Assembly (NCBI RefSeq): GCF_015679265.1
Contig: NZ_CP064942.1
Location: forward strand, 1,396,001-1,460,000
DNA length: 64,000 nucleotides
Direction: 5' to 3'
Origin: Pontivivens ytuae
Lineage (GTDB): Bacteria > Pseudomonadota > Alphaproteobacteria > Rhodobacterales > Rhodobacteraceae
Part shown: positions 1-64,000 of the stretch, in pieces
Numbering within the stretch: the first letter of the stretch is position 1
Layout of the letters: every line of letters starts with the position of its first letter
Program-made: the position numbers and the translations under genes
Notes under the pieces: model-generated
What the model was told of the DNA's origin: nothing
The model's input: the letters and a program-made list of their open reading frames with translations, nothing else
Database searches by the model: none

Positions 1-1060
1 CCGGGGAGGCATAGCCCGCGCGGTTCACGATGCGCCCGAACGCCTCGATCCGCTCGGGCGTGGACCGTTCGTAGGGCGAGCCCGGCCACGGATTGAAGGG
101 GATCAGGTTGATCTTCGCCGGGATCCCCTCGATCAGTTTCACCAGCCGCTTTGCGTCCGCATCGCTGTCGTTGACGTCCTTGAGCATCACGTATTCGAAG
201 GTGATCCGCTCGGCGTTGGACAGGCGCGGGTAGTCGCGGCAGGCCTGCAGCAGCTCGTCGATGTCCCAGCGCTTGTTGATCGGGACGAGCTTGTCGCGCA
301 CCTCGTTCGTCGTCGCGTGGAAGGAGATGGCGAGCATGCAGCCGATCTCCTCCCCCGTTCGCGCGATCTCGGGCACCACGCCAGAGGTGGAGAGCGTGAT
401 GCGGCGGCGGGAGAGAGCCACGCCCTCGGGGTCCATCGCGATCTTCATCGCGTCGCGCACGGCCTCGAAGTTGTAGAGCGGCTCGCCCATGCCCATCAGC
501 ACGATGTTCGACAGGAGCCGCTTGTCCTCCGGCCCCTTGCCCCATTCGCCGAGGTCGTCGCGGGCAACGAGTACCTGCCCGATGATCTCGCCTGGAGTGA
601 GGTTCCTCACCAGCTTCTGCGTGCCGGTGTGGCAGAAGGAGCAGGTGAGCGTGCAGCCGACCTGGGAGGAGATGCAGAGCGTGCCGCGGTCGGTTTCGGG
701 GATGTAGACGGTCTCGACCTCGTGCCCGCCCTCGATCCTGAGCAGATACTTGCGGGTGCCATCGGTGGAGACCTGCTTGGTCACGACCTCGGGCAGCGCG
801 ACGCGGAACCGCTCGGCGAGCATGGCCCGGAAGGGCTTCGCAAGGTTGGTCATCGCGTCGAAGTCGTAGACGCCCTTGTTGTAGATCCAGCTCCAGATCT
901 GTCCGACGCGCATCTTCGCCTGCTTCTCGGGCGTTCCGGCCTCGATCAGCGCGTCGCACATGGCGGCACGGGTCATGCCGACGAGGTTCGGCAGACCCGG
1001 CACGGGCGCGCGCTTGATGGTCAGCAGATCCTGCGTGATCGGGGCGGTGGGCTCGGACAT
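1..1060 (-). CDS. rlmN: 23S rRNA (adenine(2503)-C(2))-methyltransferase RlmN, C-terminus cut by window edge
   Basis: Radical-SAM enzyme that methylates C2 of A2503 in 23S rRNA, and in many bacteria A37 of some tRNAs, in the cytoplasm. The frame is open from an ATG at 1060 to the window edge, giving 353 codons. The radical-SAM cluster motif CTLTCSFC lies at residues 136-143 with Cys136, Cys140 and Cys143. Other family signatures follow, such as MGMGEPL and LSTSG. About 40 residues are missing at the C-terminus, including the second catalytic cysteine expected there, so its presence cannot be checked. The gene follows the PPC/DUF1993 pair on the same strand, separated by a hairpin, so it probably has its own promoter. 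The family call is very secure. Confidence 0.96.
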
Positions 1061-1079
1061 ATCGGCTACTCCAACGAAG

Positions 1080-1104
1080 ACGCCTCCCGGATGAGGGGAG
1101 GCGT
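1080..1104 (-). terminator. Hairpin between the DUF1993 gene and rlmN
   Basis: A perfect 9-bp stem (ACGCCTCCC / GGGAGGCGT) encloses a 7-base loop. It sits after the minus-strand DUF1993 gene and before rlmN. The T-tract on the minus side is weak (CTTCGTT) and the plus side has only TTT, so termination is plausible but not certain. Confidence 0.5.
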
Positions 1105-1142
1105 TTGACCGTCAGATAGCAAATCGGAGCGCGAATTGCCAG

Positions 1143-1643
1143 TCAGGTGAAGCGGAAACCGGGCGGATAGCCATGCACCCCGTCGAAATCCGCCTTGCCC
1201 ACGGGGACACCCTGCGCGCGCAGGATCGCGTAGGTCATGGCGACGTGGAAATGGAAGTTCGGCAGGATGAAGCGGAGGAGGAATGCCTCGCCGTCGAGCT
1301 TGTGCTGCGCGAAACCGGCTTCGAAGGCGATCTCGCGGGTGAGGTCGAGGTCCTTCGGGCCGATCGTGGCGAGGGCCGCCGCACTCCGCTCCACCGCGTC
1401 GGCCATGCCGGGGAGCGTGTCGTCGTTCGGCTCGGGTTCCGGCACGTCGCGACCGGCGAGCGGGAAGGCGCCGCGCAGGGGGAAGTGGGCGGCCGTCGCA
1501 GCCTGCTCGACCAGCGGGAACATGTCGGGGGCGAGCCGCGCCTCGGGCGGGCAGCCATGCTCCGCCCCCAGACTACAGAGCCGGGCCAGACGCTCCAGCG
1601 TCCGGCCCGGCTCGATCACCGCGGCGCGGTGGAACAGCGTCAC
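1143..1643 (-). CDS. DUF1993 domain-containing protein
   Basis: A 166-residue cytoplasmic protein matching the DUF1993 family, a helical-bundle family of unknown function. Family-like stretches include LPNFHFHVAMTYAILR in the C-terminal half and the terminal HGYPPGFRF. The chosen start is a GTG at 1643 that overlaps the TGA of the upstream PPC-repeat gene as GTGA, which implies translational coupling. The same frame stays open further upstream, but that part only reads through the neighbouring gene and looks like shadow sequence. No signal peptide or membrane segment is visible. What this protein has to do with the secreted protein it is coupled to is not apparent. Confidence 0.82.
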   Translation of the reverse strand: MTLFHRAAVIEPGRTLERLARLCSLGAEHGCPPEARLAPDMFPLVEQAATAAHFPLRGAFPLAGRDVPEPEPNDDTLPGMADAVERSAAALATIGPKDLDLTREIAFEAGFAQHKLDGEAFLLRFILPNFHFHVAMTYAILRAQGVPVGKADFDGVHGYPPGFRFT

Positions 1644-3319
1644 TGCGCCGGCACGAACCGCTCGATCGCCAGCCGCGTCACCGAGGCCTGGCCGTAGAGG
1701 CCGCCCGGGCGGCCGACCGCCAGCAGGTAGACCCCGCGATTGACCCGCGCTGCGATCTGGGCGGAGTAGGTCGCGCCGTAATCGTCGTTCTGGTCGAGCC
1801 GCCGGCCCAGATCGTCGAACAGCGTCAGCATCGGGTCGTTGTTGCCGGTCTCGATCCCCTCGATGAGGATCAGGCCGGGCTCCGTCACCTCGAAGCTGAA
1901 CCACTGCAGGTCGTCGGTGTCTCGCACGTCGCGGCGGATCCGGCCTTCGATGGCGCCCAGATCCGTGACCGGGTAGCTGCCGTCGAGCGGCGGCGCGGCC
2001 TCGGCATTGTTGTAGAGGCTCGCCATGAAGGCTTCCTCGTCGTAGGCGCTCAGGGTCACGGTGACCGGGGAGAAGCCGTCGCTCAGCGCCTCGAGCCCGA
2101 TGCAGTAGGTGCCCGCCTCCAGCGGCTCGGTGAAGTCGATGCGGGAGTTCAGCCCGTCGAAATCGTCGTTCTCCGCCAGCAGGTAGCCCGTGTCGTCGTA
2201 GATGCTGAGCACCGGATCGGCGCTCGGGTTCTCCGCCGTGACGCTGATCGGCTGCGGCTCGGACAGGGTGAAGCGATAGAAGGGCGTGTCGTTGATCGCC
2301 GCCGTCTGGCGGAGGCCCGCCTCAAGCTCGCTGTCGACCGGCGCACCGTCGAAGATCGCCACCGCCTCGGTATCGGGCAGGCAGACGCCGCCGCCCGCGC
2401 CGCCGCCATTGCCGGATCCGGCGGTCAGCGCCTCGTGCGTCGTCAGACCCACGCGGATGTCGGCTTGCAAGTTGCTGCTGTCATAGCTGCTGGCCGAGAG
2501 GCAGTAGGTGCCAGGATTGAGATACGTCTCCCCGCGGGAGGACAGGAACCCGCCGCCATCGTCGTCGCTCAGAAGAACAGTGCCGTTCGCGTCGCGCAGG
2601 TCGATCACCGTGTCGCCCTCACGCTGCGGCGCCGCCTCGACCCGGACATCGGTGCCGTTGGTGACGGTGAAGAGCACGGTGTATTCGCCATTGGCCGGGA
2701 TGCTGCCCGCCACGGTGAACGGGCCGGAGGCGAGGTCGATGGCCGAGGAGGCCTCGTCGCCCCCCGCCCAGACCGCGCGCGCGCCGTAGCCTGCGCAAAG
2801 GTTCGCGGTCTCCTCATTGACCGGACCCGGGGCCGGAGCGGGCGTCGGGGCGGGCGCGTCGGTCAGGGCCGCGTGCGACTGCAGGCCGACCCGGATGGTC
2901 GCGCCGATATCGGAGCTGTCATAGCTGGTGGTCGACAGACAGTAGGTGCCGGGCTCCAGCGCGATCTCACCCCGCGAGGACAGGAAGCCGCCGCCATCGT
3001 CGTCGTTCAGAAGGATCGTGCCCGCGGCATCGCGCAGGTCGATCACCGTATCCCCGGCAGCCTCCGGCTCCGCCTCGACCCGGACGTCCGCGGCTGCACC
3101 GACGGTGAAAAGCACCGTGTAGGCCCCACCGGCCGGAACGCTGCCCTCCAGCGTGAAGGGGTCGGCCGCGCCGTCGATCGCGGAGGATGCCTCATCCCCG
3201 CCGGCCCAGACCGCATCCGCACCGAAACCGCCGCATAGCGCTGCGTCCTGTGCCAGCGCCGGCAGCGCCGTCAGGCAGGTGGTGCCCGCCGCGATCAGGA
3301 AAAGTCGGCTCAGCTTCAT
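1640..3319 (-). CDS. Secreted protein with four PPC-like (pre-peptidase C-terminal) beta domains
   Basis: A 559-residue protein with a clear Sec signal peptide, cleaved near Ala23 (ALA-Q), so it is periplasmic or secreted. Residues 28-153 and 174-299 form two near-copies, identical at 92 of 126 positions by my count, joined by an Ala/Pro linker. After a Gly-rich linker two more diverged copies follow, at about 313-435 and 445-559. Each unit carries an acidic D-x-G-x-x-L-x-x-D/N-D-D core like that of PPC domains, beta-sandwich modules usually appended to secreted peptidases. Here there is no peptidase domain, so the protein is made only of the accessory modules. It heads a two-gene unit with the DUF1993 gene. 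The function is unknown; binding to a surface or polymer is a guess. Confidence 0.75.
   Translation of the reverse strand: MKLSRLFLIAAGTTCLTALPALAQDAALCGGFGADAVWAGGDEASSAIDGAADPFTLEGSVPAGGAYTVLFTVGAAADVRVEAEPEAAGDTVIDLRDAAGTILLNDDDGGGFLSSRGEIALEPGTYCLSTTSYDSSDIGATIRVGLQSHAALTDAPAPTPAPAPGPVNEETANLCAGYGARAVWAGGDEASSAIDLASGPFTVAGSIPANGEYTVLFTVTNGTDVRVEAAPQREGDTVIDLRDANGTVLLSDDDGGGFLSSRGETYLNPGTYCLSASSYDSSNLQADIRVGLTTHEALTAGSGNGGGAGGGVCLPDTEAVAIFDGAPVDSELEAGLRQTAAINDTPFYRFTLSEPQPISVTAENPSADPVLSIYDDTGYLLAENDDFDGLNSRIDFTEPLEAGTYCIGLEALSDGFSPVTVTLSAYDEEAFMASLYNNAEAAPPLDGSYPVTDLGAIEGRIRRDVRDTDDLQWFSFEVTEPGLILIEGIETGNNDPMLTLFDDLGRRLDQNDDYGATYSAQIAARVNRGVYLLAVGRPGGLYGQASVTRLAIERFVPAQ
2423..3238 (-). 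repeat. Internal tandem duplication in the PPC-repeat gene
   Basis: Two 378-bp units, 2861-3238 and 2423-2800, encode residues 28-153 and 174-299 of the secreted PPC protein. They are separated by about 60 bp coding for a Pro/Ala linker. Conservation is highest around WAGGDEASSA and DGGGFLSSRG, which are identical in both copies. Confidence 0.85.
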
Positions 3320-3358
3320 GGATAGATCCTCCGCTCGGGGATGATGGCTGTTTCTATT

Positions 3359-3877
3359 CTAGTTGGAGCAGCGGCCCGACGCGTCGCGCAGTGCCGCCGT
3401 GAACCCGATCAGGGAGATCGTGTCCGTCGTTGTAGTGCCGCGCGATGACGTCCCGACGACGGTCGCGTCGGAGCCCGCTCGCATCGCCGCCACGACCCGC
3501 GCGTCGTCCGCGGGGGAGGACGGCCAGGCCCATTCGCCATCGGTGTAGAAGGCGAACTCGCTGTCCCCGATGGTCACGTTGACCTCTGAGTCGGGCCGGA
3601 AGGGATAGCCGCCGGTGAAGCTCACCTCGTTCTCCACCCCGTCCGTCGGACGGCTCGTGACCATCATCCGGATCTCGCTACGACGCACGGTGACGGGGGA
3701 TCCGTCCCTGGTCGCGACCGACCGCGTCGGCGCCGACGCGATCCAGCATTCCCGCGTGCCGTTGTCGGACACGAAAACGCTCCAGTTCTGATGTGCGTCG
3801 GCGCGCGTCGTCTCCTGCGCCGCGGCGGGGAAGCCCACGATCAACCCCAGCCCGACCAACACAACCTTAGAATTCAT
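3359..3877 (-). CDS. Invasion-associated locus B (IalB) family protein
   Basis: A 172-residue exported protein with an N-terminal signal peptide (cleavage near AAAQ). The body matches the alphaproteobacterial IalB family, with the typical ECWIASAP near the N-terminus, FTGGYPF and DGEWAWP in the middle, and IGFTAALRDASGRC at the end. IalB was named from Bartonella erythrocyte invasion, but the family is widespread in free-living Rhodobacterales and its role there is unknown. The start at 3877 is preferred because GGAG lies six bases upstream; an in-frame ATG at 3889 falls inside that ribosome site. It is divergent from the ECF sigma gene across 195 bp. Confidence 0.85.
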   Translation of the reverse strand: MNSKVVLVGLGLIVGFPAAAQETTRADAHQNWSVFVSDNGTRECWIASAPTRSVATRDGSPVTVRRSEIRMMVTSRPTDGVENEVSFTGGYPFRPDSEVNVTIGDSEFAFYTDGEWAWPSSPADDARVVAAMRAGSDATVVGTSSRGTTTTDTISLIGFTAALRDASGRCSN

Positions 3878-4072
3878 TACCTGCTCCATCGCCAAATCGC
3901 CTCCGCCCCTGTGTCTGGCGGTTCCGCGTGCCGACCCTTTGCAGACAGCGCGTGCTTGCCTTGCGCCGGTGCGGCTCCGATAATGTATCGAAAAGGGGCG
4001 GCTTCTGGCCACCCCGTCAACGATTTTCGACGGATCGGCGTTGCGCAAGCGGCCCGTTCGAGAGGGCAAGAC

Positions 4073-4693
4073 GTGCCAGACCCCCATCCCAAGCCTTCGT
4101 CGGAGCCGGCCACCATACCGGACGATGATCCGCGATCCGAGGAGATCGCGCTGCTGCTGCGGGTGGCCCAGCAGGACAAGAGTGCCTTTGCCGAGCTCTT
4201 CGGCCGCTATGCGGGGCGGGTGAAATCCTTCCTGCTGCGCTACGCCATGCCAGACGACCAGGCCGAGGAGATCGCGCAGGAGGTCATGGTCCAGGTCTGG
4301 CGCAAGGCATCGAGCTACGACCCGGTGAAGGCCGCGCCCTCGACCTGGATCTTCGCCATCGCGCGGAACCGGCGGATCGACCTCATACGGCGCGGCGCGC
4401 GGCGCCAGCCCGACCCGGACGACCCGATGTTCCAGCCGGATCCGGAGCCCGATGGTGGCGCCGCCGTCTCGGCCATGGAGCGGCAGACCCAGGTGCGCGA
4501 GGCGCTTGCCACACTGCCCGACAACCAGCGCACAGTGCTCTTCGCCACCTTCTTCGAGGGGTTGAGCCAGGTGGAGATCGCAGAGCGGGAGGGCGTGCCG
4601 CTGGGCACGGTGAAGTCCCGCGTCCGCCTTGCCTTCGCCCGGATGCGCGACCGTCTGGGCCCCGACATGATCCAGGAACTCTACGATGACTGA
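4073..4693 (+). CDS. RNA polymerase sigma factor, ECF subfamily (sigma-70 regions 2 and 4)
   Basis: A 206-residue alternative sigma factor. Region 2 lies at about residues 30-105 (SAFAELFGRYAGRVKSFLL, the core-binding EEIAQEVMVQVW, and STWIFAIARNRRIDLIRR for -10 recognition). Region 4 lies at about 145-200, with the helix-turn-helix LSQVEIAEREGVPLGTVKSR. The start is a GTG at 4073 preceded by AGAGG; the reading frame extends upstream but without sigma-like sequence. The 3' end overlaps the asparaginase ATG by 8 bp. ECF factors are normally held by an adjacent anti-sigma factor, but no ChrR-like or membrane anti-sigma gene is next to this one. Its signal is therefore unknown. Confidence 0.92.
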   Translation: MPDPHPKPSSEPATIPDDDPRSEEIALLLRVAQQDKSAFAELFGRYAGRVKSFLLRYAMPDDQAEEIAQEVMVQVWRKASSYDPVKAAPSTWIFAIARNRRIDLIRRGARRQPDPDDPMFQPDPEPDGGAAVSAMERQTQVREALATLPDNQRTVLFATFFEGLSQVEIAEREGVPLGTVKSRVRLAFARMRDRLGPDMIQELYDD

Positions 4694-5714
4694 CCGCTCC
4701 CCCGCTGCCGCCGAACTCGTTGAGGTCTGGCGCGGCGGTCTCCTCGAGTCGGTCCATCGCGGCCATGCCGTGGTGGTCCATTCGGGCGGCGACGTTCTGG
4801 CCGAGTGGGGCACGGCGGATGCGACGGTGTTTCCGCGCTCCTCCTGCAAGATGCTCCAGGCCCTGCCGCTGATCGAAAGCGGCGCGGCGGAGGCGGCGGG
4901 GCTTGGCGACGCGCATCTGGCGCTCGCCTGTGCCTCCCACCAGGGCGCGCTTATCCATACGGAGCGGGTCGGTGCCTGGCTCGGCGATCTGGGCCTCGGC
5001 GAGGGCGATCTGCGCTGCGGGCCGCAGTTCCCCAACGACAAGGCGGAGCGGGACCGGCTGCTGAACAGCGGCGAGCGCGCCTGCCAGATCCACAACAACT
5101 GCTCGGGCAAGCATGCGGGCTTTCTGACCCTGTCGAAGCATCTGGGCGGCGGGGCCGAGTACAACGAGATCGACCATCCGGTGCAGCGGGCCGTGAAGGC
5201 CGCGCATGAGGAGATGGCGGACGAGACCTCGCCGGGCCACGGCATCGACGGCTGCTCCGCCCCGAACCATGCGAGCAGCCTGCGTGGCCTCGCCTACGCC
5301 ATGGCGCGCATGGCCGATCCGGGCGGGCTCGGTGAGGCGCGTCAGAACGCGGCCCGCCGCCTTGTCAGCGCGATGAAGGCGCATCCGCTGCTCGTCGCCG
5401 GTGAGGGCCGCGCGTGCTCGGAGATGATGGCCGCGATGCCCGGCCCCACCGTCATCAAGACCGGGGCGGAGGCCGTCTTCATCGCGATCCTGCCCGAGCT
5501 CGGCCTCGGCGTGGCGCTGAAGATCGAAGACGGGACCACCCGCGCCTCCGAATGCGCGATCGCGGCGATCCTCGCGCGGCTCGGCGTCGCCGATCCCGCG
5601 CATCCGCTGATCGCCAAGCGCCTGAACCCGCCGCAGAAGAACCGGCGCGGCCTCGTGACCGGGGAAATCCGGCCCGCGCCGGGCCTCTGGGCCGACGGCG
5701 CGGCCCTCTCCTGA
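4686..5714 (+). CDS. Asparaginase (L-asparaginase II family)
   Basis: A 342-residue enzyme of the asparaginase II family that includes rhizobial AnsA, predicted to hydrolyse asparagine to aspartate and ammonia in the cytoplasm. This family is distinct from the classic type I/II bacterial asparaginases. Recognisable motifs are FPRSSCKMLQ near residue 50, NNCSGKHAGFL near 140 and DGCSAPNHA near 190; the length is normal. It overlaps the sigma-factor gene, so the two are probably co-transcribed and coupled, although a functional link is not obvious. The next gene downstream is an amino-acid binding protein, which fits an amino-acid theme. Confidence 0.88.
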   Translation: MTDRSPAAAELVEVWRGGLLESVHRGHAVVVHSGGDVLAEWGTADATVFPRSSCKMLQALPLIESGAAEAAGLGDAHLALACASHQGALIHTERVGAWLGDLGLGEGDLRCGPQFPNDKAERDRLLNSGERACQIHNNCSGKHAGFLTLSKHLGGGAEYNEIDHPVQRAVKAAHEEMADETSPGHGIDGCSAPNHASSLRGLAYAMARMADPGGLGEARQNAARRLVSAMKAHPLLVAGEGRACSEMMAAMPGPTVIKTGAEAVFIAILPELGLGVALKIEDGTTRASECAIAAILARLGVADPAHPLIAKRLNPPQKNRRGLVTGEIRPAPGLWADGAALS

Positions 5715-5812
5715 GCCCGCAAACCGCGCCGGATGACGCCAAAACCCGCTTGTAAACCACGCTCGCGCCCCCTTTGATGGCGCCAGTCCAACGTGACCTC
5801 AGGGAGAACAAG

Positions 5813-7006
5813 ATGAAACGTTTCCTGCTCAGCACCGCATTGTGTGCCGCGGCAACGGGAGCACTGGCCGAGAGCCACGCCCAGACCGCGAATATCGGCA
5901 TCATCCTGGGCTTCACCGGCCCGATCGAATCCCTCACGCCCGACATGGCGGCCTCGGCCGAACTGGCGATTTCGGAGGTGAACGAGAGCGGCGCATTCCT
6001 CGACGGAACGGTCCTCGCGCCCGTCCGCGCCGACTCCACCTGTGTGGACAGCGCGGCCGCAGCGGCAGCGGCCGAGCGTCTGATCACCGGGGACAACGTG
6101 ATCGGCATCATGGGCGCCGACTGCTCCGGCGTGACGACGGCCGTTGCGAACAACGTCGCGATCCCGAACGGCGTCGTGATGGTGTCCCCGTCCGCCACCT
6201 CACCGGCGCTGTCGACCATCGAGGATAACGGCCTCTTCTTCCGCACCGCCCCGTCGGATGCGCGGCAGGGCCAGATCCTCGCCGATATCGTGACCGAGCG
6301 CGGCATCGACAGCATCGCGGTGACCTACACCAACAACGACTACGGCCAGGGCCTCGCCGACGCGTTCCAGGCGGCGTTCGAGGAGGCAGGCGGCACCGTG
6401 GAGCTGGTCGCAGCACACGAAGACGGCCGCGGCGACTACTCGGCCGAGGTCGGCGCGCTGGCCGCCACCGGCGCCGACGCGCTCGCCGTCTTCGGCTATG
6501 TGGACCAGGGCGGCCGCGGGATCATCCAGTCCTCGCTCGACACGGGGGCTTTCGACACCTTCGTGCTGGGCGACGGCATGATCGGCGACAGCCTGACCGA
6601 AGCCTTCGGCGGCGACATCGACGGCACCTTCGGCACCGCACCGGGCTCCGACAGCGAGGATTTTGCGGCTTTCGACGAAATGGCCAAGAGTGCGGGCATC
6701 GAGGGCGACGGCCCCTATCGCGGCGAGAGCTACGATGCGGCCGCGCTGATGATCCTCGCGGCACAGGCGGCGGGCTCCACCGATCGCGGCGCGATCGCGG
6801 AGAACCTGATCGCGGTCGCCAACGCCCCCGGTGAGCCCATCGGCCCCGGCGAGCTGGGCCGCGCGCTGGAGATCCTCGCCGAAGGCGGCGACGTCGACTA
6901 TGTCGGTGCCACCGGCGTCGAGCTGATCGGGCCGGGCGAGGCTGCGGGCTCCTACCGTGAGCTGGAGGTGCAGGACGGCGCCTTCACCACCGTGAACATC
7001 CGCTGA
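5813..7006 (+). CDS. Branched-chain amino acid-type ABC transporter substrate-binding protein
   Basis: A 397-residue periplasmic binding protein of the Leu/Ile/Val type (type I fold). The signal peptide ends near ALAES, followed by IGIILGFTGPIESL, the usual first strand and ligand loop. VSPSATSPALS and TYTNNDYGQGLADAF are typical hinge and second-lobe elements. The start at 5813 is chosen for the AGGGAGAAC ribosome site just upstream, and because the signal peptide begins there rather than at the earlier in-frame ATG. It heads the liv-type operon and is followed by a strong hairpin, which would give the binding protein more transcript than the membrane parts. The exact substrate cannot be read from sequence. 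Confidence 0.92.
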   Translation: MKRFLLSTALCAAATGALAESHAQTANIGIILGFTGPIESLTPDMAASAELAISEVNESGAFLDGTVLAPVRADSTCVDSAAAAAAAERLITGDNVIGIMGADCSGVTTAVANNVAIPNGVVMVSPSATSPALSTIEDNGLFFRTAPSDARQGQILADIVTERGIDSIAVTYTNNDYGQGLADAFQAAFEEAGGTVELVAAHEDGRGDYSAEVGALAATGADALAVFGYVDQGGRGIIQSSLDTGAFDTFVLGDGMIGDSLTEAFGGDIDGTFGTAPGSDSEDFAAFDEMAKSAGIEGDGPYRGESYDAAALMILAAQAAGSTDRGAIAENLIAVANAPGEPIGPGELGRALEILAEGGDVDYVGATGVELIGPGEAAGSYRELEVQDGAFTTVNIR

Positions 7007-7032
7007 GGCGAAAAACGCCACTTGCAGGCGGC

Positions 7033-7064
7033 GCGGCCCGGGGCTACCCCCGGGCCGCTTCTTT
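7033..7064 (+). terminator. Intrinsic terminator or attenuator inside the liv operon
   Basis: An 11-bp perfect GC stem (GCGGCCCGGGG / CCCCGGGCCGC, 7033-7043 and 7048-7058) with loop CTAC is followed by TTCTTT. It stands between the binding-protein gene and livG, 27 bp after the stop codon. It probably ends most transcripts after the binding protein and lets a minority continue, and may also stabilise the 3' end of the short mRNA. Confidence 0.8.
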
Positions 7065-7079
7065 AGGGACGGGGCGGAT

Positions 7080-7859
7080 ATGATCCGGGTCGAGGATATC
7101 CACATGCATTTCGGCGGCATCCGGGCCGTCGACGGGGCGAGCATCGAGATCGCCAAGGGCTCGATCACCGGGCTGATCGGGCCGAACGGTGCCGGCAAGA
7201 CGACGCTCTTCAACGTGATCGCGGGGCATTATACACCGACCTCGGGCCGGGTGTTCCTCGATGGTGAGGACATCACGGGCCTGCCGCCGCATGCGCTGTT
7301 CCACAAGGGGCTCCTGCGCACCTTCCAGATCGCCCACGAGTTCTCGACCCTCACCGTGCGCGACAACCTGATGATGGTGCCCGGCAGCCAGAAGGGCGAG
7401 AAGCTGTGGGACGTGCTGCTGCGCCCGGGCGAGATCCGGCGGCAGGAGGCGGAGATCCGCGCCAAGGCCGACGAGGTGATCGAGTTCCTGCAGATCTCGC
7501 AGGTGGCCGATGAGCTCGCCGGGAACCTCTCGGGCGGGCAGAAGAAGCTGCTGGAGCTCGGCCGGACCATGATGGTGGACGCGAAGATCGTCTTCCTCGA
7601 CGAGGTGGGCGCGGGGGTGAACCGGACGCTGCTGAACACCATCGGCGATGCGATCCTGCGGCTGAACCGCGAGCGTGGCTACACCTTCTGCATGATCGAG
7701 CACGATATGGATTTCATCGGCAGGCTCTGCGATCCGGTGATCGTGATGGCGGAGGGCAAGGTGCTCGCGCAAGGCACGGTGGACGAGATGAAGTCCGACG
7801 AGCGGGTGATCGAGGCGTATCTGGGCACCGGGCTAAAGAACAAGAAGGTGGAGGCATGA
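7080..7859 (+). CDS. livG: Branched-chain amino acid ABC transporter ATP-binding protein LivG
   Basis: A 259-residue ATPase subunit that powers the LivHM permease. Walker A is GPNGAGKTT at about residues 35-43, the signature is LSGGQKKLLELGR near 146, and the H-loop is CMIEHDMDFI near 205. Walker B reads IVFLDEVGAGVN: the catalytic Asp-Glu is present, but the usual Pro after Glu is Val. LivG-specific features are the DDxxFH-like LFNVIAGHYTPTSGRV region and the QIAHEF stretch after the Q-loop. It is followed with ATGA overlap by an unrelated secreted protein instead of directly by livF. Confidence 0.93.
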   Translation: MIRVEDIHMHFGGIRAVDGASIEIAKGSITGLIGPNGAGKTTLFNVIAGHYTPTSGRVFLDGEDITGLPPHALFHKGLLRTFQIAHEFSTLTVRDNLMMVPGSQKGEKLWDVLLRPGEIRRQEAEIRAKADEVIEFLQISQVADELAGNLSGGQKKLLELGRTMMVDAKIVFLDEVGAGVNRTLLNTIGDAILRLNRERGYTFCMIEHDMDFIGRLCDPVIVMAEGKVLAQGTVDEMKSDERVIEAYLGTGLKNKKVEA

Positions 7860-8422
7860 GGAGCATCGCCGTCGCCACCGCTGTGCTCGCTCTTCCCCTG
7901 ATGGCGGGCGCGCAGACGTTCATTGTCTGCGACCCCATCTCGCCGACCGTCAGCTTCTGCCCGGACGAAGAGGTGAGCTATCGCTTTCCTCCATCGGCTT
8001 TTCCCTCGCAGGACGACGATTGGCAGACCCTTCCCGGTGTCGTGACCTGGTACCGGATCAGAGGCCTTGGGATCAGTACCCGGTCTGCAACGAGTCATAC
8101 TCCCACGCTGCGCTTCGATGCGGATCAGCCGGGCAAGGTAAGCGCCGGTCTCCAGGCCGCCGTCGTCTCGCTCGGCGGGGGGCTCGTTGCCGATATCCGC
8201 GAGATGGTGTCCACGCCTCTCGAAACCGGCCCGGCGTTGCGGGCCGAGGTAACGCTGTCTCACCCCGCCAGCGGACGGACATCCGACTTCATCGTGACCG
8301 TGATACCGGCGGAGGTCGGCAGCGTCGCGCTTTGGACCACGGGGGAAGGGCGGGCGCATCCCGCGACGGTCTCTCAGGTGCACGACACGAGTGTCGCAAA
8401 TCTGCGCGGAGGGCGGCCATGA
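7856..8422 (+). CDS. Hypothetical secreted protein embedded between livG and livF
   Basis: A 188-residue protein with a signal peptide (LALPLMAGAQ, cleavage near residue 20), followed by a mature part of mixed beta character. It overlaps livG by ATGA and livF by 4 bases, so it is part of the operon and translationally coupled. I do not recognise the family. Two cysteines lie early in the mature part, in VCDP and SFCPD, and could form a disulfide. The gene is in-frame, intact and of normal base composition, so it is not an obvious remnant. A role in substrate capture or as an accessory periplasmic factor would be speculation. Confidence 0.75.
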   Translation: MRSIAVATAVLALPLMAGAQTFIVCDPISPTVSFCPDEEVSYRFPPSAFPSQDDDWQTLPGVVTWYRIRGLGISTRSATSHTPTLRFDADQPGKVSAGLQAAVVSLGGGLVADIREMVSTPLETGPALRAEVTLSHPASGRTSDFIVTVIPAEVGSVALWTTGEGRAHPATVSQVHDTSVANLRGGRP

Positions 8423-9123
8423 GCTTCCTCACCGCGGAACACATGACGGGCGGCTACGGTGCCACCGACATCCTCCACGACTGCACGATCAAGGTGGAGC
8501 AAGGCGAGATCGCGGTCATCGTCGGCCCCAACGGCGCGGGCAAGTCCACCGCCATGAAGGCTGTCTTCGGCATGCTCCCGTTGCGCGAGGGCCGCGTGCT
8601 GCTGGGCGAGACCGACATCACCGCCATGAGCCCGCAGGAGCGGGTGGCGAACGGCATGGGCTTCGTGCCGCAGACCCACAACGTCTTCACCTCCATGTCC
8701 GTGGAGGAGAACCTGGAGATGGGCGCTTACCTGCGGGAAGACGATTTCCGCGGCACCATCGAGCAGGTCTACGACCTGTTCCCGGTGCTGAAGGAAAAGC
8801 GCCGCCAGCCCGCGGGCGAGCTCTCCGGCGGGCAGCGCCAGCAGGTGGCCGTGGGCCGTGCGCTGATGACGGAGCCCAAGCTCCTGATGCTCGACGAGCC
8901 AACGGCTGGGGTGAGCCCCATCGTTATGGACGAGCTCTTCGACCGGATCATCGAGGTCGCGCGGACCGGCATCGCCATCCTGATGGTGGAGCAGAACGCT
9001 CGGCAGGCGCTCAACATCGCGGATCACGGCTATGTGCTCGTGCAGGGCCGCAACGCGTGGACCGACACGGGGGAGGCGCTGCTCGCCAATCCCGAGGTCC
9101 GGCGCACGTTCCTGGGAGGGTGA
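8419..9123 (+). CDS. livF: Branched-chain amino acid ABC transporter ATP-binding protein LivF
   Basis: A 234-residue second ATPase of the liv-type importer. Walker A is GPNGAGKST near residue 36, the signature is LSGGQRQQVAVGRAL near 137, Walker B is LLMLDEPTAG near 157, and the H-loop region is AILMVEQNARQAL. The conserved FVPQTHNVFTSMSVEENLEMGAY stretch between Walker A and the signature is typical of LivF. It starts inside the end of the orphan secreted gene. The next gene, livH, comes after 232 bp that contain a palindromic repeat, an unusually long gap for this operon. Confidence 0.94.
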   Translation: MSFLTAEHMTGGYGATDILHDCTIKVEQGEIAVIVGPNGAGKSTAMKAVFGMLPLREGRVLLGETDITAMSPQERVANGMGFVPQTHNVFTSMSVEENLEMGAYLREDDFRGTIEQVYDLFPVLKEKRRQPAGELSGGQRQQVAVGRALMTEPKLLMLDEPTAGVSPIVMDELFDRIIEVARTGIAILMVEQNARQALNIADHGYVLVQGRNAWTDTGEALLANPEVRRTFLGG

Positions 9124-9145
9124 GGATGAGTGTTCATACTCCAGA

Positions 9146-9294
9146 CCAGCCCGGGCAGCGCCCGAGCCTGGGAGGGCGCAGGAGCCCCGTGATGATCGAA
9201 GCCCTTTATCCCTCAAACCCGAAGAGCCGTGCCGCGGCGGGCGACGGCGCAAAAGCGCCCTCCCGGGGGGAGGGTCGGGCGCTGCCCGGGCTGG
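9146..9294. repeat. Long imperfect inverted repeat between livF and livH
   Basis: A 20-base arm at 9146-9165 (CCAGCCCGGGCAGCGCCCGA) is perfectly complementary to 9275-9294. The pairing extends inward through GGGAGGGCGC (9170-9179) and GCGCCCTCCC (9255-9264), with a 6-base offset between the two blocks. The right arm itself folds as CCCTCCC/GGGAGGG, and GGCGC AAAA GCGCC lies just before it. The palindromic GC-rich structure in a non-coding gap looks like an interspersed repeat element. Confidence 0.8.
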
Positions 9295-9355
9295 TCGCCC
9301 GAGCGATGTGGCGCCCGGCAGGCGCGGCGGCGCCTCTACGGATCCGGAGCGAAGA

Positions 9356-10366
9356 ATGATCGACCTCCTCAACGCCTTCGTCCTGTTTTCGAACTTCGTG
9401 CTGGTACCCGGCGTGGTCTATGGCAGCCAGCTCGCACTCGGCGCGCTCGGGGTGACGCTGGTCTATGCCGTGCTGCGTTTCTCGAACTTCGCGCATGGGG
9501 ACCTGATGGCGTTCGGCACCGCGGGGGTGATCCTGTTCACGTGGTGGCTGCAGTCGATGGGCGTGTCCGCCGGGCCGCTGCCCACGGCGCTGATCGCGCT
9601 GCCGGTCGGGATCCTCGCCGCCGTGCTCATGAGCCTGCTGATGGACCGGACGGTCTACAGCTTCTACCGCAAGCAGCGCTCCGCCCCCGTGGTCTTCGTC
9701 ATCGCGTCGGTCGGCGTGATGTTCGTGCTGAACGGTCTCACCCGCCTCATCATCGGCCCCGATGACCAGCGCTTCGCCGATGGGGAGCGGTTCATCATCC
9801 GCGCGCGCGATTTCGAGGCGTGGAGCGGGCTGGAGGAAGGGCTGGCGCTGCGCACGACGCAGGTTCTGACCGTCGTGGTCGCCATCATCATCGTCATCGC
9901 CCTCTTCCGCTTCCTCAACCACTCGCGGATGGGCAAGGCGATGCGGGCCTATTCCGACAACGAGGATCTCGCGCTGCTCTCCGGCATCGACCCGGCGAAA
10001 GTGGTGTTCTGGACCTGGGTGATCGCGGCCGGGCTCGCGACGGTGGCGGGCACGCTCTACGGCCTCGACAAGTCGTTCAAGCCGTTCACCTATTTCCAGC
10101 TCCTGCTGCCGATCTTCGCCGCGGCCATCGTGGGGGGCATCGGCAACCCGGTGGGTGCGATCGCGGGCGGGTTCGTCGTCGCGTTCTCGGAGGTCACGGT
10201 GACCTACGCCTACCGGCGGGTGGTGGAGTACGTCGTGCCGGGGTGGGAGCCTGACGGCCTGCTCCAGCTCCTTTCCACCGACTACAAGTTCGCGGTGTCG
10301 TTCCTCATCCTCGTGGTCGTGCTGCTCGTCCGGCCCACGGGCCTGTTCCGGGGGAAGGTGATATGA
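9356..10366 (+). CDS. livH: Branched-chain amino acid ABC transporter permease LivH
   Basis: A 336-residue inner-membrane permease with about eight hydrophobic segments. Family signatures are GALGVTLVYAVLRFSNFAHGDLM in the N-terminal third, cut here to its core NFAHGDLM, followed by MRAYSDNEDLALLSGID in the cytoplasmic loop and FAAAIVGGIGNPVGA near the C-terminus. The ATG at 9356 begins the first hydrophobic segment. The reading frame extends upstream through the repeat, but that part has no LivH-like sequence. It overlaps livM by ATGA. Confidence 0.92.
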   Translation: MIDLLNAFVLFSNFVLVPGVVYGSQLALGALGVTLVYAVLRFSNFAHGDLMAFGTAGVILFTWWLQSMGVSAGPLPTALIALPVGILAAVLMSLLMDRTVYSFYRKQRSAPVVFVIASVGVMFVLNGLTRLIIGPDDQRFADGERFIIRARDFEAWSGLEEGLALRTTQVLTVVVAIIIVIALFRFLNHSRMGKAMRAYSDNEDLALLSGIDPAKVVFWTWVIAAGLATVAGTLYGLDKSFKPFTYFQLLLPIFAAAIVGGIGNPVGAIAGGFVVAFSEVTVTYAYRRVVEYVVPGWEPDGLLQLLSTDYKFAVSFLILVVVLLVRPTGLFRGKVI

Positions 10367-11673
10367 GCCAGCCGCTTCGCATCGTTCTGCTCTATTCCGC
10401 CATGCTGGCCGCCATCGCGGCGGTGGGCCTCGTGCAATCCTGGCCGCTGGCGCTGTCGATCCTGAACCTCTGCCTGATCTCCGCGATCATGGCGCTGGGG
10501 GTGAACATGCAGTGGGGCTATGGCGGCCTCTTCAACGTCGGGATCATGGGGTTCGCGGCCCTTGGCGGGGTCGCGGGCGTGCTCGTGAGCCAGGCGCCGC
10601 GGCCCGAGGCATGGGCGGCGGGCGGCGTCGGCCTCGTCTCTGCGCTGCTGTCGCTGGGCGTGACTGTGGTGCTCGCAAGCTATGGGCGGAAGCTCCTGCC
10701 GGAGAAGCTGCGCGGGATCGGTACGGTCCTGATCATCGTGATCGGCTACTTCGTCATGCGCCGCTTCTTCTACCCGGCCGTGGACGCGATCGAGGCGCAG
10801 AACCCCGCGCAGTTCGGCAATATCGGCGGCGCGGGTGCGCCGATCATCCTGAGCTGGATCGTCGGCGGTCTCTTCGCCGCCGGGGCCGCCTGGCTGATCG
10901 CGAAGATCGCGCTGGGGCTGCGGTCGGACTACCTCGCCATCGCGACGCTGGGGATCTCGGAGATCATCATCGCCGTGCTCAAGAACGAGGACTGGCTGAC
11001 GCGGGGGGTGAAAAACGTCTCCGGCCTCGATCGGCCGGTGCCCTACGAGATCGACCTGCAGCGCGCCGACTGGTTCATCGGCTGGGCGCAGAGCCTCGGG
11101 ATGGACACGGTGGAGGCCTCCACGATCTTCGTCCGGCTCTGCTATGCAGCACTGTTCCTCGGCGTGCTCGTCATCCTGATGTGGGTGGCCGAGCGGGCGC
11201 TGAATTCGCCCTGGGGCCGGATGATGCGGGCGATCCGGGACAACCGCGATGCGGCCGCCGCCATGGGCAAGGACGTGACCGCGCGGCACATCCAGGTCTT
11301 CGTCCTCGGCTCGGCGGTGGTTGGCGTGGCGGGTGCGATGCTGACTACGCTCGACGGGCAGTTCACGCCGGGCACGTACAACCCGCTGCGCTTCACCTTC
11401 CTGATCTGGGTGATGGTGATCGTCGGCGGCTCCGGCAACAACTGGGGCGCGGTACTGGGCGGTTTCCTGATCTGGTTCACCTGGGTGCAGGCGGAAAACT
11501 GGGGGCCGATGGCGATGGAGGCCGTGACGGGCTGGATGGCGGCGGACAGCGCGCTGCGGGCGCATCTGCTGGATGCCGCGCCGCATATGCGGCTCTTCAT
11601 CATGGGGCTGGTGCTGCTCGTGACCCTGCGGTTCTTCCCCCGGGGGCTGGTGCCGGAGCAAGTGCGACGGTAG
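10363..11673 (+). CDS. livM: Branched-chain amino acid ABC transporter permease LivM
   Basis: A 436-residue inner-membrane permease partner of LivH. The N-terminal half has the usual GYGGLFNVGIMGFAALGG stretch. LRSDYLAIATLGISEII marks the centre, and MMRAIRDNRDAAAAMGKD with FLIWVMVIVGGSGNNWGAV lies in the C-terminal half. At 436 residues it is longer than E. coli LivM in the central part, which is common in this clade. It is the last gene of the operon; the conserved post-gene element follows two bases after its stop. Confidence 0.92.
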   Translation: MSQPLRIVLLYSAMLAAIAAVGLVQSWPLALSILNLCLISAIMALGVNMQWGYGGLFNVGIMGFAALGGVAGVLVSQAPRPEAWAAGGVGLVSALLSLGVTVVLASYGRKLLPEKLRGIGTVLIIVIGYFVMRRFFYPAVDAIEAQNPAQFGNIGGAGAPIILSWIVGGLFAAGAAWLIAKIALGLRSDYLAIATLGISEIIIAVLKNEDWLTRGVKNVSGLDRPVPYEIDLQRADWFIGWAQSLGMDTVEASTIFVRLCYAALFLGVLVILMWVAERALNSPWGRMMRAIRDNRDAAAAMGKDVTARHIQVFVLGSAVVGVAGAMLTTLDGQFTPGTYNPLRFTFLIWVMVIVGGSGNNWGAVLGGFLIWFTWVQAENWGPMAMEAVTGWMAADSALRAHLLDAAPHMRLFIMGLVLLVTLRFFPRGLVPEQVRR

Positions 11674-11674
11674 C

Positions 11675-11711
11675 GCCGCCTCCGGCGGGGATATTTGAAG
11701 ACAGATGAAGG
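11675..11711 (+). repeat. Conserved post-gene element, copy A
   Basis: A GCC(GCC)TCCGGCGGGG hairpin core is followed by ATATTT and then AAGACAGATGAAGG. It fills the whole gap between livM and the convergent enoyl-CoA hydratase gene, in the orientation of livM. It differs from the copy at 63238-63275 at one base over the 28 bases from CCGGCGGGG to GACAGATGAA. The small stem plus T-rich run suggests a transcription end signal, but the conserved 3' half is not explained by that. Confidence 0.75.
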
Positions 11712-12437
11712 TCAGGCGCGTTTGAAGGCGGGCCTGCGCTTTTCGCGGCGGGCAGCAAGCGCCTCTGCATGGTCGCCGCTGGCGAAGCACGCGGCAACGC
11801 GGGGTTCGGCGTCGTCGGCTGCGTTGAGGCTGCGTTTCATGCCTTCGATCGCGAGCGGGGCGAGGCGGGCGATGGTGGCCGCGCGGGCTTCGGCGGCGGC
11901 CGCGAGTTCATCGACAGAAACGAGGTGCTCGACGATGCCGGCGGTGGCGACGGCCTCTCCCTCCAGCGTTTCGGCGGCGAGGAAGAGGCGGCGGGCGGTG
12001 TCGGGCCCGAGGCGGGCGGAGGCCCGAGCAATCGCCTCGCCGGGATAGTGGACGCCGATGGCGGCGGCGGGCACCGCGACCTTCATCCCCTCCACCCCGA
12101 TGCGGAAGTCGCAGGCAAGCGCGAGGTCGAGGCCCGCGCCAAACGTCCCGCCGTTGAGCGCGCCGATCACGGGCACGCGCAGCGTCGCGATCCGGGTGGA
12201 GAGCCGGGTGAGCGTGAGGTCCGGGCGCAGCCCCGCTTCCAGCTCCGCGAAATCGGCCCCGGCGCAGAAGGTGCTGCCCTGCCCCGTCAGGATCAGGACG
12301 CGGAGCGTGGTGTCCTCCTCGACCTCCTGCAGGCGGGCGGCCATCTCCTCCATATCGGCGATGCGCAGGGCGTTGCGCCGCTCAGGTGCGGCGAGGGTGA
12401 GGCGGGCGACGGGGTCGTCGCGGTCAAGCTCGATCAT
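11712..12437 (-). CDS. Enoyl-CoA hydratase/isomerase family protein
   Basis: A 241-residue crotonase-fold protein, predicted to act on acyl-CoA thioesters. Oxyanion-hole and active-site regions are visible: STFCAGADFAEL near residues 54-65, GALNGGTFGAGLDLALACDFRI near 90-111, and AAIGVHYPGE near 122. The Glu expected for hydration is not clearly placed, and the protein is slightly short for the family (about 255-260), so hydratase versus another crotonase activity is open. The ATG at 12437 overlaps the xth stop as ATGA, so the two genes form one unit transcribed leftward. Confidence 0.87.
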   Translation of the reverse strand: MIELDRDDPVARLTLAAPERRNALRIADMEEMAARLQEVEEDTTLRVLILTGQGSTFCAGADFAELEAGLRPDLTLTRLSTRIATLRVPVIGALNGGTFGAGLDLALACDFRIGVEGMKVAVPAAAIGVHYPGEAIARASARLGPDTARRLFLAAETLEGEAVATAGIVEHLVSVDELAAAAEARAATIARLAPLAIEGMKRSLNAADDAEPRVAACFASGDHAEALAARREKRRPAFKRA

Positions 12438-13219
12438 GGGGCGAAGGTCGCGAAGACCGGGGCGTGGTCGGACGGTTTCTCCCACCCGCGCACCTCGCGC
12501 AGAACCCGGGCGCTGCCGGCAACGTGGCCCGTGTCGGGTGTTGCCCAGATGTGATCGAGACGCCGGCCCTTGTCGGCGGCCGACCAGTCCTTCGACCGGT
12601 AGGACCACCAGGAAAAGAGGCGCCCCTCCGGAATGTCGTCGCGCACCACGTCGGCCCAGCCGCCGTCGCTGCGCACCTTCTCCAGCGCCTCGACCTCGAC
12701 GGGGGTGTGGGAGACGACCTTGAGGAGCTGCTTGTGGCTCCACACGTCATCCTCCCGCGGGGCGATGTTGAGGTCCCCGACGACGATCGACTTCGCCTGC
12801 CCCTCGCGGCCCCAGGCGGCCATGTTGTCGAGGAACTCCAGCTTGTGGGCGAATTTCGGGTTCGCGTCCGGATCGGGCTCATCACCCCCCGCCGGAACGT
12901 AGAAGTTGTGGATGGTGATTCCGTTTTCGAGCCGCACCGAGCAGTGCCGGGCATGGCCTGTATCACAGAAGGTTCGCGTCCCTGCATTTTCTACCGGAAG
13001 GCGAGAGAGGATGGCGACGCCGTTATATCCCTTGTTTCCCTCGGCCACGATGTGGCTGTAGCCGAGTGCCGCAAAGCGGTCCGCGGGGATCTTGTCGACC
13101 GGCGACTTCGTCTCCTGCAGGCAGAGGACGTCCGGCGCCTCCTCGGTCAACAAACGTTCGACGATATCGGCGCGCAGGCGGACCGAGTTGATGTTCCAGG
13201 TGCAGATGGTGACGCTCAC
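12434..13219 (-). CDS. xth: Exodeoxyribonuclease III
   Basis: A 261-residue AP endonuclease and 3'-5' exonuclease of base-excision repair. Motifs are WNINSVR at residues 8-14, the metal-binding LQETK near 34-38, the catalytic GDLNIAP in the middle, LDHIWAT, and SDHAPVFATF at the C-terminus. Length and motif order match the Xth/ExoA family. The region upstream holds a terminator-like hairpin and a probable small RNA, so the xth promoter is likely within 13220-13285 or shared with that RNA by read-through. Confidence 0.96.
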   Translation of the reverse strand: MSVTICTWNINSVRLRADIVERLLTEEAPDVLCLQETKSPVDKIPADRFAALGYSHIVAEGNKGYNGVAILSRLPVENAGTRTFCDTGHARHCSVRLENGITIHNFYVPAGGDEPDPDANPKFAHKLEFLDNMAAWGREGQAKSIVVGDLNIAPREDDVWSHKQLLKVVSHTPVEVEALEKVRSDGGWADVVRDDIPEGRLFSWWSYRSKDWSAADKGRRLDHIWATPDTGHVAGSARVLREVRGWEKPSDHAPVFATFAP

Positions 13220-13286
13220 GGGGGCCTCCCTTTTGGAGCCACACCATTGCGGAGGCGGCCGCAGGCCTCAAGTCCTGTAAAACACC

Positions 13287-13406
13287 CTTAAAGAGAAAGC
13301 GCCCGACCTGGTGTCCAGGCCGGGCGACAATCCCTTGTGGCAGCCACTTTGGAGGGGGGGATAAAGTGGCCTGGCCAGCCGCCTATGTGGGGGGCGACGA
13401 CTGACA
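13287..13406 (-). ncRNA. Candidate small RNA downstream of cenR
   Basis: A promoter-like pair lies just upstream (13413-13440). The predicted transcript of about 120 nt has three parts. First comes a C-rich segment around 13390-13395 (CGCCCCCCACA). Next is a hairpin with perfect 8-bp stem GCCACTTT/AAAGTGGC (13343-13350 and 13363-13370), whose loop on the minus strand carries CCCCCCCTCC. Last is a GC hairpin at 13301-13325, one G-U pair on this strand, followed by GCTTTCTCTTT as an intrinsic terminator. C-rich loops that can pair with ribosome-binding sites are a known feature of several alphaproteobacterial sRNAs. No open frame of note is present. It could instead be a cenR 3' UTR or an xth leader. 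Confidence 0.6.
13301..13325 (-). terminator. Intrinsic terminator ending the small-RNA candidate
   Basis: On the minus strand an 11-bp stem (GCCCGGCCTGG with CCAGGTCGGGC, loop ACA) is followed by GCTTTCTCTTT. The single non-Watson-Crick position is a G-U pair only in the minus-strand RNA, which supports leftward use. Confidence 0.8.
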
Positions 13407-13412
13407 TATCCG

Positions 13413-13440
13413 ATTATGCGCAGGCATTCGCATTTTTCAA
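13413..13440 (-). promoter_or_regulatory. Sigma-70-like promoter for the small-RNA candidate
   Basis: Reading leftward, TTGAAA (13440-13435) and CATAAT (13418-13413) are separated by 16 bases. This is one of the closest matches to a housekeeping promoter seen in the window. It starts about 50 bases after the cenR stop codon. Confidence 0.6.
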
Positions 13441-13490
13441 CTGACGCGTACAAAACCTGCCATATTTTCCCTCAAAATTGACCAAACTTT

Positions 13491-14177
13491 TCAAGAAACC
13501 AATCGGTAACCCCCTGATTCCGTGACAAGGAGGGCCGCATTGCTCGGGTCCGCCTCGATCTTCTGACGCAGGCGGTAGATGTGGGTTTCCAGCGTGTGAG
13601 TCGTTACCGCCGCATTGTAGCCCCAGACTTCGTGCAGCAGAACGTCCCGCGCGACGACCCCATCATTGGCGCGGTAGAGGAACTTGAGGATGTTGGTTTC
13701 TTTTTCGGTCAGACGGATCTTCTTGTCGTCTTCGGTGATCAACATCTTGGCCGACGGCTTGAACGTGTAGGGACCGACGGTGAATACCGCGTCCTCGCTC
13801 TGCTCGTGCTGCCGCAACTGTGCCCGGATCCGGGCGAGCAGCACCGGAAACTTGAAGGGTTTGGTGACGTAATCGTTCGCCCCGCTATCGAGGCCGAGGA
13901 TCGTGTCGGCGTCGGTGATGTGTCCAGTGAGCATGACAATCGGACATTTCACGCCCTGCTTGCGCATCAGCCGGCAGAGCTCGCGGCCATCCATGTCGGG
14001 CAGTCCCACGTCGAGGATCACGAGGTCGTAGAGCCCCTGCTTCGCCTTATCGAGACCCTCTGCACCGGTCCCGGCTTCGAAGACGTCGAACTCCTCGGTC
14101 AGGACCAACTGGTCGGCTAGGACCTCACGCAGGTCCACATCGTCGTCGACCATCAGGATCTTCTTCAGGTTGCTCAT
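13491..14177 (-). CDS. cenR: OmpR-family response regulator, CenR-like
   Basis: A 228-residue two-component regulator. The receiver domain is intact: acidic pocket Asp11-Asp13, phospho-acceptor Asp56 in LVILDVGLPDMDGREL, Thr83 and Lys105. The winged-helix output domain ends with THTLETHIYRLRQKIE and ESGGYRLVS. The combination SEDAVF..GPYTFKPSAK and ARDVLLHEVWGYNAAVTTHTL, each seen here, matches my recollection of CenR, the essential envelope regulator of Caulobacter and Rhodobacter. No histidine kinase is adjacent, which is also usual for cenR. The start at 14177 follows GAGGGGACATCCC. Another OmpR-type regulator cannot be excluded. Confidence 0.8.
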   Translation of the reverse strand: MSNLKKILMVDDDVDLREVLADQLVLTEEFDVFEAGTGAEGLDKAKQGLYDLVILDVGLPDMDGRELCRLMRKQGVKCPIVMLTGHITDADTILGLDSGANDYVTKPFKFPVLLARIRAQLRQHEQSEDAVFTVGPYTFKPSAKMLITEDDKKIRLTEKETNILKFLYRANDGVVARDVLLHEVWGYNAAVTTHTLETHIYRLRQKIEADPSNAALLVTESGGYRLVS

Positions 14178-14351
14178 GGGATGTCCCCTCTTCGATACTT
14201 GCCTGCGCCCTGACATGCGCAGCGGCGGGTTTTCGCGCAAGAAATGCGTCAGCGTCTCACCAAGCTGTGTCCAGTGACATGCAATTGTTTCATCTTTCCG
14301 CGCGACGCGCCTATATCCTTTCGGAGGAGAGGCCGGGGCAAGGATCGGAAC

Positions 14352-15431
14352 ATGGCTTTGGGACCATCTGTCGAGGAGCGGATCGCGCGGGCGCGGGGTG
14401 ACCTGCGCATCGGCATGCCCGTGCGCCTCGGCAACGCCCTGATCGCGGCGGTGGAAACGCTGACGGTGGAGCGGTTGGCCGATCTGCGCGCGCTGGGGGG
14501 TGAGCTAACGCTGGCCCTGACGGCGCGGCGGGCCGGGACCCTGCGCGCGCGTGCCTATGACGGCGACGTGGCCCGGGTCGTGGTGCCCGCGGATGCCGAT
14601 CTGACCTGGCTGCAGGCCTCCGCCGATCCGGCGACCGATCTGGCGCATCCGATGCGCGGGCCCTACGCCACGCTGCGCGAGGGCTCGGCCGATCTGCATC
14701 GCGGCGCCATTGCGCTGGCCAAGCAGGCGCATCTGTTGCCGGCCGCGGTGGTGGTGACCGGGATCGATGTGGAGACGCCGGCGCAGCAGAACGGTCTGTC
14801 GGAGCTGCCGCTCGACGCCCTGATGTCCCATATCGGTGACCACTCCCCGCTGGAGCAGGTCTCCTCCGCCCGCGTTCCGCTCGTCGTCTCGCAGGCGGGT
14901 CGGGTCCATGTCTTCCGGCCCCGCGACGGGGGTGAGGAGCACTACGCGGTCGAGATCGGCAGTCCGGACCGCTCGAAACCTGTCCTGTCCCGCCTGCATT
15001 CGGCCTGCTTCACCGGCGACCTCGTGGGCTCGCTGAAATGCGATTGCGGCCCGCAGCTTAGCGCCGCCCTCGATCAGATCGGGGCGGAGGGCGCGGGTGT
15101 GCTGCTCTATCTCAATCAGGAGGGGCGCGGCATCGGCCTCGCCAACAAGATGCGGGCCTATTCGCTGCAGGATCAGGGCTTCGACACGGTGGAGGCGAAC
15201 CACCGCCTCGGCTTCGAGGATGACGAGCGCGACTTCCGGCTGGGGGCCGAGATCCTGCTGGCCATGGGCTTCTCCGCGGTCCGGCTGATGACCAACAATC
15301 CCGGCAAGGTCGCGATGATGGAGGCCTCCGGCCTCGACGTAGCCGAGCGCGTGCCGCTGCGCGTCGGTCAGACGCCGGAAAATGCCGCCTACCTCGCCAC
15401 GAAGGCAGCGAAGAGCGGCCATCTGCTTTGA
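14352..15431 (+). CDS. ribA: GTP cyclohydrolase II with N-terminal extension
   Basis: A 359-residue enzyme opening the riboflavin pathway (GTP to diaminohydroxy-ribosylamino-pyrimidine phosphate). The catalytic domain occupies about residues 165-355. Zinc ligands are Cys219, Cys230 and Cys232, and the conserved YLNQEGRGIGLANK and MTNNPGK motifs are present. The first ~160 residues are extra compared with the 196-residue E. coli enzyme. They faintly resemble a DHBP-synthase (RibB) domain but show none of its acidic catalytic motif, so they are probably non-catalytic. It is followed by an overlapping L,D-transpeptidase gene. Confidence 0.93.
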   Translation: MALGPSVEERIARARGDLRIGMPVRLGNALIAAVETLTVERLADLRALGGELTLALTARRAGTLRARAYDGDVARVVVPADADLTWLQASADPATDLAHPMRGPYATLREGSADLHRGAIALAKQAHLLPAAVVVTGIDVETPAQQNGLSELPLDALMSHIGDHSPLEQVSSARVPLVVSQAGRVHVFRPRDGGEEHYAVEIGSPDRSKPVLSRLHSACFTGDLVGSLKCDCGPQLSAALDQIGAEGAGVLLYLNQEGRGIGLANKMRAYSLQDQGFDTVEANHRLGFEDDERDFRLGAEILLAMGFSAVRLMTNNPGKVAMMEASGLDVAERVPLRVGQTPENAAYLATKAAKSGHLL

Positions 15432-15937
15432 ACCGTCCCACGGACCTGGTGATCCGGGGGCGCATGGCTCTATATCGGGGGCGGCGGATGCCATGTGCGA
15501 TCGGGCGCTCTGGGATTACCAAGGCCAAGCGCGAAGGCGACGGCGCGACGCCCGCCGGCGCCTATGAATTGCTGCAAGTGATGTGGCGTGCCGATCGGGG
15601 CGCACGGCCCCGGACGGCGCTGCCGACCTCTCCGCTCTCCCCGGCCGATATCTGGTCCGACGATCCGCGCGATCCCGGCTACAACCGACGCCATCGCGGG
15701 CGGGACCATAGCTTCGGCCATGAGAGGATGTGGCGCAGCGACGGCCTCTACGACATCGTGGTGGAGACCAGCCATAATGCGCGCCCGCCGGTGCCGGGAG
15801 CGGGCTCCGCGATTTTCGTGCATCTGTGGCGGGCACCGCTGCGCGCGACGGAGGGCTGCGTGGCCTTTTCGCGCCCGGATCTCGAATGGATCCTGGCGCG
15901 GTGGCGGCCTCGGGACCGCCTCGTCATTCAGTCGTAG
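15428..15937 (+). CDS. L,D-transpeptidase (YkuD) family protein
   Basis: A 169-residue protein of the YkuD family, which makes 3-3 cross-links in peptidoglycan or attaches proteins to it. The catalytic core is visible as HLWR around His132 and TEGCVAFS with Cys144. DHSFGHERM and GDGATPAGAYEL are further family motifs. The chosen start is a TTG at 15428 overlapping the ribA stop (TTGA); an ATG at 15463 would remove the first strand. No signal peptide is seen, as in many short Rhodobacteraceae homologues, so export is unclear. Its 3' end overlaps the convergent yggS gene by 10 bp. Confidence 0.85.
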   Translation: MNRPTDLVIRGRMALYRGRRMPCAIGRSGITKAKREGDGATPAGAYELLQVMWRADRGARPRTALPTSPLSPADIWSDDPRDPGYNRRHRGRDHSFGHERMWRSDGLYDIVVETSHNARPPVPGAGSAIFVHLWRAPLRATEGCVAFSRPDLEWILARWRPRDRLVIQS

Positions 15938-16581
15938 TCGCGCGCCCCGAAGAGAGCCGAGCCCACGCGGACATGCGTCGCGCCAAGCGCGATCGCCTGC
16001 TTGTAGTCACCGCTCATCCCCATGCTGAGTCCTGTCAGCCCGTTGCGCGCCGCGATCTTGCCGAGCAGCGCGAAATGCAGGCTCGGCTCCTCCTCCGCCG
16101 GGGGGATGCACATCAGGCCGGCGAGCGGCAGGTCCATGGCGCGGACCTCGGCAATAAAGTCGTCCGCCTCGGCCGGGGACACGCCTGCCTTCTGCGGCTC
16201 CTCACCCGTGTTCACCTGGATGAAGAGCTCGGGCGAGGCGCCACGCTCCTGCGCCAGATCGGCAAGGCGCCGGGCGAGCTTCGTCCGGTCAACGGTGTGG
16301 ATGGCATCGAACAGCTCGACCGCTTGGCGGACCTTGTTGGACTGGAGCGGCCCGATCAAATGGACCTTGGCGTCGGGATACTGCTCGCGAAAACGGGGCC
16401 ACTTGCCCACGGCCTCCTGCACCCGGTTCTCGCCGAACAGGCGGTGGCCCGCCTGCAACACCGCCTCGACCCGCGCATCGGGCTGCACCTTGGACACGGC
16501 GATGAGGTGAACGTCATTGCGCGGCCGCCCGGCCCGCTCGCAGGCCTCGGCAATCCCGCTCTCGATCTCGGCAAGTGACAT
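15928..16581 (-). CDS. yggS: YggS family pyridoxal phosphate-binding homeostasis protein
   Basis: A 217-residue cytoplasmic protein of the YggS/PROSC family, which binds pyridoxal 5'-phosphate and buffers it without known catalysis. The PLP lysine is Lys31 in HLIAVSKVQP. The conserved FGENRVQEA, HLIGPLQSNK, VNTGEEPQKAG and MGMSGDYKQAIALGATHVRVG motifs follow, each as expected. It lies just downstream of the porin on the same strand, but a strong terminator separates them. Confidence 0.93.
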   Translation of the reverse strand: MSLAEIESGIAEACERAGRPRNDVHLIAVSKVQPDARVEAVLQAGHRLFGENRVQEAVGKWPRFREQYPDAKVHLIGPLQSNKVRQAVELFDAIHTVDRTKLARRLADLAQERGASPELFIQVNTGEEPQKAGVSPAEADDFIAEVRAMDLPLAGLMCIPPAEEEPSLHFALLGKIAARNGLTGLSMGMSGDYKQAIALGATHVRVGSALFGARDYD

Positions 16582-16623
16582 GGCGCGCTCCTCCTCGGAC
16601 GCGCGTTATGGCGGGGTGGCGCG

Positions 16624-16657
16624 CAAAAGAAAAGGGCGGGTCCGAAGACCCGCCCTT
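16624..16657 (-). terminator. Intrinsic terminator of the porin gene
   Basis: Leftward, an 11-bp perfect stem (AAGGGCGGGTC with GACCCGCCCTT, 16657-16632) is closed by a TTCG tetraloop and followed by TTTCTTTTG. It is 25 bases after the porin stop. Confidence 0.9.
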
Positions 16658-16682
16658 CCCAAACCGTTCCGATCCGAGTGGA

Positions 16683-17702
16683 TCAGAAGGACATGCCGAT
16701 GCCGGCGCCGACGCGCAGCTCGTCAACATCGTCGGAACCCGCTTCTTCGGTCTCCTGGTAACCGATAGCTGCGACGAAGTCTGCACCGCCGCCGAGATCG
16801 TACTCCATGAAGGCACCGTAGCCGAGTGCTTCAGCGTCGGTCTCGTCAGCTTCGTTGTAGTCGATGTTCACACCGACGCCCGCTGCGCCAAGGGAGAACT
16901 CGGCGGATGCAGCGATGTTGAACTCTTCGTCATCGCCGTTCGCTTCGCTCTCGATGTCGGCAAACGAATAGGTTGCGGTCAGCTCAACGCCGCCCAGCTC
17001 TGTGCTGCCGGAGATACCGAAAACCTGCGAACCATCGAGGTCACCGTCACCAGCCAGCGTCTGGTACGCGATACCGACGTTTGCGAAGTCACCGAGATCG
17101 AAGTTTGCACCGATGCCGTATGCGTTGACGTCCGAACCGCCGTCCTCGTCTTCACCGTCCTCGTAGGAGACGGAGAACGTAGCAGCGGCAAGCGCCAGAT
17201 CGTAGCGGATGATCTGTGCGTCACCAGTGATGTCGGCGGCGTTATCGGCGTTATCATCGACGGCGCCGTCGAAGCCATCGTCGCCGAGGTCAACAGTACC
17301 CAGCACGGAGCCTTCGAGGTAGAAGTCAGCTTCGTCAGCCAGACCGCCACCAGCAACTTCGATCATTGCCTGGTCGAATGCACCGTTGGTGTCACCACCG
17401 GTGATCGTACCAAACGCGCCGGAGATGAACGCAGACGTGTCGGTCGCTTCGCTGTCGTCCAGGAACACGCCGGTCGCACCGAAGGAGATGCCGCCGTCGG
17501 TCACGCCGGTCAGCGCGAACGACACTTCGTAGTCGTTGTGCACACGGATCGCGTCGCCGGAGCCTTCCGTCGCGTCGGTGTCCTGATAGGTGAGGCCGAG
17601 CTCGGCGTCGCCGGAGATTGCGATGTTTGCATTCTGTGCGAACGAAGCGCCGGCGAAGCCGAACGCAACGAGTGCCGTGGAGGCGAAGAGCACGTTCTTC
17701 AT
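16683..17702 (-). CDS. Rhodobacter-type outer-membrane porin
   Basis: A 339-residue general porin. A signal peptide (cleavage near SFAQ, residue 22) precedes a highly acidic 16-strand-type barrel with alternating hydrophobic strands and Gly/Asp-rich loops. It ends in the aromatic GIGMSF, the outer-membrane insertion signal. It starts NANIAISGDAELGLTYQD, typical of Rhodobacterales porins of the gram-negative porin family. GAGGGACAACCC sits before the ATG at 17702. The gene is monocistronic with its own terminator, and codon choice is strongly uniform, as expected for an abundant protein. Confidence 0.9.
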   Translation of the reverse strand: MKNVLFASTALVAFGFAGASFAQNANIAISGDAELGLTYQDTDATEGSGDAIRVHNDYEVSFALTGVTDGGISFGATGVFLDDSEATDTSAFISGAFGTITGGDTNGAFDQAMIEVAGGGLADEADFYLEGSVLGTVDLGDDGFDGAVDDNADNAADITGDAQIIRYDLALAAATFSVSYEDGEDEDGGSDVNAYGIGANFDLGDFANVGIAYQTLAGDGDLDGSQVFGISGSTELGGVELTATYSFADIESEANGDDEEFNIAASAEFSLGAAGVGVNIDYNEADETDAEALGYGAFMEYDLGGGADFVAAIGYQETEEAGSDDVDELRVGAGIGMSF

Positions 17703-17764
17703 GGGTTGTCCCTCGTGAGTTAAAGGTACACCGACACTCACACCCCTGTGAGGCGGTTGAGGGG

Positions 17765-17793
17765 AAAATCGGCAAACTGGCCTCAATCGTCAA
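17765..17793 (-). promoter_or_regulatory. Possible porin promoter
   Basis: Reading leftward, TTGACG (17793-17788) and GATTTT (17770-17765) are spaced by 17 bases. The -35 is good and the -10 is poor. A small inverted repeat CTCACA-CCCC-TGTGAG (17737-17752) lies in the predicted 5' leader and could be a regulator or RNA-structure site. Confidence 0.4.
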
Positions 17794-17879
17794 AGGGTTT
17801 CGCCGTGAGGTCTCGCATAACGCGATTGCTGATGCCGCGATGTCACAGTGCGTGCAGCCGGCCTTTCCGGACCAAAACG

Positions 17880-17907
17880 CTTGTTCACACCCCGGCGCCT
17901 CTATAAG
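17880..17907 (+). promoter_or_regulatory. Possible promoter of the DUF3576-leuS-lptE-holA unit
   Basis: CTTGTT (17880-17885) and TATAAG (17902-17907) are spaced by 16 bases and lie just before the DUF3576 start. The sequence fits the CTTG-type -35 common in alphaproteobacteria. Confidence 0.4.
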
Positions 17908-17928
17908 ACAGGGCGACGAAGATCGCGG

Positions 17929-18438
17929 ATGGAGCACTCACCCTTGCCTCACTATGCGAAGACCGCCGCCGTACTCAGCATTCTGACGCTCGCGGCCTGC
18001 GGCGGAGAAGAGTCGGCCGAGCGACAGCTCGCGAACGCTCCCGTGCAGCCCGGCGAGGGGCTCAGCATCAATCGCGTGCTGTCCGGCGAGCTGTTCCAGA
18101 ACCAGGGCCCCGCGCTCAACGTGAATGCGTTCCTGTGGCGCGCCTCGCTGGATACGCTGGACTTTTTGCCGATCGCCTCGACCGACCCGTTTGGCGGAGT
18201 CATCACGACCGACTGGGGTGCGCCTGCGGCTCTCGTGGGCGAGCGTTACAGGGCTGTCGTGGTCATTCAGTCGGATGAACTTTCGGTGGATTCGCTTCGG
18301 CTCGGGCTCTTCCGGCAGGTCCGGGACGAGGCCGCCTGGGTGGACGCTCCGGTGGCGGAGCAAACGACCCGGCAGCTCGAAGACGCCATCCTTCTGCGCG
18401 CCCGCCAGTTGCGCCGGGACGACGCGCTCAACCGCTGA
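17929..18438 (+). CDS. DUF3576 domain-containing lipoprotein
   Basis: A 169-residue predicted lipoprotein. A short signal peptide ends in a lipobox LTLAACGG, so the mature protein starts at the Cys near residue 24. The body matches DUF3576, including WRASLDTLDFLPIASTDPFGG and TDWGAP, and ends in LRARQLRRDD. The family is confined largely to alphaproteobacteria, is usually found just upstream of leuS and lptE as here, and has no assigned function. An envelope role is likely from localisation and neighbours. Confidence 0.88.
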   Translation: MEHSPLPHYAKTAAVLSILTLAACGGEESAERQLANAPVQPGEGLSINRVLSGELFQNQGPALNVNAFLWRASLDTLDFLPIASTDPFGGVITTDWGAPAALVGERYRAVVVIQSDELSVDSLRLGLFRQVRDEAAWVDAPVAEQTTRQLEDAILLRARQLRRDDALNR

Positions 18439-18479
18439 TAGGCTCCGGGAGAAGCCCGGACGCCAGATGAGAGATCCAG

Positions 18480-21056
18480 ATGTCGCGATATAACGCCCGC
18501 GTCACCGAGCCCAAATGGCAACAGGTCTGGGCCCGATCCCGTGTCTTTTGCGCAACTCGGGACGTCACAAAACCGAAATACTACGTGCTGGAGATGTTCC
18601 CGTATCCATCCGGCCGCATTCACATAGGCCATGTGCGGAACTACACAATGGGCGATGTGATCGCGCGCTACAAAAAAGCGCGCGGCTTCAACGTTCTGCA
18701 CCCGATGGGATGGGACGCCTTCGGGATGCCGGCCGAGAATGCCGCGATGGAGAAGGGCGTCCACCCCGGCGACTGGACCTACCAGAACATCGCTGACATG
18801 CGCGAGCAGATGCAGCCACTGGGCTTCTCCCTCGACTGGGAGCGGGAATTCGCGACCTGCGATCCCGAATACTATGGTCAGCAGCAGGCGCTGTTTCTCG
18901 ACTTCCTAGAAGCCGGGCTGATCGACCGCAAGAAATCGGTGGTGAACTGGGATCCCGTCGACATGACCGTGCTCGCCAACGAGCAGGTGGAGGACGGGCG
19001 CGGCTGGCGCTCCGGCGCGCTGGTGGAGCGCAAGGAGCTCACCCAGTGGTTCTTCAAGATCTCCGACATGGCCGACGAGCTGTTGGAGGCGATCGACACG
19101 CTGGAGGAGTGGCCGGAGAAGGTGCGCCTGATGCAGGCCAACTGGATCGGCAAGTCGCGCGGCCTGCAGTTCAGCTTCGACTTCGCGAGCGGTCTCGACG
19201 GGTTCGAGGCGCTGGAGGTCTATACCACGCGCCCCGACACGCTGATGGGCGCGAGCTTTGCCGCGATTTCGCCTGACCACCCGCTGGCCAAGGCGCTGGA
19301 GGAACAGCGTGACGACATCAAGGCCTTCAACGAGGAATGCCGCCGCGGCGGAACCTCGGAAGAAGAGATCGAGAAGGCGGAGAAGCGCGGCATCGACACC
19401 GGGCTGACCGTGACCCACCCGCTCGACCCGGATTGGGAGCTGCCGGTCTGGATCGCGAACTTCATCCTGATGGACTACGGCACGGGCGCGATCTTCGGCT
19501 GCCCGGCGCATGACCAACGGGACCTCGACTTCGCGCGGAAATACGGCCTGCCGGTGCAGGACGTCTACATGCCGGTCGATGGTGGCGAGCCGGTGGAGAA
19601 CGAGGCCTTCGTGCCGCCAAAGACCGAGAAGGTCCGCTATGTCCGCGGCTTCGCGGGCGACGAGGTGCAGACCGGCGACGAGGGTGTCGCCGCCGCCATC
19701 GCCCATGCAGAGGCGAGCGACTACGGCACCGGCGTCACCAAGTATCGCCTGCGCGACTGGGGTCTGTCCCGCCAGCGGTACTGGGGCGCGCCGATCCCCA
19801 TCGTCCATTGCGAGGACTGCGGCCTCGTGCCGGAGAAGAAGGAGAACCTGCCCGTCGAGTTGCCGAAGGACGTGGATCTGTCCGTCCCCGGCAATCCGCT
19901 CGACCGGCATCCGACCTGGCGCGACGTGCCCTGCCCCGCCTGCGGCAAACCGGCGAAGCGCGAGACGGACACGATGGACACCTTCGTCGACTCGTCCTGG
20001 TACTTCGCCCGCTTCACCGCACCCGATGCGGAGACACCAACGGATCCGGAGGCCGCGGCCTACTGGATGAACGTGGACCAGTATATCGGCGGGGTGGAGC
20101 ACGCGATCCTGCACCTGCTCTACTCCCGCTTCTTTGCGCGCGCCATGATCCGCACCGGCCACCTGCCGGAGGGCGCGGCCGAGCCGTTCAATGCGCTCTT
20201 CACCCAAGGCATGGTCACGCACGAGACGTACTCGACCAAGGACGCGCAGGGCCGCACGGTCTGGCATTCCCCGTCCGAGGTAGTGCGTACCGACAGCGGC
20301 GCGAAGCTGGAGGATGGCACGCCGGTCGAGATCGGCCCGGTCATCAAGATGTCGAAGTCGAAGAAGAACGTCGTCGACCCGATGGAGATCATCGACCAGT
20401 ACGGGGCCGACACCGCCCGCTGGTTCGTCATGTCCGACAGCCCGCCGGAGCGGGACGTGGAGTGGACCGCGGCCGGCGCCGATGCCGCATGGAAGCACCT
20501 GCAACGGGTCTGGCGGCTGGTCGCCGAGCTCGAAGAGACCCCGCCCGCCGTTGATGAGAAGGACGGGGCGGAGGCGATCGCCCTGCGCCGCCTCACCCAC
20601 CGAACCATCGCGGACGTGACCGCCTCGATCGAAGGCTTCTCCTTCAACAAGGGCGTTGCGAAGCTCTACGAACTGACCAACGCCATCGCGAAGGCGAAGG
20701 GCGGCGCGGACGTGGCACGGGCCAAGCGCGATGCGCTGAGCGCCCTCGCCCAGCTCATGCAGCCGATGACCCCGCATCTCGCCGAGGAGATGTGGGAGGC
20801 TCTGGGTGGCGAGGGACTTCTGGTCAACGCGCCCTGGCCGGAGGCGGACGAGGCGTACCTGGTCAAAGACACCGTGCTGCTGCCGATCCAGATCAACGGC
20901 AAGAAGCGCTCCGAGATCACGGTGGCCAAGGACGCCGACCGCGAGACGGTGGAAGCCGCGGCGCTTGCCGATGAGGCCGTGCAGCGCGCCCTCGACGGCA
21001 AGGCACCCCGCAAGGTGATCGTCGTGCCCGGCCGGATCGTGAACCTTGTCGCCTGA
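18480..21056 (+). CDS. leuS: Leucine--tRNA ligase
   Basis: An 858-residue class Ia aminoacyl-tRNA synthetase charging tRNA-Leu. The HIGH motif is HIGH at residues 48-51 inside [11 protein letters not shown], and KMSKS is at 623-627. The editing (CP1) domain contains [12 protein letters not shown] and [15 protein letters not shown] with the conserved Asp. The C-terminal anticodon-binding part ends in [17 protein letters not shown]. Length and domain order are normal. The lptE gene begins inside its last codons. Confidence 0.98.
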
Positions 21057-21567
21057 CCGGCGGCATATCCTCGCGCTCCTCGCACTGGCCCCGCTCGCCG
21101 GATGCGGGTTCGAACCGCTCTATGGATCGGCCGCCGCCGGATCGGAGCTGCGCAACCGGATCCGCGTCACCAATATCGAGGGGCGGGAGGGGTTCTTCCT
21201 GCGCGAGCGCCTGCTGCGCCGCTTCGGCACGCCGGCGGAGGACGCGCCGCTGATCCTCGACGTGGAGCTCACGACCTCGACCCAGGGCCTCGCCATCACG
21301 CAAGACGCGGACATCACGCGGATCAACCTGCGCGGCGAGGCGGTCTACAGCCTGCGCGCGAGCGGCAATCCGGAGGTCCTGCTCACCGACCGGCTGATCG
21401 GCAACGCAGGCTACTCCGCCCCCGCTTCGACCGAGGATCAGGAGCCCATCGCCTCCCCCCTCGCCGCGCGGGTGGCGGAGGAGGATGCGCGCCAGCGCGT
21501 GGCGGAGTATCTGGCCGAGCAGATTGCCGACCGCGTCCTGATCGCCGCCGAACAGTTCGAGATATGA
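21046..21567 (+). CDS. lptE: LPS-assembly lipoprotein LptE
   Basis: A 173-residue outer-membrane lipoprotein that plugs and helps fold the LptD barrel, the last step in LPS export. The lipobox is PLAGC with Cys20, followed by GFEPLYGS, the family hallmark. The only start with a full signal peptide is a TTG at 21046, overlapping leuS by 11 bp. It overlaps holA by ATGA. The order leuS-lptE-holA is a widely conserved proteobacterial arrangement. Confidence 0.93.
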
Positions 21568-22586
21568 AGCTCGCCCCGCGCGACTGGCCAGCCTTTCTGA
21601 AGCGCCCCGATGTCTCCAAGGCGGGGCTTCTCCTCTACGGACCCGACGCGATGCGGATCGCGGACCGCCGCAAGGCGCTGGTCGAGGCCCTCGTCGGCCC
21701 GCAGGGTGCGGAGGAGATGCGGTTCGAGCGGATGGCCGCCAGCGAGCTGCGCAGCGATGCGGCCCGGCTGGCCGATGCGCTGAAGGCGCAGGGTTTCTTC
21801 CCGGGCCAGCGCGCCGTGCTGGTGGAGGACGCGACGGACGGCCTTGCGAAGTCGATCTCCCCCGCGCTGGAGGATTGGCGGGAGGGGGACGCGTTCCTGC
21901 TCGTCACCGCCGGTCAGCTCACCGCCCGTTCCGCCCTGCGCAAGCTCTTCGAAGGGGCGGGCAACGCCTATGCGCTCGCCATCTACGCCGACCCGCCGGG
22001 GCGGGAGGAGATCGAGGCGATGATGGAGAAGGCGGGCGTTGCGGCCGCCGGCGACGCGATGGCCGCGCTCACCGCCATGGGCCGCACGCTGGAACCGGGG
22101 GATTTCGCCCAGCTCCTCGAAAAGCTGGCGCTCTACAAGCGCGGCGACAACGAGCCGCTGACGGTGGCGGAGATCGAAGCGCTCGCGCCCCAGACCGCCG
22201 ACGATAACGTAGATGCGCTCGTCGCGGCGGTGGCGGACTGCATGGTGCCGCGCATCGGCCTCGCCATGTCCCGGCTCGAGGCGCAGGGTGCGAACCCCAC
22301 CACCATCTGCATCGGTACGACCCGCCATTTCCGCCAGCTCCACGCCGCGGCCGGCGCCGGTGGCCGCGCCGAGGAGGCGCTGCAACGCCTGCGCCCCCCG
22401 GTCTTCGGCCCGCGGCGCGATGCGATGGCCGCTCAGGTCCGCGCCTGGGGCCTGCCGCGCCTCGAACGCGCTCTGATGGCGCTGACCGAGACCGATCTCG
22501 CCCTGCGCGGCGGCAGCGGCGCGCCCGCGATGCCGCTTCTCGAACGCGCGCTCATCCGCGTCGCGATGATGCGCCCCCGGACCTGA
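21564..22586 (+). CDS. holA: DNA polymerase III subunit delta
   Basis: A 340-residue clamp-loader subunit that opens the beta clamp at replication forks. It begins at the ATG overlapping the lptE stop. The N-terminal AAA-like fold carries LLLYGPDAMRIADRRKALVEAL, and the lid region has RFERMAASEL. The C-terminal collar has CMVPRIGLAMSRLEAQGANP and ends LLERALIRVAMM. Such divergent delta subunits are hard to call from motifs alone, but position after leuS-lptE makes the assignment secure. Confidence 0.93.
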   Translation: MKLAPRDWPAFLKRPDVSKAGLLLYGPDAMRIADRRKALVEALVGPQGAEEMRFERMAASELRSDAARLADALKAQGFFPGQRAVLVEDATDGLAKSISPALEDWREGDAFLLVTAGQLTARSALRKLFEGAGNAYALAIYADPPGREEIEAMMEKAGVAAAGDAMAALTAMGRTLEPGDFAQLLEKLALYKRGDNEPLTVAEIEALAPQTADDNVDALVAAVADCMVPRIGLAMSRLEAQGANPTTICIGTTRHFRQLHAAAGAGGRAEEALQRLRPPVFGPRRDAMAAQVRAWGLPRLERALMALTETDLALRGGSGAPAMPLLERALIRVAMMRPRT

Positions 22587-22596
22587 AGGAGAGCCC

Positions 22597-23208
22597 ATGA
22601 CCTACACCGTGATCGGCAGCCCGACGAGCCGCGCCATGCGCGTGATGTGGGCGCTGGAGGAGTTGGGGCAGGACTACCAGATCAACCCCGCCTACCCAGC
22701 GACGCCCGAGGCGAAGAAGTACAACCCGTCGGGCAAGATCCCCGCCCTCGTGGTCGATGACAGCGTCATCACCGAGTCCATGGCCATCGTCCAGTTCCTC
22801 GCCGACCGCCATGGTGCGCTGACCAAACCGGCGGGCACGCTGGAGCGGGCGGAGCAGGACGCACATGTCCACTTCCTGCTCGACCAGATGGACAGCGTGC
22901 TCTGGACCGCCTCCAAGCACACCTTCGTCCTGCCAGAGGAGCACCGCCATCGTCCGGTGAAGGACACGGCGCGCTACGAATGGGCGATCGCCGTCGAGCG
23001 GCTGGAGGAGCGGCTGGGCGACGGCCCGTTCCTGATGGGCGAGACCTTCACCGTGGCCGACATCCTCGCCGCGCACTGCCTAAGCTGGGCCAAGGCCGCG
23101 AAGTTCGAGGTAGCGAGCGAGGGTGTTGCCGCCTACGGCAAGATGTGCCGCGCGCGCCCCGGCTTCCGCAATGCGCTGGAACGGGCGGCCGCGCTCAAGG
23201 CGAGCTGA
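22597..23208 (+). CDS. Glutathione S-transferase family protein
   Basis: A 203-residue cytoplasmic protein. The N-terminal thioredoxin-like domain (about 1-78) contains SPTSRAMRVMWALEELG, NPSGKIPALVVDD and the glutathione-binding ITESMAI motif. The all-helical C-terminal domain includes MGETFTVADILAAHCLSWA, the usual N-capping region. A serine near residue 10-12 is the likely catalytic residue. The substrate is unknown. It lies 10 bp after holA and probably belongs to the same transcript. Confidence 0.9.
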   Translation: MTYTVIGSPTSRAMRVMWALEELGQDYQINPAYPATPEAKKYNPSGKIPALVVDDSVITESMAIVQFLADRHGALTKPAGTLERAEQDAHVHFLLDQMDSVLWTASKHTFVLPEEHRHRPVKDTARYEWAIAVERLEERLGDGPFLMGETFTVADILAAHCLSWAKAAKFEVASEGVAAYGKMCRARPGFRNALERAAALKAS

Positions 23209-23217
23209 GGTCGCGCC

Positions 23218-23745
23218 TCAGAACTGCCGCCGCAGGCCCACCACCAGCGCGTTGGAGCCGTTGAACTCGCCGGTCAGCCCGAAGGCGTTCGACCGGTGGT
23301 GGATGCGGGTGATGATCTCCGTCTCGCCGGGGCCGTCGAAGGCCGCCTCGGCCATCCAGTAGATGTTGAACCGCTGCGCGCCGCCGTCCCGCTCGATCTC
23401 GAATTCCGGCTCCACGTCGGTGATCGAGGGGCCGAGGCCGAAGGCGAGGCTGTCGAGCGGCCCGCGCCCGACATCGAGCCGGGCGGTGACCAGCGCATTC
23501 GCCTCCCACACCTCCTGCTCCCCGAAATGGCGGACGATCTGCCCCTCGACCTCGAACACCGATCCGATGGGGCGCGACAGGGCGAAGCCGACGAGGCCTG
23601 GCTCCTGAAAATCGACATTCGGCGGCCAGAGGACCTCCTGCCAGTCGTTGTCGGTGAGCACGCCGCCGAAGATCGCGACCGACGGGCGGTCATTTGCCTG
23701 GGCGGCACCGGCGAGCATCAACAGGACGCAGATGGTTCTGAGCAA
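23218..23745 (-). CDS. Putative outer-membrane beta-barrel protein, PagL/acyloxyacyl hydrolase-like
   Basis: A 175-residue exported protein with a signal peptide (AQA-ND) and a terminal phenylalanine (GLRRQF), typical of outer-membrane barrels. IHHRSNAFG near residues 150-158 resembles the HxSNA catalytic motif of PagL lipid A 3-O-deacylases, followed by a Glu ten residues after the His. The spacing to Glu differs from PagL, so the enzymatic call is tentative. The start is a TTG at 23745 preceded by AGAGGTG. It stands alone, convergent with the GST gene. Confidence 0.55.
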   Translation of the reverse strand: MLRTICVLLMLAGAAQANDRPSVAIFGGVLTDNDWQEVLWPPNVDFQEPGLVGFALSRPIGSVFEVEGQIVRHFGEQEVWEANALVTARLDVGRGPLDSLAFGLGPSITDVEPEFEIERDGGAQRFNIYWMAEAAFDGPGETEIITRIHHRSNAFGLTGEFNGSNALVVGLRRQF

Positions 23746-23863
23746 GCGACACCTCTCAAAGCTCCCACGAGAGGTGCGCGGAGCCGTTCATGAACAAATG
23801 GCAACGAATGACCTCACGGCAATACGGGCGGCGCAAATTGCCGCGCCCTGTGGCGGGCCAAAT

Positions 23864-23892
23864 GGAAAGGGCGGCACGGGGCCGCCCTTTCC
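23864..23892 (-). terminator. Terminator after the TRAP binding-protein gene
   Basis: A 12-bp perfect stem (GGAAAGGGCGGC / GCCGCCCTTTCC) has a 5-base loop and ATTTGG downstream on the minus strand. It is 8 bases past the TRAP binding-protein stop codon and could also work on the plus strand. Confidence 0.8.
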
Positions 23893-23899
23893 TGCGAAA

Positions 23900-25009
23900 T
23901 CAAAACGTCTCGTCGAAGACCGGGATCGCGATGTCCCGGCGCGCGAAATAGGCGGCGAAGGTGGAGGCGTTCCACTCCATCAGCCCGCGCTGGTAAGCGA
24001 GGAAGCTCTCGTTGATCCGGCGGCCCAGATCGTCGTCCTCCGCCACCGAGGCGCGGACGCGGTAGGCAACCTCGGCGAGGCGATCGAAGACCTCCTCCGG
24101 CAGCTTGGTGGGCTGCGTGCCGAACTCCATCAGCATCTGGCTGAGCGCGTGGCCGTTGCCCGCGTAGTATTGCGAACAGGCAAGGCTGTTCTCCATCGCC
24201 GCCGCCGTCTCGATCACCGCCTGGTCGCGCGGGTCGAGCTGGTTCCACAGCTCCAGTCCGATGCCGAGGCCCGACACCGTGCCCGGCTCCTGGAAGCCCG
24301 GGAAGATGTAGGTGGCCAGCAGCTTGGGGAAGCCGAAGGCGAGGTCGTCGTTCGGCCCAACCCATTCCAGCGCGTTGATCTGCCCGTCGAAGAGCGCGTC
24401 AACGATGGCGCCCGCGGGCGTCGTCACCGTCTCCGCCCCCAGCTCGCGCAGCACCGCGCCGCCCAGGCCCGGGATCCGCATCGTGAGGTCGGAGAAATCG
24501 TCGACGCTGCGGATCGGCTCGTTGAACCAGCCGCCCATCTGCACGCCGGTGCCACCGCAGGCGATGGTCCGCACGCCGAAACGGGCGCCGAGCTCGTTCC
24601 AGAGCTCCTGCCCGCCGCCGAAGGCGAGCCAGCCATGCATCTCCGTCATCAGGAGGCCCAGCGGCACCGAGGTGAAGAAGTTGAAGGCCCGGTGCTTGCC
24701 CTGGAAGTAGTAGTCGGCGGAGTGATACAGCTCCGCCCGCCCGTCGGCCACGGCGTCGTGCACGTCGAACGGTCCCACAAGCTGCCCGGCCGAGAACACC
24801 TCGACCTGCAGCCGCCCGTCGGAGAGATCCGTGATGTTCTGCGCCGCGCGCCGGGCCGAGCCGTCGAGGATGGCGAGGGCGGAGGGCCAGGAGGTCACCA
24901 TGCGAAGCTGGCGCACACCCTGCGCATAGAGCGGTGCGGCAAGCGCGGCGGGGGCTGCCGCGGCGGCGCCGAGGGCCGTGCGGCGGGAGATCTTGGTCAT
25001 CTTGCTCAT
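23900..25009 (-). CDS. TRAP transporter substrate-binding protein (DctP/TakP-like)
   Basis: A 369-residue periplasmic binding protein of the DctP family. A twin-arginine-type signal, SRRTALGAAAAAP, precedes cleavage near LYAQG. Family ligand motifs are intact: GGTGVQMGGWF, the carboxylate-binding Arg in LTMRIPGLGG, and NALEWVGPNDDLAFGF. The last is typical of TakP-like proteins that bind alpha-keto acids, though the substrate is inferred only by family. GGGGACGAAAG precedes the ATG at 25009. It lies 11 bp after a diverged paralogue. No DctQ/DctM membrane genes are in the window. Confidence 0.9.
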   Translation of the reverse strand: MSKMTKISRRTALGAAAAAPAALAAPLYAQGVRQLRMVTSWPSALAILDGSARRAAQNITDLSDGRLQVEVFSAGQLVGPFDVHDAVADGRAELYHSADYYFQGKHRAFNFFTSVPLGLLMTEMHGWLAFGGGQELWNELGARFGVRTIACGGTGVQMGGWFNEPIRSVDDFSDLTMRIPGLGGAVLRELGAETVTTPAGAIVDALFDGQINALEWVGPNDDLAFGFPKLLATYIFPGFQEPGTVSGLGIGLELWNQLDPRDQAVIETAAAMENSLACSQYYAGNGHALSQMLMEFGTQPTKLPEEVFDRLAEVAYRVRASVAEDDDLGRRINESFLAYQRGLMEWNASTFAAYFARRDIAIPVFDETF

Positions 25010-25020
25010 CTTTCGTCCCC

Positions 25021-26082
25021 TCACGCCGGCAGGTTGCGGGCCCGCGCCTCGGTAAAGGCGGCCTCGCTCACACGGGTCCAGTTCTGCACCGCCCGGCCGA
25101 AGCGGGTATAGGCGCGCCAAGCTTCGCGGGCCTCGCCCTCCAGCGCGTCGAGCGCCTCGTACTCGGCCCGGGAGGCGTCCATCATGGCGGTCCAGACCGG
25201 CTGCGGCAGCGCGCCGATGGTCAGGCTCGCGTTCAACCGCAGCGCCTGGTGCGCCAGCGCGTTGGCCTGCATGGCCCGTGCATTCGCGCGGTAGGTCACG
25301 GCCGTCGTGGCGGCGCGAACCGAACGCTGCGCGCTGTCGCCCAGCCGACCCCAGGCCGCTTCGGAGATGTTGAGCGACACAGCGGCACTCGGGCACGTCG
25401 GCGCGTCGAGGTAGAGATAGGCGAGTGCGTTCTGCCGGTCGTCGTACTGCTCGCCGAGCGGGCCGGTCTGCACCAGCGTCGCGCGGGCCGGGAAGCCCGA
25501 CGGCGCCGCCGTCGGCTGCACAGTGACCCCGAGACGCGCGAGCACGTTGGCCGCGAGGCCCGTCGTCGCCGCCGACTGGCCTGCGAAGGCAGACACGTCG
25601 TCGAGGGCGGAGGCCGACCAGAGCGGCGTCGCACCGGAATCGCCCATGAGGAACGGCACCTTGCCGTGGGTCGCGGACAGCGCCGCCCAGACCTCGCTGC
25701 CGGTATCGGCGCGGATCCACGCTTCCAGCTCACGCTCGGTCAGACCGCCGGGCACGGCGGCGAAGAGGCCATAGGCCGGGGAGACGTCGAACCACAGATC
25801 CTCGGTCCCGAGGATCCCGTCCACCTCACCGGTCTCAAGCTGCAGGCGCACGTCGGCAGCCTCGCGCCCCGAGAGGTCCTCAAAGGAGATCTGGACGGCC
25901 CCGTTGGTCAGCGCCGACAGGCTTTCGGCAAAGTCGGCACCGATGGCGGCCCGTCCGGTCGCACCCAGGCCGAACACCGTTCCGACCACCAGGGTCTGAC
26001 GCGATTGCGCCCGAGCCGGCGCTGCCGCGGCGGCGGCGATACCCGCACCGGCCGACCCGCGGATGAAATCTCTTCTGTCCAT
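25021..26082 (-). CDS. Diverged TRAP-type binding protein lacking the ligand motifs
   Basis: A 353-residue exported protein with a twin-arginine-type signal (MDRRDFIRGSAGAG, cleavage near ARAQ). It aligns in outline with its downstream neighbour: YGLFAAVPGGLTERELEAWI corresponds to the FFTSVPLGLL region. At the place of the carboxylate-binding MRIPG it has AGQSAATTG with no Arg, and the EWVGP motif is absent. It therefore looks like a paralogue that has lost normal ligand binding. The pair is co-transcribed. The role could be regulation, partner binding or a new ligand; this is open. Confidence 0.7.
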   Translation of the reverse strand: MDRRDFIRGSAGAGIAAAAAAPARAQSRQTLVVGTVFGLGATGRAAIGADFAESLSALTNGAVQISFEDLSGREAADVRLQLETGEVDGILGTEDLWFDVSPAYGLFAAVPGGLTERELEAWIRADTGSEVWAALSATHGKVPFLMGDSGATPLWSASALDDVSAFAGQSAATTGLAANVLARLGVTVQPTAAPSGFPARATLVQTGPLGEQYDDRQNALAYLYLDAPTCPSAAVSLNISEAAWGRLGDSAQRSVRAATTAVTYRANARAMQANALAHQALRLNASLTIGALPQPVWTAMMDASRAEYEALDALEGEAREAWRAYTRFGRAVQNWTRVSEAAFTEARARNLPA

Positions 26083-26187
26083 GAAACCCTCGTCTTCGTG
26101 CGCCGTGTTTTCGCACTTGCAATAACGGCGATAGGTCAAAACTGTTGTACCATTAATGACACTTTTAGGCATAATTCTGAACAGAAC

Positions 26188-26502
26188 ATGCAGAAAAATG
26201 ATGACGGTTACCCGCTATGCGGGTTGTGCGGCCGGCCTATCCCGCCAGAGGCGAAACAAAGCCTCCACCACCTCGTCCCCAGGCTGCGCGGCGGCAAGGG
26301 CGGGCCGACGGTGCTGCTCCATCAGATCTGCCATAACGAGATCCATTCGGTACTCACCGAAAGCGAGCTCGCCCGCGACTTCAACACCTTGAAAAGACTG
26401 CGCGAACACCCGGGGCTGGCGAGGTTCATCGCTTGGGTCGCGAAGCGGGAGCCCACCTTCCACTCCCGCACCGTCGGCGGCCATCGCAAGCGGCGTCGGT
26501 AG
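26188..26502 (+). CDS. HNH endonuclease family protein
   Basis: A 104-residue small protein with an HNH-type core: CGLCGRPIP (zinc CxxC), LHHLVPRLRGGKGGPTVLLHQICHNEIH with the first His pair, Asn-like middle and final CHNEIH. The C-terminus is basic (HRKRRR). Standalone HNH proteins of this size are common in alphaproteobacteria and are not linked to a specific mobile element here. The start at 26188 is the first ATG before the domain. It is divergent from the TRAP paralogue and convergent with the SDR gene. Confidence 0.82.
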   Translation: MQKNDDGYPLCGLCGRPIPPEAKQSLHHLVPRLRGGKGGPTVLLHQICHNEIHSVLTESELARDFNTLKRLREHPGLARFIAWVAKREPTFHSRTVGGHRKRRR

Positions 26503-26510
26503 CTCCGGCG

Positions 26511-27266
26511 CTACTCGATCAGCCCCACGCGCCGCCGGATATCCTCGTCGCGCAGGCTCACGTCGGTGCCGGCGAAGACCGCGCCCTCGGGGCCGCAGAG
26601 CCACAGGATCGCCTGGGCTGGCCATTCGGGTGGGATGTGGTCGGACCAGTCGAGCTGGCTGACGGGGTTGACGCCGGAGGCCTTGATTTCGCGCTGCATC
26701 TGCGTGGCGACGGTCCCGGGCGAGAGGCCCACGCAGCGGATGCGGCGGCCCTCCTCCTTGTCGACGCAGGCGGTCAGCATCTTGGCCGCCGCCTTCGAGG
26801 CGCAGTAATGTGACCAGCCTTCCAGCGCGTTGACGGCCGCGCCTGAGGAGATGTTCACGATCACGCCGCCCTCGGGCAGCACCGGCAGCGCGGCCCGAAT
26901 ACCGTTGAACGTCCCGGTCGCGTTGATGTTGAAGGCTTGCGCCCAGGCGACCGGATCGCTTTGCGCCATCGTCGCCACCGGCTCGATCACGCCGGCATTG
27001 TTCACGAGGATGTCGAGCCCGCCGAAGGCGTCGACCGCCTGCGCCACCGCGCTCTCGACGCTCGCGTAGTCGGCCACGTCGCAGGTGGCCGCCAGCGCCT
27101 TGCCGCCATCGTTCCGGATGCTCTCCGCGATTTCGCCGATGCGGCCCGAGGAGCGGGCGGCCAGCACGACCGCGGCGCCCTCCTCCGCCAGGGCGCGCGC
27201 CGTCGCCTCCCCGATCCCGCGCGAGGCGCCGGTGACGAGTGCGACCTTTCCCCTGATCCAGTCCAT
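26511..27266 (-). CDS. SDR family NAD(P)-dependent oxidoreductase
   Basis: A 251-residue classical short-chain dehydrogenase. The Rossmann motif is TGASRGIGEA at about residues 12-21, followed by the NNAG motif near 89, Ser near 142 (NISSGAAV) and the catalytic YCASK near 155-159. LSPGTVATQM follows. It resembles 3-oxoacyl-ACP reductases, but the substrate is not fixed by sequence. It is 13 bp downstream of an SRPBCC gene on the same strand. Confidence 0.9.
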   Translation of the reverse strand: MDWIRGKVALVTGASRGIGEATARALAEEGAAVVLAARSSGRIGEIAESIRNDGGKALAATCDVADYASVESAVAQAVDAFGGLDILVNNAGVIEPVATMAQSDPVAWAQAFNINATGTFNGIRAALPVLPEGGVIVNISSGAAVNALEGWSHYCASKAAAKMLTACVDKEEGRRIRCVGLSPGTVATQMQREIKASGVNPVSQLDWSDHIPPEWPAQAILWLCGPEGAVFAGTDVSLRDEDIRRRVGLIE

Positions 27267-27279
27267 GGCGTGGCTCCTT

Positions 27280-27732
27280 CTAGGCCGGCAGATAGCGGCA
27301 GGTGATCGACAGCGCCTGCCGGTGGCGGTGTCGCCTCCGGTAGACATATCCGGCGAAGCGGGAGGTTGGCCATGTCTGCCAGCCCGCGTCGATGATCACG
27401 TGGTCCGACCAGCGGACGCGGTCGCCGTCGGGCTGGACGCTGAGCGTGTGGTCCCAGCGGCGGATCGCGCCACCACCCTCCCGGCTCCGGATCACGCGGG
27501 CGGCGCGGTCCAGCCGCGCGACATGCATCCGGTGCCCGCGGTTGCGCAGCACGCGCCAGATCGTCACGTCCACCTTGTAGGTGCGGCCCTCCTCCACATC
27601 CGCATCGGGCAGGCCCTCGTAGACGGCGAGGCCGCGCATCGCCTCCTGCATCTCGCGAAAGTCGAGGGCGGCGGCGAAGATCGCATCCGCGTCGCCGTCA
27701 TACGTCGCCTCGATCTCGACCCGGATGGCCAT
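27280..27732 (-). CDS. SRPBCC family protein
   Basis: A 150-residue START/Bet v1-like small-ligand-binding fold protein. It begins with the usual ADAIFAAALDFREM segment that forms the first helix after strand one. The central part has YKVDVTIWRVLRNRGHRM and WDHTLSVQPDGDRVRWSDHV, consistent with the antiparallel sheet. No catalytic motif is apparent. It is transcribed together with the SDR gene and divergent from pmbA, 48 bp apart. Confidence 0.75.
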   Translation of the reverse strand: MAIRVEIEATYDGDADAIFAAALDFREMQEAMRGLAVYEGLPDADVEEGRTYKVDVTIWRVLRNRGHRMHVARLDRAARVIRSREGGGAIRRWDHTLSVQPDGDRVRWSDHVIIDAGWQTWPTSRFAGYVYRRRHRHRQALSITCRYLPA

Positions 27733-27780
27733 GCGGACCTCCCCTTGACCCTGCGTTCAGGGCGGGCCAATTCGGTGCCC

Positions 27781-29124
27781 ATGACCCAGAACCTCTCCGA
27801 CCTCACCCACGCCCTGATCGACGCCGCGAAGAAGGCGGGCGCCGATGCGGCGGACGCCGTCGCCATCCGGGACGATACGCTCTCCATCGAAGTGCTCAAG
27901 GGCCGGCTGGAGCAGGCGGAGCGCAGCGAGGGGACGGAGATCGGGCTGCGCGTCTTCGCGGGCAAGCGGCAGGCGAGCGTGTCCGCCTCCGACACCCGGC
28001 CCGAGATGATCGAGACGCTGGCCCAGCGCGCAGTCGCCATGGCGCGGATCGCGCCGGAGGATCCGCATGCGGGGCTGGCCGATCCGGGGCAGCTTGCGGG
28101 CGATGTGTCCGCGGCGGCGCTCGATCTGGAGGACGACGCCCGCCCCGACCCGGCGACGCTGGAGGAGATGGCGCTCGCGGCCGAGGCTGCAGCGATGGCC
28201 GTTCCCGGCGTCAGCCAGATGCAGGCGACGGGTGCCGGGGCCTCCACCCGGGCCATGCACCTCGCCGCCAGCAACGGGTTTTCGGGCGGCTACGGGCGCA
28301 CCGGATATTCGCTATCGGCCGTCGCGATCTCTGGCGAGGGGCTGGGGATGGAGCGGGACTACTTCGGCGACAGCCGCACGCACCTCGCCGACCTGATGTC
28401 GCCGGAGGAGATCGGGCGGATCGCGGGCGAGCGGGCGGTGGCGCTTGCCGGTGCCTCCAAGCCGCCCACGGGCCGCTATCCGGTGATCTATGACGAGCGG
28501 ATCAGCTCCGGTGTGATCGGCCACCTGCTCGCCGCCATCAACGGCAACGCGGTCGCGCGCGGCGCGAGCTGGCTGAAGGACGCGATGGGTGAGGCTGTGC
28601 TGCCCGCGGGCCTCGACCTGATCGAGGATCCGCACCGCGCCCGCGCCACCGGCTCCCGCCCCTTCGACGGGGAGGGGTTGCCGACCGGGCAGAAGGCGCT
28701 GGTGAAGGACGGCGTGCTGCAAAGTTGGGTGCTCGACCTTGCCACGGGGCGAAAGCTGGGGCTGGAGAGCACAGGGAACGCGGCGCGCGGCGTTTCGGGC
28801 TCACCGTCTCCCTCGGTGGGCAACCTCTCGCTGACCCAAGGCGCGCACAGCAAGGAAGAACTGATGCGGGAGATGGGGACGGGCCTCCTCATCACCTCGC
28901 TAATCGGCGCCTCGATCAACCCGACCACAGGGGATTACTCCCGCGGCGCCAGCGGCTTCTGGATCGAGAACGGGGAAATCGCGCGCGCCGTCAACGAATG
29001 CACCGTTGCTGGCAATCTGCGGGACATGCTGCGCACGATCGTCCCCGCGAACGACGCCCGCACGCATCTGAGCCGCGTCGTACCCTCGCTGATGGTGGAG
29101 GGGCTGACCATTGCAGGCGCCTGA
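27781..29124 (+). CDS. pmbA: TldD/PmbA family protein, PmbA-like
   Basis: A 447-residue protein related to PmbA (TldE), the non-metal partner of the TldD metalloprotease that processes modified peptides and antitoxins. Family features are AIRDDTLSIEVLKGRLEQAE near the N-terminus, GASTRAMHLAASNGFSGGY in the centre, and TGDYSRGASGFWIENGEI at the C-terminus. The HExxxH zinc motif of TldD is absent, which supports PmbA. No tldD gene is nearby. The next gene starts within its 3' end. Confidence 0.93.
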   Translation: MTQNLSDLTHALIDAAKKAGADAADAVAIRDDTLSIEVLKGRLEQAERSEGTEIGLRVFAGKRQASVSASDTRPEMIETLAQRAVAMARIAPEDPHAGLADPGQLAGDVSAAALDLEDDARPDPATLEEMALAAEAAAMAVPGVSQMQATGAGASTRAMHLAASNGFSGGYGRTGYSLSAVAISGEGLGMERDYFGDSRTHLADLMSPEEIGRIAGERAVALAGASKPPTGRYPVIYDERISSGVIGHLLAAINGNAVARGASWLKDAMGEAVLPAGLDLIEDPHRARATGSRPFDGEGLPTGQKALVKDGVLQSWVLDLATGRKLGLESTGNAARGVSGSPSPSVGNLSLTQGAHSKEELMREMGTGLLITSLIGASINPTTGDYSRGASGFWIENGEIARAVNECTVAGNLRDMLRTIVPANDARTHLSRVVPSLMVEGLTIAGA

Positions 29125-29911
29125 GACCGACGACCTCGCGCTGCTGATCGACGCCGCGCGGGCCGCGGGCGAGATCGCCATGCGCCATTTCGGCCGCGCC
29201 CCCGAGGTGTGGGAGAAGGACGCGGGCCAGGGTCCCGTCACGCAGGCCGACCTCGAAGTGAACACGATGCTGGAGGCCGAGCTCGCCGCCGCTCGCCCCG
29301 ACTACGGCTGGTTGTCGGAGGAGACGGAGGACACGCCCGTCCGGCTGGAGCGGGAGCGCACCTTCATCATCGATCCCATCGACGGCACCCGCGCCTTCAT
29401 CGAGGAGAAGGACGCCTTCGGCCACGCGCTGGCCATCGCCGACCGCGGAGAGATCGTGGCGGGCGTCATGTACCTGCCTGCCCGCGGTGAGCTCTACGCC
29501 GCCGCCCGCGGCCACGGGGCGACGCTCAACGGCACCGCGATCCGCACCTCGACCCGTGACGCGCTCACCGGGGCGAAGGTTGCCGCCCCGCGCAACCAGC
29601 TCAAGCCGGAGCACTGGCCCGGCGGCGTGCCGGACATCGCGCACACCATGCGCCCGGCGCTTGCCTGGCGGCTCTGCCTCGCCGCCGATGGCAACCTCGA
29701 CGGCATGTTCACCTTCCGCCCGGTCTGGGAGTGGGACGCGGCCGCGGGCAGCCTGATCGCGAGCGAGGCCGGCGCCGCCGTCACCGACGGTGTGGGCCGC
29801 ACGCCACGCTTCAACTCCGACACGCGGCGGCTCGACGGCATCATCGCGGCTCCGGCCCCGCTGACGGCCGAGATCATCGCCCGCCGCGGCGTCGGCGCGC
29901 CCGCTTCTTGA
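29111..29911 (+). CDS. 3'(2'),5'-bisphosphate nucleotidase / inositol monophosphatase family protein (CysQ-like)
   Basis: A 266-residue magnesium-dependent, lithium-sensitive phosphatase. Metal ligands are Glu70/Glu71 in WLSEETED, Asp88 and Asp91 in DPIDGTRAFI, and Asp209 in WEWDAAAG. The family contains CysQ (PAP phosphatase) and inositol monophosphatases; the early position of the motifs and WLSEE are CysQ-like, but the substrate is not certain. The start is a TTG at 29111, 14 bp inside pmbA, so the two are coupled. It leads into the Kdo/lipid A cluster. Confidence 0.88.
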   Translation: MQAPETDDLALLIDAARAAGEIAMRHFGRAPEVWEKDAGQGPVTQADLEVNTMLEAELAAARPDYGWLSEETEDTPVRLERERTFIIDPIDGTRAFIEEKDAFGHALAIADRGEIVAGVMYLPARGELYAAARGHGATLNGTAIRTSTRDALTGAKVAAPRNQLKPEHWPGGVPDIAHTMRPALAWRLCLAADGNLDGMFTFRPVWEWDAAAGSLIASEAGAAVTDGVGRTPRFNSDTRRLDGIIAAPAPLTAEIIARRGVGAPAS

Positions 29912-29966
29912 CCTTGGACCGGCCACGGCTAGGGTGCGCGCCATCCATCCGGACTTGGAGATCCCC

Positions 29967-30209
29967 ATGACCCAGCGCCTTCATCTCGTCTTCGGCGGAG
30001 AGCTCGTGAACCCGCAGTCGACCCAGTTCACCGACGTCAACGACATCGACATCGTGGGCATCTTCCCCAACTACGCGACCGCCTACAGCGCGTGGAAGGA
30101 TGCGGCCCAGCGCACCGTCGACAACGCGCATACCCGCTACTTCATCGCGCACCTGCACCGCCTGCGGGACGAGGAGGTCGCCGCCTCGCCGACCGAAGAG
30201 CTGGGCTGA
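29967..30209 (+). CDS. DUF4170 domain-containing protein
   Basis: An 80-residue cytoplasmic protein matching DUF4170, with LHLVFGGEL and DIDIVGIFPNYATAYSAWKDAAQ. The family is alphaproteobacterial and characteristically sits just before the DUF374 acyltransferase and waaA, as here, suggesting a link to lipid A biogenesis. Its biochemical function is unknown. It is 10 bp upstream of the next gene. Confidence 0.88.
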   Translation: MTQRLHLVFGGELVNPQSTQFTDVNDIDIVGIFPNYATAYSAWKDAAQRTVDNAHTRYFIAHLHRLRDEEVAASPTEELG

Positions 30210-30219
30210 CCGCCCGCCC

Positions 30220-30963
30220 ATGCGCCTGCTCAAATCCGCCCGGACACAGGAGAGACTGATCGCATTCGGCACCGCGATCATGGTCGCCTACCTGCGTCTG
30301 GTGCTGGCCACGGCCCGGTTCAGCTATGCCGGGAACACGGATTTGCAGCAGCGCGCGCGGGCCGGGAACGCGAGCTTCATCATGTGCTCCTGGCACAGTC
30401 GCCTCATCATGGTGACGCACGAGGCGCAGAACGGGCTGAAGGCGCACGGCATCGCCTCCCGCTCCGAGGACGGGGATCTCGCGGCCCGGCTGCTCATCCC
30501 CTTCGGCATCGGGCTGATCCGCGGCTCCTCGGCCAATCCCAGGAAGCCGTCGAAGGACAAGGGCGGGGCGGCGGCACTGGTCGGCGCCATCGCGTTCCTC
30601 CGAAAGACCGACGACGCGGTGGTAGCCCTGACGCCCGACGGCCCGCGCGGGCCGCGGGGCCGCTGTCACCACGGGGTGGCGACGATGTCGATCCGCTCCG
30701 GCAAGCCGGTGGTGCCCATGGCGTGGGCCAGCCGCCACGCCATCGGGCTGTCGACCTGGGACCGCTTCCTCGTCCCCCTGCCCTTCAGCCGCATCACCAT
30801 CGTCTGGGGACCGGAAATCACCCCACCGCCGCGCGACGCGATGGAGGCGGAGTTCGAGCCCTTCCGCCTGCGCATCGAGGCCGCGATCACCGACGTCACG
30901 CGCGAGGCCGACCGCATCGCCGGGCGCCGCACAATCTTCACGCCGGAGGAGGTCGCCGCATGA
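30220..30963 (+). CDS. DUF374 family lysophospholipid acyltransferase-like protein
   Basis: A 247-residue membrane-associated protein with an N-terminal hydrophobic segment (about 15-35). MCSWHSRLIM near residues 51-60 supplies the His of the acyltransferase block 1, and TPDGPRGPRGR near 140 is a family hallmark. PVVPMAWASRHA follows. The acceptor is unknown; linkage with waaA and lpxK suggests a lipid A or Kdo-lipid acylation step. It overlaps waaA by ATGA. Confidence 0.88.
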   Translation: MRLLKSARTQERLIAFGTAIMVAYLRLVLATARFSYAGNTDLQQRARAGNASFIMCSWHSRLIMVTHEAQNGLKAHGIASRSEDGDLAARLLIPFGIGLIRGSSANPRKPSKDKGGAAALVGAIAFLRKTDDAVVALTPDGPRGPRGRCHHGVATMSIRSGKPVVPMAWASRHAIGLSTWDRFLVPLPFSRITIVWGPEITPPPRDAMEAEFEPFRLRIEAAITDVTREADRIAGRRTIFTPEEVAA

Positions 30964-32243
30964 GCTCCTTCGCCCTCGGCCTCTACCACCTCTTCTCCCG
31001 CTTCGGCGGCGGGCTCGCGCGACGCACCCTCGACCGGCGGATCGCGGCCGGCAAGGAGGATGTGGAGCGGGTGGGCGAGCGCATGGGCGTGCCCGGCCTG
31101 CCCCGCCCGGAGGGGCCGCTCATCTGGTTCCACGCGGCCTCCGTCGGCGAGTCGCTCTCCATCCTCGACCTTGTGCGACGGTTGCGGATGCAGCGACCCA
31201 ACATCCACATCCTCGTCACGACCGGCACGATCACCTCGGCCCGGCTGATGGCCGCCCGCCTGCCCGAGGGGGCGATGCACCAGTTCTACCCGCTCGACGT
31301 GCTGGTCGCGGTGCGCCGCTTCCTCGACCACTGGCAGCCCGACGTAGCGCTATGGACGGAGAGCGAGCTGTGGCCAACCATGCTCAGCGAGCTGCGCAAC
31401 CGGAAGATCCCGACGGTGCTCATCAACGCGCGCATGTCGCAGAAGAGCTTTCGCGGCTGGAAATGGGCGCCGATCGCCGCCCAGCGCATCATCGGCGGCT
31501 TCGACCTGATCCTCGCGCAGGACAAGGACACCGCCGAACGGCTGAAGCAGCTCGGCGCGAAGCCCGCCACGCTGCATCTCAGCGGCTCGCTGAAGGATAG
31601 CGCCGCGCCGCTCCCCCATGACGAGGCGGAGCGCAAGCGGATCGCCGCCCGGCTCGCCGGCACCCAGGTCTGGTGCGCCGCCTCCACCCATCCGGGTGAG
31701 GAAGAGATCGCGGTCGACGCCCATGCCCGCGTCCGCCTCACCCATCCCGGCCTCATCCTGATCCTCGTGCCCCGCCACCCGGATCGTGGGCCGGAGATCG
31801 CGGAGCGCCTGACGGCGCAAGGCTGGCGCGTCGGCCTGCGCAGCCAGGGGGAGAAGATCGGGCAGGAGCAGGCGATCTATGTGGCCGATACGCTCGGCGA
31901 ACTGGGTCTGTGGTACCGGATTGCGCCGGTGTCCTTCATCGGCGGATCGCTGGTGGATGCGGGCGGGCACAATCCGTACGAGCCCGCGGCCCTGGGCTCC
32001 GCCATCCTGAATGGCCCCTACGTCTCCAACTTCACCGACGCCTACGGCCGGCTGAGCATGACCGGCGGCGCGCGGCGGGTGAGCAACGCGGCCTCGCTGG
32101 CCGCCTCGGTGACGGAGCTGCTGAGCCCCGACGCGGCAGCGGCGATGGCGACGGCGGCATGGGACGTCGCCTCCGCCGGGGCGGATACGCTCGACCGGGT
32201 GGCGGACCGGCTCGCGCCCCTGCTCGACCGGATCGACACGTGA
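30960..32243 (+). CDS. waaA: 3-deoxy-D-manno-octulosonic acid (Kdo) transferase
   Basis: A 427-residue GT-B glycosyltransferase that adds Kdo to lipid A precursor at the inner membrane. The catalytic Glu64 is in WFHAASVGES. Other motifs are TTGTITSA, WTESELWP and the C-terminal donor-binding FIGGSLVDAGGHNPYEPA. Length is normal. It overlaps lpxK by GTGA. Confidence 0.95.
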   Translation: MSSFALGLYHLFSRFGGGLARRTLDRRIAAGKEDVERVGERMGVPGLPRPEGPLIWFHAASVGESLSILDLVRRLRMQRPNIHILVTTGTITSARLMAARLPEGAMHQFYPLDVLVAVRRFLDHWQPDVALWTESELWPTMLSELRNRKIPTVLINARMSQKSFRGWKWAPIAAQRIIGGFDLILAQDKDTAERLKQLGAKPATLHLSGSLKDSAAPLPHDEAERKRIAARLAGTQVWCAASTHPGEEEIAVDAHARVRLTHPGLILILVPRHPDRGPEIAERLTAQGWRVGLRSQGEKIGQEQAIYVADTLGELGLWYRIAPVSFIGGSLVDAGGHNPYEPAALGSAILNGPYVSNFTDAYGRLSMTGGARRVSNAASLAASVTELLSPDAAAAMATAAWDVASAGADTLDRVADRLAPLLDRIDT

Positions 32244-33217
32244 GCCGCGCGCCCGGCTTCTGGTACCGCCCGCCCGGCCTCGCCTCCACGCTGCTGAGCC
32301 CGCTCGCGGCCCTCTGGCGGTGGGAGACGGCACGGCGGATTGCGAAGGGGACCCCCGCGACGGTCGGCGTGCCGGTGATCTGCGTCGGCAACCTCACCGT
32401 GGGCGGCACCGGCAAAACGCCAACCGTCATCGCCCTGCTCGACCGCCTCTCCGCCCGGGGGCTCAAGGCGCACGTCCTCAGCCGCGGCCATGGCGGCAAG
32501 GAAACCGGGCCGCTTCAGGTCGATCCGGCGCGCCACACCGCCGCCGATGTCGGGGACGAGCCGCTGATGCTGTCCGCCTTCGCCCCCACCTGGATCGCCC
32601 GTGACCGCGCCGCCGGGGCGCGGGCCGCTGCGCAGGCCGGGGCGGAGGTCATCGTCATGGACGACGGCTTCCAGAACCCCGCGCTCGCCAAGGATCTTTC
32701 GCTGATCGTCGTCGACGGCGAGACCGGCTTCGGCAACGGGCGCATCGTACCTGCCGGACCGCTGCGGGAGCCGGTCGCCGAGGGCATCGCCCGCGCCGAC
32801 CTCGCACTGATCGTCGGCGGGGACAACATCTCCACGATTACAGAACAGATCGCGCCGCTCCCGACCCTCCAAGGCTGCATCGCGCCGCTGCAGACCGGAA
32901 TGCCGTGGCAGGGCTTCCGCGCGCTCGCCTTCGCCGGGATCGGGCGGCCCGCGAAGTTCTTCGCGACGCTCCGCGAACTCGGTGTCGATGTCGTCGCCAC
33001 CCGCGCCTTCGGCGATCATGAGCCCTACGCCCTGCCCGTCCTGAAACGGCTGGAACAGGAGGCGCTGTCGCACCGCGCCCGCCTCGTCACCACGGAAAAG
33101 GACGCCGCCCGTCTGCCCGCCGAATGGCGCGCGAAGGTCAGCGTCCTGCCCGTGCGTCTGGAGCTGGAGGATGGCGCGGCGCTCGACGCCGCGCTCGACC
33201 GCGTCCTCAGTTCGTGA
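32240..33217 (+). CDS. lpxK: Tetraacyldisaccharide 4'-kinase
   Basis: A 325-residue membrane-bound kinase that phosphorylates the 4' position of the lipid A disaccharide. The Walker A segment GNLTVGGTGKT spans residues 50-60, and DDGFQNPALAKDLSLIVVDG supplies the conserved DDGFQ. VPAGPLREP and TTEKDAARLP are further signatures. The start is a GTG at 32240 overlapping the waaA stop. The 3' end overlaps the convergent P460-type cytochrome gene by 11 bp. Confidence 0.95.
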   Translation: MSRAPGFWYRPPGLASTLLSPLAALWRWETARRIAKGTPATVGVPVICVGNLTVGGTGKTPTVIALLDRLSARGLKAHVLSRGHGGKETGPLQVDPARHTAADVGDEPLMLSAFAPTWIARDRAAGARAAAQAGAEVIVMDDGFQNPALAKDLSLIVVDGETGFGNGRIVPAGPLREPVAEGIARADLALIVGGDNISTITEQIAPLPTLQGCIAPLQTGMPWQGFRALAFAGIGRPAKFFATLRELGVDVVATRAFGDHEPYALPVLKRLEQEALSHRARLVTTEKDAARLPAEWRAKVSVLPVRLELEDGAALDAALDRVLSS

Positions 33218-33782
33218 GGCGGACCTCCTCCAGCGGATACCCCATGCTGTCCTGGTCCTCGAACGCCGCGTGGCAGTCGTGGCAGAACTGCTGGGAGATG
33301 CCCATCGGGTTGCCGTTGGGCTGAACCGCGGAATAGACCCAGTTGTCGAACTCGTCCGCGGTGCCCGCCGCGACCTTCTCCATGATGAAGAGGGGGCCGT
33401 TGCGCACCGCGCCCGTGTCCTGGAACTTGAAGCTCTCCTTCGCGAGGACCGAGCCCACCGGCATCGAGAAATCGCCGATCTCGTAGGTGAGGTACTGCTC
33501 CGCCGCGATGTCGTTGGCGAAGGTCATCAGCAGGCGCTCGCCATGCGGACCGGCAAGGCCCGGGCGCGTCGCGGTCGGTGCCCAGTCGCGGTACTCGGCC
33601 GCGACAGCGTTGTCACCGGCGGCATAACCGGCAGCGAGGGCGTCCGCGACGCAGGAATAGACCTCGTTCACCTGTTCGGCGGTCAGCTCCCAGGGATCGG
33701 CATCCCCGATGCTGCACTCCTGAGCGACGGCGGCGGTGCCGAAAAGGGCGAAAGCGATGGCGAGCGGGAGGGCTGGCGTCAT
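33207..33782 (-). CDS. Cytochrome P460 family c-type haem protein
   Basis: A 191-residue periplasmic protein. A signal peptide ends near AAVAQ (residue 21), and the single haem site CHDCH (Cys167, Cys170, His171) is close to the C-terminus, as in P460-family proteins. P460 enzymes oxidise hydroxylamine in nitrifiers, but most homologues in other bacteria have unknown roles. GGAG precedes the ATG at 33782. It stands alone. Confidence 0.82.
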   Translation of the reverse strand: MTPALPLAIAFALFGTAAVAQECSIGDADPWELTAEQVNEVYSCVADALAAGYAAGDNAVAAEYRDWAPTATRPGLAGPHGERLLMTFANDIAAEQYLTYEIGDFSMPVGSVLAKESFKFQDTGAVRNGPLFIMEKVAAGTADEFDNWVYSAVQPNGNPMGISQQFCHDCHAAFEDQDSMGYPLEEVRLTN

Positions 33783-33808
33783 TGGGATTCTCCATTGCGG
33801 ATACAAGA

Positions 33809-33839
33809 GTGGCGCATCGTCGCCCTGACGATGCGCCAC
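33809..33839 (-). terminator. Hairpin after mlaC
   Basis: A perfect 13-bp stem (GTGGCGCATCGTC / GACGATGCGCCAC) has a 5-base loop. It lies between mlaC and the cytochrome gene on the minus strand. The T-tract is poor (TCTTGT), so it could also be a protein-binding site in the cytochrome promoter region. Confidence 0.6.
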
Positions 33840-33911
33840 CGATTGTTTCCAGAGAATTCACAACGCTACACGGTCACGTGATAGCTGAAACCATTCCCTC
33901 AGCGCTGCCGT

Positions 33912-34508
33912 TCAGCCCTGCGTCGGCAGGTCCCGGATCAGCGCGTCGATGTCGCCGCCGCGACGGTCGAGCATCTGGGAGACCGCCGCCCGCTCGGTCG
34001 CGAGCAGGGACACGCCCTCGGCAATGATGTCGATCAGAAGCGGCTGGCCCGAGCGGTCGGAGAACTGCCATTCGACCTCCACCGGGGAGGCGCCGGGCCG
34101 TGTCACGGTCGTCATCACCACGACGCCGCGCTGGCCGAGGTCACGCGCGCTGTTCACCGCGGTGGAGCCGCCGTTGTACTCGCTGAACTGGCTGCCGTAC
34201 TTGTTGGCGACGTAGTCGCGGAACGCCGCGATGAACGCCTCCTGCTGCGCTGGCGTCGCCGTGCGCCAGGGCGCGCCGAGCACGTAGCGGGCGATCGCGC
34301 CGGTATCGGCGTAGCGGTCCATCGTCTCCTTGAACGCGGCCTGCTTGGCGGCCAGCGGCTGGGCGGAGTTCACGTATCCCTCGACCTCGGTCACGATGGT
34401 CTGGGTCAGCGACTGCGCCTCCTGCGGGGTCAGCGCCTCGACGGAGAGCGGGGCGACTGCGAGCAGCGCGGCAGCGGCCGCCGCACGGATGCGATAAGGG
34501 AAGGTCAT
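33912..34508 (-). CDS. mlaC: Phospholipid-binding protein MlaC
   Basis: A 198-residue periplasmic carrier of the maintenance-of-lipid-asymmetry system. The signal peptide ends near VEAL, and then YVLGAPWRTATPAQQEAFIAAF, shown here as core ATPAQQEAFIAAF, is typical of the MlaC/Tgt2 family. VVVMTTVTRPGASPVEVEW and LLIDIIAEGVSLLATERA complete it. It follows mlaA with a 22-bp gap. The inner-membrane MlaFEDB genes are not in the window. Confidence 0.93.
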   Translation of the reverse strand: MTFPYRIRAAAAAALLAVAPLSVEALTPQEAQSLTQTIVTEVEGYVNSAQPLAAKQAAFKETMDRYADTGAIARYVLGAPWRTATPAQQEAFIAAFRDYVANKYGSQFSEYNGGSTAVNSARDLGQRGVVVMTTVTRPGASPVEVEWQFSDRSGQPLLIDIIAEGVSLLATERAAVSQMLDRRGGDIDALIRDLPTQG

Positions 34509-34530
34509 GCCGGAAATTCCTTTCGAACGC

Positions 34531-35265
34531 TCATTCGGCGTAGATATCAACGAAGTCCTCGTCAGAGCGTTCCCCTCCGCTGACCTGCGCACGACGAAGC
34601 TGGATATAGGCCGTCTGCGCCGCGAGGTAACTGTCCTCGCTCTCATAGAGGATCTGGTCGATCACCTGTGAATTCTCGTTACGGGTGTCCACGACCTCCA
34701 CGATCGTGCCGTAGAGCACAATGTCGTCCAGCGTGTCGCTGCCGGCGAGCACCAGCGGGTTGGTCACGATGTCGACCGCGGTGCCGAAAGCGTCGCGCGT
34801 CGTGCTCGGACCCAGGAGCGGCAGCTCCAGATACGGTCCCTCGCCCACGCCCCAGACCGCCAGCGTCTGCCCGAAATCCGCCGCCTCACGCTCGATTCCC
34901 GTCGATCCCGCCACGTCCAGCAGGCCGCCTAGGCCCAGCGTCGTGTTCATCAAGAACCGCGCGAGGTTGTCGCCCAGCGCCACCGTGTCGCCCTGCAGCG
35001 CGTTATTCACGATGTCCGACGGCAGCGCGAGGTTCGAGGTGAAGTTGCCCAGCGTGCGGTCCACCGGCTCCGGCACCACGACGCCGTAGGCCTGCGAGAC
35101 CGGGCGCAGCACCACGGTATCGACCCCTTTGTTCACGCCATGCACGACCCGGTTCACCGGCTCCAGCGGGTCGGAGACGAGCTGCGCATCGCTCTGCGGT
35201 GTCGAGGAGCAGGCGGCCACGAAAAGGGTCGCCGCGATGGCGAGCAGGGGCTGTGTTCGGGTCAT
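34531..35265 (-). CDS. mlaA: Outer-membrane lipoprotein MlaA (VacJ family)
   Basis: A 244-residue lipoprotein that takes phospholipids from the outer leaflet and hands them to MlaC. The lipobox FVAACSS places the lipidated Cys at residue 19. Family motifs are DPLEPVNRVVHGVN, ANFTSNL-like GNFTSNLALP, RFLMNTTLGLGGLLDVA and GPYLELPLLGPS, each in the expected order. The mlaA-mlaC order forms an operon divergent from the type I secretion genes. Confidence 0.94.
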   Translation of the reverse strand: MTRTQPLLAIAATLFVAACSSTPQSDAQLVSDPLEPVNRVVHGVNKGVDTVVLRPVSQAYGVVVPEPVDRTLGNFTSNLALPSDIVNNALQGDTVALGDNLARFLMNTTLGLGGLLDVAGSTGIEREAADFGQTLAVWGVGEGPYLELPLLGPSTTRDAFGTAVDIVTNPLVLAGSDTLDDIVLYGTIVEVVDTRNENSQVIDQILYESEDSYLAAQTAYIQLRRAQVSGGERSDEDFVDIYAE

Positions 35266-35451
35266 GAAGGCACTTTCGAGGGCTGTGTTCGGTCGAGACA
35301 GGTGTAACGTACCGTAGTTTTTCCAATCCTTGGAGGGCGAGAAAAGCGATGCTATACCCCCGGTCGCTTGCGATTTGCCGCGAGGCGCTGCATTGCCGAC
35401 ACATTCGCGTGCATGATCGTAAGCAATTGGGGTTTGGGGGAGAGTAACGGT

Positions 35452-37449
35452 ATGGCCGCAGCCGCACCGCGTGGGGCAGACGAGCTCAAGGGAGTCCTTC
35501 GGCAAAGCCGGAGGCTGTTCCAGATCGTCGCGCTTTTCAGTGTTTTCGCGAATATCCTGGTCCTGACCGGGCCGATCTTCATGTTGCAGGTCTATGACCG
35601 CGTGCTGTCGAGCCGATCGGAGGCGACGCTGGTCGCGCTCTTCGGCCTTGTCGCCGTGCTCTATGCGATCATGGGCTTTCTGGACTACGCCCGCGGGCGA
35701 ATCCTGGCGCGGGTGGGGGCCCGATTCCAGGCGACGCTCGACAAGCGGGTGTTCGACGCGCTGATGCGCCGGTCGGTGGATCCGAACTTCCGCAACCGGC
35801 CCGCGACGTCGCTGCGCGACCTCGAATCGATCCAGCGGCTGCTGTCCTCGCCAGCGCTCTTCGCCGTCTACGACCTGCCGTGGACGCCGATCTTCCTGCT
35901 CGCGATCTTCATCTTCCACCCGCTGCTTGGCTGGCTCGCGGTTGCGGGCGGCGCCGTGCTGATCGTGGCGACGGTGCTCAACCAGATGATGTCGAAGAAG
36001 CCGCAGCACGAAAGTCAGATCGCGGCGGCCAGCGCCGACAACTTCGCCGAGAACGTGCGGCAGGAGGCCGAGGTCGTGCAGAGCCTCGGCATGCGCGACG
36101 CCGTGATCGGCCGCTGGCGCCAGCAGCGCGACAAGGCGCTGGAGACCCAGATCGGCGCCGCCGACGTCTCCGGCAGCTTCTCGACCTTTTCCAAGACGTG
36201 GCGCTTCTTCCTGCAGTCCGGGATGCTCGCTGTAGCCGCCTATCTGGTGCTGCAGGGCCAGCTCACGCCCGGTGCCATGATCGCCGGTTCGATCCTGCTG
36301 GGCCGTGCCCTCGCACCCGTCGAGCAGGCGATTGCCCAGTGGTCGCTGGTCCAGCGCGCCCGTCAGGGGTGGACCAATCTCGGCGAACTCCTCGAAAAAA
36401 CCCCGGCGGAGGAGGAGAAGACCGCCCTGCCGCGCCCCAAGGCGCTGCTCGACGTGCAGGGCGTGTCGGTCGTGCCCCCGGGGGAGAAGACGCCGACCCT
36501 GCGCGGCGTGAGCTTCCGCCTCGTCCCCGGCATGGCGCTCGGCGTGATCGGGCAGAGCGCGAGCGGCAAGTCGACGCTCGCCCGCGTCATCACCGGTATC
36601 TGGACGCCGTTCCAAGGCAAGGTGCGCCTCGACGGCGCCGCCCTCGACCAGTACGCCAACGACGTGCTCGGCCAGCATATCGGCTATCTGCCGCAGGACG
36701 TGTCGCTCTTCGACGCCTCGGTGGCCGAGAACATCTCCCGCCTGTCGCCCAACCCCGATCCGAAGCAGATCGTGGAGGCGGCGAAGAAGGCCGGTGCGCA
36801 CGAGATGATCCTCAAGCTGCCCGACGGCTACGACACCCAGATCCAGGCGGGCGGCAGCCGCCTCTCGGGCGGTCAGCGCCAGCGCCTCGGCCTTGCGCGC
36901 GCGATGTACGGCAACCCTGTGCTGCTGGTGCTCGACGAGCCCAACGCAAACCTCGACAACGAGGGCTCGAACGCGCTGAACGCCGCCATCGAGCAGATGA
37001 AAAAGGACGGCGGCTCGGTCATCATCATGGCCCACCGCCCCGCCGCGATCGCCCAGTGCGAGCTGCTTCTGCTGATGGAAAACGGCCAGGTGAAGGATTT
37101 CGGCAAGCGCGACGAGGTCCTCAAGAAGCACCTGAAGAACTACGATCAGGTCGCCGGCGCCGTCTCGCAACGGCCGGCCAACCGCCGCATCCCCCAGAAG
37201 CCGGGCGAGGCGCCCAAGCTTCCGGGCACCGCGACCGGGGGGCAGCCCGCCGAGGCACCGAAGGCGGACGCGCAGCGCAAGCCCGTTCCGGCGGCCGCGG
37301 CGCATCAGCCTGCACCCAACCAGCCGCCACACGGACCCCGTCCGGCAGGCCCCGCGGCCCCGGCCGATGCATCGGCCCAGCCCGCCCCTCAGAAAACCCC
37401 GGCGGCAAAGCCCGCCGACCGTAAGCGTGATGCGGAGAGTGACGCATGA
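35452..37449 (+). CDS. Type I secretion system ABC transporter (permease/ATPase) with Pro/Ala-rich C-terminal tail
   Basis: A 665-residue PrtD/AprD-type inner-membrane exporter. The transmembrane domain (about 20-300) opens with ILVLTGPIFMLQVYDRVL. In the ATPase domain, Walker A is GQSASGKST at 367-375, the signature is LSGGQRQRLG from 471, and Walker B has Asp495-Glu496. There is no N-terminal C39 peptidase domain. Residues from about 575 onward are a tail rich in Pro, Ala, Lys and Gln, beyond the usual end of the family. The start at 35452 follows GGGGGAGAGTAACGGT; an earlier in-frame ATG at 35413 lacks a ribosome site. It overlaps the adaptor gene by ATGA. Confidence 0.9.
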   Translation: MAAAAPRGADELKGVLRQSRRLFQIVALFSVFANILVLTGPIFMLQVYDRVLSSRSEATLVALFGLVAVLYAIMGFLDYARGRILARVGARFQATLDKRVFDALMRRSVDPNFRNRPATSLRDLESIQRLLSSPALFAVYDLPWTPIFLLAIFIFHPLLGWLAVAGGAVLIVATVLNQMMSKKPQHESQIAAASADNFAENVRQEAEVVQSLGMRDAVIGRWRQQRDKALETQIGAADVSGSFSTFSKTWRFFLQSGMLAVAAYLVLQGQLTPGAMIAGSILLGRALAPVEQAIAQWSLVQRARQGWTNLGELLEKTPAEEEKTALPRPKALLDVQGVSVVPPGEKTPTLRGVSFRLVPGMALGVIGQSASGKSTLARVITGIWTPFQGKVRLDGAALDQYANDVLGQHIGYLPQDVSLFDASVAENISRLSPNPDPKQIVEAAKKAGAHEMILKLPDGYDTQIQAGGSRLSGGQRQRLGLARAMYGNPVLLVLDEPNANLDNEGSNALNAAIEQMKKDGGSVIIMAHRPAAIAQCELLLLMENGQVKDFGKRDEVLKKHLKNYDQVAGAVSQRPANRRIPQKPGEAPKLPGTATGGQPAEAPKADAQRKPVPAAAAHQPAPNQPPHGPRPAGPAAPADASAQPAPQKTPAAKPADRKRDAESDA

Positions 37450-38765
37450 TCGGCAAGAAAAGCGAAACCGGCGGCGACAAGTGGCAACCCAGCCGCGCCG
37501 TCTTCATCGGCACCGTCGCCCTGATCGTCTTGGTCTGCGGCGTCGGCGGCTGGTCGGTTCTGACCAGCATCGCGGGCGCGGTCATCGCGACCGGCCAGAT
37601 CGAGGTCGAATCGAACCGCCAGATCGTCCAGCACCCCGAAGGCGGCGTGGTCGGCGCGATCTACGTCGATGACGGCGACCGGGTGGAGGCGGGCGACGTC
37701 CTGATCCGCTTCGACGACACACTGCTGCGCTCGGAGCTTTCGATCATCGAAAGCCAGTACTTCGAGCTGATCGCCCGCCGCGGCCGCCTGCGCGCGGAAA
37801 GTGAGAACGCCGAGCAGATCACCTTCGACACGGGCCTTTTGAACCTCGCGATGGAAAACTCCGAGGTGGCCGAGCTGATCGGCGGCCAGATCCGCCTCTT
37901 CAACGCGCGCAAGGAAAGCGCGGAGCAGCAGATCAGCCAGCTGCGCGAGCGGCAGAGCCAGATCGAACAGCTCATCGCGGGCCGCGAATCGCAGCTCGAA
38001 GCGCTGGCCGAGCAGATCGAACTGATCGACTCGGAGCTCACCGACCAGCAATCGCTGCTCGACCGGGGTCTCGCGCAGGCGTCCCGCGTCCTCGCACTCC
38101 AGCGTGAGGCGGCGCAGCTTCGCGGTCAGGTCGGCGAGCTCACCGCATCGGTGGCCGAGAACCGCGGCCGCATCTCGGAGCTGGAGATCGAGATCATCCG
38201 CCTCGACACCACGAAGCAGGAAGAGGCGATCACCACCCTGCGCGACCTGCAGTTCCGCGAGAACGAGCTGCGCGAGCGGCGTCTCTCGACCATCGAGACG
38301 CTCTCCCGCCTCGAGGTGCGCGCCCCGACCTCCGGCATCGTCTACGGCAAGACCGTCCATGCCCTGCGCTCGGTCGTCCGCCCGGCGGATCCGGTGATGT
38401 TCATCGTCCCGCAGGACAGCCCGCTGGTGATCGCGAGCCGGATCGAGACCATCAACATCGACCAGGTCCGCATCGGGCAGGAGGCAGTCCTGCGCTTCGC
38501 CGCCTTCGACCAGCGTACGACGCCCGAGATCTACGGCGTCGTCACCAACGTCTCGGCGGACGTGCTTACGGATGAGGCGACAGGCCAGAACTACTACGAG
38601 GCCGAGATCCTGCCCTACGACGAGGAAATGGAGAAGCTCTCGGGCCTCGAACTTGTGCCGGGCATGCCGGTCGACGCCTTCATCCAGACCGGCGAGCGCT
38701 CACCGCTCACCTTCCTGACGAAGCCGCTGACCGACTACTTCACCAAGGCGTTCCGCGAGACGTGA
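37446..38765 (+). CDS. HlyD family type I secretion periplasmic adaptor
   Basis: A 439-residue membrane-fusion protein that bridges the ABC exporter to an outer-membrane TolC-like channel. One membrane segment lies at about 18-40, followed by the lipoyl half-motif HPEGGVVGAIYVDDGDRVEAG. A long Glu/Gln-rich coiled coil runs at about 100-280. The second half has RAPTSGIVYGKTVHALRSVV. The C-terminal beta region ends the protein. No TolC or RTX substrate gene is adjacent. Confidence 0.92.
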   Translation: MIGKKSETGGDKWQPSRAVFIGTVALIVLVCGVGGWSVLTSIAGAVIATGQIEVESNRQIVQHPEGGVVGAIYVDDGDRVEAGDVLIRFDDTLLRSELSIIESQYFELIARRGRLRAESENAEQITFDTGLLNLAMENSEVAELIGGQIRLFNARKESAEQQISQLRERQSQIEQLIAGRESQLEALAEQIELIDSELTDQQSLLDRGLAQASRVLALQREAAQLRGQVGELTASVAENRGRISELEIEIIRLDTTKQEEAITTLRDLQFRENELRERRLSTIETLSRLEVRAPTSGIVYGKTVHALRSVVRPADPVMFIVPQDSPLVIASRIETINIDQVRIGQEAVLRFAAFDQRTTPEIYGVVTNVSADVLTDEATGQNYYEAEILPYDEEMEKLSGLELVPGMPVDAFIQTGERSPLTFLTKPLTDYFTKAFRET

Positions 38766-38809
38766 TGCCGGGCTAGTCTCCCCTCCGACTCAAGGAGAGG
38801 AGACTGCCC

Positions 38810-39262
38810 ATGTCCGTCGATGATCGCCTCAAGGAGCTCGGCATCGAGCTGCCCGACGCGCCCGCACCTGCCGCCAACTACGTGCCGACGGTGCGCACGG
38901 GCAACCTGCTCTACGTCTCCGGCCAAGTGCCGATCCAGAACGGAGCGCTGGTGACCGGCCAGCTCGGCGCCGGCTTCTCCGTCGAGGACGGGCAGGCCGC
39001 CGCGCGGCTCTGCGCCATCTCCCTGATCGCGCAGGTGAAAAAGGCCGTGGGCGACCTGGAGACGGTGCGCGTCGTGAAGCTCAATGGCTTCGTCAACGCG
39101 ACCGGCGATTTCGGCGAGCATCCCGCGGTGGTCAACGGCGCCTCCGACCTGATGGTCGAGATCTTCGGCGAGAAGGGCCGCCATGCCCGTTCCGCCGTCG
39201 GTTCCTCCTCCCTGCCCTTTGGCGTAGCGGTGGAGGTCGAGGGGATCTTCGAGATCGCATGA
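38810..39262 (+). CDS. RidA family protein
   Basis: A 150-residue trimeric-type RidA/YjgF protein. Relatives hydrolyse reactive enamine/imine intermediates from PLP enzymes. GNLLYVSGQVP, KLNGFVNATGDF, NGASDLMVEIFGEKGRHARSAVG and the terminal VAVEVEGIFEIA fit the longer YjgF subgroup found in alphaproteobacteria; the Arg in HARSAVG is the expected carboxylate ligand. AAGGAGAGGAG stands before the ATG. It overlaps the phosphodiesterase gene by ATGA. Confidence 0.92.
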   Translation: MSVDDRLKELGIELPDAPAPAANYVPTVRTGNLLYVSGQVPIQNGALVTGQLGAGFSVEDGQAAARLCAISLIAQVKKAVGDLETVRVVKLNGFVNATGDFGEHPAVVNGASDLMVEIFGEKGRHARSAVGSSSLPFGVAVEVEGIFEIA

Positions 39263-40011
39263 CCCTGCCCGATGGCTTTCTGGCCCGGCCCATAGCGCAC
39301 CGCGCGCTGCACAGGCCGGGCGTGGCGGAGAACTCGGCGGCGGCTGTGCGCGCCGCGGTCGAGGGCGGCTGGGGCATCGAGGTCGATGTCCAGCCCGCCG
39401 CCGACGGCACGCCCATGGTCTTTCACGACTACGCGCTCGACCGGCTCTGCGGTGTCGACGGCTGGGTGCGGCTCACCCCGGTCGAGGACCTGCGCCGCAT
39501 GTCGCTGCTCGGCACCGGCGCAGGCGTGCCGACCCTTTCGGACGTGCTGGAGATCGTGGGCGGCCGCGTGCCGCTGGTCATCGAAGTGAAGGACCAGGAC
39601 GGCGCCCTCGGCCCCGGTATCGGCGCGCTGGAGCAGGCGGTGGCCGATGTGATCCGAGGATATTCGGGCCCGCTGGCGCTGATCAGCTTCAACCCGAACT
39701 CCGTCCGCGTGCTGGGCGGCATGGCGCCGGATGTGCCGCGCGGCCTTGTGACCGATGCCTTCGCGCGGGAGGACTGGGCCATGGTCCCGGCCCCGCGGCG
39801 CGAGAAACTCGCGCGGATGGCCGATCTCGACGCGTGTGGCGTCAGTTTCATCTCCCACAACCGTCGCACACTCGACATGGTCCCGGTGCGGGAGGCGAAG
39901 CGGCGCGGCCTGCCGGTGCTCACCTGGACCGTCCGAAGTGCGGAGGAGGAGGCTGAGGCGCGGCGCGTGGCCGACCAGATCACCTTCGAAGGCTACGTGC
40001 CCGCAATCTGA
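39259..40011 (+). CDS. Glycerophosphodiester phosphodiesterase family protein
   Basis: A 250-residue GDPD TIM-barrel enzyme, predicted to release glycerol 3-phosphate from deacylated phospholipids. AHRALHRPGVAENS at residues 12-25 corresponds to the HRG..PENT motif, with Arg-Ala in place of Arg-Gly. GIEVDVQPAADGTPMVFHDYALDRLC holds the metal-binding Glu, Asp and His. It has no signal peptide and is probably cytoplasmic. Confidence 0.9.
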   Translation: MTLPDGFLARPIAHRALHRPGVAENSAAAVRAAVEGGWGIEVDVQPAADGTPMVFHDYALDRLCGVDGWVRLTPVEDLRRMSLLGTGAGVPTLSDVLEIVGGRVPLVIEVKDQDGALGPGIGALEQAVADVIRGYSGPLALISFNPNSVRVLGGMAPDVPRGLVTDAFAREDWAMVPAPRREKLARMADLDACGVSFISHNRRTLDMVPVREAKRRGLPVLTWTVRSAEEEAEARRVADQITFEGYVPAI

Positions 40012-40118
40012 ACCGTCTTCTTTTGCGTATTTGACGAGAGTGATGAGACTGCGCGCCGCGCCCCGTTGATCGGGCGCGGTCCGGGGCCATCTGGTAGGCT
40101 TGCCGGGGGAACGGGTCG

Positions 40119-41294
40119 ATGAGAGATACAACCGCCATCGAAATCAGCGTGCTGTCGTCGCTTTCGGAGATCGACGAGGCCGACTGGGATGCCTGCGCGG
40201 CCCCGGATGAGGGCCGCCCGCTCGACCCGTTCACCACGCATCGCTTCCTCAACGCGCTGGAACGCTCCGGCTCCGTCGGCACCGGTACGGGCTGGATGTC
40301 GCGGCACCTGGTGGCGCGGGCCGAAGGCAACGTGATCGCGGTGATGCCGCTCTATGCCAAGGGGCACAGCCAGGGCGAGTACATCTTCGACCACAACTGG
40401 GCGCATGCCTATGAGCGCGCGGGCGGGCGCTACTATCCGAAGCTGCAGGGCGCCGTGCCCTTCACCCCGGCAACCGGGCGGCGCTTTCTGACCCTGCCGG
40501 GGTTGGAAGAGACGGGGACCGCGGCGCTCGTTCAAGGAATGGTGCAACTCGCGAGCGAGAACCGGCTCTCCTCGGTCCACGTCACCTTCTGCACCGAGGC
40601 GGAGTACGAGGCGGGCGGCGCGCTCGGCCTCAGCCAGCGCACGGGGCAGCAGTTCCACTGGTTCGACCGCGACTACGCCGATTTCGACGGCTTCCTCGCC
40701 GATCTGAGCTCCCGCAAGCGCAAGACGATCCGCAAGGAGCGGCGCACGGCGCAGGACTTCGGCGGGACCATCCACCAGTTCACCGGGGATGAGATCCAGC
40801 CCGAGCATTGGGACGCCTTCTGGCGCTTCTACCAGGACACGGGCTCGCGCAAGTGGGGCACGCCGTACCTGACCCGCGCCTTCTTCCATGAAGCGCAGGA
40901 GCATCTGCGCGACGACATCATGCTGGTGATGTGCGAGCGGAACGGCCGCTGGGTCGCCGGTGCCATGAACCTGATCGGGCGCGAGACGCTCTACGGCCGG
41001 TACTGGGGCTGCATCGAGCATCACGACTGCCTGCATTTCGAGGTCTGCTACTACCAGGCCATCGACTTCGCGCTTGCCCAGGGTCTCACCCGCGTCGAGG
41101 CAGGCGCGCAGGGCGAGCACAAGCTCGCACGCGGCTACCTGCCCACACCCACCTATTCGCTCCACTGGATTGCCGACGAGGGCTTCCGCAACGCCGTCGA
41201 GAGTTTTCTGGAGGCCGAGCGCGCCGCGGTGGACGAGGAGATCGAGGTGCTCACGGCCTACGGGCCCTTCAGAAAGGTTCAGGGAGAGGACTGA
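40119..41294 (+). CDS. DUF482/GNAT family N-acyltransferase (FemAB-like)
   Basis: A 391-residue protein of the DUF482 family, a GNAT/FemAB-like group sometimes named peptidogalycan biosynthesis proteins. Recognisable parts are [21 protein letters not shown], shown as core [16 protein letters not shown], then [12 protein letters not shown] near the centre, [14 protein letters not shown], and [14 protein letters not shown] in the second acyltransferase-like half. The acceptor is unknown. It sits in front of phhB, one base of overlap. Confidence 0.87.
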
Positions 41295-41581
41295 TGGTTG
41301 CGAAACTCGAAGGCGACGAGAAGCGCCGCGCGCTCGACACGCTCACTGGCTGGGATGAGGCGCGGGACGGCGACGCGATCCAGAAGACCTTCCAGTTCAA
41401 GGATTTCACGCAAGCGTTCGGCTGGATGACCTCCGCGGCGATCCTGGCGGAGAAGGCCGATCATCACCCCGAATGGTTTAACGTCTACAACAAGGTCGAG
41501 GTGACGCTGACGACGCACGATGTCGGCGGCTTGTCCGACCGCGACATCGCGCTGGCCAAGCAGTTCGACGCGATCAAGTAG
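41294..41581 (+). CDS. phhB: 4a-hydroxytetrahydrobiopterin (pterin-4a-carbinolamine) dehydratase
   Basis: A 95-residue small enzyme that recycles the pterin cofactor of aromatic amino-acid hydroxylases. The active-site region [20 protein letters not shown] carries the paired His and Pro-Glu-Trp of the family, and [18 protein letters not shown] closes the protein. It begins at TGATG overlapping the previous stop. No phenylalanine hydroxylase gene is nearby, so the physiological partner is not evident. A terminator follows. Confidence 0.95.
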
Positions 41582-41587
41582 GCTACC

Positions 41588-41613
41588 GCCCCGGCCGTAG
41601 TGCCGGGGCCTTT
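41588..41613 (+). terminator. Terminator of the phhB transcript
   Basis: An 8-bp perfect stem (GCCCCGGC / GCCGGGGC) with a 6-base loop is followed by CTTTC, 7 bases after the phhB stop. Confidence 0.75.
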
Positions 41614-41636
41614 CGCTAAAGCAGCGCTCCGTTGCG

Positions 41637-41663
41637 GAAAGGTCCCGGCGCTAAAGCCGGGAC
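41637..41663 (-). terminator. Terminator of the peroxiredoxin transcript
   Basis: Reading leftward, an 8-bp perfect stem (GTCCCGGC / GCCGGGAC, loop 6) is followed by CTTTCC. It faces the phhB terminator across about 30 bp, so the convergent genes each have their own stop signal. Confidence 0.75.
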
Positions 41664-41673
41664 GGCTCATCGC

Positions 41674-42162
41674 TCACAGCTGATCGAGCAATGCTTCCCC
41701 GGCGCTCAGCTCACACACGCCCGGGCTCTCCTCCACATTCAGCGCCGTCACCTTGCCGTCCTTCACCACCATGGCGTAGCGCTGGGACCGCGCGATCAGG
41801 CCCACCGGGGGCGCTGTGAAGTCCATGCCGATACCCTTCGTGAACTCCGACTGCGGATCGGCGAGCACCTTGATCCCCGCGCCCTCGGCCCCCGTCGCAT
41901 CGCTCCACGCCTTCATGACGAACGGATCGTTGACGGAGACGCAGGCGATCTCGTCCACCCCCTTCTCCCGCAGCTTGTCGGCGGTGCGGATGAAGCTCGG
42001 CATGTGCGCCGAGGTGCAAGTCGGCGTGAAGGCGCCCGGCACCGCGAACAGCACCACGGTCTTGCCCGCGAGCATGTCGGTCGACTTCACCTCCTCCGGC
42101 CCCTCGGCGCCCATGGTGATGAAGGTGGCCGCGGGCAGGCTGTCCCCAACTGAGATCGTCAT
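41674..42162 (-). CDS. Peroxiredoxin (Prx5/AhpE-type redoxin)
   Basis: A 162-residue thiol peroxidase. The peroxidatic Cys49 lies in VPGAFTPTCTSAHMP, the Prx5 consensus, and another Cys near residue 149 (GVCELS) could act in resolution. VNDPFVMKAWSDATGA and GIGMDFTAPPVGLIARSQRYAMV match the Prx5 group. It is divergent from a flavoprotein gene across 73 bp that include a TTACGTAA palindrome at about 42202-42209. Confidence 0.92.
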   Translation of the reverse strand: MTISVGDSLPAATFITMGAEGPEEVKSTDMLAGKTVVLFAVPGAFTPTCTSAHMPSFIRTADKLREKGVDEIACVSVNDPFVMKAWSDATGAEGAGIKVLADPQSEFTKGIGMDFTAPPVGLIARSQRYAMVVKDGKVTALNVEESPGVCELSAGEALLDQL

Positions 42163-42235
42163 TTCGGTGTGACCTTTCGGTTTGGTGGCATATGACGCTT
42201 CTTACGTAAGACGTGAGGCGGAAAGGGCGAGGGAC

Positions 42236-43441
42236 ATGGCCGGACATGTGGTAATCGGCGCCGGACAGGCGGGCGCGGCGCTGGTGGCGAAGCTGCGCGA
42301 ACTGGATGCGGAAAGCCCTATCACCTTGATCGGCGAGGAGCCGGTGCCGCCATACCAGCGCCCGCCACTCTCCAAGAAATACCTGCTGGGGGAGATGGCG
42401 CTGGAACGCCTGTTCCTGCGACCCGAGAGCTTCTATGCCGACCAAGGGATCGACCTGCGCACGGGTGTGCGAGCCGAGGCAATCGACCGGCCAGCGCAGG
42501 AGGTGCAGCTTTCCGATGGCTCCACCCTGCCCTACGCGACGCTGGCGCTGACCACGGGCTCCCGCCCCCGGATGCTGCCCACCGCGATGGGTGGCGATCT
42601 GGAGCGGGTCTATCCGGTGCGCACGCTGGCGGACGTGGACGCGATGGAGCCGGAGTTTCGCGAGGGCGCGCGCTGCCTCATCGTCGGCGGCGGCTATATC
42701 GGGTTGGAGGCCGCGGCGGTCGCCGCCTCCCGCGGGTTGAAGGTCACGCTGATCGAGGCGGCGCCTCGCATCCTCGCCCGCGTCGCGGCGCCCGCCACCG
42801 CCGACTACTTCCGCGACCTGCACACCGCGCATGGCGTCGAGATCCGGGAGGGCGCGGCCCTCGATCGGCTGGAGGGTGACGGCACAGTCACGCGCGCCGT
42901 GCTGGCGGGTGGCGAGACCCTGGAGGTCGATTTCGTCCTGATCGGCATCGGCATCGCGCCCGACACCGCACTGGCCGAGGCCGCCGGGCTCGCCCTCGAC
43001 AACGGCATCGCGGTAGATGCGCACTGCCGCACCTCCGCCCCCGCGATCTTCGCCGCCGGGGATTGCGCGAGCTTCCCGTGGCACGGCGCGCGCATTCGGC
43101 TGGAATCCGTGCCCAACGCCATCGAGCAGGCGGAAGCCGCCGCGGCCGCGATGGCAGGTCAACCTGCGGACTATGACGCGAAGCCGTGGTTCTGGTCCGA
43201 CCAGTACGACGTGAAGCTTCAGATCGCGGGTCTTAATGCGGGCTATGACCGAACCGTAACCCGCCCTGGCGCTCGCGATGGCACGCAATCGGTCTGGTAT
43301 TTCGCGGGCGACCGCCTGCTCGCCGTCGATGCCATGAACGATCCACGCGCCTACATGACCGGCAAGCGGTGGATCGAGGGCGGGCACCATCCCGACCCTG
43401 GCGCTCTCGCCGACCCGGGCGCTGATCTCAAGAGCCTCTAG
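42236..43441 (+). CDS. NAD(P)/FAD-dependent oxidoreductase (ferredoxin reductase-like)
   Basis: A 401-residue flavoprotein of the oxygenase-coupled ferredoxin/rubredoxin reductase type. The FAD motif VIGAGQAGAAL is at the N-terminus, PPYQRPPLSKKYLLGE follows, the NAD motif is VGGGYIGLEAAAVAASRG, and FAAGDCASF is the second FAD motif. A reductase C-terminal domain (WFWSDQYDVKLQIAGL) is present. No ferredoxin or P450 gene is beside it, so its electron acceptor is unknown. The start at 42236 has GGCGAGGGAC upstream. Confidence 0.92.
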   Translation: MAGHVVIGAGQAGAALVAKLRELDAESPITLIGEEPVPPYQRPPLSKKYLLGEMALERLFLRPESFYADQGIDLRTGVRAEAIDRPAQEVQLSDGSTLPYATLALTTGSRPRMLPTAMGGDLERVYPVRTLADVDAMEPEFREGARCLIVGGGYIGLEAAAVAASRGLKVTLIEAAPRILARVAAPATADYFRDLHTAHGVEIREGAALDRLEGDGTVTRAVLAGGETLEVDFVLIGIGIAPDTALAEAAGLALDNGIAVDAHCRTSAPAIFAAGDCASFPWHGARIRLESVPNAIEQAEAAAAAMAGQPADYDAKPWFWSDQYDVKLQIAGLNAGYDRTVTRPGARDGTQSVWYFAGDRLLAVDAMNDPRAYMTGKRWIEGGHHPDPGALADPGADLKSL

Positions 43442-43454
43442 CTTTCGAGTTCGC

Positions 43455-44012
43455 CTAAATACTCGGATCCCGCCGCAGCAACTGGACCGACGTGTCGCCA
43501 TAGGCGCGCCGATCCACCTCGCGGAAGCCCGCAGGCACCTCCTGCGGCGCGGCCTCCTCCCAGACGACCAGCGCATCCTCCGCGATCCAGCCGCCTGCTG
43601 CTGCGGCAGCCAGGGCGGGTGCGCCGAGCCCGCGCCCATAGGGCGGATCGAGGAATACGAGGTCGCACGTCGCATCTGCTGCGAAGAGCCGCCGCGCGTC
43701 GCGCCGGATCACCCGCGTCTCATCCGCCACGCCCAGCGTTGCGATGTTGCGCTTCAGAAGCTGCCCGGCCTTCGCGCCGTCATCGACGAAGGTGACATGG
43801 ACCGCGCCGCGCGACAGCGCCTCCAGCCCCAGCGCGCCCGTCCCCGCGAAGAGGTCGAGCACCCGCGCGCCTTCCAGCACCCCGTGCCCACCGAGCACGC
43901 TGAACAGGCTCTCGCGCACCCGGTCGGTGGTGGGGCGGAGCTGCGCCCCCGCATCGCCCTTGCCCAGCGCCGCCAGCGCCCGGCCGCGGAACCGCCCGGC
44001 GACGATCCTCAC
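43455..44012 (-). CDS. rsmD: 16S rRNA (guanine(966)-N(2))-methyltransferase RsmD
   Basis: A 185-residue SAM-dependent methyltransferase. [13 protein letters not shown] at the N-terminus, [15 protein letters not shown], the SAM-binding [19 protein letters not shown] and the catalytic FLDPPYGRG are all present. The start is a GTG at 44012 overlapping the fur stop (GTGA), so translation is coupled to the regulator. Confidence 0.95.
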
Positions 44013-44422
44013 CGGATCTTCCGGCCGTAAAGCTCCAGCCGGTGGTCCACGATCTCGTAGCCCAGTTCCTCGGCGATGGCCTTTTGCAGTTCCTCGATCC
44101 GGGGGGAGGTGAACTCGATCACGTCGCCGGTCTCCACGTCGATCAGGTGGTCGTGATGCTCGCCGTCCGCCTGCTCGAACCGCGCCGGACCGCCTTCGAA
44201 GGCATGCCGCTCCACGACGCCCGTCTCCTCCAGCATCTTCAGCGTGCGATACACGGTGGCGAGGGAGATGCGGGCATCCTTCTTCACCGCCCGCTGGAAG
44301 ATCTCGGTCGCGTCCGGGTGATCTGCGGCTTCATCGAGGATACGCAAGATCACCCGGCGCGGCTCGGTCAGGCGCAGGCCCGCCTCGCGCAGCCGGCGCT
44401 CGTATTCGGTCAGTTCGCTCAT
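44009..44422 (-). CDS. fur: Fur/Mur family metal-responsive transcriptional regulator
   Basis: A 137-residue regulator. A winged-helix N-terminal domain ([28 protein letters not shown]) leads to the dimerisation domain with metal ligands in [18 protein letters not shown]. The CxxC structural zinc site of E. coli Fur is missing, as is usual in alphaproteobacterial Fur/Mur proteins, several of which respond to manganese. Whether it senses iron or manganese cannot be told from the sequence. It forms an operon with rsmD. Confidence 0.9.
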
Positions 44423-44486
44423 GTGTCGCAATAAGGGCCAGTTGCGACGCAGGTGCAAGTCCCGCGCCCGGTGAGGCGCGCCGCGA

Positions 44487-46838
44487 TCAGCGCGGCGCAT
44501 CCTCCGTTTCCGGCGCCTCGTCAGGCATGGACTTGTAGGGATCGCGCTCGACGGGACTGTCGGTCCGCTCGGGCGAGGGCGCGGGTACGGCGGCCTTCAC
44601 CTCCTCGCGGATCATGCGCAGCGGCGGCGCCTTGCCCTCCTTGTCCTCGCCCCAGTAGATCGTCTGGTGCGGGAACGGGATCTCGATCCCGCGCTCGTCG
44701 AAGATCCGCTTGAGGAGCGCGTTGTACTCGCGGCCTGTAGCCCACTGCTTGCCGGGCAGCGTCTTGATCCGCGCGCGCAGCACCACGGCGCTGTCACCGA
44801 AGGAGTTGAGACCGAACCACTCCAGCTCACCGAGCACATCGCGACCGGATTCGCCCTTCTTCAGCTCGGCAAAGGCGTCGTGCATCGCGACCTTCGCCTC
44901 CTCCACATCCTCGCGATAGGCGATGCCCATGTCGCAGACGTAGAAGCTGAACTCCCGCATGTAGTTCGACACCAGATCGACCGAGGAAAACGGGATGATG
45001 TGGAACACCCCGTGCAGGTCGCGGAGGGAGACGGAGCGCACCGTCAGCTTTTCCACCACACCGGTCACCCCGCCGACGCTGATCACGTCGCCCACATTGA
45101 TCGCGTTCTCGAACTGGATGAAGACGCCGGTGATGATGTCCTGCACCATCTTCTGCGCGCCGAAGCCGATGGCGAGGCCCAGCACACCGGCCGATGCCAG
45201 CAGCGGCCCGATGTCGAGGCCCAGTTCGCTCAGCACGATCATCAGCGTGATGACCAGCAGCGCGATGGTCGCTGCGTTGCGCAGCAGCGTGAGCAGCGTC
45301 GTCTCCCGCGCCGTGGGCGGGCGGCCGTAATCGGGGTTCAGCCGGTACTCCACCCAGGAGCTGAAGACGAGCCAGATGCCGAAGGCGATCAGCAGGATCA
45401 CCGTCGCACTCGCCACCGCGCCGGTCATCGCGAGACCCCGCTCACTCGTCAGCCAGCCGCCGATGTTCGCCACACCCGTCACGTCGAGCGTCACGCTGAT
45501 CACGGCAGCGATCACAAGGAAGCGGATCACCATCAGGAACTTCGGCACGAAGGAGTTGAGGCGCCGCTCCAGCAGCGGGAAGCGCTCGCGCGTCTTCTGC
45601 GGCAGCCGCACGCCGCGCGCGATGGCGCCGGACAGCAAGCTCACGACGATCCAGCCTGCGAGACCCGCCCCGATGATGCGCCCCGTATCCTGCAGCAGCG
45701 GGAATAGGATGCCGCCGGGCCGGGTCGCCACAATCACCAGAAGGCTCACGAGATAGAGCAGCACCGGGACCGGCCAGAGCCGCACAAGCGTGCGCATCGC
45801 ACCGCGCTTCTTCTTCCCCTCCTCCGGCTCCGACAGCAGCCAGGAGGTGATCGACCGACGATGACGCAGCACCACCGTGATCGCCATCAGCACGACGATG
45901 ATGTTGATAACCGTGCCCAGCGCGCTGCCCGCAAGGAACGAGGCATTGCGGTTCACGATCGGGACGGCGAGGAGCTGGCCATAGGTCAACAAGCCGATCG
46001 ACAGGGCCAGCCAGCGGCTGATCGAGCGCGCGCCCCGGTCCGGCAGCCGGACGAGGCGCAGGTTGGACACCCGCGGCGCCAGCAGCGCGCGGACGACGAC
46101 CTTTGACAGCTCCACGATCAGAAAGGCGTTCAGGTAAAGGCTCTGGAGCGCGATATCGCCCCCGCCCGCGGCGAAGAGCGACACGACGTAGCCCGCGGCC
46201 CAGGACAGCGCGACGACCACGACTTCGAGAATGGAGGACGTGACGGCGAGGGCCACCCGCTCCAGCACACTGCGGTTCTCCGCCTCGCGCCCGAGCCTGC
46301 GGTCGATCCAGCGCCCCCCGGCCTTCAGCACCATGAACACGGCATAGGTGACCACGATGACCAGCAGCAGGCTCTGCGCCGCTGCGATCAGCACGTCGCG
46401 GTCGAAGGCGGACAGGCTGCGCTCCAGCGTGCGCGGAAGGCGCTCCAGCCCGATCCACGCGCGGTTCAGCCCCTCGAAGGCGGACTCGGCCGCCCCGGAT
46501 GTGAGGTCGGCAATGCGCCGGGCAACGGAAGCGGCCTCGGGCTGAGCCGGCTCCTCCGGTGCAGCGGCCTCCGGCGCGCCCTCCTCGGCCGCACCGGACA
46601 GCCGTTGGGCCAGTTCGGCGGCGACGGCCGGATCGCGTAAGAGCTCGATGAGCAGATCGACGCTCTCCACCACCTCGGCCGCGGGTCCTTCGCCACCCGA
46701 CCCTTCACCGCCCGAACTCTCGGCCGGCGCCTCGGACGACGATCCCCCACCAAGTGGAGACGTAATCTGCGCAGCAACGGGGTAGGCGAGGAAGAGCAGC
46801 GTCACGAGCGCTGCGAGAAGAGGTCTCAGGCTTGGCAT
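44487..46838 (-). CDS. Mechanosensitive ion channel family protein (large MscS type)
   Basis: A 783-residue inner-membrane protein. A signal peptide (residues 1-23) is followed by a periplasmic stretch rich in Gly, Ser, Glu and Ala (about 25-110). Ten or so membrane segments follow between about 150 and 580. The MscS pore and beta domain starts around residue 545, with [20 protein letters not shown] and the pore-side [18 protein letters not shown]. The C-terminal tail (about 740-783) is charged and Pro-rich. It resembles the long MscS relatives (YbiO/YnaI-like) that relieve osmotic stress. Confidence 0.93.
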
Positions 46839-46934
46839 GTCCCACCGATGATTTGGCGTCTTTTCGGGTAGCGCGGACCCGGTTTATCGAGTGTGAACGC
46901 GCGGAACGTCAAATCGTTTCACCGTGGCGCAGCG

Positions 46935-47678
46935 TCAGTACGCAGGGAACCAGCTCGTATCGATGTTGTCGAAGCGGTAGTCGAAGCTTACGAGCTGCGC
47001 CAGCCGCTCCTCGTCGAGGATCTGCACCTGCCGCCCGTGCCGCGCGATCAGGCCGTCCTGCTCCAGCTGCGTCGTCGATTTGGAGACGGAGACGTTGGTC
47101 AGCCCCAGCACGTCCCCGATCTCCCGCTGGCTGAGCGGTAGGTTGAATGTGTCGGTCATCCTGGAGTTCGTGATCCGCAGCCGGGTGAGCAGCGACAGAT
47201 GCAGGTTCGCCACCCGCTCCGTCGCCGTCATCCGGCCCGTGGCGCGCAGCATGTCCGTCAGCACGATCTGGTCACGCGCCGCGATGGCGAAGATCAGCGC
47301 CGTCAGCCGCGGTGCCGTGGCGAAGATCTCGCTGAGCGCGCTCTTCGGGAACGGGCAGAGGATCGCTGGCGTACAGCTTCGCAGTGTTGTCGCCACGCGG
47401 GTGAACGCGATATCCGGAAAACCGACCATGTCGCCCGCGTGGTGAAGCTGGACGATCTGCCGCCGCCCGTCGGGCATGTCGAGATAGGAGTAGAGCCAGC
47501 CGGTCTTGACCACGTAGAGCCGTTCGAGCGGGTCCCCCTCGGTCGTGCAGTCCGTCTGCGGCTCGATCTCGTCCTCCGCCTCCTCCAGCCGCGCGAGATG
47601 CCCCCGGTCGGTTTCGCTCAACGTCATGTAGTGGCTGAGCTTGGTCACAAGGCAGCTATTGTCGGTCGACGATGTCAT
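46935..47678 (-). CDS. Crp/Fnr family transcriptional regulator
   Basis: A 247-residue regulator. The cyclic-nucleotide-binding-like beta domain (about 40-130) has YVVKTGWLYSYLDMPDGRRQIVQL, seen as core LDMPDGRRQIVQLHHAGDMV. The C-terminal helix-turn-helix is LSQREIGDVLGLTNVSVSK. Cys residues for an FNR-type cluster are not arranged as in FNR, so it is not an obvious oxygen sensor. The start at 47678 is preceded by GGGGCAG; an ATG at 47693 is also possible. It stands alone between two unrelated genes. Confidence 0.88.
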   Translation of the reverse strand: MTSSTDNSCLVTKLSHYMTLSETDRGHLARLEEAEDEIEPQTDCTTEGDPLERLYVVKTGWLYSYLDMPDGRRQIVQLHHAGDMVGFPDIAFTRVATTLRSCTPAILCPFPKSALSEIFATAPRLTALIFAIAARDQIVLTDMLRATGRMTATERVANLHLSLLTRLRITNSRMTDTFNLPLSQREIGDVLGLTNVSVSKSTTQLEQDGLIARHGRQVQILDEERLAQLVSFDYRFDNIDTSWFPAY

Positions 47679-47740
47679 GGCATTCTGCCCCATTTTCCGT
47701 GCATCCGCAGATAGGTAGTCGGCGACCGGCCCGCGGCGAG

Positions 47741-48964
47741 TCAGGCCGCTGCGGGGCTGCTGCGGAAGAGGCGCCCGCGCTCCGTCACGGCGAGGATGGC
47801 GATGGTGACAACCGCGCTCACCAGAAAGCCGAGGGCAAGCGGCCGCGCCGTCCCGTCGAAGGCCGCCCCGATGGTGAAGCCGATGCCCGCCCCCATCAGC
47901 GCCGTCACAGACCCGATGACCGAGGCCGCGATGCCCGCGACCGCCCCCTGCGGCTCCATCGCCAGCGCGTTGAAGTTCGCGAAGATCAACCCGATCATCA
48001 GCATCACGCCCGACAGCACGGCGAGGAACCCGACCACGCCCAGCCCCTCCGGCCCGATCAGCAGGATTGCGGAGAAGAGGGCGCACAGGCACACCGCACC
48101 GTGGCTGAGCAACCGCATGCCGAAGCGCTGCACCAGTTGGGCGTTCACCAGCGAGGACACCGCGATGGCGACGGCGATCAGCGCAAAGACCGCGACGAAC
48201 CAGGGGCCGAGCTCCAGCACCTCCTCTAGCACCTGTTGGGCGGAATTGATGAAGCCGAAGAGCGAGCCGAAGAACATGCCGGCCGCCAGCATGTAGCCTA
48301 CCGTCTGCCGCGCCCCGAAGACGGAGCGCAGCGCGGCCGCGAAACTCGCCCACCGGATCGGGCGGCGATGCTCGGGCCGCAGGGTCTCCGGCAGCCTCGT
48401 CGCGCAGATCCACAGCATGAAGAGGGCATAGAGCCCCAGGAATACGAACACCGCCGGCCACGGCGCCACGAACAGGATGAGTTGGCCCAGCGTCGGCGCG
48501 ATCACCGGCACGGCCATGAAGACCACCATGCTCAGCGACATGACCTGCGCCATGTCCCGCCCCTCGTAGCAGTCCCGCACCGAAGCCGTCGCCACCACCC
48601 GCGGCGCGGCAGAGCCGAGGCCCTGCACGAACCGCGCGATCAGCAGCACCTCCAGCGACGGGGCGAAGGCACAGGCGAACCCGGCGGCCGCATAGACCGC
48701 GATCCCGCCGATCAGCACCGGCTTTCGCCCATAGCGATCCGCGAGCACACCCATCGCGAGCTGCGCAAGCCCGAACCCCGCGAGATAGGCGGAGAAGACG
48801 AGCTGCGCCCGGTTCACGTCATCCGGCGTGAAGGCCGCTGCGATCTCCGGCAGGCCGGGCAGCATGATGTCGATCGCCACCGCGTTCAGCCCCATCAGGG
48901 CGGCGATGATGGCGACGAACCCGGCAAAGCCGAGCGGCGCATGGTGCGGCGAGGCGCGTGTCAT
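47741..48964 (-). CDS. Bcr/CflA family multidrug efflux MFS transporter
   Basis: A 407-residue inner-membrane exporter with about 12 hydrophobic segments. MGLNAVAIDIMLPGLPEIA in helix 1 and GVLADRYGRKPVLIGGIAVYA in the loop 2-3 region are classic Bcr/CflA features, with RFVQGLGSAAPRVVATASVRDCY in helix 4. The substrate is unknown; the family exports drugs such as bicyclomycin and sulfonamides, and sometimes amino acids. It is close to the Crp/Fnr gene but probably independently transcribed. Confidence 0.93.
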   Translation of the reverse strand: MTRASPHHAPLGFAGFVAIIAALMGLNAVAIDIMLPGLPEIAAAFTPDDVNRAQLVFSAYLAGFGLAQLAMGVLADRYGRKPVLIGGIAVYAAAGFACAFAPSLEVLLIARFVQGLGSAAPRVVATASVRDCYEGRDMAQVMSLSMVVFMAVPVIAPTLGQLILFVAPWPAVFVFLGLYALFMLWICATRLPETLRPEHRRPIRWASFAAALRSVFGARQTVGYMLAAGMFFGSLFGFINSAQQVLEEVLELGPWFVAVFALIAVAIAVSSLVNAQLVQRFGMRLLSHGAVCLCALFSAILLIGPEGLGVVGFLAVLSGVMLMIGLIFANFNALAMEPQGAVAGIAASVIGSVTALMGAGIGFTIGAAFDGTARPLALGFLVSAVVTIAILAVTERGRLFRSSPAAA

Positions 48965-49039
48965 GGGAAAGCCTTTCAGGCCGAGTGGGCCTCACCGCAG
49001 GTAGCGTGCGACCTTGCAACCGTCGATGCGAAAATCGAC

Positions 49040-49729
49040 CTAGCCGATCCAGCGGTCGTAGTCGGAGACGAGGAGGTGATCCGGCGCCACGTCCTCCTCC
49101 ACCGTGGCAAAGCGCCCGATCGGCTCGCGGAAGATGTTGTCGGTCAGATCGTCGTTCACCGTGGAGACCTCACCGATCAGAACGTCCCCGCCCTCGCCCC
49201 AGAAGGCGTGCCAGTCGCCGGGGCGCAGGGTCACGCTCTCCCCCGGGGCGAGCATGAGCTTGCCGCCCGGCGGCACCTCCCGCGCGATCCCGTCGCAGGC
49301 CACGGTGCAGCCGCGATCCTCCGCAAACCCGCCCGCGTCGTCTGAGCCGTAGAGCTCGATGACCAGCGTTGCGCCCCCGCGGTTGATGATGTCCTCGACC
49401 TTGTGGACATGAGTGTGCATCGGGCTGAGCTGCTCGTTGCGCGAGATCATGACCTTCTCCGCATAGAGCATGCCCGTGCCGGAGTTGCGCTCCGACAGAT
49501 CGCCGTTGCGCGTGGTGACGAGGAACAGCCCCATCTCGTCGAACCGCCCGGCGCCGTAATCGGTGATGTCCCAGCCCAGCCGCCGCTCCGCGATCTGGCG
49601 CGCATCGCCGCGCGCGCGCTCCACCAGCTCCTCCGGCCCCCAATGGACGAAGGGGGGCAGGACGACGCCGTGCTGCGCGATGAACGCGGCACCTTGGGCC
49701 AGAATGTCGTTGATCTCGGATCGTTTCAT
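49040..49729 (-). CDS. D-lyxose/D-mannose family sugar isomerase
   Basis: A 229-residue cupin-fold isomerase of the D-lyxose isomerase family, interconverting D-lyxose with D-xylulose or mannose with fructose. It begins MKRSEINDILAQ, carries WDITDYG, and has the metal-binding MHTHVHKVEDIINRGG with two His and Glu, plus a later His in GDWHAFWGEGGDVLIGEVS. No sugar transporter or kinase is adjacent, so the pathway is unclear. Confidence 0.9.
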   Translation of the reverse strand: MKRSEINDILAQGAAFIAQHGVVLPPFVHWGPEELVERARGDARQIAERRLGWDITDYGAGRFDEMGLFLVTTRNGDLSERNSGTGMLYAEKVMISRNEQLSPMHTHVHKVEDIINRGGATLVIELYGSDDAGGFAEDRGCTVACDGIAREVPPGGKLMLAPGESVTLRPGDWHAFWGEGGDVLIGEVSTVNDDLTDNIFREPIGRFATVEEDVAPDHLLVSDYDRWIG

Positions 49730-49774
49730 GGGGCGAAGGTGCGCCCTTCGCCCCGCCCGGTCAACCGGCCCGGC

Positions 49775-50584
49775 TTACTGGGTCGTGGTGCCCTCACCGG
49801 CGAAGGCGTCCCGCACGACGCCAAGCGCATTGGCCACGGTGTCGAGCAGAGCCTCGCCTGGCGTCTCCCGCGGGCCGCCATCGACGATCCGCTGCTCCGA
49901 CAGGTGGAGCAGCTCGTCGGCATTCATCGCGGGATCGTCGGGAAGCTGGCCGTTCACCTCGGCCTGCAACAGCTCGATGGCGACGTCATCGCACCCGGTA
50001 CCCGTGCAGGTGACGGTCGTCCCCTCCAGCCGGTAGGTCGCATCGAGCCCCGCGGCCCGAGACAGCTCGTTGGTACGGCGCAGGTCGTCGTCGATATCGA
50101 CCTGCCGTGCCCGGCGGCTGCCGCCTGACAGAAGCTCGTCCACCCGCTGCTGCTCGATAGCACTCAGATCCTCCCCGGCGGCGTAGCGAGAGACGAGCTG
50201 GTACTGCGCCAGCGCACCGACGGTCCCGTTGAAGTTCCCGTTGCGCACATGCGCGTCGAGTGCCGCCTGGTTGGCATTGCTCGCGTTCCAGCGGCCGAGG
50301 TCACGGGGATGGAGCTCCCGCTCCACCTCGCCGCTCTCGGTCACGATGAACCGCTCCGCGCCGCCATTGCCGTTTCCGCGGCCGGGCCGATCATCTCCGC
50401 GGTCGCGATCCGCCCGCTCGCTGCGACCGTTCCCGTTGCCGTTCCCACCGCGATTGCCGCGGTCCTCGCTCCGGCCCTGCGCGTGTGCTGCGAGGTCGGT
50501 GCCCGAGAACGGAACAGGCGCGGTGGCGGCGATGGCGAAGGCGCAGCTCAGGATGAGAGCGGCGCGTGTGGCGTGTGTCGTCAT
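49775..50584 (-). CDS. Hypothetical exported protein with a Gly/Asn/Arg/Asp low-complexity region
   Basis: A 269-residue protein with a long signal peptide (cleavage near AHAQG). Residues about 38-80 are low-complexity and made almost wholly of Gly, Asn, Arg and Asp, such as NRGGNGNGNGRSERADRDRG. The rest is soluble, alpha-helical in look, with a Cys pair in CTGTGCD. I do not recognise a domain, though proteins of this layout occur in Rhodobacteraceae. GGAGGGGACC precedes the ATG. The charged, flexible region could bind nucleic acid or polysaccharide, but this is speculation. Confidence 0.8.
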   Translation of the reverse strand: MTTHATRAALILSCAFAIAATAPVPFSGTDLAAHAQGRSEDRGNRGGNGNGNGRSERADRDRGDDRPGRGNGNGGAERFIVTESGEVERELHPRDLGRWNASNANQAALDAHVRNGNFNGTVGALAQYQLVSRYAAGEDLSAIEQQRVDELLSGGSRRARQVDIDDDLRRTNELSRAAGLDATYRLEGTTVTCTGTGCDDVAIELLQAEVNGQLPDDPAMNADELLHLSEQRIVDGGPRETPGEALLDTVANALGVVRDAFAGEGTTTQ

Positions 50585-50689
50585 GGTCCCCTCCATGAAT
50601 GGATTGGCGCACAGGAGCGCCCGAGGAGGCTTCGACGGCACAGAAAGAAAGGCAAGGAAATGTCGCGACAGGGGCGCGGGATGCAATGA

Positions 50690-50718
50690 AAGATGCGCCT
50701 GAAGTTCAGGCGCATCTT
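50690..50718 (-). terminator. Terminator after the 1-Cys peroxiredoxin gene
   Basis: A perfect 13-bp stem (AAGATGCGCCTGA / TCAGGCGCATCTT) with a 3-base loop is followed leftward by TTCATTG, 15 bases after the peroxiredoxin stop. Confidence 0.82.
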
Positions 50719-50733
50719 CCTTTGGCTGATGCC

Positions 50734-51387
50734 TCAGCCCGGCTGCTTGGTCTTGCGCAGGTAGGGAAGCACGCGCTCGAACGCACCGAACTTCTCGGTC
50801 GCTTCCTCGTCGCTGACCGCGGGCGTGATGATCACGTCCTCGCCCTGGTGCCAGTTGGCGGGCGTCGCCACCTTGTGCTCCGCCGTGAGCTGGATCGAGT
50901 CGATGGCCCGCAGGATCTCATCAAAGTTGCGGCCCGTCGTCATCGGATAGGTGAGCGACAGCTTGATCTTCTTGTCCGGCCCGACGACGAAGACCGAGCG
51001 CACGGTCGCGTTCGACGCCGCCGTGCGGCCTTCCGTATCGGTGTCCTCGGCCGGGAGCATGTCGAAGGCCTTCGCCACCTTCATGTCCGGGTCGCCGATC
51101 ATCGGGTAGTCGACCTTGTTGCCCGAGACCTGCTCGATATCGGCCTTCCACTTCAGGTGATCCTCGACCGGATCGACCGAGATGCCGATGATCTTGGTGT
51201 TCCGCTTCTCGAAGGCGTCGATCATCCCGGCCATGGTGCCGAGCTCCGTCGTGCAGACGGGCGTGAAGTCCTTCGGGTGGCTGAACAGCACGGCATAGCC
51301 GTCGCCGATCCAGTCGTGGAACGTGATCTCGCCCTCGGTGGTCTCGGCCGTGAAGTCGGGGGCGGTGTCGTTGATGCGCAGGGACAT
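50734..51387 (-). CDS. 1-Cys peroxiredoxin (Prx6 family)
   Basis: A 217-residue peroxide reductase. The peroxidatic Cys is in SHPKDFTPVCTTELG near residue 45. The Prx6-type C-terminal arm is present (ANWHQGEDVIITPAVSDEEA), as is SVDPVEDHLKWKADIE. No resolving Cys is seen, in line with 1-Cys catalysis. GGAGGGTATCCCC precedes the ATG at 51387. It is monocistronic, with its own terminator. Confidence 0.95.
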   Translation of the reverse strand: MSLRINDTAPDFTAETTEGEITFHDWIGDGYAVLFSHPKDFTPVCTTELGTMAGMIDAFEKRNTKIIGISVDPVEDHLKWKADIEQVSGNKVDYPMIGDPDMKVAKAFDMLPAEDTDTEGRTAASNATVRSVFVVGPDKKIKLSLTYPMTTGRNFDEILRAIDSIQLTAEHKVATPANWHQGEDVIITPAVSDEEATEKFGAFERVLPYLRKTKQPG

Positions 51388-51427
51388 GGGGATACCCTCC
51401 ATCCGTTTCGGAATGACTGAGACCTAT

Positions 51428-51445
51428 GCGGGGCGCGCGCCCCGC
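51428..51445. repeat. 18-bp perfect GC palindrome
   Basis: GCGGGGCGCGCGCCCCGC lies between the M48 peptidase stop (51451) and the peroxiredoxin start (51387). It is a loopless palindrome without a T-tract. It may be part of a terminator for the peptidase gene or an operator for the peroxiredoxin promoter. Confidence 0.5.
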
Positions 51446-51450
51446 GCAAC

Positions 51451-52200
51451 TCAGTTCCGCGGAATGGTCGGCGTGATGCCCCGCGCCCGCTGCTGCTCGA
51501 TCTGCCGCGCGGCGGCCACCACGGTGTTGTAGCGCTGCGGTCCCGGCGGGTGCGTGGACAGGATCGAGTTCGATCCCCCGAACCGCGCGAAGCTCGCCGC
51601 CCCGTCCACCGGGTCGTAGCCGGCGCGGTCGGCGATGTAGGTGCCCAGCAGATCGGCCTCCAACTCGAAGGCCTGCGAATAGGCCCGGCTCCCGACGCTT
51701 GCACCGAGGTCGGCGCCCTGCTGCGGATCGCCCCCGAGCGCACCGATGGTGATCGCCCCGAGGAGGCCGCCGAGCCCCACCTGCTGCTGACGGCGCTGCA
51801 GGTGCCCGGCGATGTGATGGCCCGCCTCGTGGCTCATGATGAAGGCCACCTCGTTGTCGTTGCGCACGGTGCGCAGCATCGCGGTGTTGAAGATGATGAG
51901 CGGCCGCCCGTCCCGGAACGTCTGGAAGGCATTGGGCTGGTCGCCCGTATCCTCGACCAGGATGCGGAAGTCGCAATACTGGCCGGACTGCCCCGTCTCC
52001 TGCCGGCAGGTGCTCTCGGCTATGGGCTCGACCCGCTGGGCCACCTGCCGCATCAGGCTTTCTCCGGAAGAGACGGAGCGGTTCGCGGCGACCGCGCCCC
52101 GGTTCGGAATGTTCGCGCTGCCGCCCACCTCGGGCAGTGCGTATGTCGTCTCGCAGGCTGCGAGAACCGTCAGCGCCATGGCGGAAATGAGAACGCGCAC
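51451..52200 (-). CDS. M48 family metallopeptidase lipoprotein
   Basis: A 249-residue envelope protease with lipobox LTVLAACET (lipidated Cys near residue 15). The zinc site HEAGH is in MSHEAGHHIAGH near residue 125, and the third ligand Glu is in FELEADLLG. Its layout resembles LoiP/YcaL-type M48 lipoproteins involved in outer-membrane protein quality control. The start is a GTG at 52200 preceded by GGAGGGATCC; an ATG further upstream would add non-signal sequence. It stands alone. Confidence 0.92.
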   Translation of the reverse strand: MRVLISAMALTVLAACETTYALPEVGGSANIPNRGAVAANRSVSSGESLMRQVAQRVEPIAESTCRQETGQSGQYCDFRILVEDTGDQPNAFQTFRDGRPLIIFNTAMLRTVRNDNEVAFIMSHEAGHHIAGHLQRRQQQVGLGGLLGAITIGALGGDPQQGADLGASVGSRAYSQAFELEADLLGTYIADRAGYDPVDGAASFARFGGSNSILSTHPPGPQRYNTVVAAARQIEQQRARGITPTIPRN

Positions 52201-52284
52201 GGATCCCTCCTTCTTGAAGTTCGAGAGCAAGATAGCGTACCGGCGCAACCAAGCAATTCGGCCGGGTCCCGCCTCGCCGGATTG

Positions 52285-53103
52285 TCAGATGGTTAGGCCG
52301 AAGCGCTCGCGCAGGATCGTGCGGTCCTTCTCGCCGATGGGAGAGCCCGCGCGGGCCAGCGAGCGGCGGGAGCTCATGTTGTCTTCGTGGTTCGTCATCA
52401 GGAACATGTCGTCGCCCGGCACGCTGATCTGCGGCACGATCCGCTCGATCTGCTTGTGGGGGCCGAGCGCGTGGACCGTGCGGAAGGTGTCGGAGCCGCG
52501 GACCACGCGGACCAGACCGCACGCGGTGCGCGCCTTCACCCGCCGCTGGATCCGCCAGTTCGAGCCGAAGCGGCTGAGGAAGATCCCGCCCGAGAAGGTC
52601 AGCGAGTAGTCGTCCATGTCGAGCGCCGAGAGGCTCCGAACCCTCTCCACATAGTCGCTCGCCAGGGCATCGTCGTCATCGATCCGGATCGTCACCAGCC
52701 GGTCGTAATCCGCTGGATTCACAAGGTTTGTGGAGCTGAACGCCTGCTCCTCATGCATATCCGTGCCCACGTATGCCACCTCGAACCCCTGCTCCGCCGC
52801 GAGCGTGTCGAGGCGGGTGCGGTGTTCGTCGGGGAGGAGGGTGGAGGAGAGGGCGATGTGGCGGAAGTCGCGGTCGGTCTGCTGGGCGAGGGAGGGGCGC
52901 AGGATGGTCTCGAACATCTCGAACCGGTGCGCCATCCGCTTGGAATCGAAGAGGTAGTCGCGCTTCTCCTCCAGCGTCGGATTGCTGGGGCCGAAGTAGC
53001 GTTTCCAGTTGGTGCGACCGCGTAAGGCCTTCCACGAATGGGCTTTTCTGTCGAGGAGGACGGAAAAGCGCGTGAGGATGAAGATGCCGATCCGTTCGCC
53101 CAT
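52285..53103 (-). CDS. Putative rhamnosyl/glycosyl transferase family protein
   Basis: A 272-residue cytoplasmic glycosyltransferase-like protein of the family annotated as putative rhamnosyl transferase. The N-terminal ILTRFSVL, ETILRPSLAQQTDRDF and RIDDDDALASDYVERV (an Asp cluster for donor-metal binding) fit the family; MTNHEDNMSSRR is the family-like C-terminal part. Donor and acceptor are not known. It is a single gene, not part of a polysaccharide cluster here. Confidence 0.82.
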   Translation of the reverse strand: MGERIGIFILTRFSVLLDRKAHSWKALRGRTNWKRYFGPSNPTLEEKRDYLFDSKRMAHRFEMFETILRPSLAQQTDRDFRHIALSSTLLPDEHRTRLDTLAAEQGFEVAYVGTDMHEEQAFSSTNLVNPADYDRLVTIRIDDDDALASDYVERVRSLSALDMDDYSLTFSGGIFLSRFGSNWRIQRRVKARTACGLVRVVRGSDTFRTVHALGPHKQIERIVPQISVPGDDMFLMTNHEDNMSSRRSLARAGSPIGEKDRTILRERFGLTI

Positions 53104-53176
53104 TCCGCCTGTCTCCGCTCACCGCAATCCGAAGCTCTTTAGGCCGGGGCGACGCCGAAGACAATCGGCGCGGCAC

Positions 53177-53276
53177 GGTTAACGCAGGCCGCGAAGGGCC
53201 GGAGGGGCGTGTGCACAGGGCGTATGATTTGCGTATGACATCCGTGCACCGCTGCGTGCGCAGCCTCGCGTTAACC
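53177..53276. promoter_or_regulatory. Paired GGTTAACGC inverted sites and GCGTATGA direct repeats in a divergent promoter region
   Basis: GGTTAACGC (53177-53185) and its exact complement GCGTTAACC (53268-53276) flank 82 bases. Between them GCGTATGA occurs twice (53220-53227 and 53231-53238), 11 bases apart, about one helical turn. The region separates the leftward glycosyltransferase gene from the rightward BrnA-like gene. The arrangement suggests regulator binding; GTTAAC resembles half of a CtrA-type site, but no full TTAA-N7-TTAA is present. Confidence 0.4.
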
Positions 53277-53310
53277 TTTTGCGGGCAGGATGGGGCTTTT
53301 CGAGGGTCCC

Positions 53311-53649
53311 ATGGCGGATGAATTCGAGCGGAAGAAGACGAAGGCGGAGCTGCGGCGGGAGGCGGAGCTGGCCGCCGAACTCGCCCGGCTGCATGTCGAG
53401 ACGCAGAAGATGATGCACGAGTGGGAGCACCTGCCGTCCGCTTGGCGCAGTATCGAGGACGAGCCGCTCACGCCGCATCGCACGCGGGTCACGCTGCGGC
53501 TGGATACGGACATGGTGAAGTTCTACCGGGCGATAGGCCCCGGCGACCAATCCCGGATCAACGCGATCCTGCGCGCCTACATGCTGGCCCGCCTCGCCAA
53601 GGTCATCGAGGGCCCGCTGGATCAGGACTGGCTGGGGCGGCCGGTTTGA
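53311..53649 (+). CDS. BrnA antitoxin-like protein without a BrnT partner
   Basis: A 112-residue protein. The N-terminal half is a charged helix (KTKAELRREAELAAELARLH), and the C-terminal half carries the ribbon-helix-helix-like TRVTLRLDTDMVKFYRAIG and SRINAILRAYMLARL typical of BrnA antitoxins. BrnA normally follows and neutralises the RNase BrnT, and none is found upstream or downstream. Orphan BrnA-like proteins are frequent in Rhodobacteraceae and may be plain DNA-binding regulators. The ATG at 53311 follows GAGGGTCCC; one at 53290 is also possible. Confidence 0.75.
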   Translation: MADEFERKKTKAELRREAELAAELARLHVETQKMMHEWEHLPSAWRSIEDEPLTPHRTRVTLRLDTDMVKFYRAIGPGDQSRINAILRAYMLARLAKVIEGPLDQDWLGRPV

Positions 53650-53783
53650 ACCAGAGTAGCCGAGCCCAACCGTCGTCAAATTAAGCATGCTTCACTGATA
53701 CCACTTATTGCATAGCTCAAATAGTCCAGCCTGCTATCTGAAGCCAAGTTCTAACTAGACGTAGAAAAAAATCTTGGCTATAT

Positions 53784-53789
53784 TATAAT
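53784..53789 (+). promoter_or_regulatory. Perfect TATAAT -10 box before the AT-rich cassette
   Basis: TATAAT at 53784-53789 sits 28 bases before the likely TTG start, after an A-rich tract (GTAGAAAAAAATC). A good -35 at 17 bases is not evident. Such AT-rich promoters are typical of recently acquired DNA. Confidence 0.5.
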
Positions 53790-53816
53790 CTATGATTATC
53801 GTTGGGGATTGATGCA

Positions 53817-54698
53817 TTGCGTATAATCTTGCCGCCACTCTTGGCATTGACACTCATGAGCTGCGGAGGACGAGAGACCGTAACATCTGTTGATGCTTCA
53901 AGTTCAGGTTCGATCTTATTGACCACACCTGTCATGGTCGATGGCCGTCAGGTTGACGCAGCGCACCCTTCTCTTCGAGCAAATGTGCAAGATCAACTTT
54001 TGGCAAATTGCGCTCAGGATGCGTGTATAGCACCATCAGCCAGAAACTCAGTAGATTACCTAAATGTATTAGCCTCATCAGAACGCCCTCAGCCCACTAG
54101 AGACTTTGGAGTTCTAGATCTGAACAGAAACGAATACCAAGGCTACAGAGGCTATGGTGTATTAATGTTTACTCGTAGTCCTGATTTGAATAATGCTAGA
54201 GATCGACAAATATGTAGATCTTTTATTAGATTAAATATTGAAGACAGTCGATCACGAACGAGGCAGCGTGACCGCTTTGTTACAATATGGCCGATCGAGC
54301 AGTATTTATATCAAAATATTACCGAAGAAAATACTCCACGTGATATAGAAAGTGTTTGTAACTATGCTATTGAAAATTATGATTATAATATTGTATCAGA
54401 GATACTACCGCGCATTTGGTCTAAAGAGCTTCCGATTTCAAGACTTGGCCAAGGGCCTTATTTAGTTGGCTGGCTCCCAGCCAGCAACTTATCCAATCCC
54501 GATGCTCCTATAATTATTGTAGATATGTCTTCAGTGGAAGAACGGTCAGAAATTGATGAAGTTATCCTTCAGTGGCGATCAGATATAATGTCCGATCCAA
54601 AACTATTGAACCTAGACTCAACAACTCAGATTACACGGATGAAGATTCGAAATTGGCTAGATAGGTTTGGATCAAAATTACTCATGATACTGGAGTAA
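53817..54698 (+). CDS. Unknown lipoprotein in an AT-rich island
   Basis: A 293-residue predicted lipoprotein: a short signal (RIILPPLLALTLMSCGG) ends with a Cys lipobox near residue 16. The start is placed at the TTG at 53817, where GGGGATTG serves as ribosome site; a TTG at 53802 would add five residues. The body has four further Cys, in ANCAQDACIAP, IC and VCNY, and an FVTIWPIEQYLYQNI stretch. I recognise no family. Base composition is unlike the neighbours: the 60 bases at 54181-54240 have only 15 G+C, and AT-rich codons dominate. A 57-residue membrane protein follows two bases after the stop. Recent horizontal transfer is likely. Confidence 0.75.
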   Translation: MRIILPPLLALTLMSCGGRETVTSVDASSSGSILLTTPVMVDGRQVDAAHPSLRANVQDQLLANCAQDACIAPSARNSVDYLNVLASSERPQPTRDFGVLDLNRNEYQGYRGYGVLMFTRSPDLNNARDRQICRSFIRLNIEDSRSRTRQRDRFVTIWPIEQYLYQNITEENTPRDIESVCNYAIENYDYNIVSEILPRIWSKELPISRLGQGPYLVGWLPASNLSNPDAPIIIVDMSSVEERSEIDEVILQWRSDIMSDPKLLNLDSTTQITRMKIRNWLDRFGSKLLMILE

Positions 54699-54700
54699 AT

Positions 54701-54874
54701 ATGGAACATTTATTGAAGCTTGGGCCCTGGATTGCAGCGGGCTTAGTAGTAGGCATGATCATAATATCTTGGATAGACCCTCAAACGACACCGGGCTTTA
54801 CTGCTGGAGTTATAATCATAGCCTTGATATTTATCATCATGGGGGCAATATTTAGATACTTTTTCGGAGATTAA
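54701..54874 (+). CDS. Small two-helix membrane protein following the AT-rich lipoprotein gene
   Basis: A 57-residue open frame from ATG 54701 to TAA 54874, short enough to be missed by gene finders. It has two hydrophobic segments (about residues 8-24 and 33-52) joined by a short polar turn (WIDPQTTPG), and ends FRYFFGD. It begins 2 bases after the lipoprotein stop, TGGAG lying upstream as a ribosome site, so the pair should be co-translated. The AT-rich composition matches the lipoprotein gene. A holin-like, toxin-like or anchoring role is possible but not shown. Confidence 0.65.
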   Translation: MEHLLKLGPWIAAGLVVGMIIISWIDPQTTPGFTAGVIIIALIFIIMGAIFRYFFGD

Positions 54875-54893
54875 TAGAGGGGATTAATTTTAA

Positions 54894-56549
54894 CTAGCGC
54901 ACAAACTTCTTGTACTTCAACCGCTTCGGCTCTACCGCATCCGGCCCCAGCCTGCGTTTCTTGTCTTCCTCGTAGTCCTCGAAATTGCCCTCGAACCATT
55001 CTACATGGGCTTCGCCCTCGAAGGCGAGGATGTGGGTGCAGAGGCGGTCGAGGAAGAAGCGGTCGTGGGAGATGACCACGGCGCAGCCCGCGAAGTCGAC
55101 CAGCGCATCCTCGAGCGCGCGCAGGGTCTCGACGTCGAGATCGTTGGTCGGCTCGTCGAGGAGGAGGACGTTGCCCGCCTCCTTCAACAGCTTGGCCATG
55201 TGGACGCGGTTGCGCTCCCCGCCCGACAGCAGCGAGACCTTCTTCTGCTGGTCGCCGCCCTTGAAGTTGAAGGCGCCGACATAGGCGCGAGAGTTCATCT
55301 CCGCATCGCCGAGCTTGATGATGTCGAGCCCGTCCGAGATCTCCTCCCACACGGTCTTGGTGGCGTCGAGCGCGTCGCGGGACTGGTCCACGTAGCTGAG
55401 CTTGACCGTGTCGCCGTAGTCGATGGCGCCCTCGTCGGGCTGCTCCTGCCCCGTGAGCATGCGGAAGAGGGTGGACTTGCCCGCCCCGTTCGGGCCGATC
55501 ACGCCGACGATGCCGCCGGGCGGCAGGGAGAAGTTGAGCCCGTCGATCAGGGTGCGGTCGCCGTAGGATTTCTTGAGGTCCGTGACCTCGATGACCTTCT
55601 GGCCGAGGCGGGGGCCGTTGGGGATGACGATCTGGGCGCGGCCGATCTTCTCCCGCTCGGATTGGTTGGCCAGCTCGTTGTAGCGGTCGATCCGGGCCTT
55701 CTGCTTCGCCTGGCGGGCCTTGGCGCCCTGGCGCATCCATTCGAGCTCGCGCTCCAGGGTCTTCTGCCGGGTCTTGTCCTCCCGCGCCTCCTGCTCCAGC
55801 CGCTTGGCCTTCTGCTCCAGCCAGGAGGAGTAGTTGCCCTCGTAGGGGATGCCGCGACCGCGGTCGAGCTCCAGGATCCAGCCGGTGATGTCGTCGAGGA
55901 AGTAGCGGTCGTGCGTGACGATCAGGATCGTGCCCTTGTAGTCGATGAGGTGACGCTGGAGCCAGGCGATGGTCTCCGCATCGAGGTGGTTGGTGGGCTC
56001 GTCGAGGAGCAGCATGTCGGGCGCTTCGAGGAGGAGCTTGCAGAGCGCCACACGGCGCCGCTCGCCGCCCGAGAGCTTGGTGACGTCGGCGTCGTCGGGG
56101 GGGCAGCGCAGCGCCTCCATCGCGACGTCGATCTGGCTGTCGAGGTCCCAGAGGTTGGCCGCGTCGATCTGATCCTGGAGGGCCGTCATCTCGTCCATGG
56201 TCTCTTCGGAGTAGTTCATGGCAAGCTCGTTGTAGCGGTCGAGGATCGCCTTCTTGGCCGCGACCCCCTCCATCACGTTGCCGCGGACGTCGAGGTTCTC
56301 GTCGAGTTGGGGCTCCTGCGGGAGGTAGCCGACGCGGGCGCCCTCGGCCGCCCAGGCCTCGCCGGTGAAGTCCTTGTCGATGCCGGCCATGATGCGCATC
56401 AGGGTGGACTTGCCGGCGCCGTTGACGCCGACCACGCCGATCTTCACGCCGGGCAGGAAGGAGAGGCGGATGTTCTCGAAGGTCTTCTTGCCGCCGGGAT
56501 AGGTCTTGGACACTCCGTCCATGTGGTAGACGTATTGATAGGCGGCCAT
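54894..56549 (-). CDS. ettA: Energy-dependent translational throttle protein EttA (ABC-F)
   Basis: A 551-residue cytoplasmic ABC-F ATPase that binds the ribosomal E site and gates entry into elongation according to ATP/ADP levels. Two ABC domains are seen, with Walker [10 protein letters not shown] and GPNGAGKST, and signatures [11 protein letters not shown] and [11 protein letters not shown]. Between them is the charged linker ([20 protein letters not shown] and following). Opening [19 protein letters not shown] is typical of EttA. The ATG at 56549 is used because the sequence before it is not EttA-like. Confidence 0.95.
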
Positions 56550-56617
56550 GGTCTTCTCCCGTATCACGTTCGGCCCTGATCTAGCTTGGCCGTGCGGGCG
56601 GTGCAACGCGGCTCGCG

Positions 56618-57436
56618 TCAGTCCAGCGGATCCTCGCGACGCAGGCGGTGTTCGAGGAGGCGGATGGACGCGGCGGTGAGCATGGCCCAGCTCAGGACTG
56701 CCGAGACGGCGAAGACCATCCAGACGGGGATCGGGCGCTGCGTCGGGCCGGTTTGGGAGAGCGCGACTTCTGCGATCACCAGCGTCAGGCCCAGCGCGAG
56801 ACCGAGGAAGATCGCGCCGAAGACCAGCAGATGCAGCGCGCCGCGCGCGAAGGTGGCAAAGGGCAGATCGAGCGTCGCGGCGTGCTTGACCAGCGACAGC
56901 CCAAACGGCGCGAAGATCAGCATGAGCGAGGCGTAGACGAGGAGGAGATGGTCGCCATACGCCTCGGCAAACGCGTCGAGGCGCGGCAGCGCCAGCTCAT
57001 CCAGCAGCGGCGCGTGAAAGCCCGTAACCAGAAGGAGCCCGATCCAGATCAGTGCGACCACGGTCAGCGGCAGGAGGAGGCGCAGCAGCCACAGGCGCTC
57101 GGGCACCAGAACCATCCAGCCGCGCCCTGTATCGCCGTGACCCGCCGCGCGCACAACACCGCGATGGATGCGGAACACGGCGAGGATGCCGAAGTAGATC
57201 GGGACCAGCATGGCGATAAAGAGCGACGGATCCTCGATCGGCTCCCGCGGGCCTCCTCGGCGGCTGGGCAGTGCGTTGAAGAGGTCTCGCAGAAAGGTCT
57301 CGGCGCCCTCGGGCAGGTCCACGGTCGGCAGCCAGAGGGCGAGGCCCACGGTCAGCAGGAAGTAGGGCGCGGCGAAGAGCAGACCGGCGAGGCCTACGAA
57401 TGGCGCCACGAACAGCGTCTTGATGTGAAACAGCAC
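56618..57436 (-). CDS. Hypothetical integral membrane protein
   Basis: A 272-residue protein with about six hydrophobic segments (roughly 12-35, 70-88, 112-138, 160-182, 198-225 and 235-255) and no recognisable motif. The start is a GTG at 57436. It lies 68 bp upstream of ettA's start on the same strand, but runs away from it in order: this gene is downstream of LysR and upstream of nothing coupled. No substrate or partner can be suggested from the sequence. Confidence 0.78.
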
Positions 57437-57628
57437 GGAACGGATGTCTTTCGATGGCAGGTTTGGCCGCAGGGCGACCGATGGCGTTATGGCGTTTTAA
57501 TCAGCGTAAACGTGAGAACCGGCCGACTTCCACGCTCGCCCGCTCTGCACAACCTACAGACGTGCATGCGTTGCATTGGCGCATCTTTAGCGAGCAGTCG
57601 CCACGTGCCTCACCGGTGAAGCAGCCCG

Positions 57629-58531
57629 TCAGATGCGGCGGGCGCCCGCGGGGCCGAGATGTGCGCGCAAATGGTCGAGCACGGCGCGCGTCTTGGCCGG
57701 GACATACGCGCGGGAGGGATATAGCGCCCGGGCGGCGGTGTCGAAGGACGTGGCCGTAACCTCGTGATCGGGGAAGAGGTCGATGAGGCGGCCGGCCGCG
57801 ATGTCCCCAGCGATCAGCCAGTCGGCGAGGAGCGCGGGGCCAAGGCCCGCTCGCGCGGCCTCGGCGAGCGCGAGGGCGTTGGAGATGGTGATGTGGCCGG
57901 TGACGGGAACCTCGGTCTCCGCACCCGACGCATCGCGAAAGCGCCAGGTGTTGCGGAACTCCGGCAAGGTGAAGAGCAGGCACGGGATCTGCGCCAGCGC
58001 ACCGGGTGCGGCGGAGCGCGGCGTGCCGGGGGTGGCGACGACGCGGTAGCGGGTGGGCATCAGCTTCGTCGTGATCCAGTCGCCCTCCAGCACCGCGCCG
58101 AGGCGAATGGCAAGGTCGATGCGGTTCTCCACCAGGTCGAGCCGGGCGTCGGAAGCGATGAGCTCAATGGCGAGGTCCGGATAGGCAGCGCGCAGCCCCG
58201 GCAGCAGCGGCACCAGGCAGGTCTGCGCGAAGGCGACCGAGGCGGTCAGGCGCAGCGTGCCATGCGGCCCGGCGGTCACCGCGCGGGCCTCGTCGGCGGC
58301 GCGGTCGATCTCCTCGAGCAGCGGTGTGATGCGGGAGAGGTAGAGCCCGCCTGCCTCGGTCAGCGTCAGCCGCCGCGTGGTGCGCTGGAAGAGGCGCAGG
58401 CCCAGCCGCTCCTCCAGCTGCGCGATGGAGCGGGAGACGCGGGAGGGGTCGAGATCGTGCAGCCGCGCCGCCTCCGCAAAGCTGCCGAGCCGGGCCGTAT
58501 CGGCGAAGAGGGTGAGGAGCCGCGTATCCAT
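57629..58531 (-). CDS. LysR family transcriptional regulator
   Basis: A 300-residue regulator. The N-terminal helix-turn-helix is SFAEAARLHDLDPSRVSRSIAQLEERLG, shown as core AARLHDLDPSRVSRSIAQLE, and FQRTTRRLTLTEAG follows. The effector-binding domain (about 90-290) starts TLRLTASVAFAQTCLVPLLPG. It is divergent from a beta-hydroxyacid dehydrogenase gene across 91 bp, the classic layout for a regulator and its target. Confidence 0.92.
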   Translation of the reverse strand: MDTRLLTLFADTARLGSFAEAARLHDLDPSRVSRSIAQLEERLGLRLFQRTTRRLTLTEAGGLYLSRITPLLEEIDRAADEARAVTAGPHGTLRLTASVAFAQTCLVPLLPGLRAAYPDLAIELIASDARLDLVENRIDLAIRLGAVLEGDWITTKLMPTRYRVVATPGTPRSAAPGALAQIPCLLFTLPEFRNTWRFRDASGAETEVPVTGHITISNALALAEAARAGLGPALLADWLIAGDIAAGRLIDLFPDHEVTATSFDTAARALYPSRAYVPAKTRAVLDHLRAHLGPAGARRI

Positions 58532-58622
58532 TCCTGCGCTTTTCGCACGAGTGACCGGCGCTGTCGCGCGTTTTTCGCGGCTGCCGCAGGGCGTAGGCAT
58601 GGGGCAGCAAAGGAGGTGCGGC

Positions 58623-59468
58623 ATGGCACGGATCGGATTTCTCGGCATGGGCGCGATGGGCGCCCGGATGGCGGCGCGGCTGGTGGAGGCCGGGCACGAG
58701 GTCGCGGTTTGGAACCGGACGCGGGCCCGGGCGGCGGCGGTGCGCGGCGCGACGGTGGCAGACAGCCCGCGTGACGCGGCGCGCGGGGCGGAGGTCGTCT
58801 TCTCCATGGTCCGCGACGATGCGGCCTCGGCCGAGGTGTGGTTGGGGGGCGACGGCGCGCTGGGCGGTCTCGGACCCCGGGCGGTGGGGGTCGAATGCTC
58901 CACGGTGTCGCCGGAGCACGCGGCCCGGCTGGCGGAGGCGTTCGCGGCGGCAGGCCGTGGGCTTGTCGACGCGCCGCTCGCGGGCTCCCGGCCGCAGGCG
59001 GAGGCGGGGCAGCTCATCTTCCTCGCCGGGGGTGAGGTGGCGCGGGTGGAGCCGTTCCTCCTCCAGATGGGCGCCGCGGTGCACCGGATGGGGCCGGTGG
59101 GCAGCGGTGCCGTGATGAAGCTGGTGGTCAACGGGCTCTTCGGCGTGCAGCTCGCCGCGGTGGCGGAGCTGATGGCGTTTGCGCGGGACCGGGGCCTCGC
59201 GCCCGAGCGGGTGGTGGAGGTGCTGAGTGCCACGCCGGTGATGAGCCCGATCGCGGCGGCCTCCGCCCAGGGGATGCTGAAACGGGCGTTCGACCCGATG
59301 TTCCCGATCGCGCTGGTGGCGAAGGATTTCGGCTACGTGCAGGCGGGTGGGGTGACACAAGCCGCAGGACGGGCCTGTGCGGAGGCGCGCGATGCGGGGC
59401 TGGGCGACCGGAACATCACGGCGATCTGGGCGCATGCGGGTGGGCTGGAGCCGGTCGAGGCCGATTGA
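58623..59468 (+). CDS. NAD(P)-dependent beta-hydroxyacid dehydrogenase (3-hydroxyisobutyrate dehydrogenase family)
   Basis: A 281-residue oxidoreductase. The Rossmann motif is GFLGMGAMGARMAARLVEAGH at the N-terminus, shown as GFLGMGAMGARMAARL. The substrate-binding DAPLAGSRPQAEAGQL near 115-130 and the catalytic lysine in GSGAVMKLVVNGL near residue 165 follow. PIALVAKDFGYV is the expected C-terminal helix. The exact hydroxyacid (3-hydroxyisobutyrate, tartronate semialdehyde or glyoxylate-type) cannot be told. It is likely controlled by the divergent LysR gene. Confidence 0.92.
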   Translation: MARIGFLGMGAMGARMAARLVEAGHEVAVWNRTRARAAAVRGATVADSPRDAARGAEVVFSMVRDDAASAEVWLGGDGALGGLGPRAVGVECSTVSPEHAARLAEAFAAAGRGLVDAPLAGSRPQAEAGQLIFLAGGEVARVEPFLLQMGAAVHRMGPVGSGAVMKLVVNGLFGVQLAAVAELMAFARDRGLAPERVVEVLSATPVMSPIAAASAQGMLKRAFDPMFPIALVAKDFGYVQAGGVTQAAGRACAEARDAGLGDRNITAIWAHAGGLEPVEAD

Positions 59469-59531
59469 CAGGCGGCGGGCGGCCCGCGACAAGCGGTCCT
59501 CAGGGCGCATCGCCCGGGAGGCCCGCGCGCG

Positions 59532-60134
59532 GTGCATCACGGATATCCTCAGGCCGCCGACGGGCAGATCGTCGGGCTGCTGGGCGGGTCGTTCGATCCG
59601 CCCCATCGCGGTCATGTCCACATCACGCTGGAGGCGCTGCGCCGCTTTGGGCTCGACCGGATCTGGTGGATGGTCTCCCCGGGCAACCCGCTCAAGGCCG
59701 ACGCGCCGGCGGCGATGGAGCGGCGGATGGCGGCGTGCCGGCAGATCATGCGGCATCCGCGCGTCGAGGTGACGGATGTGGAGGCGCGGCTGGGCACGCG
59801 CTTCACCGCGGAGACCCTGCTGAAGCTGCGCCGGGCCTATCCGCGCGTGACCTTCGTGTGGCTGATGGGGGCGGACAACCTCGCGAGCTTTCACAAGTGG
59901 GATGCGTGGCGCGACATCATGCAGACGGTGCCGATCGGCGTGCTCGCCCGGCCCGGGGAGCAGTTGCGGGCGGGACTGTCCCCGGCGGCGCGGGTCTATC
60001 GCGAGGCGCGGCTGCCGGCGCGGCAGGCCGGGGCGCTCCCCGATGGGCCGGCGCCCCGCTGGACGCTGATCGCGGGGCCGATGGTCGCGCAGAGCTCGAC
60101 GGCCTTGCGTGAAGCGGGGGTCTGGACGCGGTAA
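59532..60134 (+). CDS. nadD: Nicotinate-nucleotide adenylyltransferase
   Basis: A 200-residue enzyme making deamido-NAD from nicotinate mononucleotide. The nucleotidyltransferase motif GGSFDPPHRGHV lies at residues 18-29 and SSTALREAG near the C-terminus corresponds to the ISSTxIR motif. WWMVSPGNPLK, FTAETLLKLR and WLMGADNLASFHKW are further NadD signatures. The start is a GTG at 59532. It is often found near rlmH, rsfS and obg, but here those are absent; it sits after the dehydrogenase gene. Confidence 0.95.
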   Translation: MHHGYPQAADGQIVGLLGGSFDPPHRGHVHITLEALRRFGLDRIWWMVSPGNPLKADAPAAMERRMAACRQIMRHPRVEVTDVEARLGTRFTAETLLKLRRAYPRVTFVWLMGADNLASFHKWDAWRDIMQTVPIGVLARPGEQLRAGLSPAARVYREARLPARQAGALPDGPAPRWTLIAGPMVAQSSTALREAGVWTR

Positions 60135-60189
60135 GACCGCGCTTCTTTCGTTTCTGTCGGCGTGGTTGCCCCGTCACCGACCCTCGTTC

Positions 60190-60322
60190 GGCTCGGGAGC
60201 GGGTGGTTCGCCCCCTCCCGAGCCCTCCGCCCTTCTGAGGAGGGGACGAGAGGTAGCGGGTGTTGGTTTGGAGTGGTTGGCGGAGGTCCCCCCTCCCTAA
60301 CCCTCCCCCCGCGGGGGGAGGG
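60190..60322. repeat. Cluster of GC-rich palindromes between nadD and the cupin gene
   Basis: Three hairpins are stacked: GGCTCGGGAG/CTCCCGAGCC (60190-60199 and 60215-60224), CCCTCC/GGAGGG around 60223-60245, and a perfect 22-base palindrome CCCTCCCCCCGCGGGGGGAGGG (first half 60301-60311, second half 60312-60322). The CCCTCCCTAACCCTCCCC type of sequence is typical of interspersed intergenic repeats in alphaproteobacteria. It may also end transcription of the convergent genes. Confidence 0.7.
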
Positions 60323-60334
60323 GACTGGTTGTGA

Positions 60335-60736
60335 TTACGACTTGGCGTAGTCGGCGTCGCTGACGGGGTCGAGCCAGGTGGTCTCGGCCTCCGGCTCCTC
60401 CTGCATCGCGATATGGGTCATCGCCGTCTCCGGACCCGCGCCGTGCCAGTGCTCCACCTCGGGCGGGATGTAGACGGTGTCGCCCGCGCGGATCACCTCG
60501 GGCGCGCCGTCGCGCAGCGCGATCAGCCCCTGCCCGCTCGTCACATGGAGGGTCTGGCCCAGCGGATGGGTATGCCAGTTGGTCCGCGCGCCGGGCGCAA
60601 ACGTCACCGAGAGTGCCCTGAGGCTCGCCGGTTCCGGCGCCTGCACGATCGGTGTCATCAGCACCGTGCCGGTGAAGTACTCGGCGGGGGCCATCCGGCT
60701 CGGCCGGTCCCCGTTGCGATGGATGATGAGCGACAT
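60335..60736 (-). CDS. Cupin domain-containing protein
   Basis: A 133-residue single-domain cupin. Metal-binding motif 1 is visible as TNWHTHPLGQTLHVTSG (two His, Gln/Glu position as Gln) and motif 2 as PPEVEHWHGAG with His. This fits the group of small cupins annotated as quercetinase- or carboxymuconolactone-associated, but the substrate is unknown. GAGG stands 8 bases before the ATG at 60736. It is divergent from the DUF4242 gene. Confidence 0.88.
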   Translation of the reverse strand: MSLIIHRNGDRPSRMAPAEYFTGTVLMTPIVQAPEPASLRALSVTFAPGARTNWHTHPLGQTLHVTSGQGLIALRDGAPEVIRAGDTVYIPPEVEHWHGAGPETAMTHIAMQEEPEAETTWLDPVSDADYAKS

Positions 60737-60839
60737 GGCGGACCTCGTGGTTGCGATGGACGTGCGGGGCGCCATTCGCGCCGACTCGCGTCATGGGTGT
60801 AATCTGGTCGTCCGGATAACGGAAAACAGGGAGGACGCG

Positions 60840-61112
60840 ATGAAACGCTACATGATCGAGCGCGACATACCGCAGGTCGGCTCCATGACCGGGGAGGAGC
60901 TGTGCGGGGCCGCCAAGACCTCGAACGAGGCGCTGGCGGCCCTGGCGCCCAAGGTGCAATGGCAGCATTCCTACGTGACGGGCGACAAGACCTTCTGCAT
61001 CTACCTCGCCCAGGACGAGGACGCCATTCGCGCCCATGCCGACCTGAGCGGATTTCCCGCCACCCGCATCACCGAGGTGACGGGGATCATCGATCCGACG
61101 ACGGCGGGCTGA
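60840..61112 (+). CDS. DUF4242 domain-containing protein
   Basis: A 90-residue small protein with the DUF4242 pattern: MKRYMIERDIPQVGSMT at the start, AAKTSNEALAALAPKVQWQHSYVTGDKTFCIYLA in the middle, here given by WQHSYVTGDKTFCIYLA, and a final HADLSGFPATRITEV. The family is related to ferredoxin-like small-ligand or metal-binding folds, and no function is established. GGGAGGACGCG precedes the ATG. Confidence 0.88.
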   Translation: MKRYMIERDIPQVGSMTGEELCGAAKTSNEALAALAPKVQWQHSYVTGDKTFCIYLAQDEDAIRAHADLSGFPATRITEVTGIIDPTTAG

Positions 61113-61121
61113 GGTACGTGG

Positions 61122-61541
61122 TTACGCCGGCAGGCGGGCGTGCCGCGCGCGGGCGCCCCGCTCGATGGCCGAGGAGGTGAGGCGGTCGACCTCGAGGTCG
61201 TGGCGCAGGATCTCGAGCAGCCGCAGCTCCTCCATCTGCACGGTGCCGTCGGCCGCGGAGACATCGCAGGCGAGCGCATAGGCCGTCTCGTTCAGCGTGC
61301 CGGGCAGCGCGTCCTTGACGAGGCCCACAAGCGCATCCAGCCCGTCCTCCTCCTCGAACAGGTCGAAGACGGTCTGCGCCACGCTGCCCACCTGCTTCGG
61401 ATCGTAGCCGTCGAAGACCGGAAGCACCGCGATCATGCGACGGATCGAGTCGAGCTCCGCGTCGGAGAGCTGCCCATCGGCGGCGGAGGTTGCGATCATG
61501 GTGGCGACGAGCGCATCCTGGGCGCTGAGCTGGGCGGACAT
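61122..61541 (-). CDS. Tellurite resistance TerB-like protein
   Basis: A 139-residue helical protein of the TerB superfamily. It starts SAQDALVATMIATSAADGQLSDAEL, shown as ATSAADGQLSDAEL, with the acidic metal-binding motif, and has a second acidic repeat, CDVSAADGTVQMEELRLLEIL, given here as VSAADGTVQMEELRLLE. Stand-alone TerB proteins are common and not necessarily involved in tellurite resistance. No other ter genes are present. Confidence 0.88.
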   Translation of the reverse strand: MSAQLSAQDALVATMIATSAADGQLSDAELDSIRRMIAVLPVFDGYDPKQVGSVAQTVFDLFEEEDGLDALVGLVKDALPGTLNETAYALACDVSAADGTVQMEELRLLEILRHDLEVDRLTSSAIERGARARHARLPA

Positions 61542-61637
61542 GGGCTCTCCTGTCGTTACGGGCCTTCCGGCAGATATTGACCTGCCCCGGGCCCCTCAAT
61601 AGGTGTGCGCCCATCTTTCTCAAAGGAAAAGTGACCG

Positions 61638-63221
61638 ATGTCCGACCTGCGTGCCGCCGCCGAAGCCTCCAAAGCCTGGCCTTTCGAAGAGGCCCGGAAG
61701 CTGGTGAAACGGTTCGCGAAGGCGGCGCCGGAGAAGGGCTATGTGCTCTTCGAGACGGGCTACGGCCCCTCGGGCCTGCCGCATATCGGTACGTTCGGCG
61801 AGGTGGCGCGCACCACGATGGTGCGCCGCGCCTTCGAGATGCTGAGCGATATCCCGACAAAGCTGATCTGTTTCTCCGACGACATGGATGGCTTGCGGAA
61901 GGTCCCGACCAACGTGCCGAACGGCGAGCTGCTGGCGCAGGACCTGAACCTGCCGCTCACCCGCGTGCGCGACCCGTTCGGGACGCATGACAGCTTCGGC
62001 GCGCATAACAACGCGCGGCTGCAGGCGTTCCTTGACGAATACGGCTTCGAATACGAGTTCGCGTCGTCCACCGACTACTACCTGTCGGGGCGGTTCGACG
62101 ACATGCTGCTGCGCGCGCTGGAGCGCTTCGACAAGATCCTCGACATCATGCTGCCGACGCTGGGCGAGGAACGGCGCGCGACCTACTCCCCCTTCCTGCC
62201 GGTGAGCCCCAAGACGGGCCACGTGCTCCAGGTCCCGACGCTGGAGCGCAACGTCGCGAAGGGCACGATCGTCTACGAGGAGCCAGATGGCGAGCGGGTG
62301 GAGATCCCGGTGACCGGCGGCCACGTGAAGATGCAGTGGAAGCCGGACTGGGCGATGCGCTGGGCCGCGCTGGGCGTCGATTACGAGATGTCGGGCAAGG
62401 ACCTGATCGACTCCGTGACGCAGGCCTCCAAGATCTGCCGCGCGCTGGGCGAGCCGGTGCCCGAGACGCTGACCTACGAGCTGTTCCTCGATGCGGACGG
62501 ACAGAAGATCTCCAAGTCGAAGGGCAACGGGCTGTCGATGGAGGAGTGGCTGACCTATGCCTCCCCCGAGAGTCTGCAATACTTTATGTACCAGAAGCCC
62601 AAGACGGCGAAGCGGCTGCATTTCGACGTGATCCCGAAGGCGGTGGACGAGTACCATCAGCAGCTCCGCGCCTATCCCGATCAGGACGAGAAGGCGCAGC
62701 TCGCCAACCCGGTGTTCCACATCCACGGGGCAGCGGTGCCCGGCAGCTTCATGGCGGTGCCATATTCGATGCTGCTGAACCTCGCCTCGGCGGCGAATGC
62801 GGAGAGCAAGGACGTGCTCTGGGGCTTTATCCGCAAGTACGCGCCGGATGCCGCGCCCGAGACCCATCCGGAGCTCGATGCGGCGGCCGCCCGCGCAGTG
62901 CGCTATTTCGAGGACGTCGTGAAGCCGCAGAAGGTCTACCGCGCGCCAACGGATGTGGAGCGGTCGGCGCTCGCCGACCTGCGTGACCGGCTTGCGGCGT
63001 GGGACGGCGAGGTGGAGGCCGAGGCGCTGCAATCCGAGGTCTTCGCCGTGGGTAAGGCGCATGGCTTCGAGCCGCTGCGCGCCTGGTTCTCCGCCATCTA
63101 CGAGGTGCTTCTGGGCGCCTCGCAGGGTCCCCGCTTCGGCGGCTTCGTGGCGCTCTACGGCGTGGAGGAGACCGTGGCGCTGATCGACCGGGCGCTCGCA
63201 GGCGAGCTAGCGGCCGCCTGA
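61638..63221 (+). CDS. lysS: Lysine--tRNA ligase, class I
   Basis: A 527-residue class I lysyl-tRNA synthetase, the archaeal-type enzyme used by many alphaproteobacteria in place of the class II one. The HIGH-like motif HIGT is at residues 49-52 in [15 protein letters not shown], and KMSKS-like KISKS is at 290-294. The C-terminal helical domain ends [13 protein letters not shown]. The copy B post-gene element begins 17 bases after its stop codon. Confidence 0.97.
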
Positions 63222-63237
63222 GCTTCAGGACGCCTTT

Positions 63238-63275
63238 CCGCCTGCCGGCGGGGATATTTTAAGACAGATGAAAGG
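63238..63275 (+). repeat. Conserved post-gene element, copy B
   Basis: CCGCCTGCCGGCGGGG hairpin core, then ATATTTTAAGACAGATGAAAGG, in the orientation of lysS, 17 bases after its stop. From CCGGCGGGG to GACAGATGAA it differs from copy A at a single base. Confidence 0.75.
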
Positions 63276-63395
63276 AGTGCCGTGCTCTCACGGGCGCGCG
63301 GTACAGGCGGGGACGCCGATGACCGCGACAGGTGAAGGCGCTCCGGGGCCGGGCCGGTGCCTGAGGTGTGCGCCCGCGTCCCGGAGCATCCGCGT

Positions 63396-63430
63396 CCTTC
63401 ATCTGTCCCGAAGTATCCCCGCCGGAGGCA
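63396..63430 (-). repeat. Conserved post-gene element, copy C
   Basis: On the minus strand GCCTCCGGCGGGGATACTT then CGGGACAGATGAAGG, 28 bases after the stop of the leftward flavin monooxygenase gene and in its orientation. Four of 30 positions differ from copy A. It faces copy B across 120 bp. Confidence 0.75.
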
Positions 63431-63457
63431 GACCATCGCGGGCAACAGGCGCGTCGG

Positions 63458-64000
63458 TCAGGCCGTGGCAGGCACGGTGGCGTGGCTAAACTCCATCGTT
63501 CCGTCCTGGATCGGATCCATGCGGAAGGCGCGCAGGTCGAGAAGGTAGTTCTGGTGGACCCGCCAGGGCCGCGTCTGCGCCTGTTTCGGCAGGTGCTCCA
63601 GCGCGCGCTGGATGTAGCCGGAGGTGAGCGGAACGGCCGGTTCGGCGCTCGCATCCTGTGGCGGGCGAGGCGTGGCGATGTCGGTGCCGGTCTTTTCCAT
63701 GTGGTCGAGCAGGCGGATGGCCCAGCGCAGGACGAGCTCGCATTTCAGCGTCCAGCTCGCGTTGGTGTAGCCGAAGGTCATCACGAAGTTCGGTACGTCC
63801 GACAGCATCGCGCCCTTGTAGCTGAGATGGCTGCCGGGATGCACCGCGTGCCCGCCGACGGTGACCCGCATGCCGCCCGCGAGCTTCATGCGCAGGCCGG
63901 TGGCGGTGACGATGATATCGGCCTCCACCAGCTCGCCGGAGACGAGGCGCACGCCTGCAGGCTCGAACCGCTCCACCGCGCCGGTGGTGATGGAGGCGGA
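63458..64000 (-). CDS. Flavin-containing monooxygenase, N-terminus cut by window edge
   Basis: The last ~180 residues of an NAD(P)/FAD-dependent monooxygenase (FMO or Baeyer-Villiger type). The visible part carries VEADIIVTATGL, the conserved ATG motif of the family, then NFVMTFGYTNASWTLKCEL, given here as FGYTNASWTLKCEL, and LPKQAQTRPWRVHQNYLLDL near the end. The nucleotide-binding motifs and true start lie outside the window. The frame is open to position 64000; the first visible Val is not a start. Confidence 0.9.
   Translation of the reverse strand, partial: SASITTGAVERFEPAGVRLVSGELVEADIIVTATGLRMKLAGGMRVTVGGHAVHPGSHLSYKGAMLSDVPNFVMTFGYTNASWTLKCELVLRWAIRLLDHMEKTGTDIATPRPPQDASAEPAVPLTSGYIQRALEHLPKQAQTRPWRVHQNYLLDLRAFRMDPIQDGTMEFSHATVPATA

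Follow-up and report, generated by a model that had tools for sequence, protein, structure and literature searches.

Between a BrnA-like gene and an ABC-F gene, Pontivivens ytuae carries a short AT-rich segment that encodes a putative lipoprotein and a tiny membrane protein. This raises the question of whether the segment is a recently acquired unit that the organism has picked up as a whole and, if so, what its two products might do together in the cell envelope. We addressed these questions within a 64,000-nucleotide stretch of the chromosome (here called the window), starting from a sequence-only reading of the locus.

The AT-rich segment and its site beside ettA

The segment (53650..54893, assigned to neither strand) occupies the space between the stop codons of the BrnA-like gene and ettA, and its GC content is 0.41 over 1244 nt versus 0.675 for the 64-kb window. 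A sharp change in composition, flanked by far richer genes, had been claimed from the sequence, and our measurements confirm it. GC content is 0.406 in 53690-54893, whereas 1204-nt windows average 0.675 (z -6.4, sd 0.042; the average covers the 64-kb window and takes in the segment itself), and the minimum among such windows away from the segment is 0.590. At third codon positions, GC is 0.33 and 0.44 in the genes for the 293-aa and 57-aa proteins, whereas ettA reaches 0.94 and the BrnA-like gene 0.88. The 60 bases at 54181-54240 hold exactly 15 G+C, as had been counted. The proposed end of the segment at the ettA stop (54894) stood, while the start was moved to the BrnA-like stop at 53649, about 40 nt before the 53690 originally given. 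The TATAAT hexamer described as the segment's own promoter box is present (53784..53789, + strand; a possible -10 box, 10/12 match together with TAGAAA), but a promoter scan returned 5 sites versus 3.3 +/- 1.7 in shuffled sequences, which is not above chance. We likewise saw no attachment repeat or tRNA at the edges: there were short repeats only, none framing the segment, and no tRNA in the 64-kb window. Rfam gave no match across 53000-56700.

The BrnA-like gene (53290..53649, + strand; a match to BrnA_antitoxin, PF14384, in Pfam) is a flank and lies outside the two-gene pair. By the list of open reading frames, 53183-53278 holds no + strand frame of at least 40 aa, and none of BrnT size is listed directly upstream of the gene. 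Matches to the BrnA-like gene occur in 72/198 family genomes, and ettA was seen by it in 4 of 32 loci, the window's own included, within a 1500 nt flank. The other flank is the ABC-F gene (54894..56549, - strand), which we take to be ettA.

When we compared gene order with related genomes, the large gene of the pair was absent from all three congeners, and other genes filled the interval between the BrnA-like gene and ettA in two of them. One (G211) has a GNAT-like gene, below the Pfam cut-off, and a small ORF there (GC 0.446), and the other (G394) has an HNH gene (GC 0.536; interval GC 0.59). In G395, the third congener, we found no BrnA-like match, and ettA is followed by a KaiC-like gene, named by eye. 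The BrnA-like gene also lies near ettA in three more family genomes, where the cargo is a methyltransferase gene (G013, interval GC 0.454), a GHKL ATPase gene (G184, 0.453), or an unnamed AT-rich gene (G035).

For 39 other genomes, the best-ranked among 66 that matched EttA strongly, we then measured composition on the ettA 3' side, leaving out G043 (contig end) and G019 (two matches). The BrnA-like gene was found in 2 of these 39 regions and does not regularly belong to the site. Sequence was sufficient in 36 genomes, and in 15 of them GC in the first kilobase past ettA was more than 0.08 below that of the DNA farther than 1.2 kb away; the means were 0.569 and 0.638 (Wilcoxon p 2e-5). For a single control gene, peroxiredoxin, a strong match to which was absent in 4 of the 36 genomes, the corresponding count was 0/32 and the means were 0.633 and 0.625 (p 0.22; ettA versus control, Fisher p 1.4e-5). 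Measured against this one control gene, the 3' side of ettA in Rhodobacteraceae is an insertion hotspot, a property of the flank that the sequence-only reading had missed.

A Pfam scan of 20 hand-picked proteins from the site, recurrent ORFs of about 200 aa included, placed five above the cut-off (Abi_alpha, PF14337, E 1e-17; PIN_12, E 9e-11; HNH, E 1e-4; DUF4238; HATPase_c) and gave weaker matches for four (DUF6082, MTS, GNAT, DUF3800); the other 11 had none. PADLOC matched 2 of 10 site proteins, one of them weakly, and the PIN_12 protein also corresponds to PDC-S34. A PHROGs search of five site proteins returned a phage-type DNA methyltransferase (E 9e-59).

Several other proteins caught our attention at the site. 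A 349-aa gene directly after ettA (L105:2536-3582) matches phrog_30306 (E 2e-119), a phage family with no assigned function. A protein of about 200 aa with an FFTV...DHLHAVW pattern recurs close after ettA in five genomes (L075:2769-3380, L076:2927-3484, L086:2995-3495, L088:366-962, L091:2969-3502); none of the four that were scanned matches Pfam, and we presume a resemblance to REP-associated transposases. Two AT-rich proteins after ettA (L080:257-1279 and L099:2261-3409) look alike by eye, sharing a C..C...IKSH pattern, and have no Pfam match.

A rare family and its conserved gene pair

Neither window protein matched a model in Pfam, NCBIfam, PADLOC, or PHROGs, and PADLOC-DB 2.0.0 at E 0.1 gave no match for the two proteins or eight relatives. 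A single-sequence search of 5.8 billion proteins returned the large protein as its own sole match, while a protein search of 295 family genomes found two distant relatives besides it, each followed by a small hydrophobic gene. Profile searches then recovered at least 7 and at least 29 proteins, the window's own included, among the best ~8000 candidates scored, and a pattern scan found at least 13 loci in named genomes. We therefore rejected ORFan status: no library searched holds a model for either protein, yet a rare, scattered family exists. Its loci lie in Rhodobacteraceae, Ruegeria, Salipiger, Alloyangia, Oceaniradius, Roseitalea, Rhizobium, and another Rhizobiales bacterium, with further loci in Thalassospira, Geminicoccaceae, Neomegalonema, and Halomonas halodenitrificans. 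The large gene also occurs on plasmids, in nine records of Sinorhizobium medicae and one of Alloyangia pacifica, three of these ten having been read. Carriers number 5/394 genomes in the family, 1/4 in the genus, 3/385 in the class, and 1/398 in the phylum, in overlapping samples that each include the window's own genome. The family count rules out a common core family of Rhodobacteraceae that keeps the same local order in most members. A phage origin was also rejected, given no viral-contig match with one pattern, no phage record for one relative, and no PHROGs match.

The two-gene order recurs throughout the family. In 22 of 22 distinct loci (the window, L003, L007-L024, L042, and L043; L002 is the same as L009), a small hydrophobic protein of 57-125 aa, lengths that follow the start codon chosen, is encoded directly 3' of the large gene on the same strand. 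Its start falls -11 to +15 nt from the large-gene stop in 21 of these loci and, by annotation, at +72 in the remaining one. A script that looked close on the 3' side for a small ORF encoding two hydrophobic stretches gave a positive result for 17/17 family genes versus 2/350 control ORFs. The controls, of at least 180 codons, came from the loci of the tested genes, from three hotspot loci, and from the window; they were drawn from all six frames, so many of them are not genes. The pair, anchors, topology, and hotspot are computed results, and the large and small genes move together. A real and mobile two-gene module is well supported, and the two genes very likely form a conserved envelope pair.

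The history of the family differs between copies. Gene GC lies within 0.09 of the locus in 18 relatives, and within 0.06 in 16 of these, whereas in the window copy it is lower than in the surroundings by about 0.26. On the tree, the window copy has an end branch of 4.1 and a best identity of 31%, and it groups with two PG_binding_1 proteins, P0013 and P0014 (97/97), although the tree tool warned that a branch this long makes the position unsure. Copies in Ruegeria/Pukyongiella, Alloyangia/Salipiger, and Oceaniradius/Roseitalea share positions by apparent housekeeping genes, named by eye, and look vertically retained within those groups. By names that we likewise assigned by eye, L003, L020, and L021 presumably have iron-sulphur assembly genes on one side and NfeD/stomatin genes on the other, lon and tgt are close to L018 and L019, and an ETF-QO gene precedes L010 and L011. 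The sequence-only reading had called the segment self-contained and recently acquired, and this holds given the absence of the large gene from the congeners, the depressed GC, and the recurrence of the pair. The best reading is that the window carries here one copy of a rare module that moves horizontally.

The two proteins

The large gene (53817..54698, + strand) encodes a putative exported lipoprotein of 293 aa; it starts with TTG, has a GGGG at 53804-53807, and has homologues elsewhere. A signal peptide with a lipobox, L-M-S-C at residues 13-16, was read by eye (53817..53864, + strand), as were lipoboxes in the relatives L043 and P0009. The earlier description of a 293-residue lipoprotein of no nameable family thus keeps its frame and its lack of a library model, while the lipoprotein assignment is putative. 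A C-terminal domain of about 200 aa, residues 92-292 in the window protein by alignment (54090..54692, + strand), is common to the family and in no library searched. The N-termini vary (lipobox, PG_binding_1, LysM, PRC-barrel); those of several relatives match the PG_binding_1 (PF01471) and LysM (PF01476) models, whereas the window protein matches neither in Pfam and has the by-eye lipobox instead.

The C-terminal domain is predicted to be alpha/beta, and the structure model suggests a thioredoxin-like fold without CxxC. Fold matches of the model are CxxC-less thioredoxin-fold domains (PDI b', ERp27, calsequestrin), which have the same order of strands and helices and superpose on model residues about 95-265. 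No sequence similarity to these proteins was found, however, and the window protein differs from them in being bacterial, with an export signal and extra helices, and in belonging to a family with two conserved single cysteines and a partner membrane protein. Those two invariant cysteines are C133 and C181. Most of the positions that do not vary across the alignments are structural in type (G, P, W, Y, and C, with no invariant His or Glu), and the invariant residues persist at about 20-30% identity. A redox-active thioredoxin was rejected because the CxxC active site is absent from the conserved domain in all 43 sequences, and profile comparison gave no support for sequence kinship with thioredoxins (three thioredoxin domains, with the alignment outside the conserved domain). 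One relative, P0016, has a degenerate caspase-like look by eye at residues about 70-270, where Pfam gives nothing above the cut-off.

The small gene (54701..54874, + strand) encodes the 57-aa membrane protein, modeled with helices at residues 2-24 and 30-55 (mean pLDDT 82), much as had been read from the sequence. It begins 2 nt past the stop of the large gene, with a GGAG (54692-54695) inside the end of that gene, and this layout suggests that the two are translationally coupled. Against Pfam, the small protein gave weak, scattered matches only, each in at most 3 of 15 members, and a fold search at E 0.001 returned nothing from the PDB. The viral fold library also yielded nothing at E 0.001.

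Possible functions of the pair

An envelope setting, raised from the sequence together with a toxin-like or phage-exclusion role, fits the signal peptide or lipobox, the peptidoglycan-binding N-termini, and the membrane hairpin. The role itself is still a hypothesis, for which the cargo of the ettA hotspot (Abi, PIN, HNH, methyltransferase) adds contextual support. We tentatively read the segment as a rare, mobile two-gene envelope module in the ettA 3' hotspot that acts by phage exclusion, and phage exclusion is, to us, the most likely single function, at somewhat less than even chances. The C-terminal domain would be a thioredoxin-fold binding domain without redox cysteines, located in the periplasm. 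It would touch the hairpin's short acidic periplasmic loop (of W-x-P-x-T-x-x-G type) and so hold or gate the hairpin. Phage attack on the envelope, or DNA injection, would release the hairpin, which would then alter the inner membrane, and infection would be blocked or aborted. The contact between the two proteins, the hairpin as effector, and phages as the target are what we infer. The housekeeping positions of several copies, the pair's lack of a PADLOC match, and the missing sequence link to thioredoxins count against phage exclusion or do not help it. Ten hand-picked neighbors of other family copies yielded three PADLOC matches. Two are on the Alloyangia plasmid (an IetA-like AAA protein, a DEDDh exonuclease), and the third is a Fic protein encoded about 6 kb away from one of the Sinorhizobium copies; matches of this kind are generic and therefore weak.

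Alternatively, the pair may serve accessory envelope maintenance, with a periplasmic adaptor that links a small inner-membrane protein to peptidoglycan or to the outer membrane, helping against stress or keeping the envelope intact, and with no part in conflict. The PG_binding_1 and LysM N-termini of the relatives would suit such an adaptor, as would positions by apparent housekeeping genes common to related genera (names by eye). Yet the family is very sporadic (5/394, 3/385, and 1/398, own included), some copies sit on plasmids, and the window copy lies in a hotspot with some conflict-type cargo, and we consider this reading somewhat unlikely.

It is also possible that the large protein is a polymorphic toxin, its C-terminal domain being secreted or surface-displayed on varied delivery N-termini and the small protein providing immunity. 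Membrane-acting toxins can have small membrane immunity proteins, and one C-terminal module with differing N-termini and a small downstream gene at each locus read is the arrangement that this would predict. However, many toxin types would be expected rather than a single domain family with a single kind of partner, the invariant residues are mostly structural with no invariant His or Glu, and no secretion or toxin model was matched, which makes this quite improbable.

Very doubtful, in our view, is a membrane toxin-antitoxin pair for element upkeep only, in which the hairpin would damage membranes and the exported protein would be the antitoxin. A tiny two-helix protein, adjoining genes, and copies on plasmids agree with it, as do the GNAT-like gene and the small ORF that one congener has in this slot; yet typical antitoxins are far shorter than the 293-aa protein, which bears an export signal, there is no regulator gene, and some copies on chromosomes look as if they were retained by vertical descent. 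That the segment is merely foreign DNA in decay, with no function, is scarcely credible: it is AT-rich and isolated and has no close relative (31% best identity), but both frames are intact, the pair is conserved, and invariant residues are retained at about 20-30% identity.

How would phage exclusion by this pair relate to known systems? ZorB of the Zorya system bears a peptidoglycan-binding part. Defense systems located at the envelope include Zorya (ZorA/ZorB) and a membrane-bound nuclease system (PMC11890865, PMC13190303), and the pair would likewise act at the envelope during infection; in contrast to these systems, the segment has no motor, nuclease, or helicase gene and no PADLOC match. 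The Abi_alpha, PIN_12, and HNH genes of the hotspot occupy the same slot as the pair and likewise lie below their surroundings in GC, although their proteins are unrelated to it and the link is by place only. Among the titles listed in our literature search, none names the gene pair or an ettA hotspot. The fullest version of the phage-exclusion reading is an undescribed form of envelope-surveillance immunity, in which a non-redox thioredoxin-fold domain whose anchor can be exchanged (lipid, peptidoglycan, LysM, or another) would sense phage-entry damage and gate a two-helix inner-membrane effector, the whole having spread via the ettA 3' hotspot; as a complete account, this is unlikely.

The pair lies outside the Pfam, NCBIfam, PADLOC, and PHROGs models, yet it is conserved and mobile, with a partnership that can be tested. 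If it does exclude phages, it would add a type of envelope-based immunity with exchangeable anchors. For the Rhodobacteraceae, the 3' side of ettA is a compact hotspot with many unnamed AT-rich genes and a place to seek defense genes.
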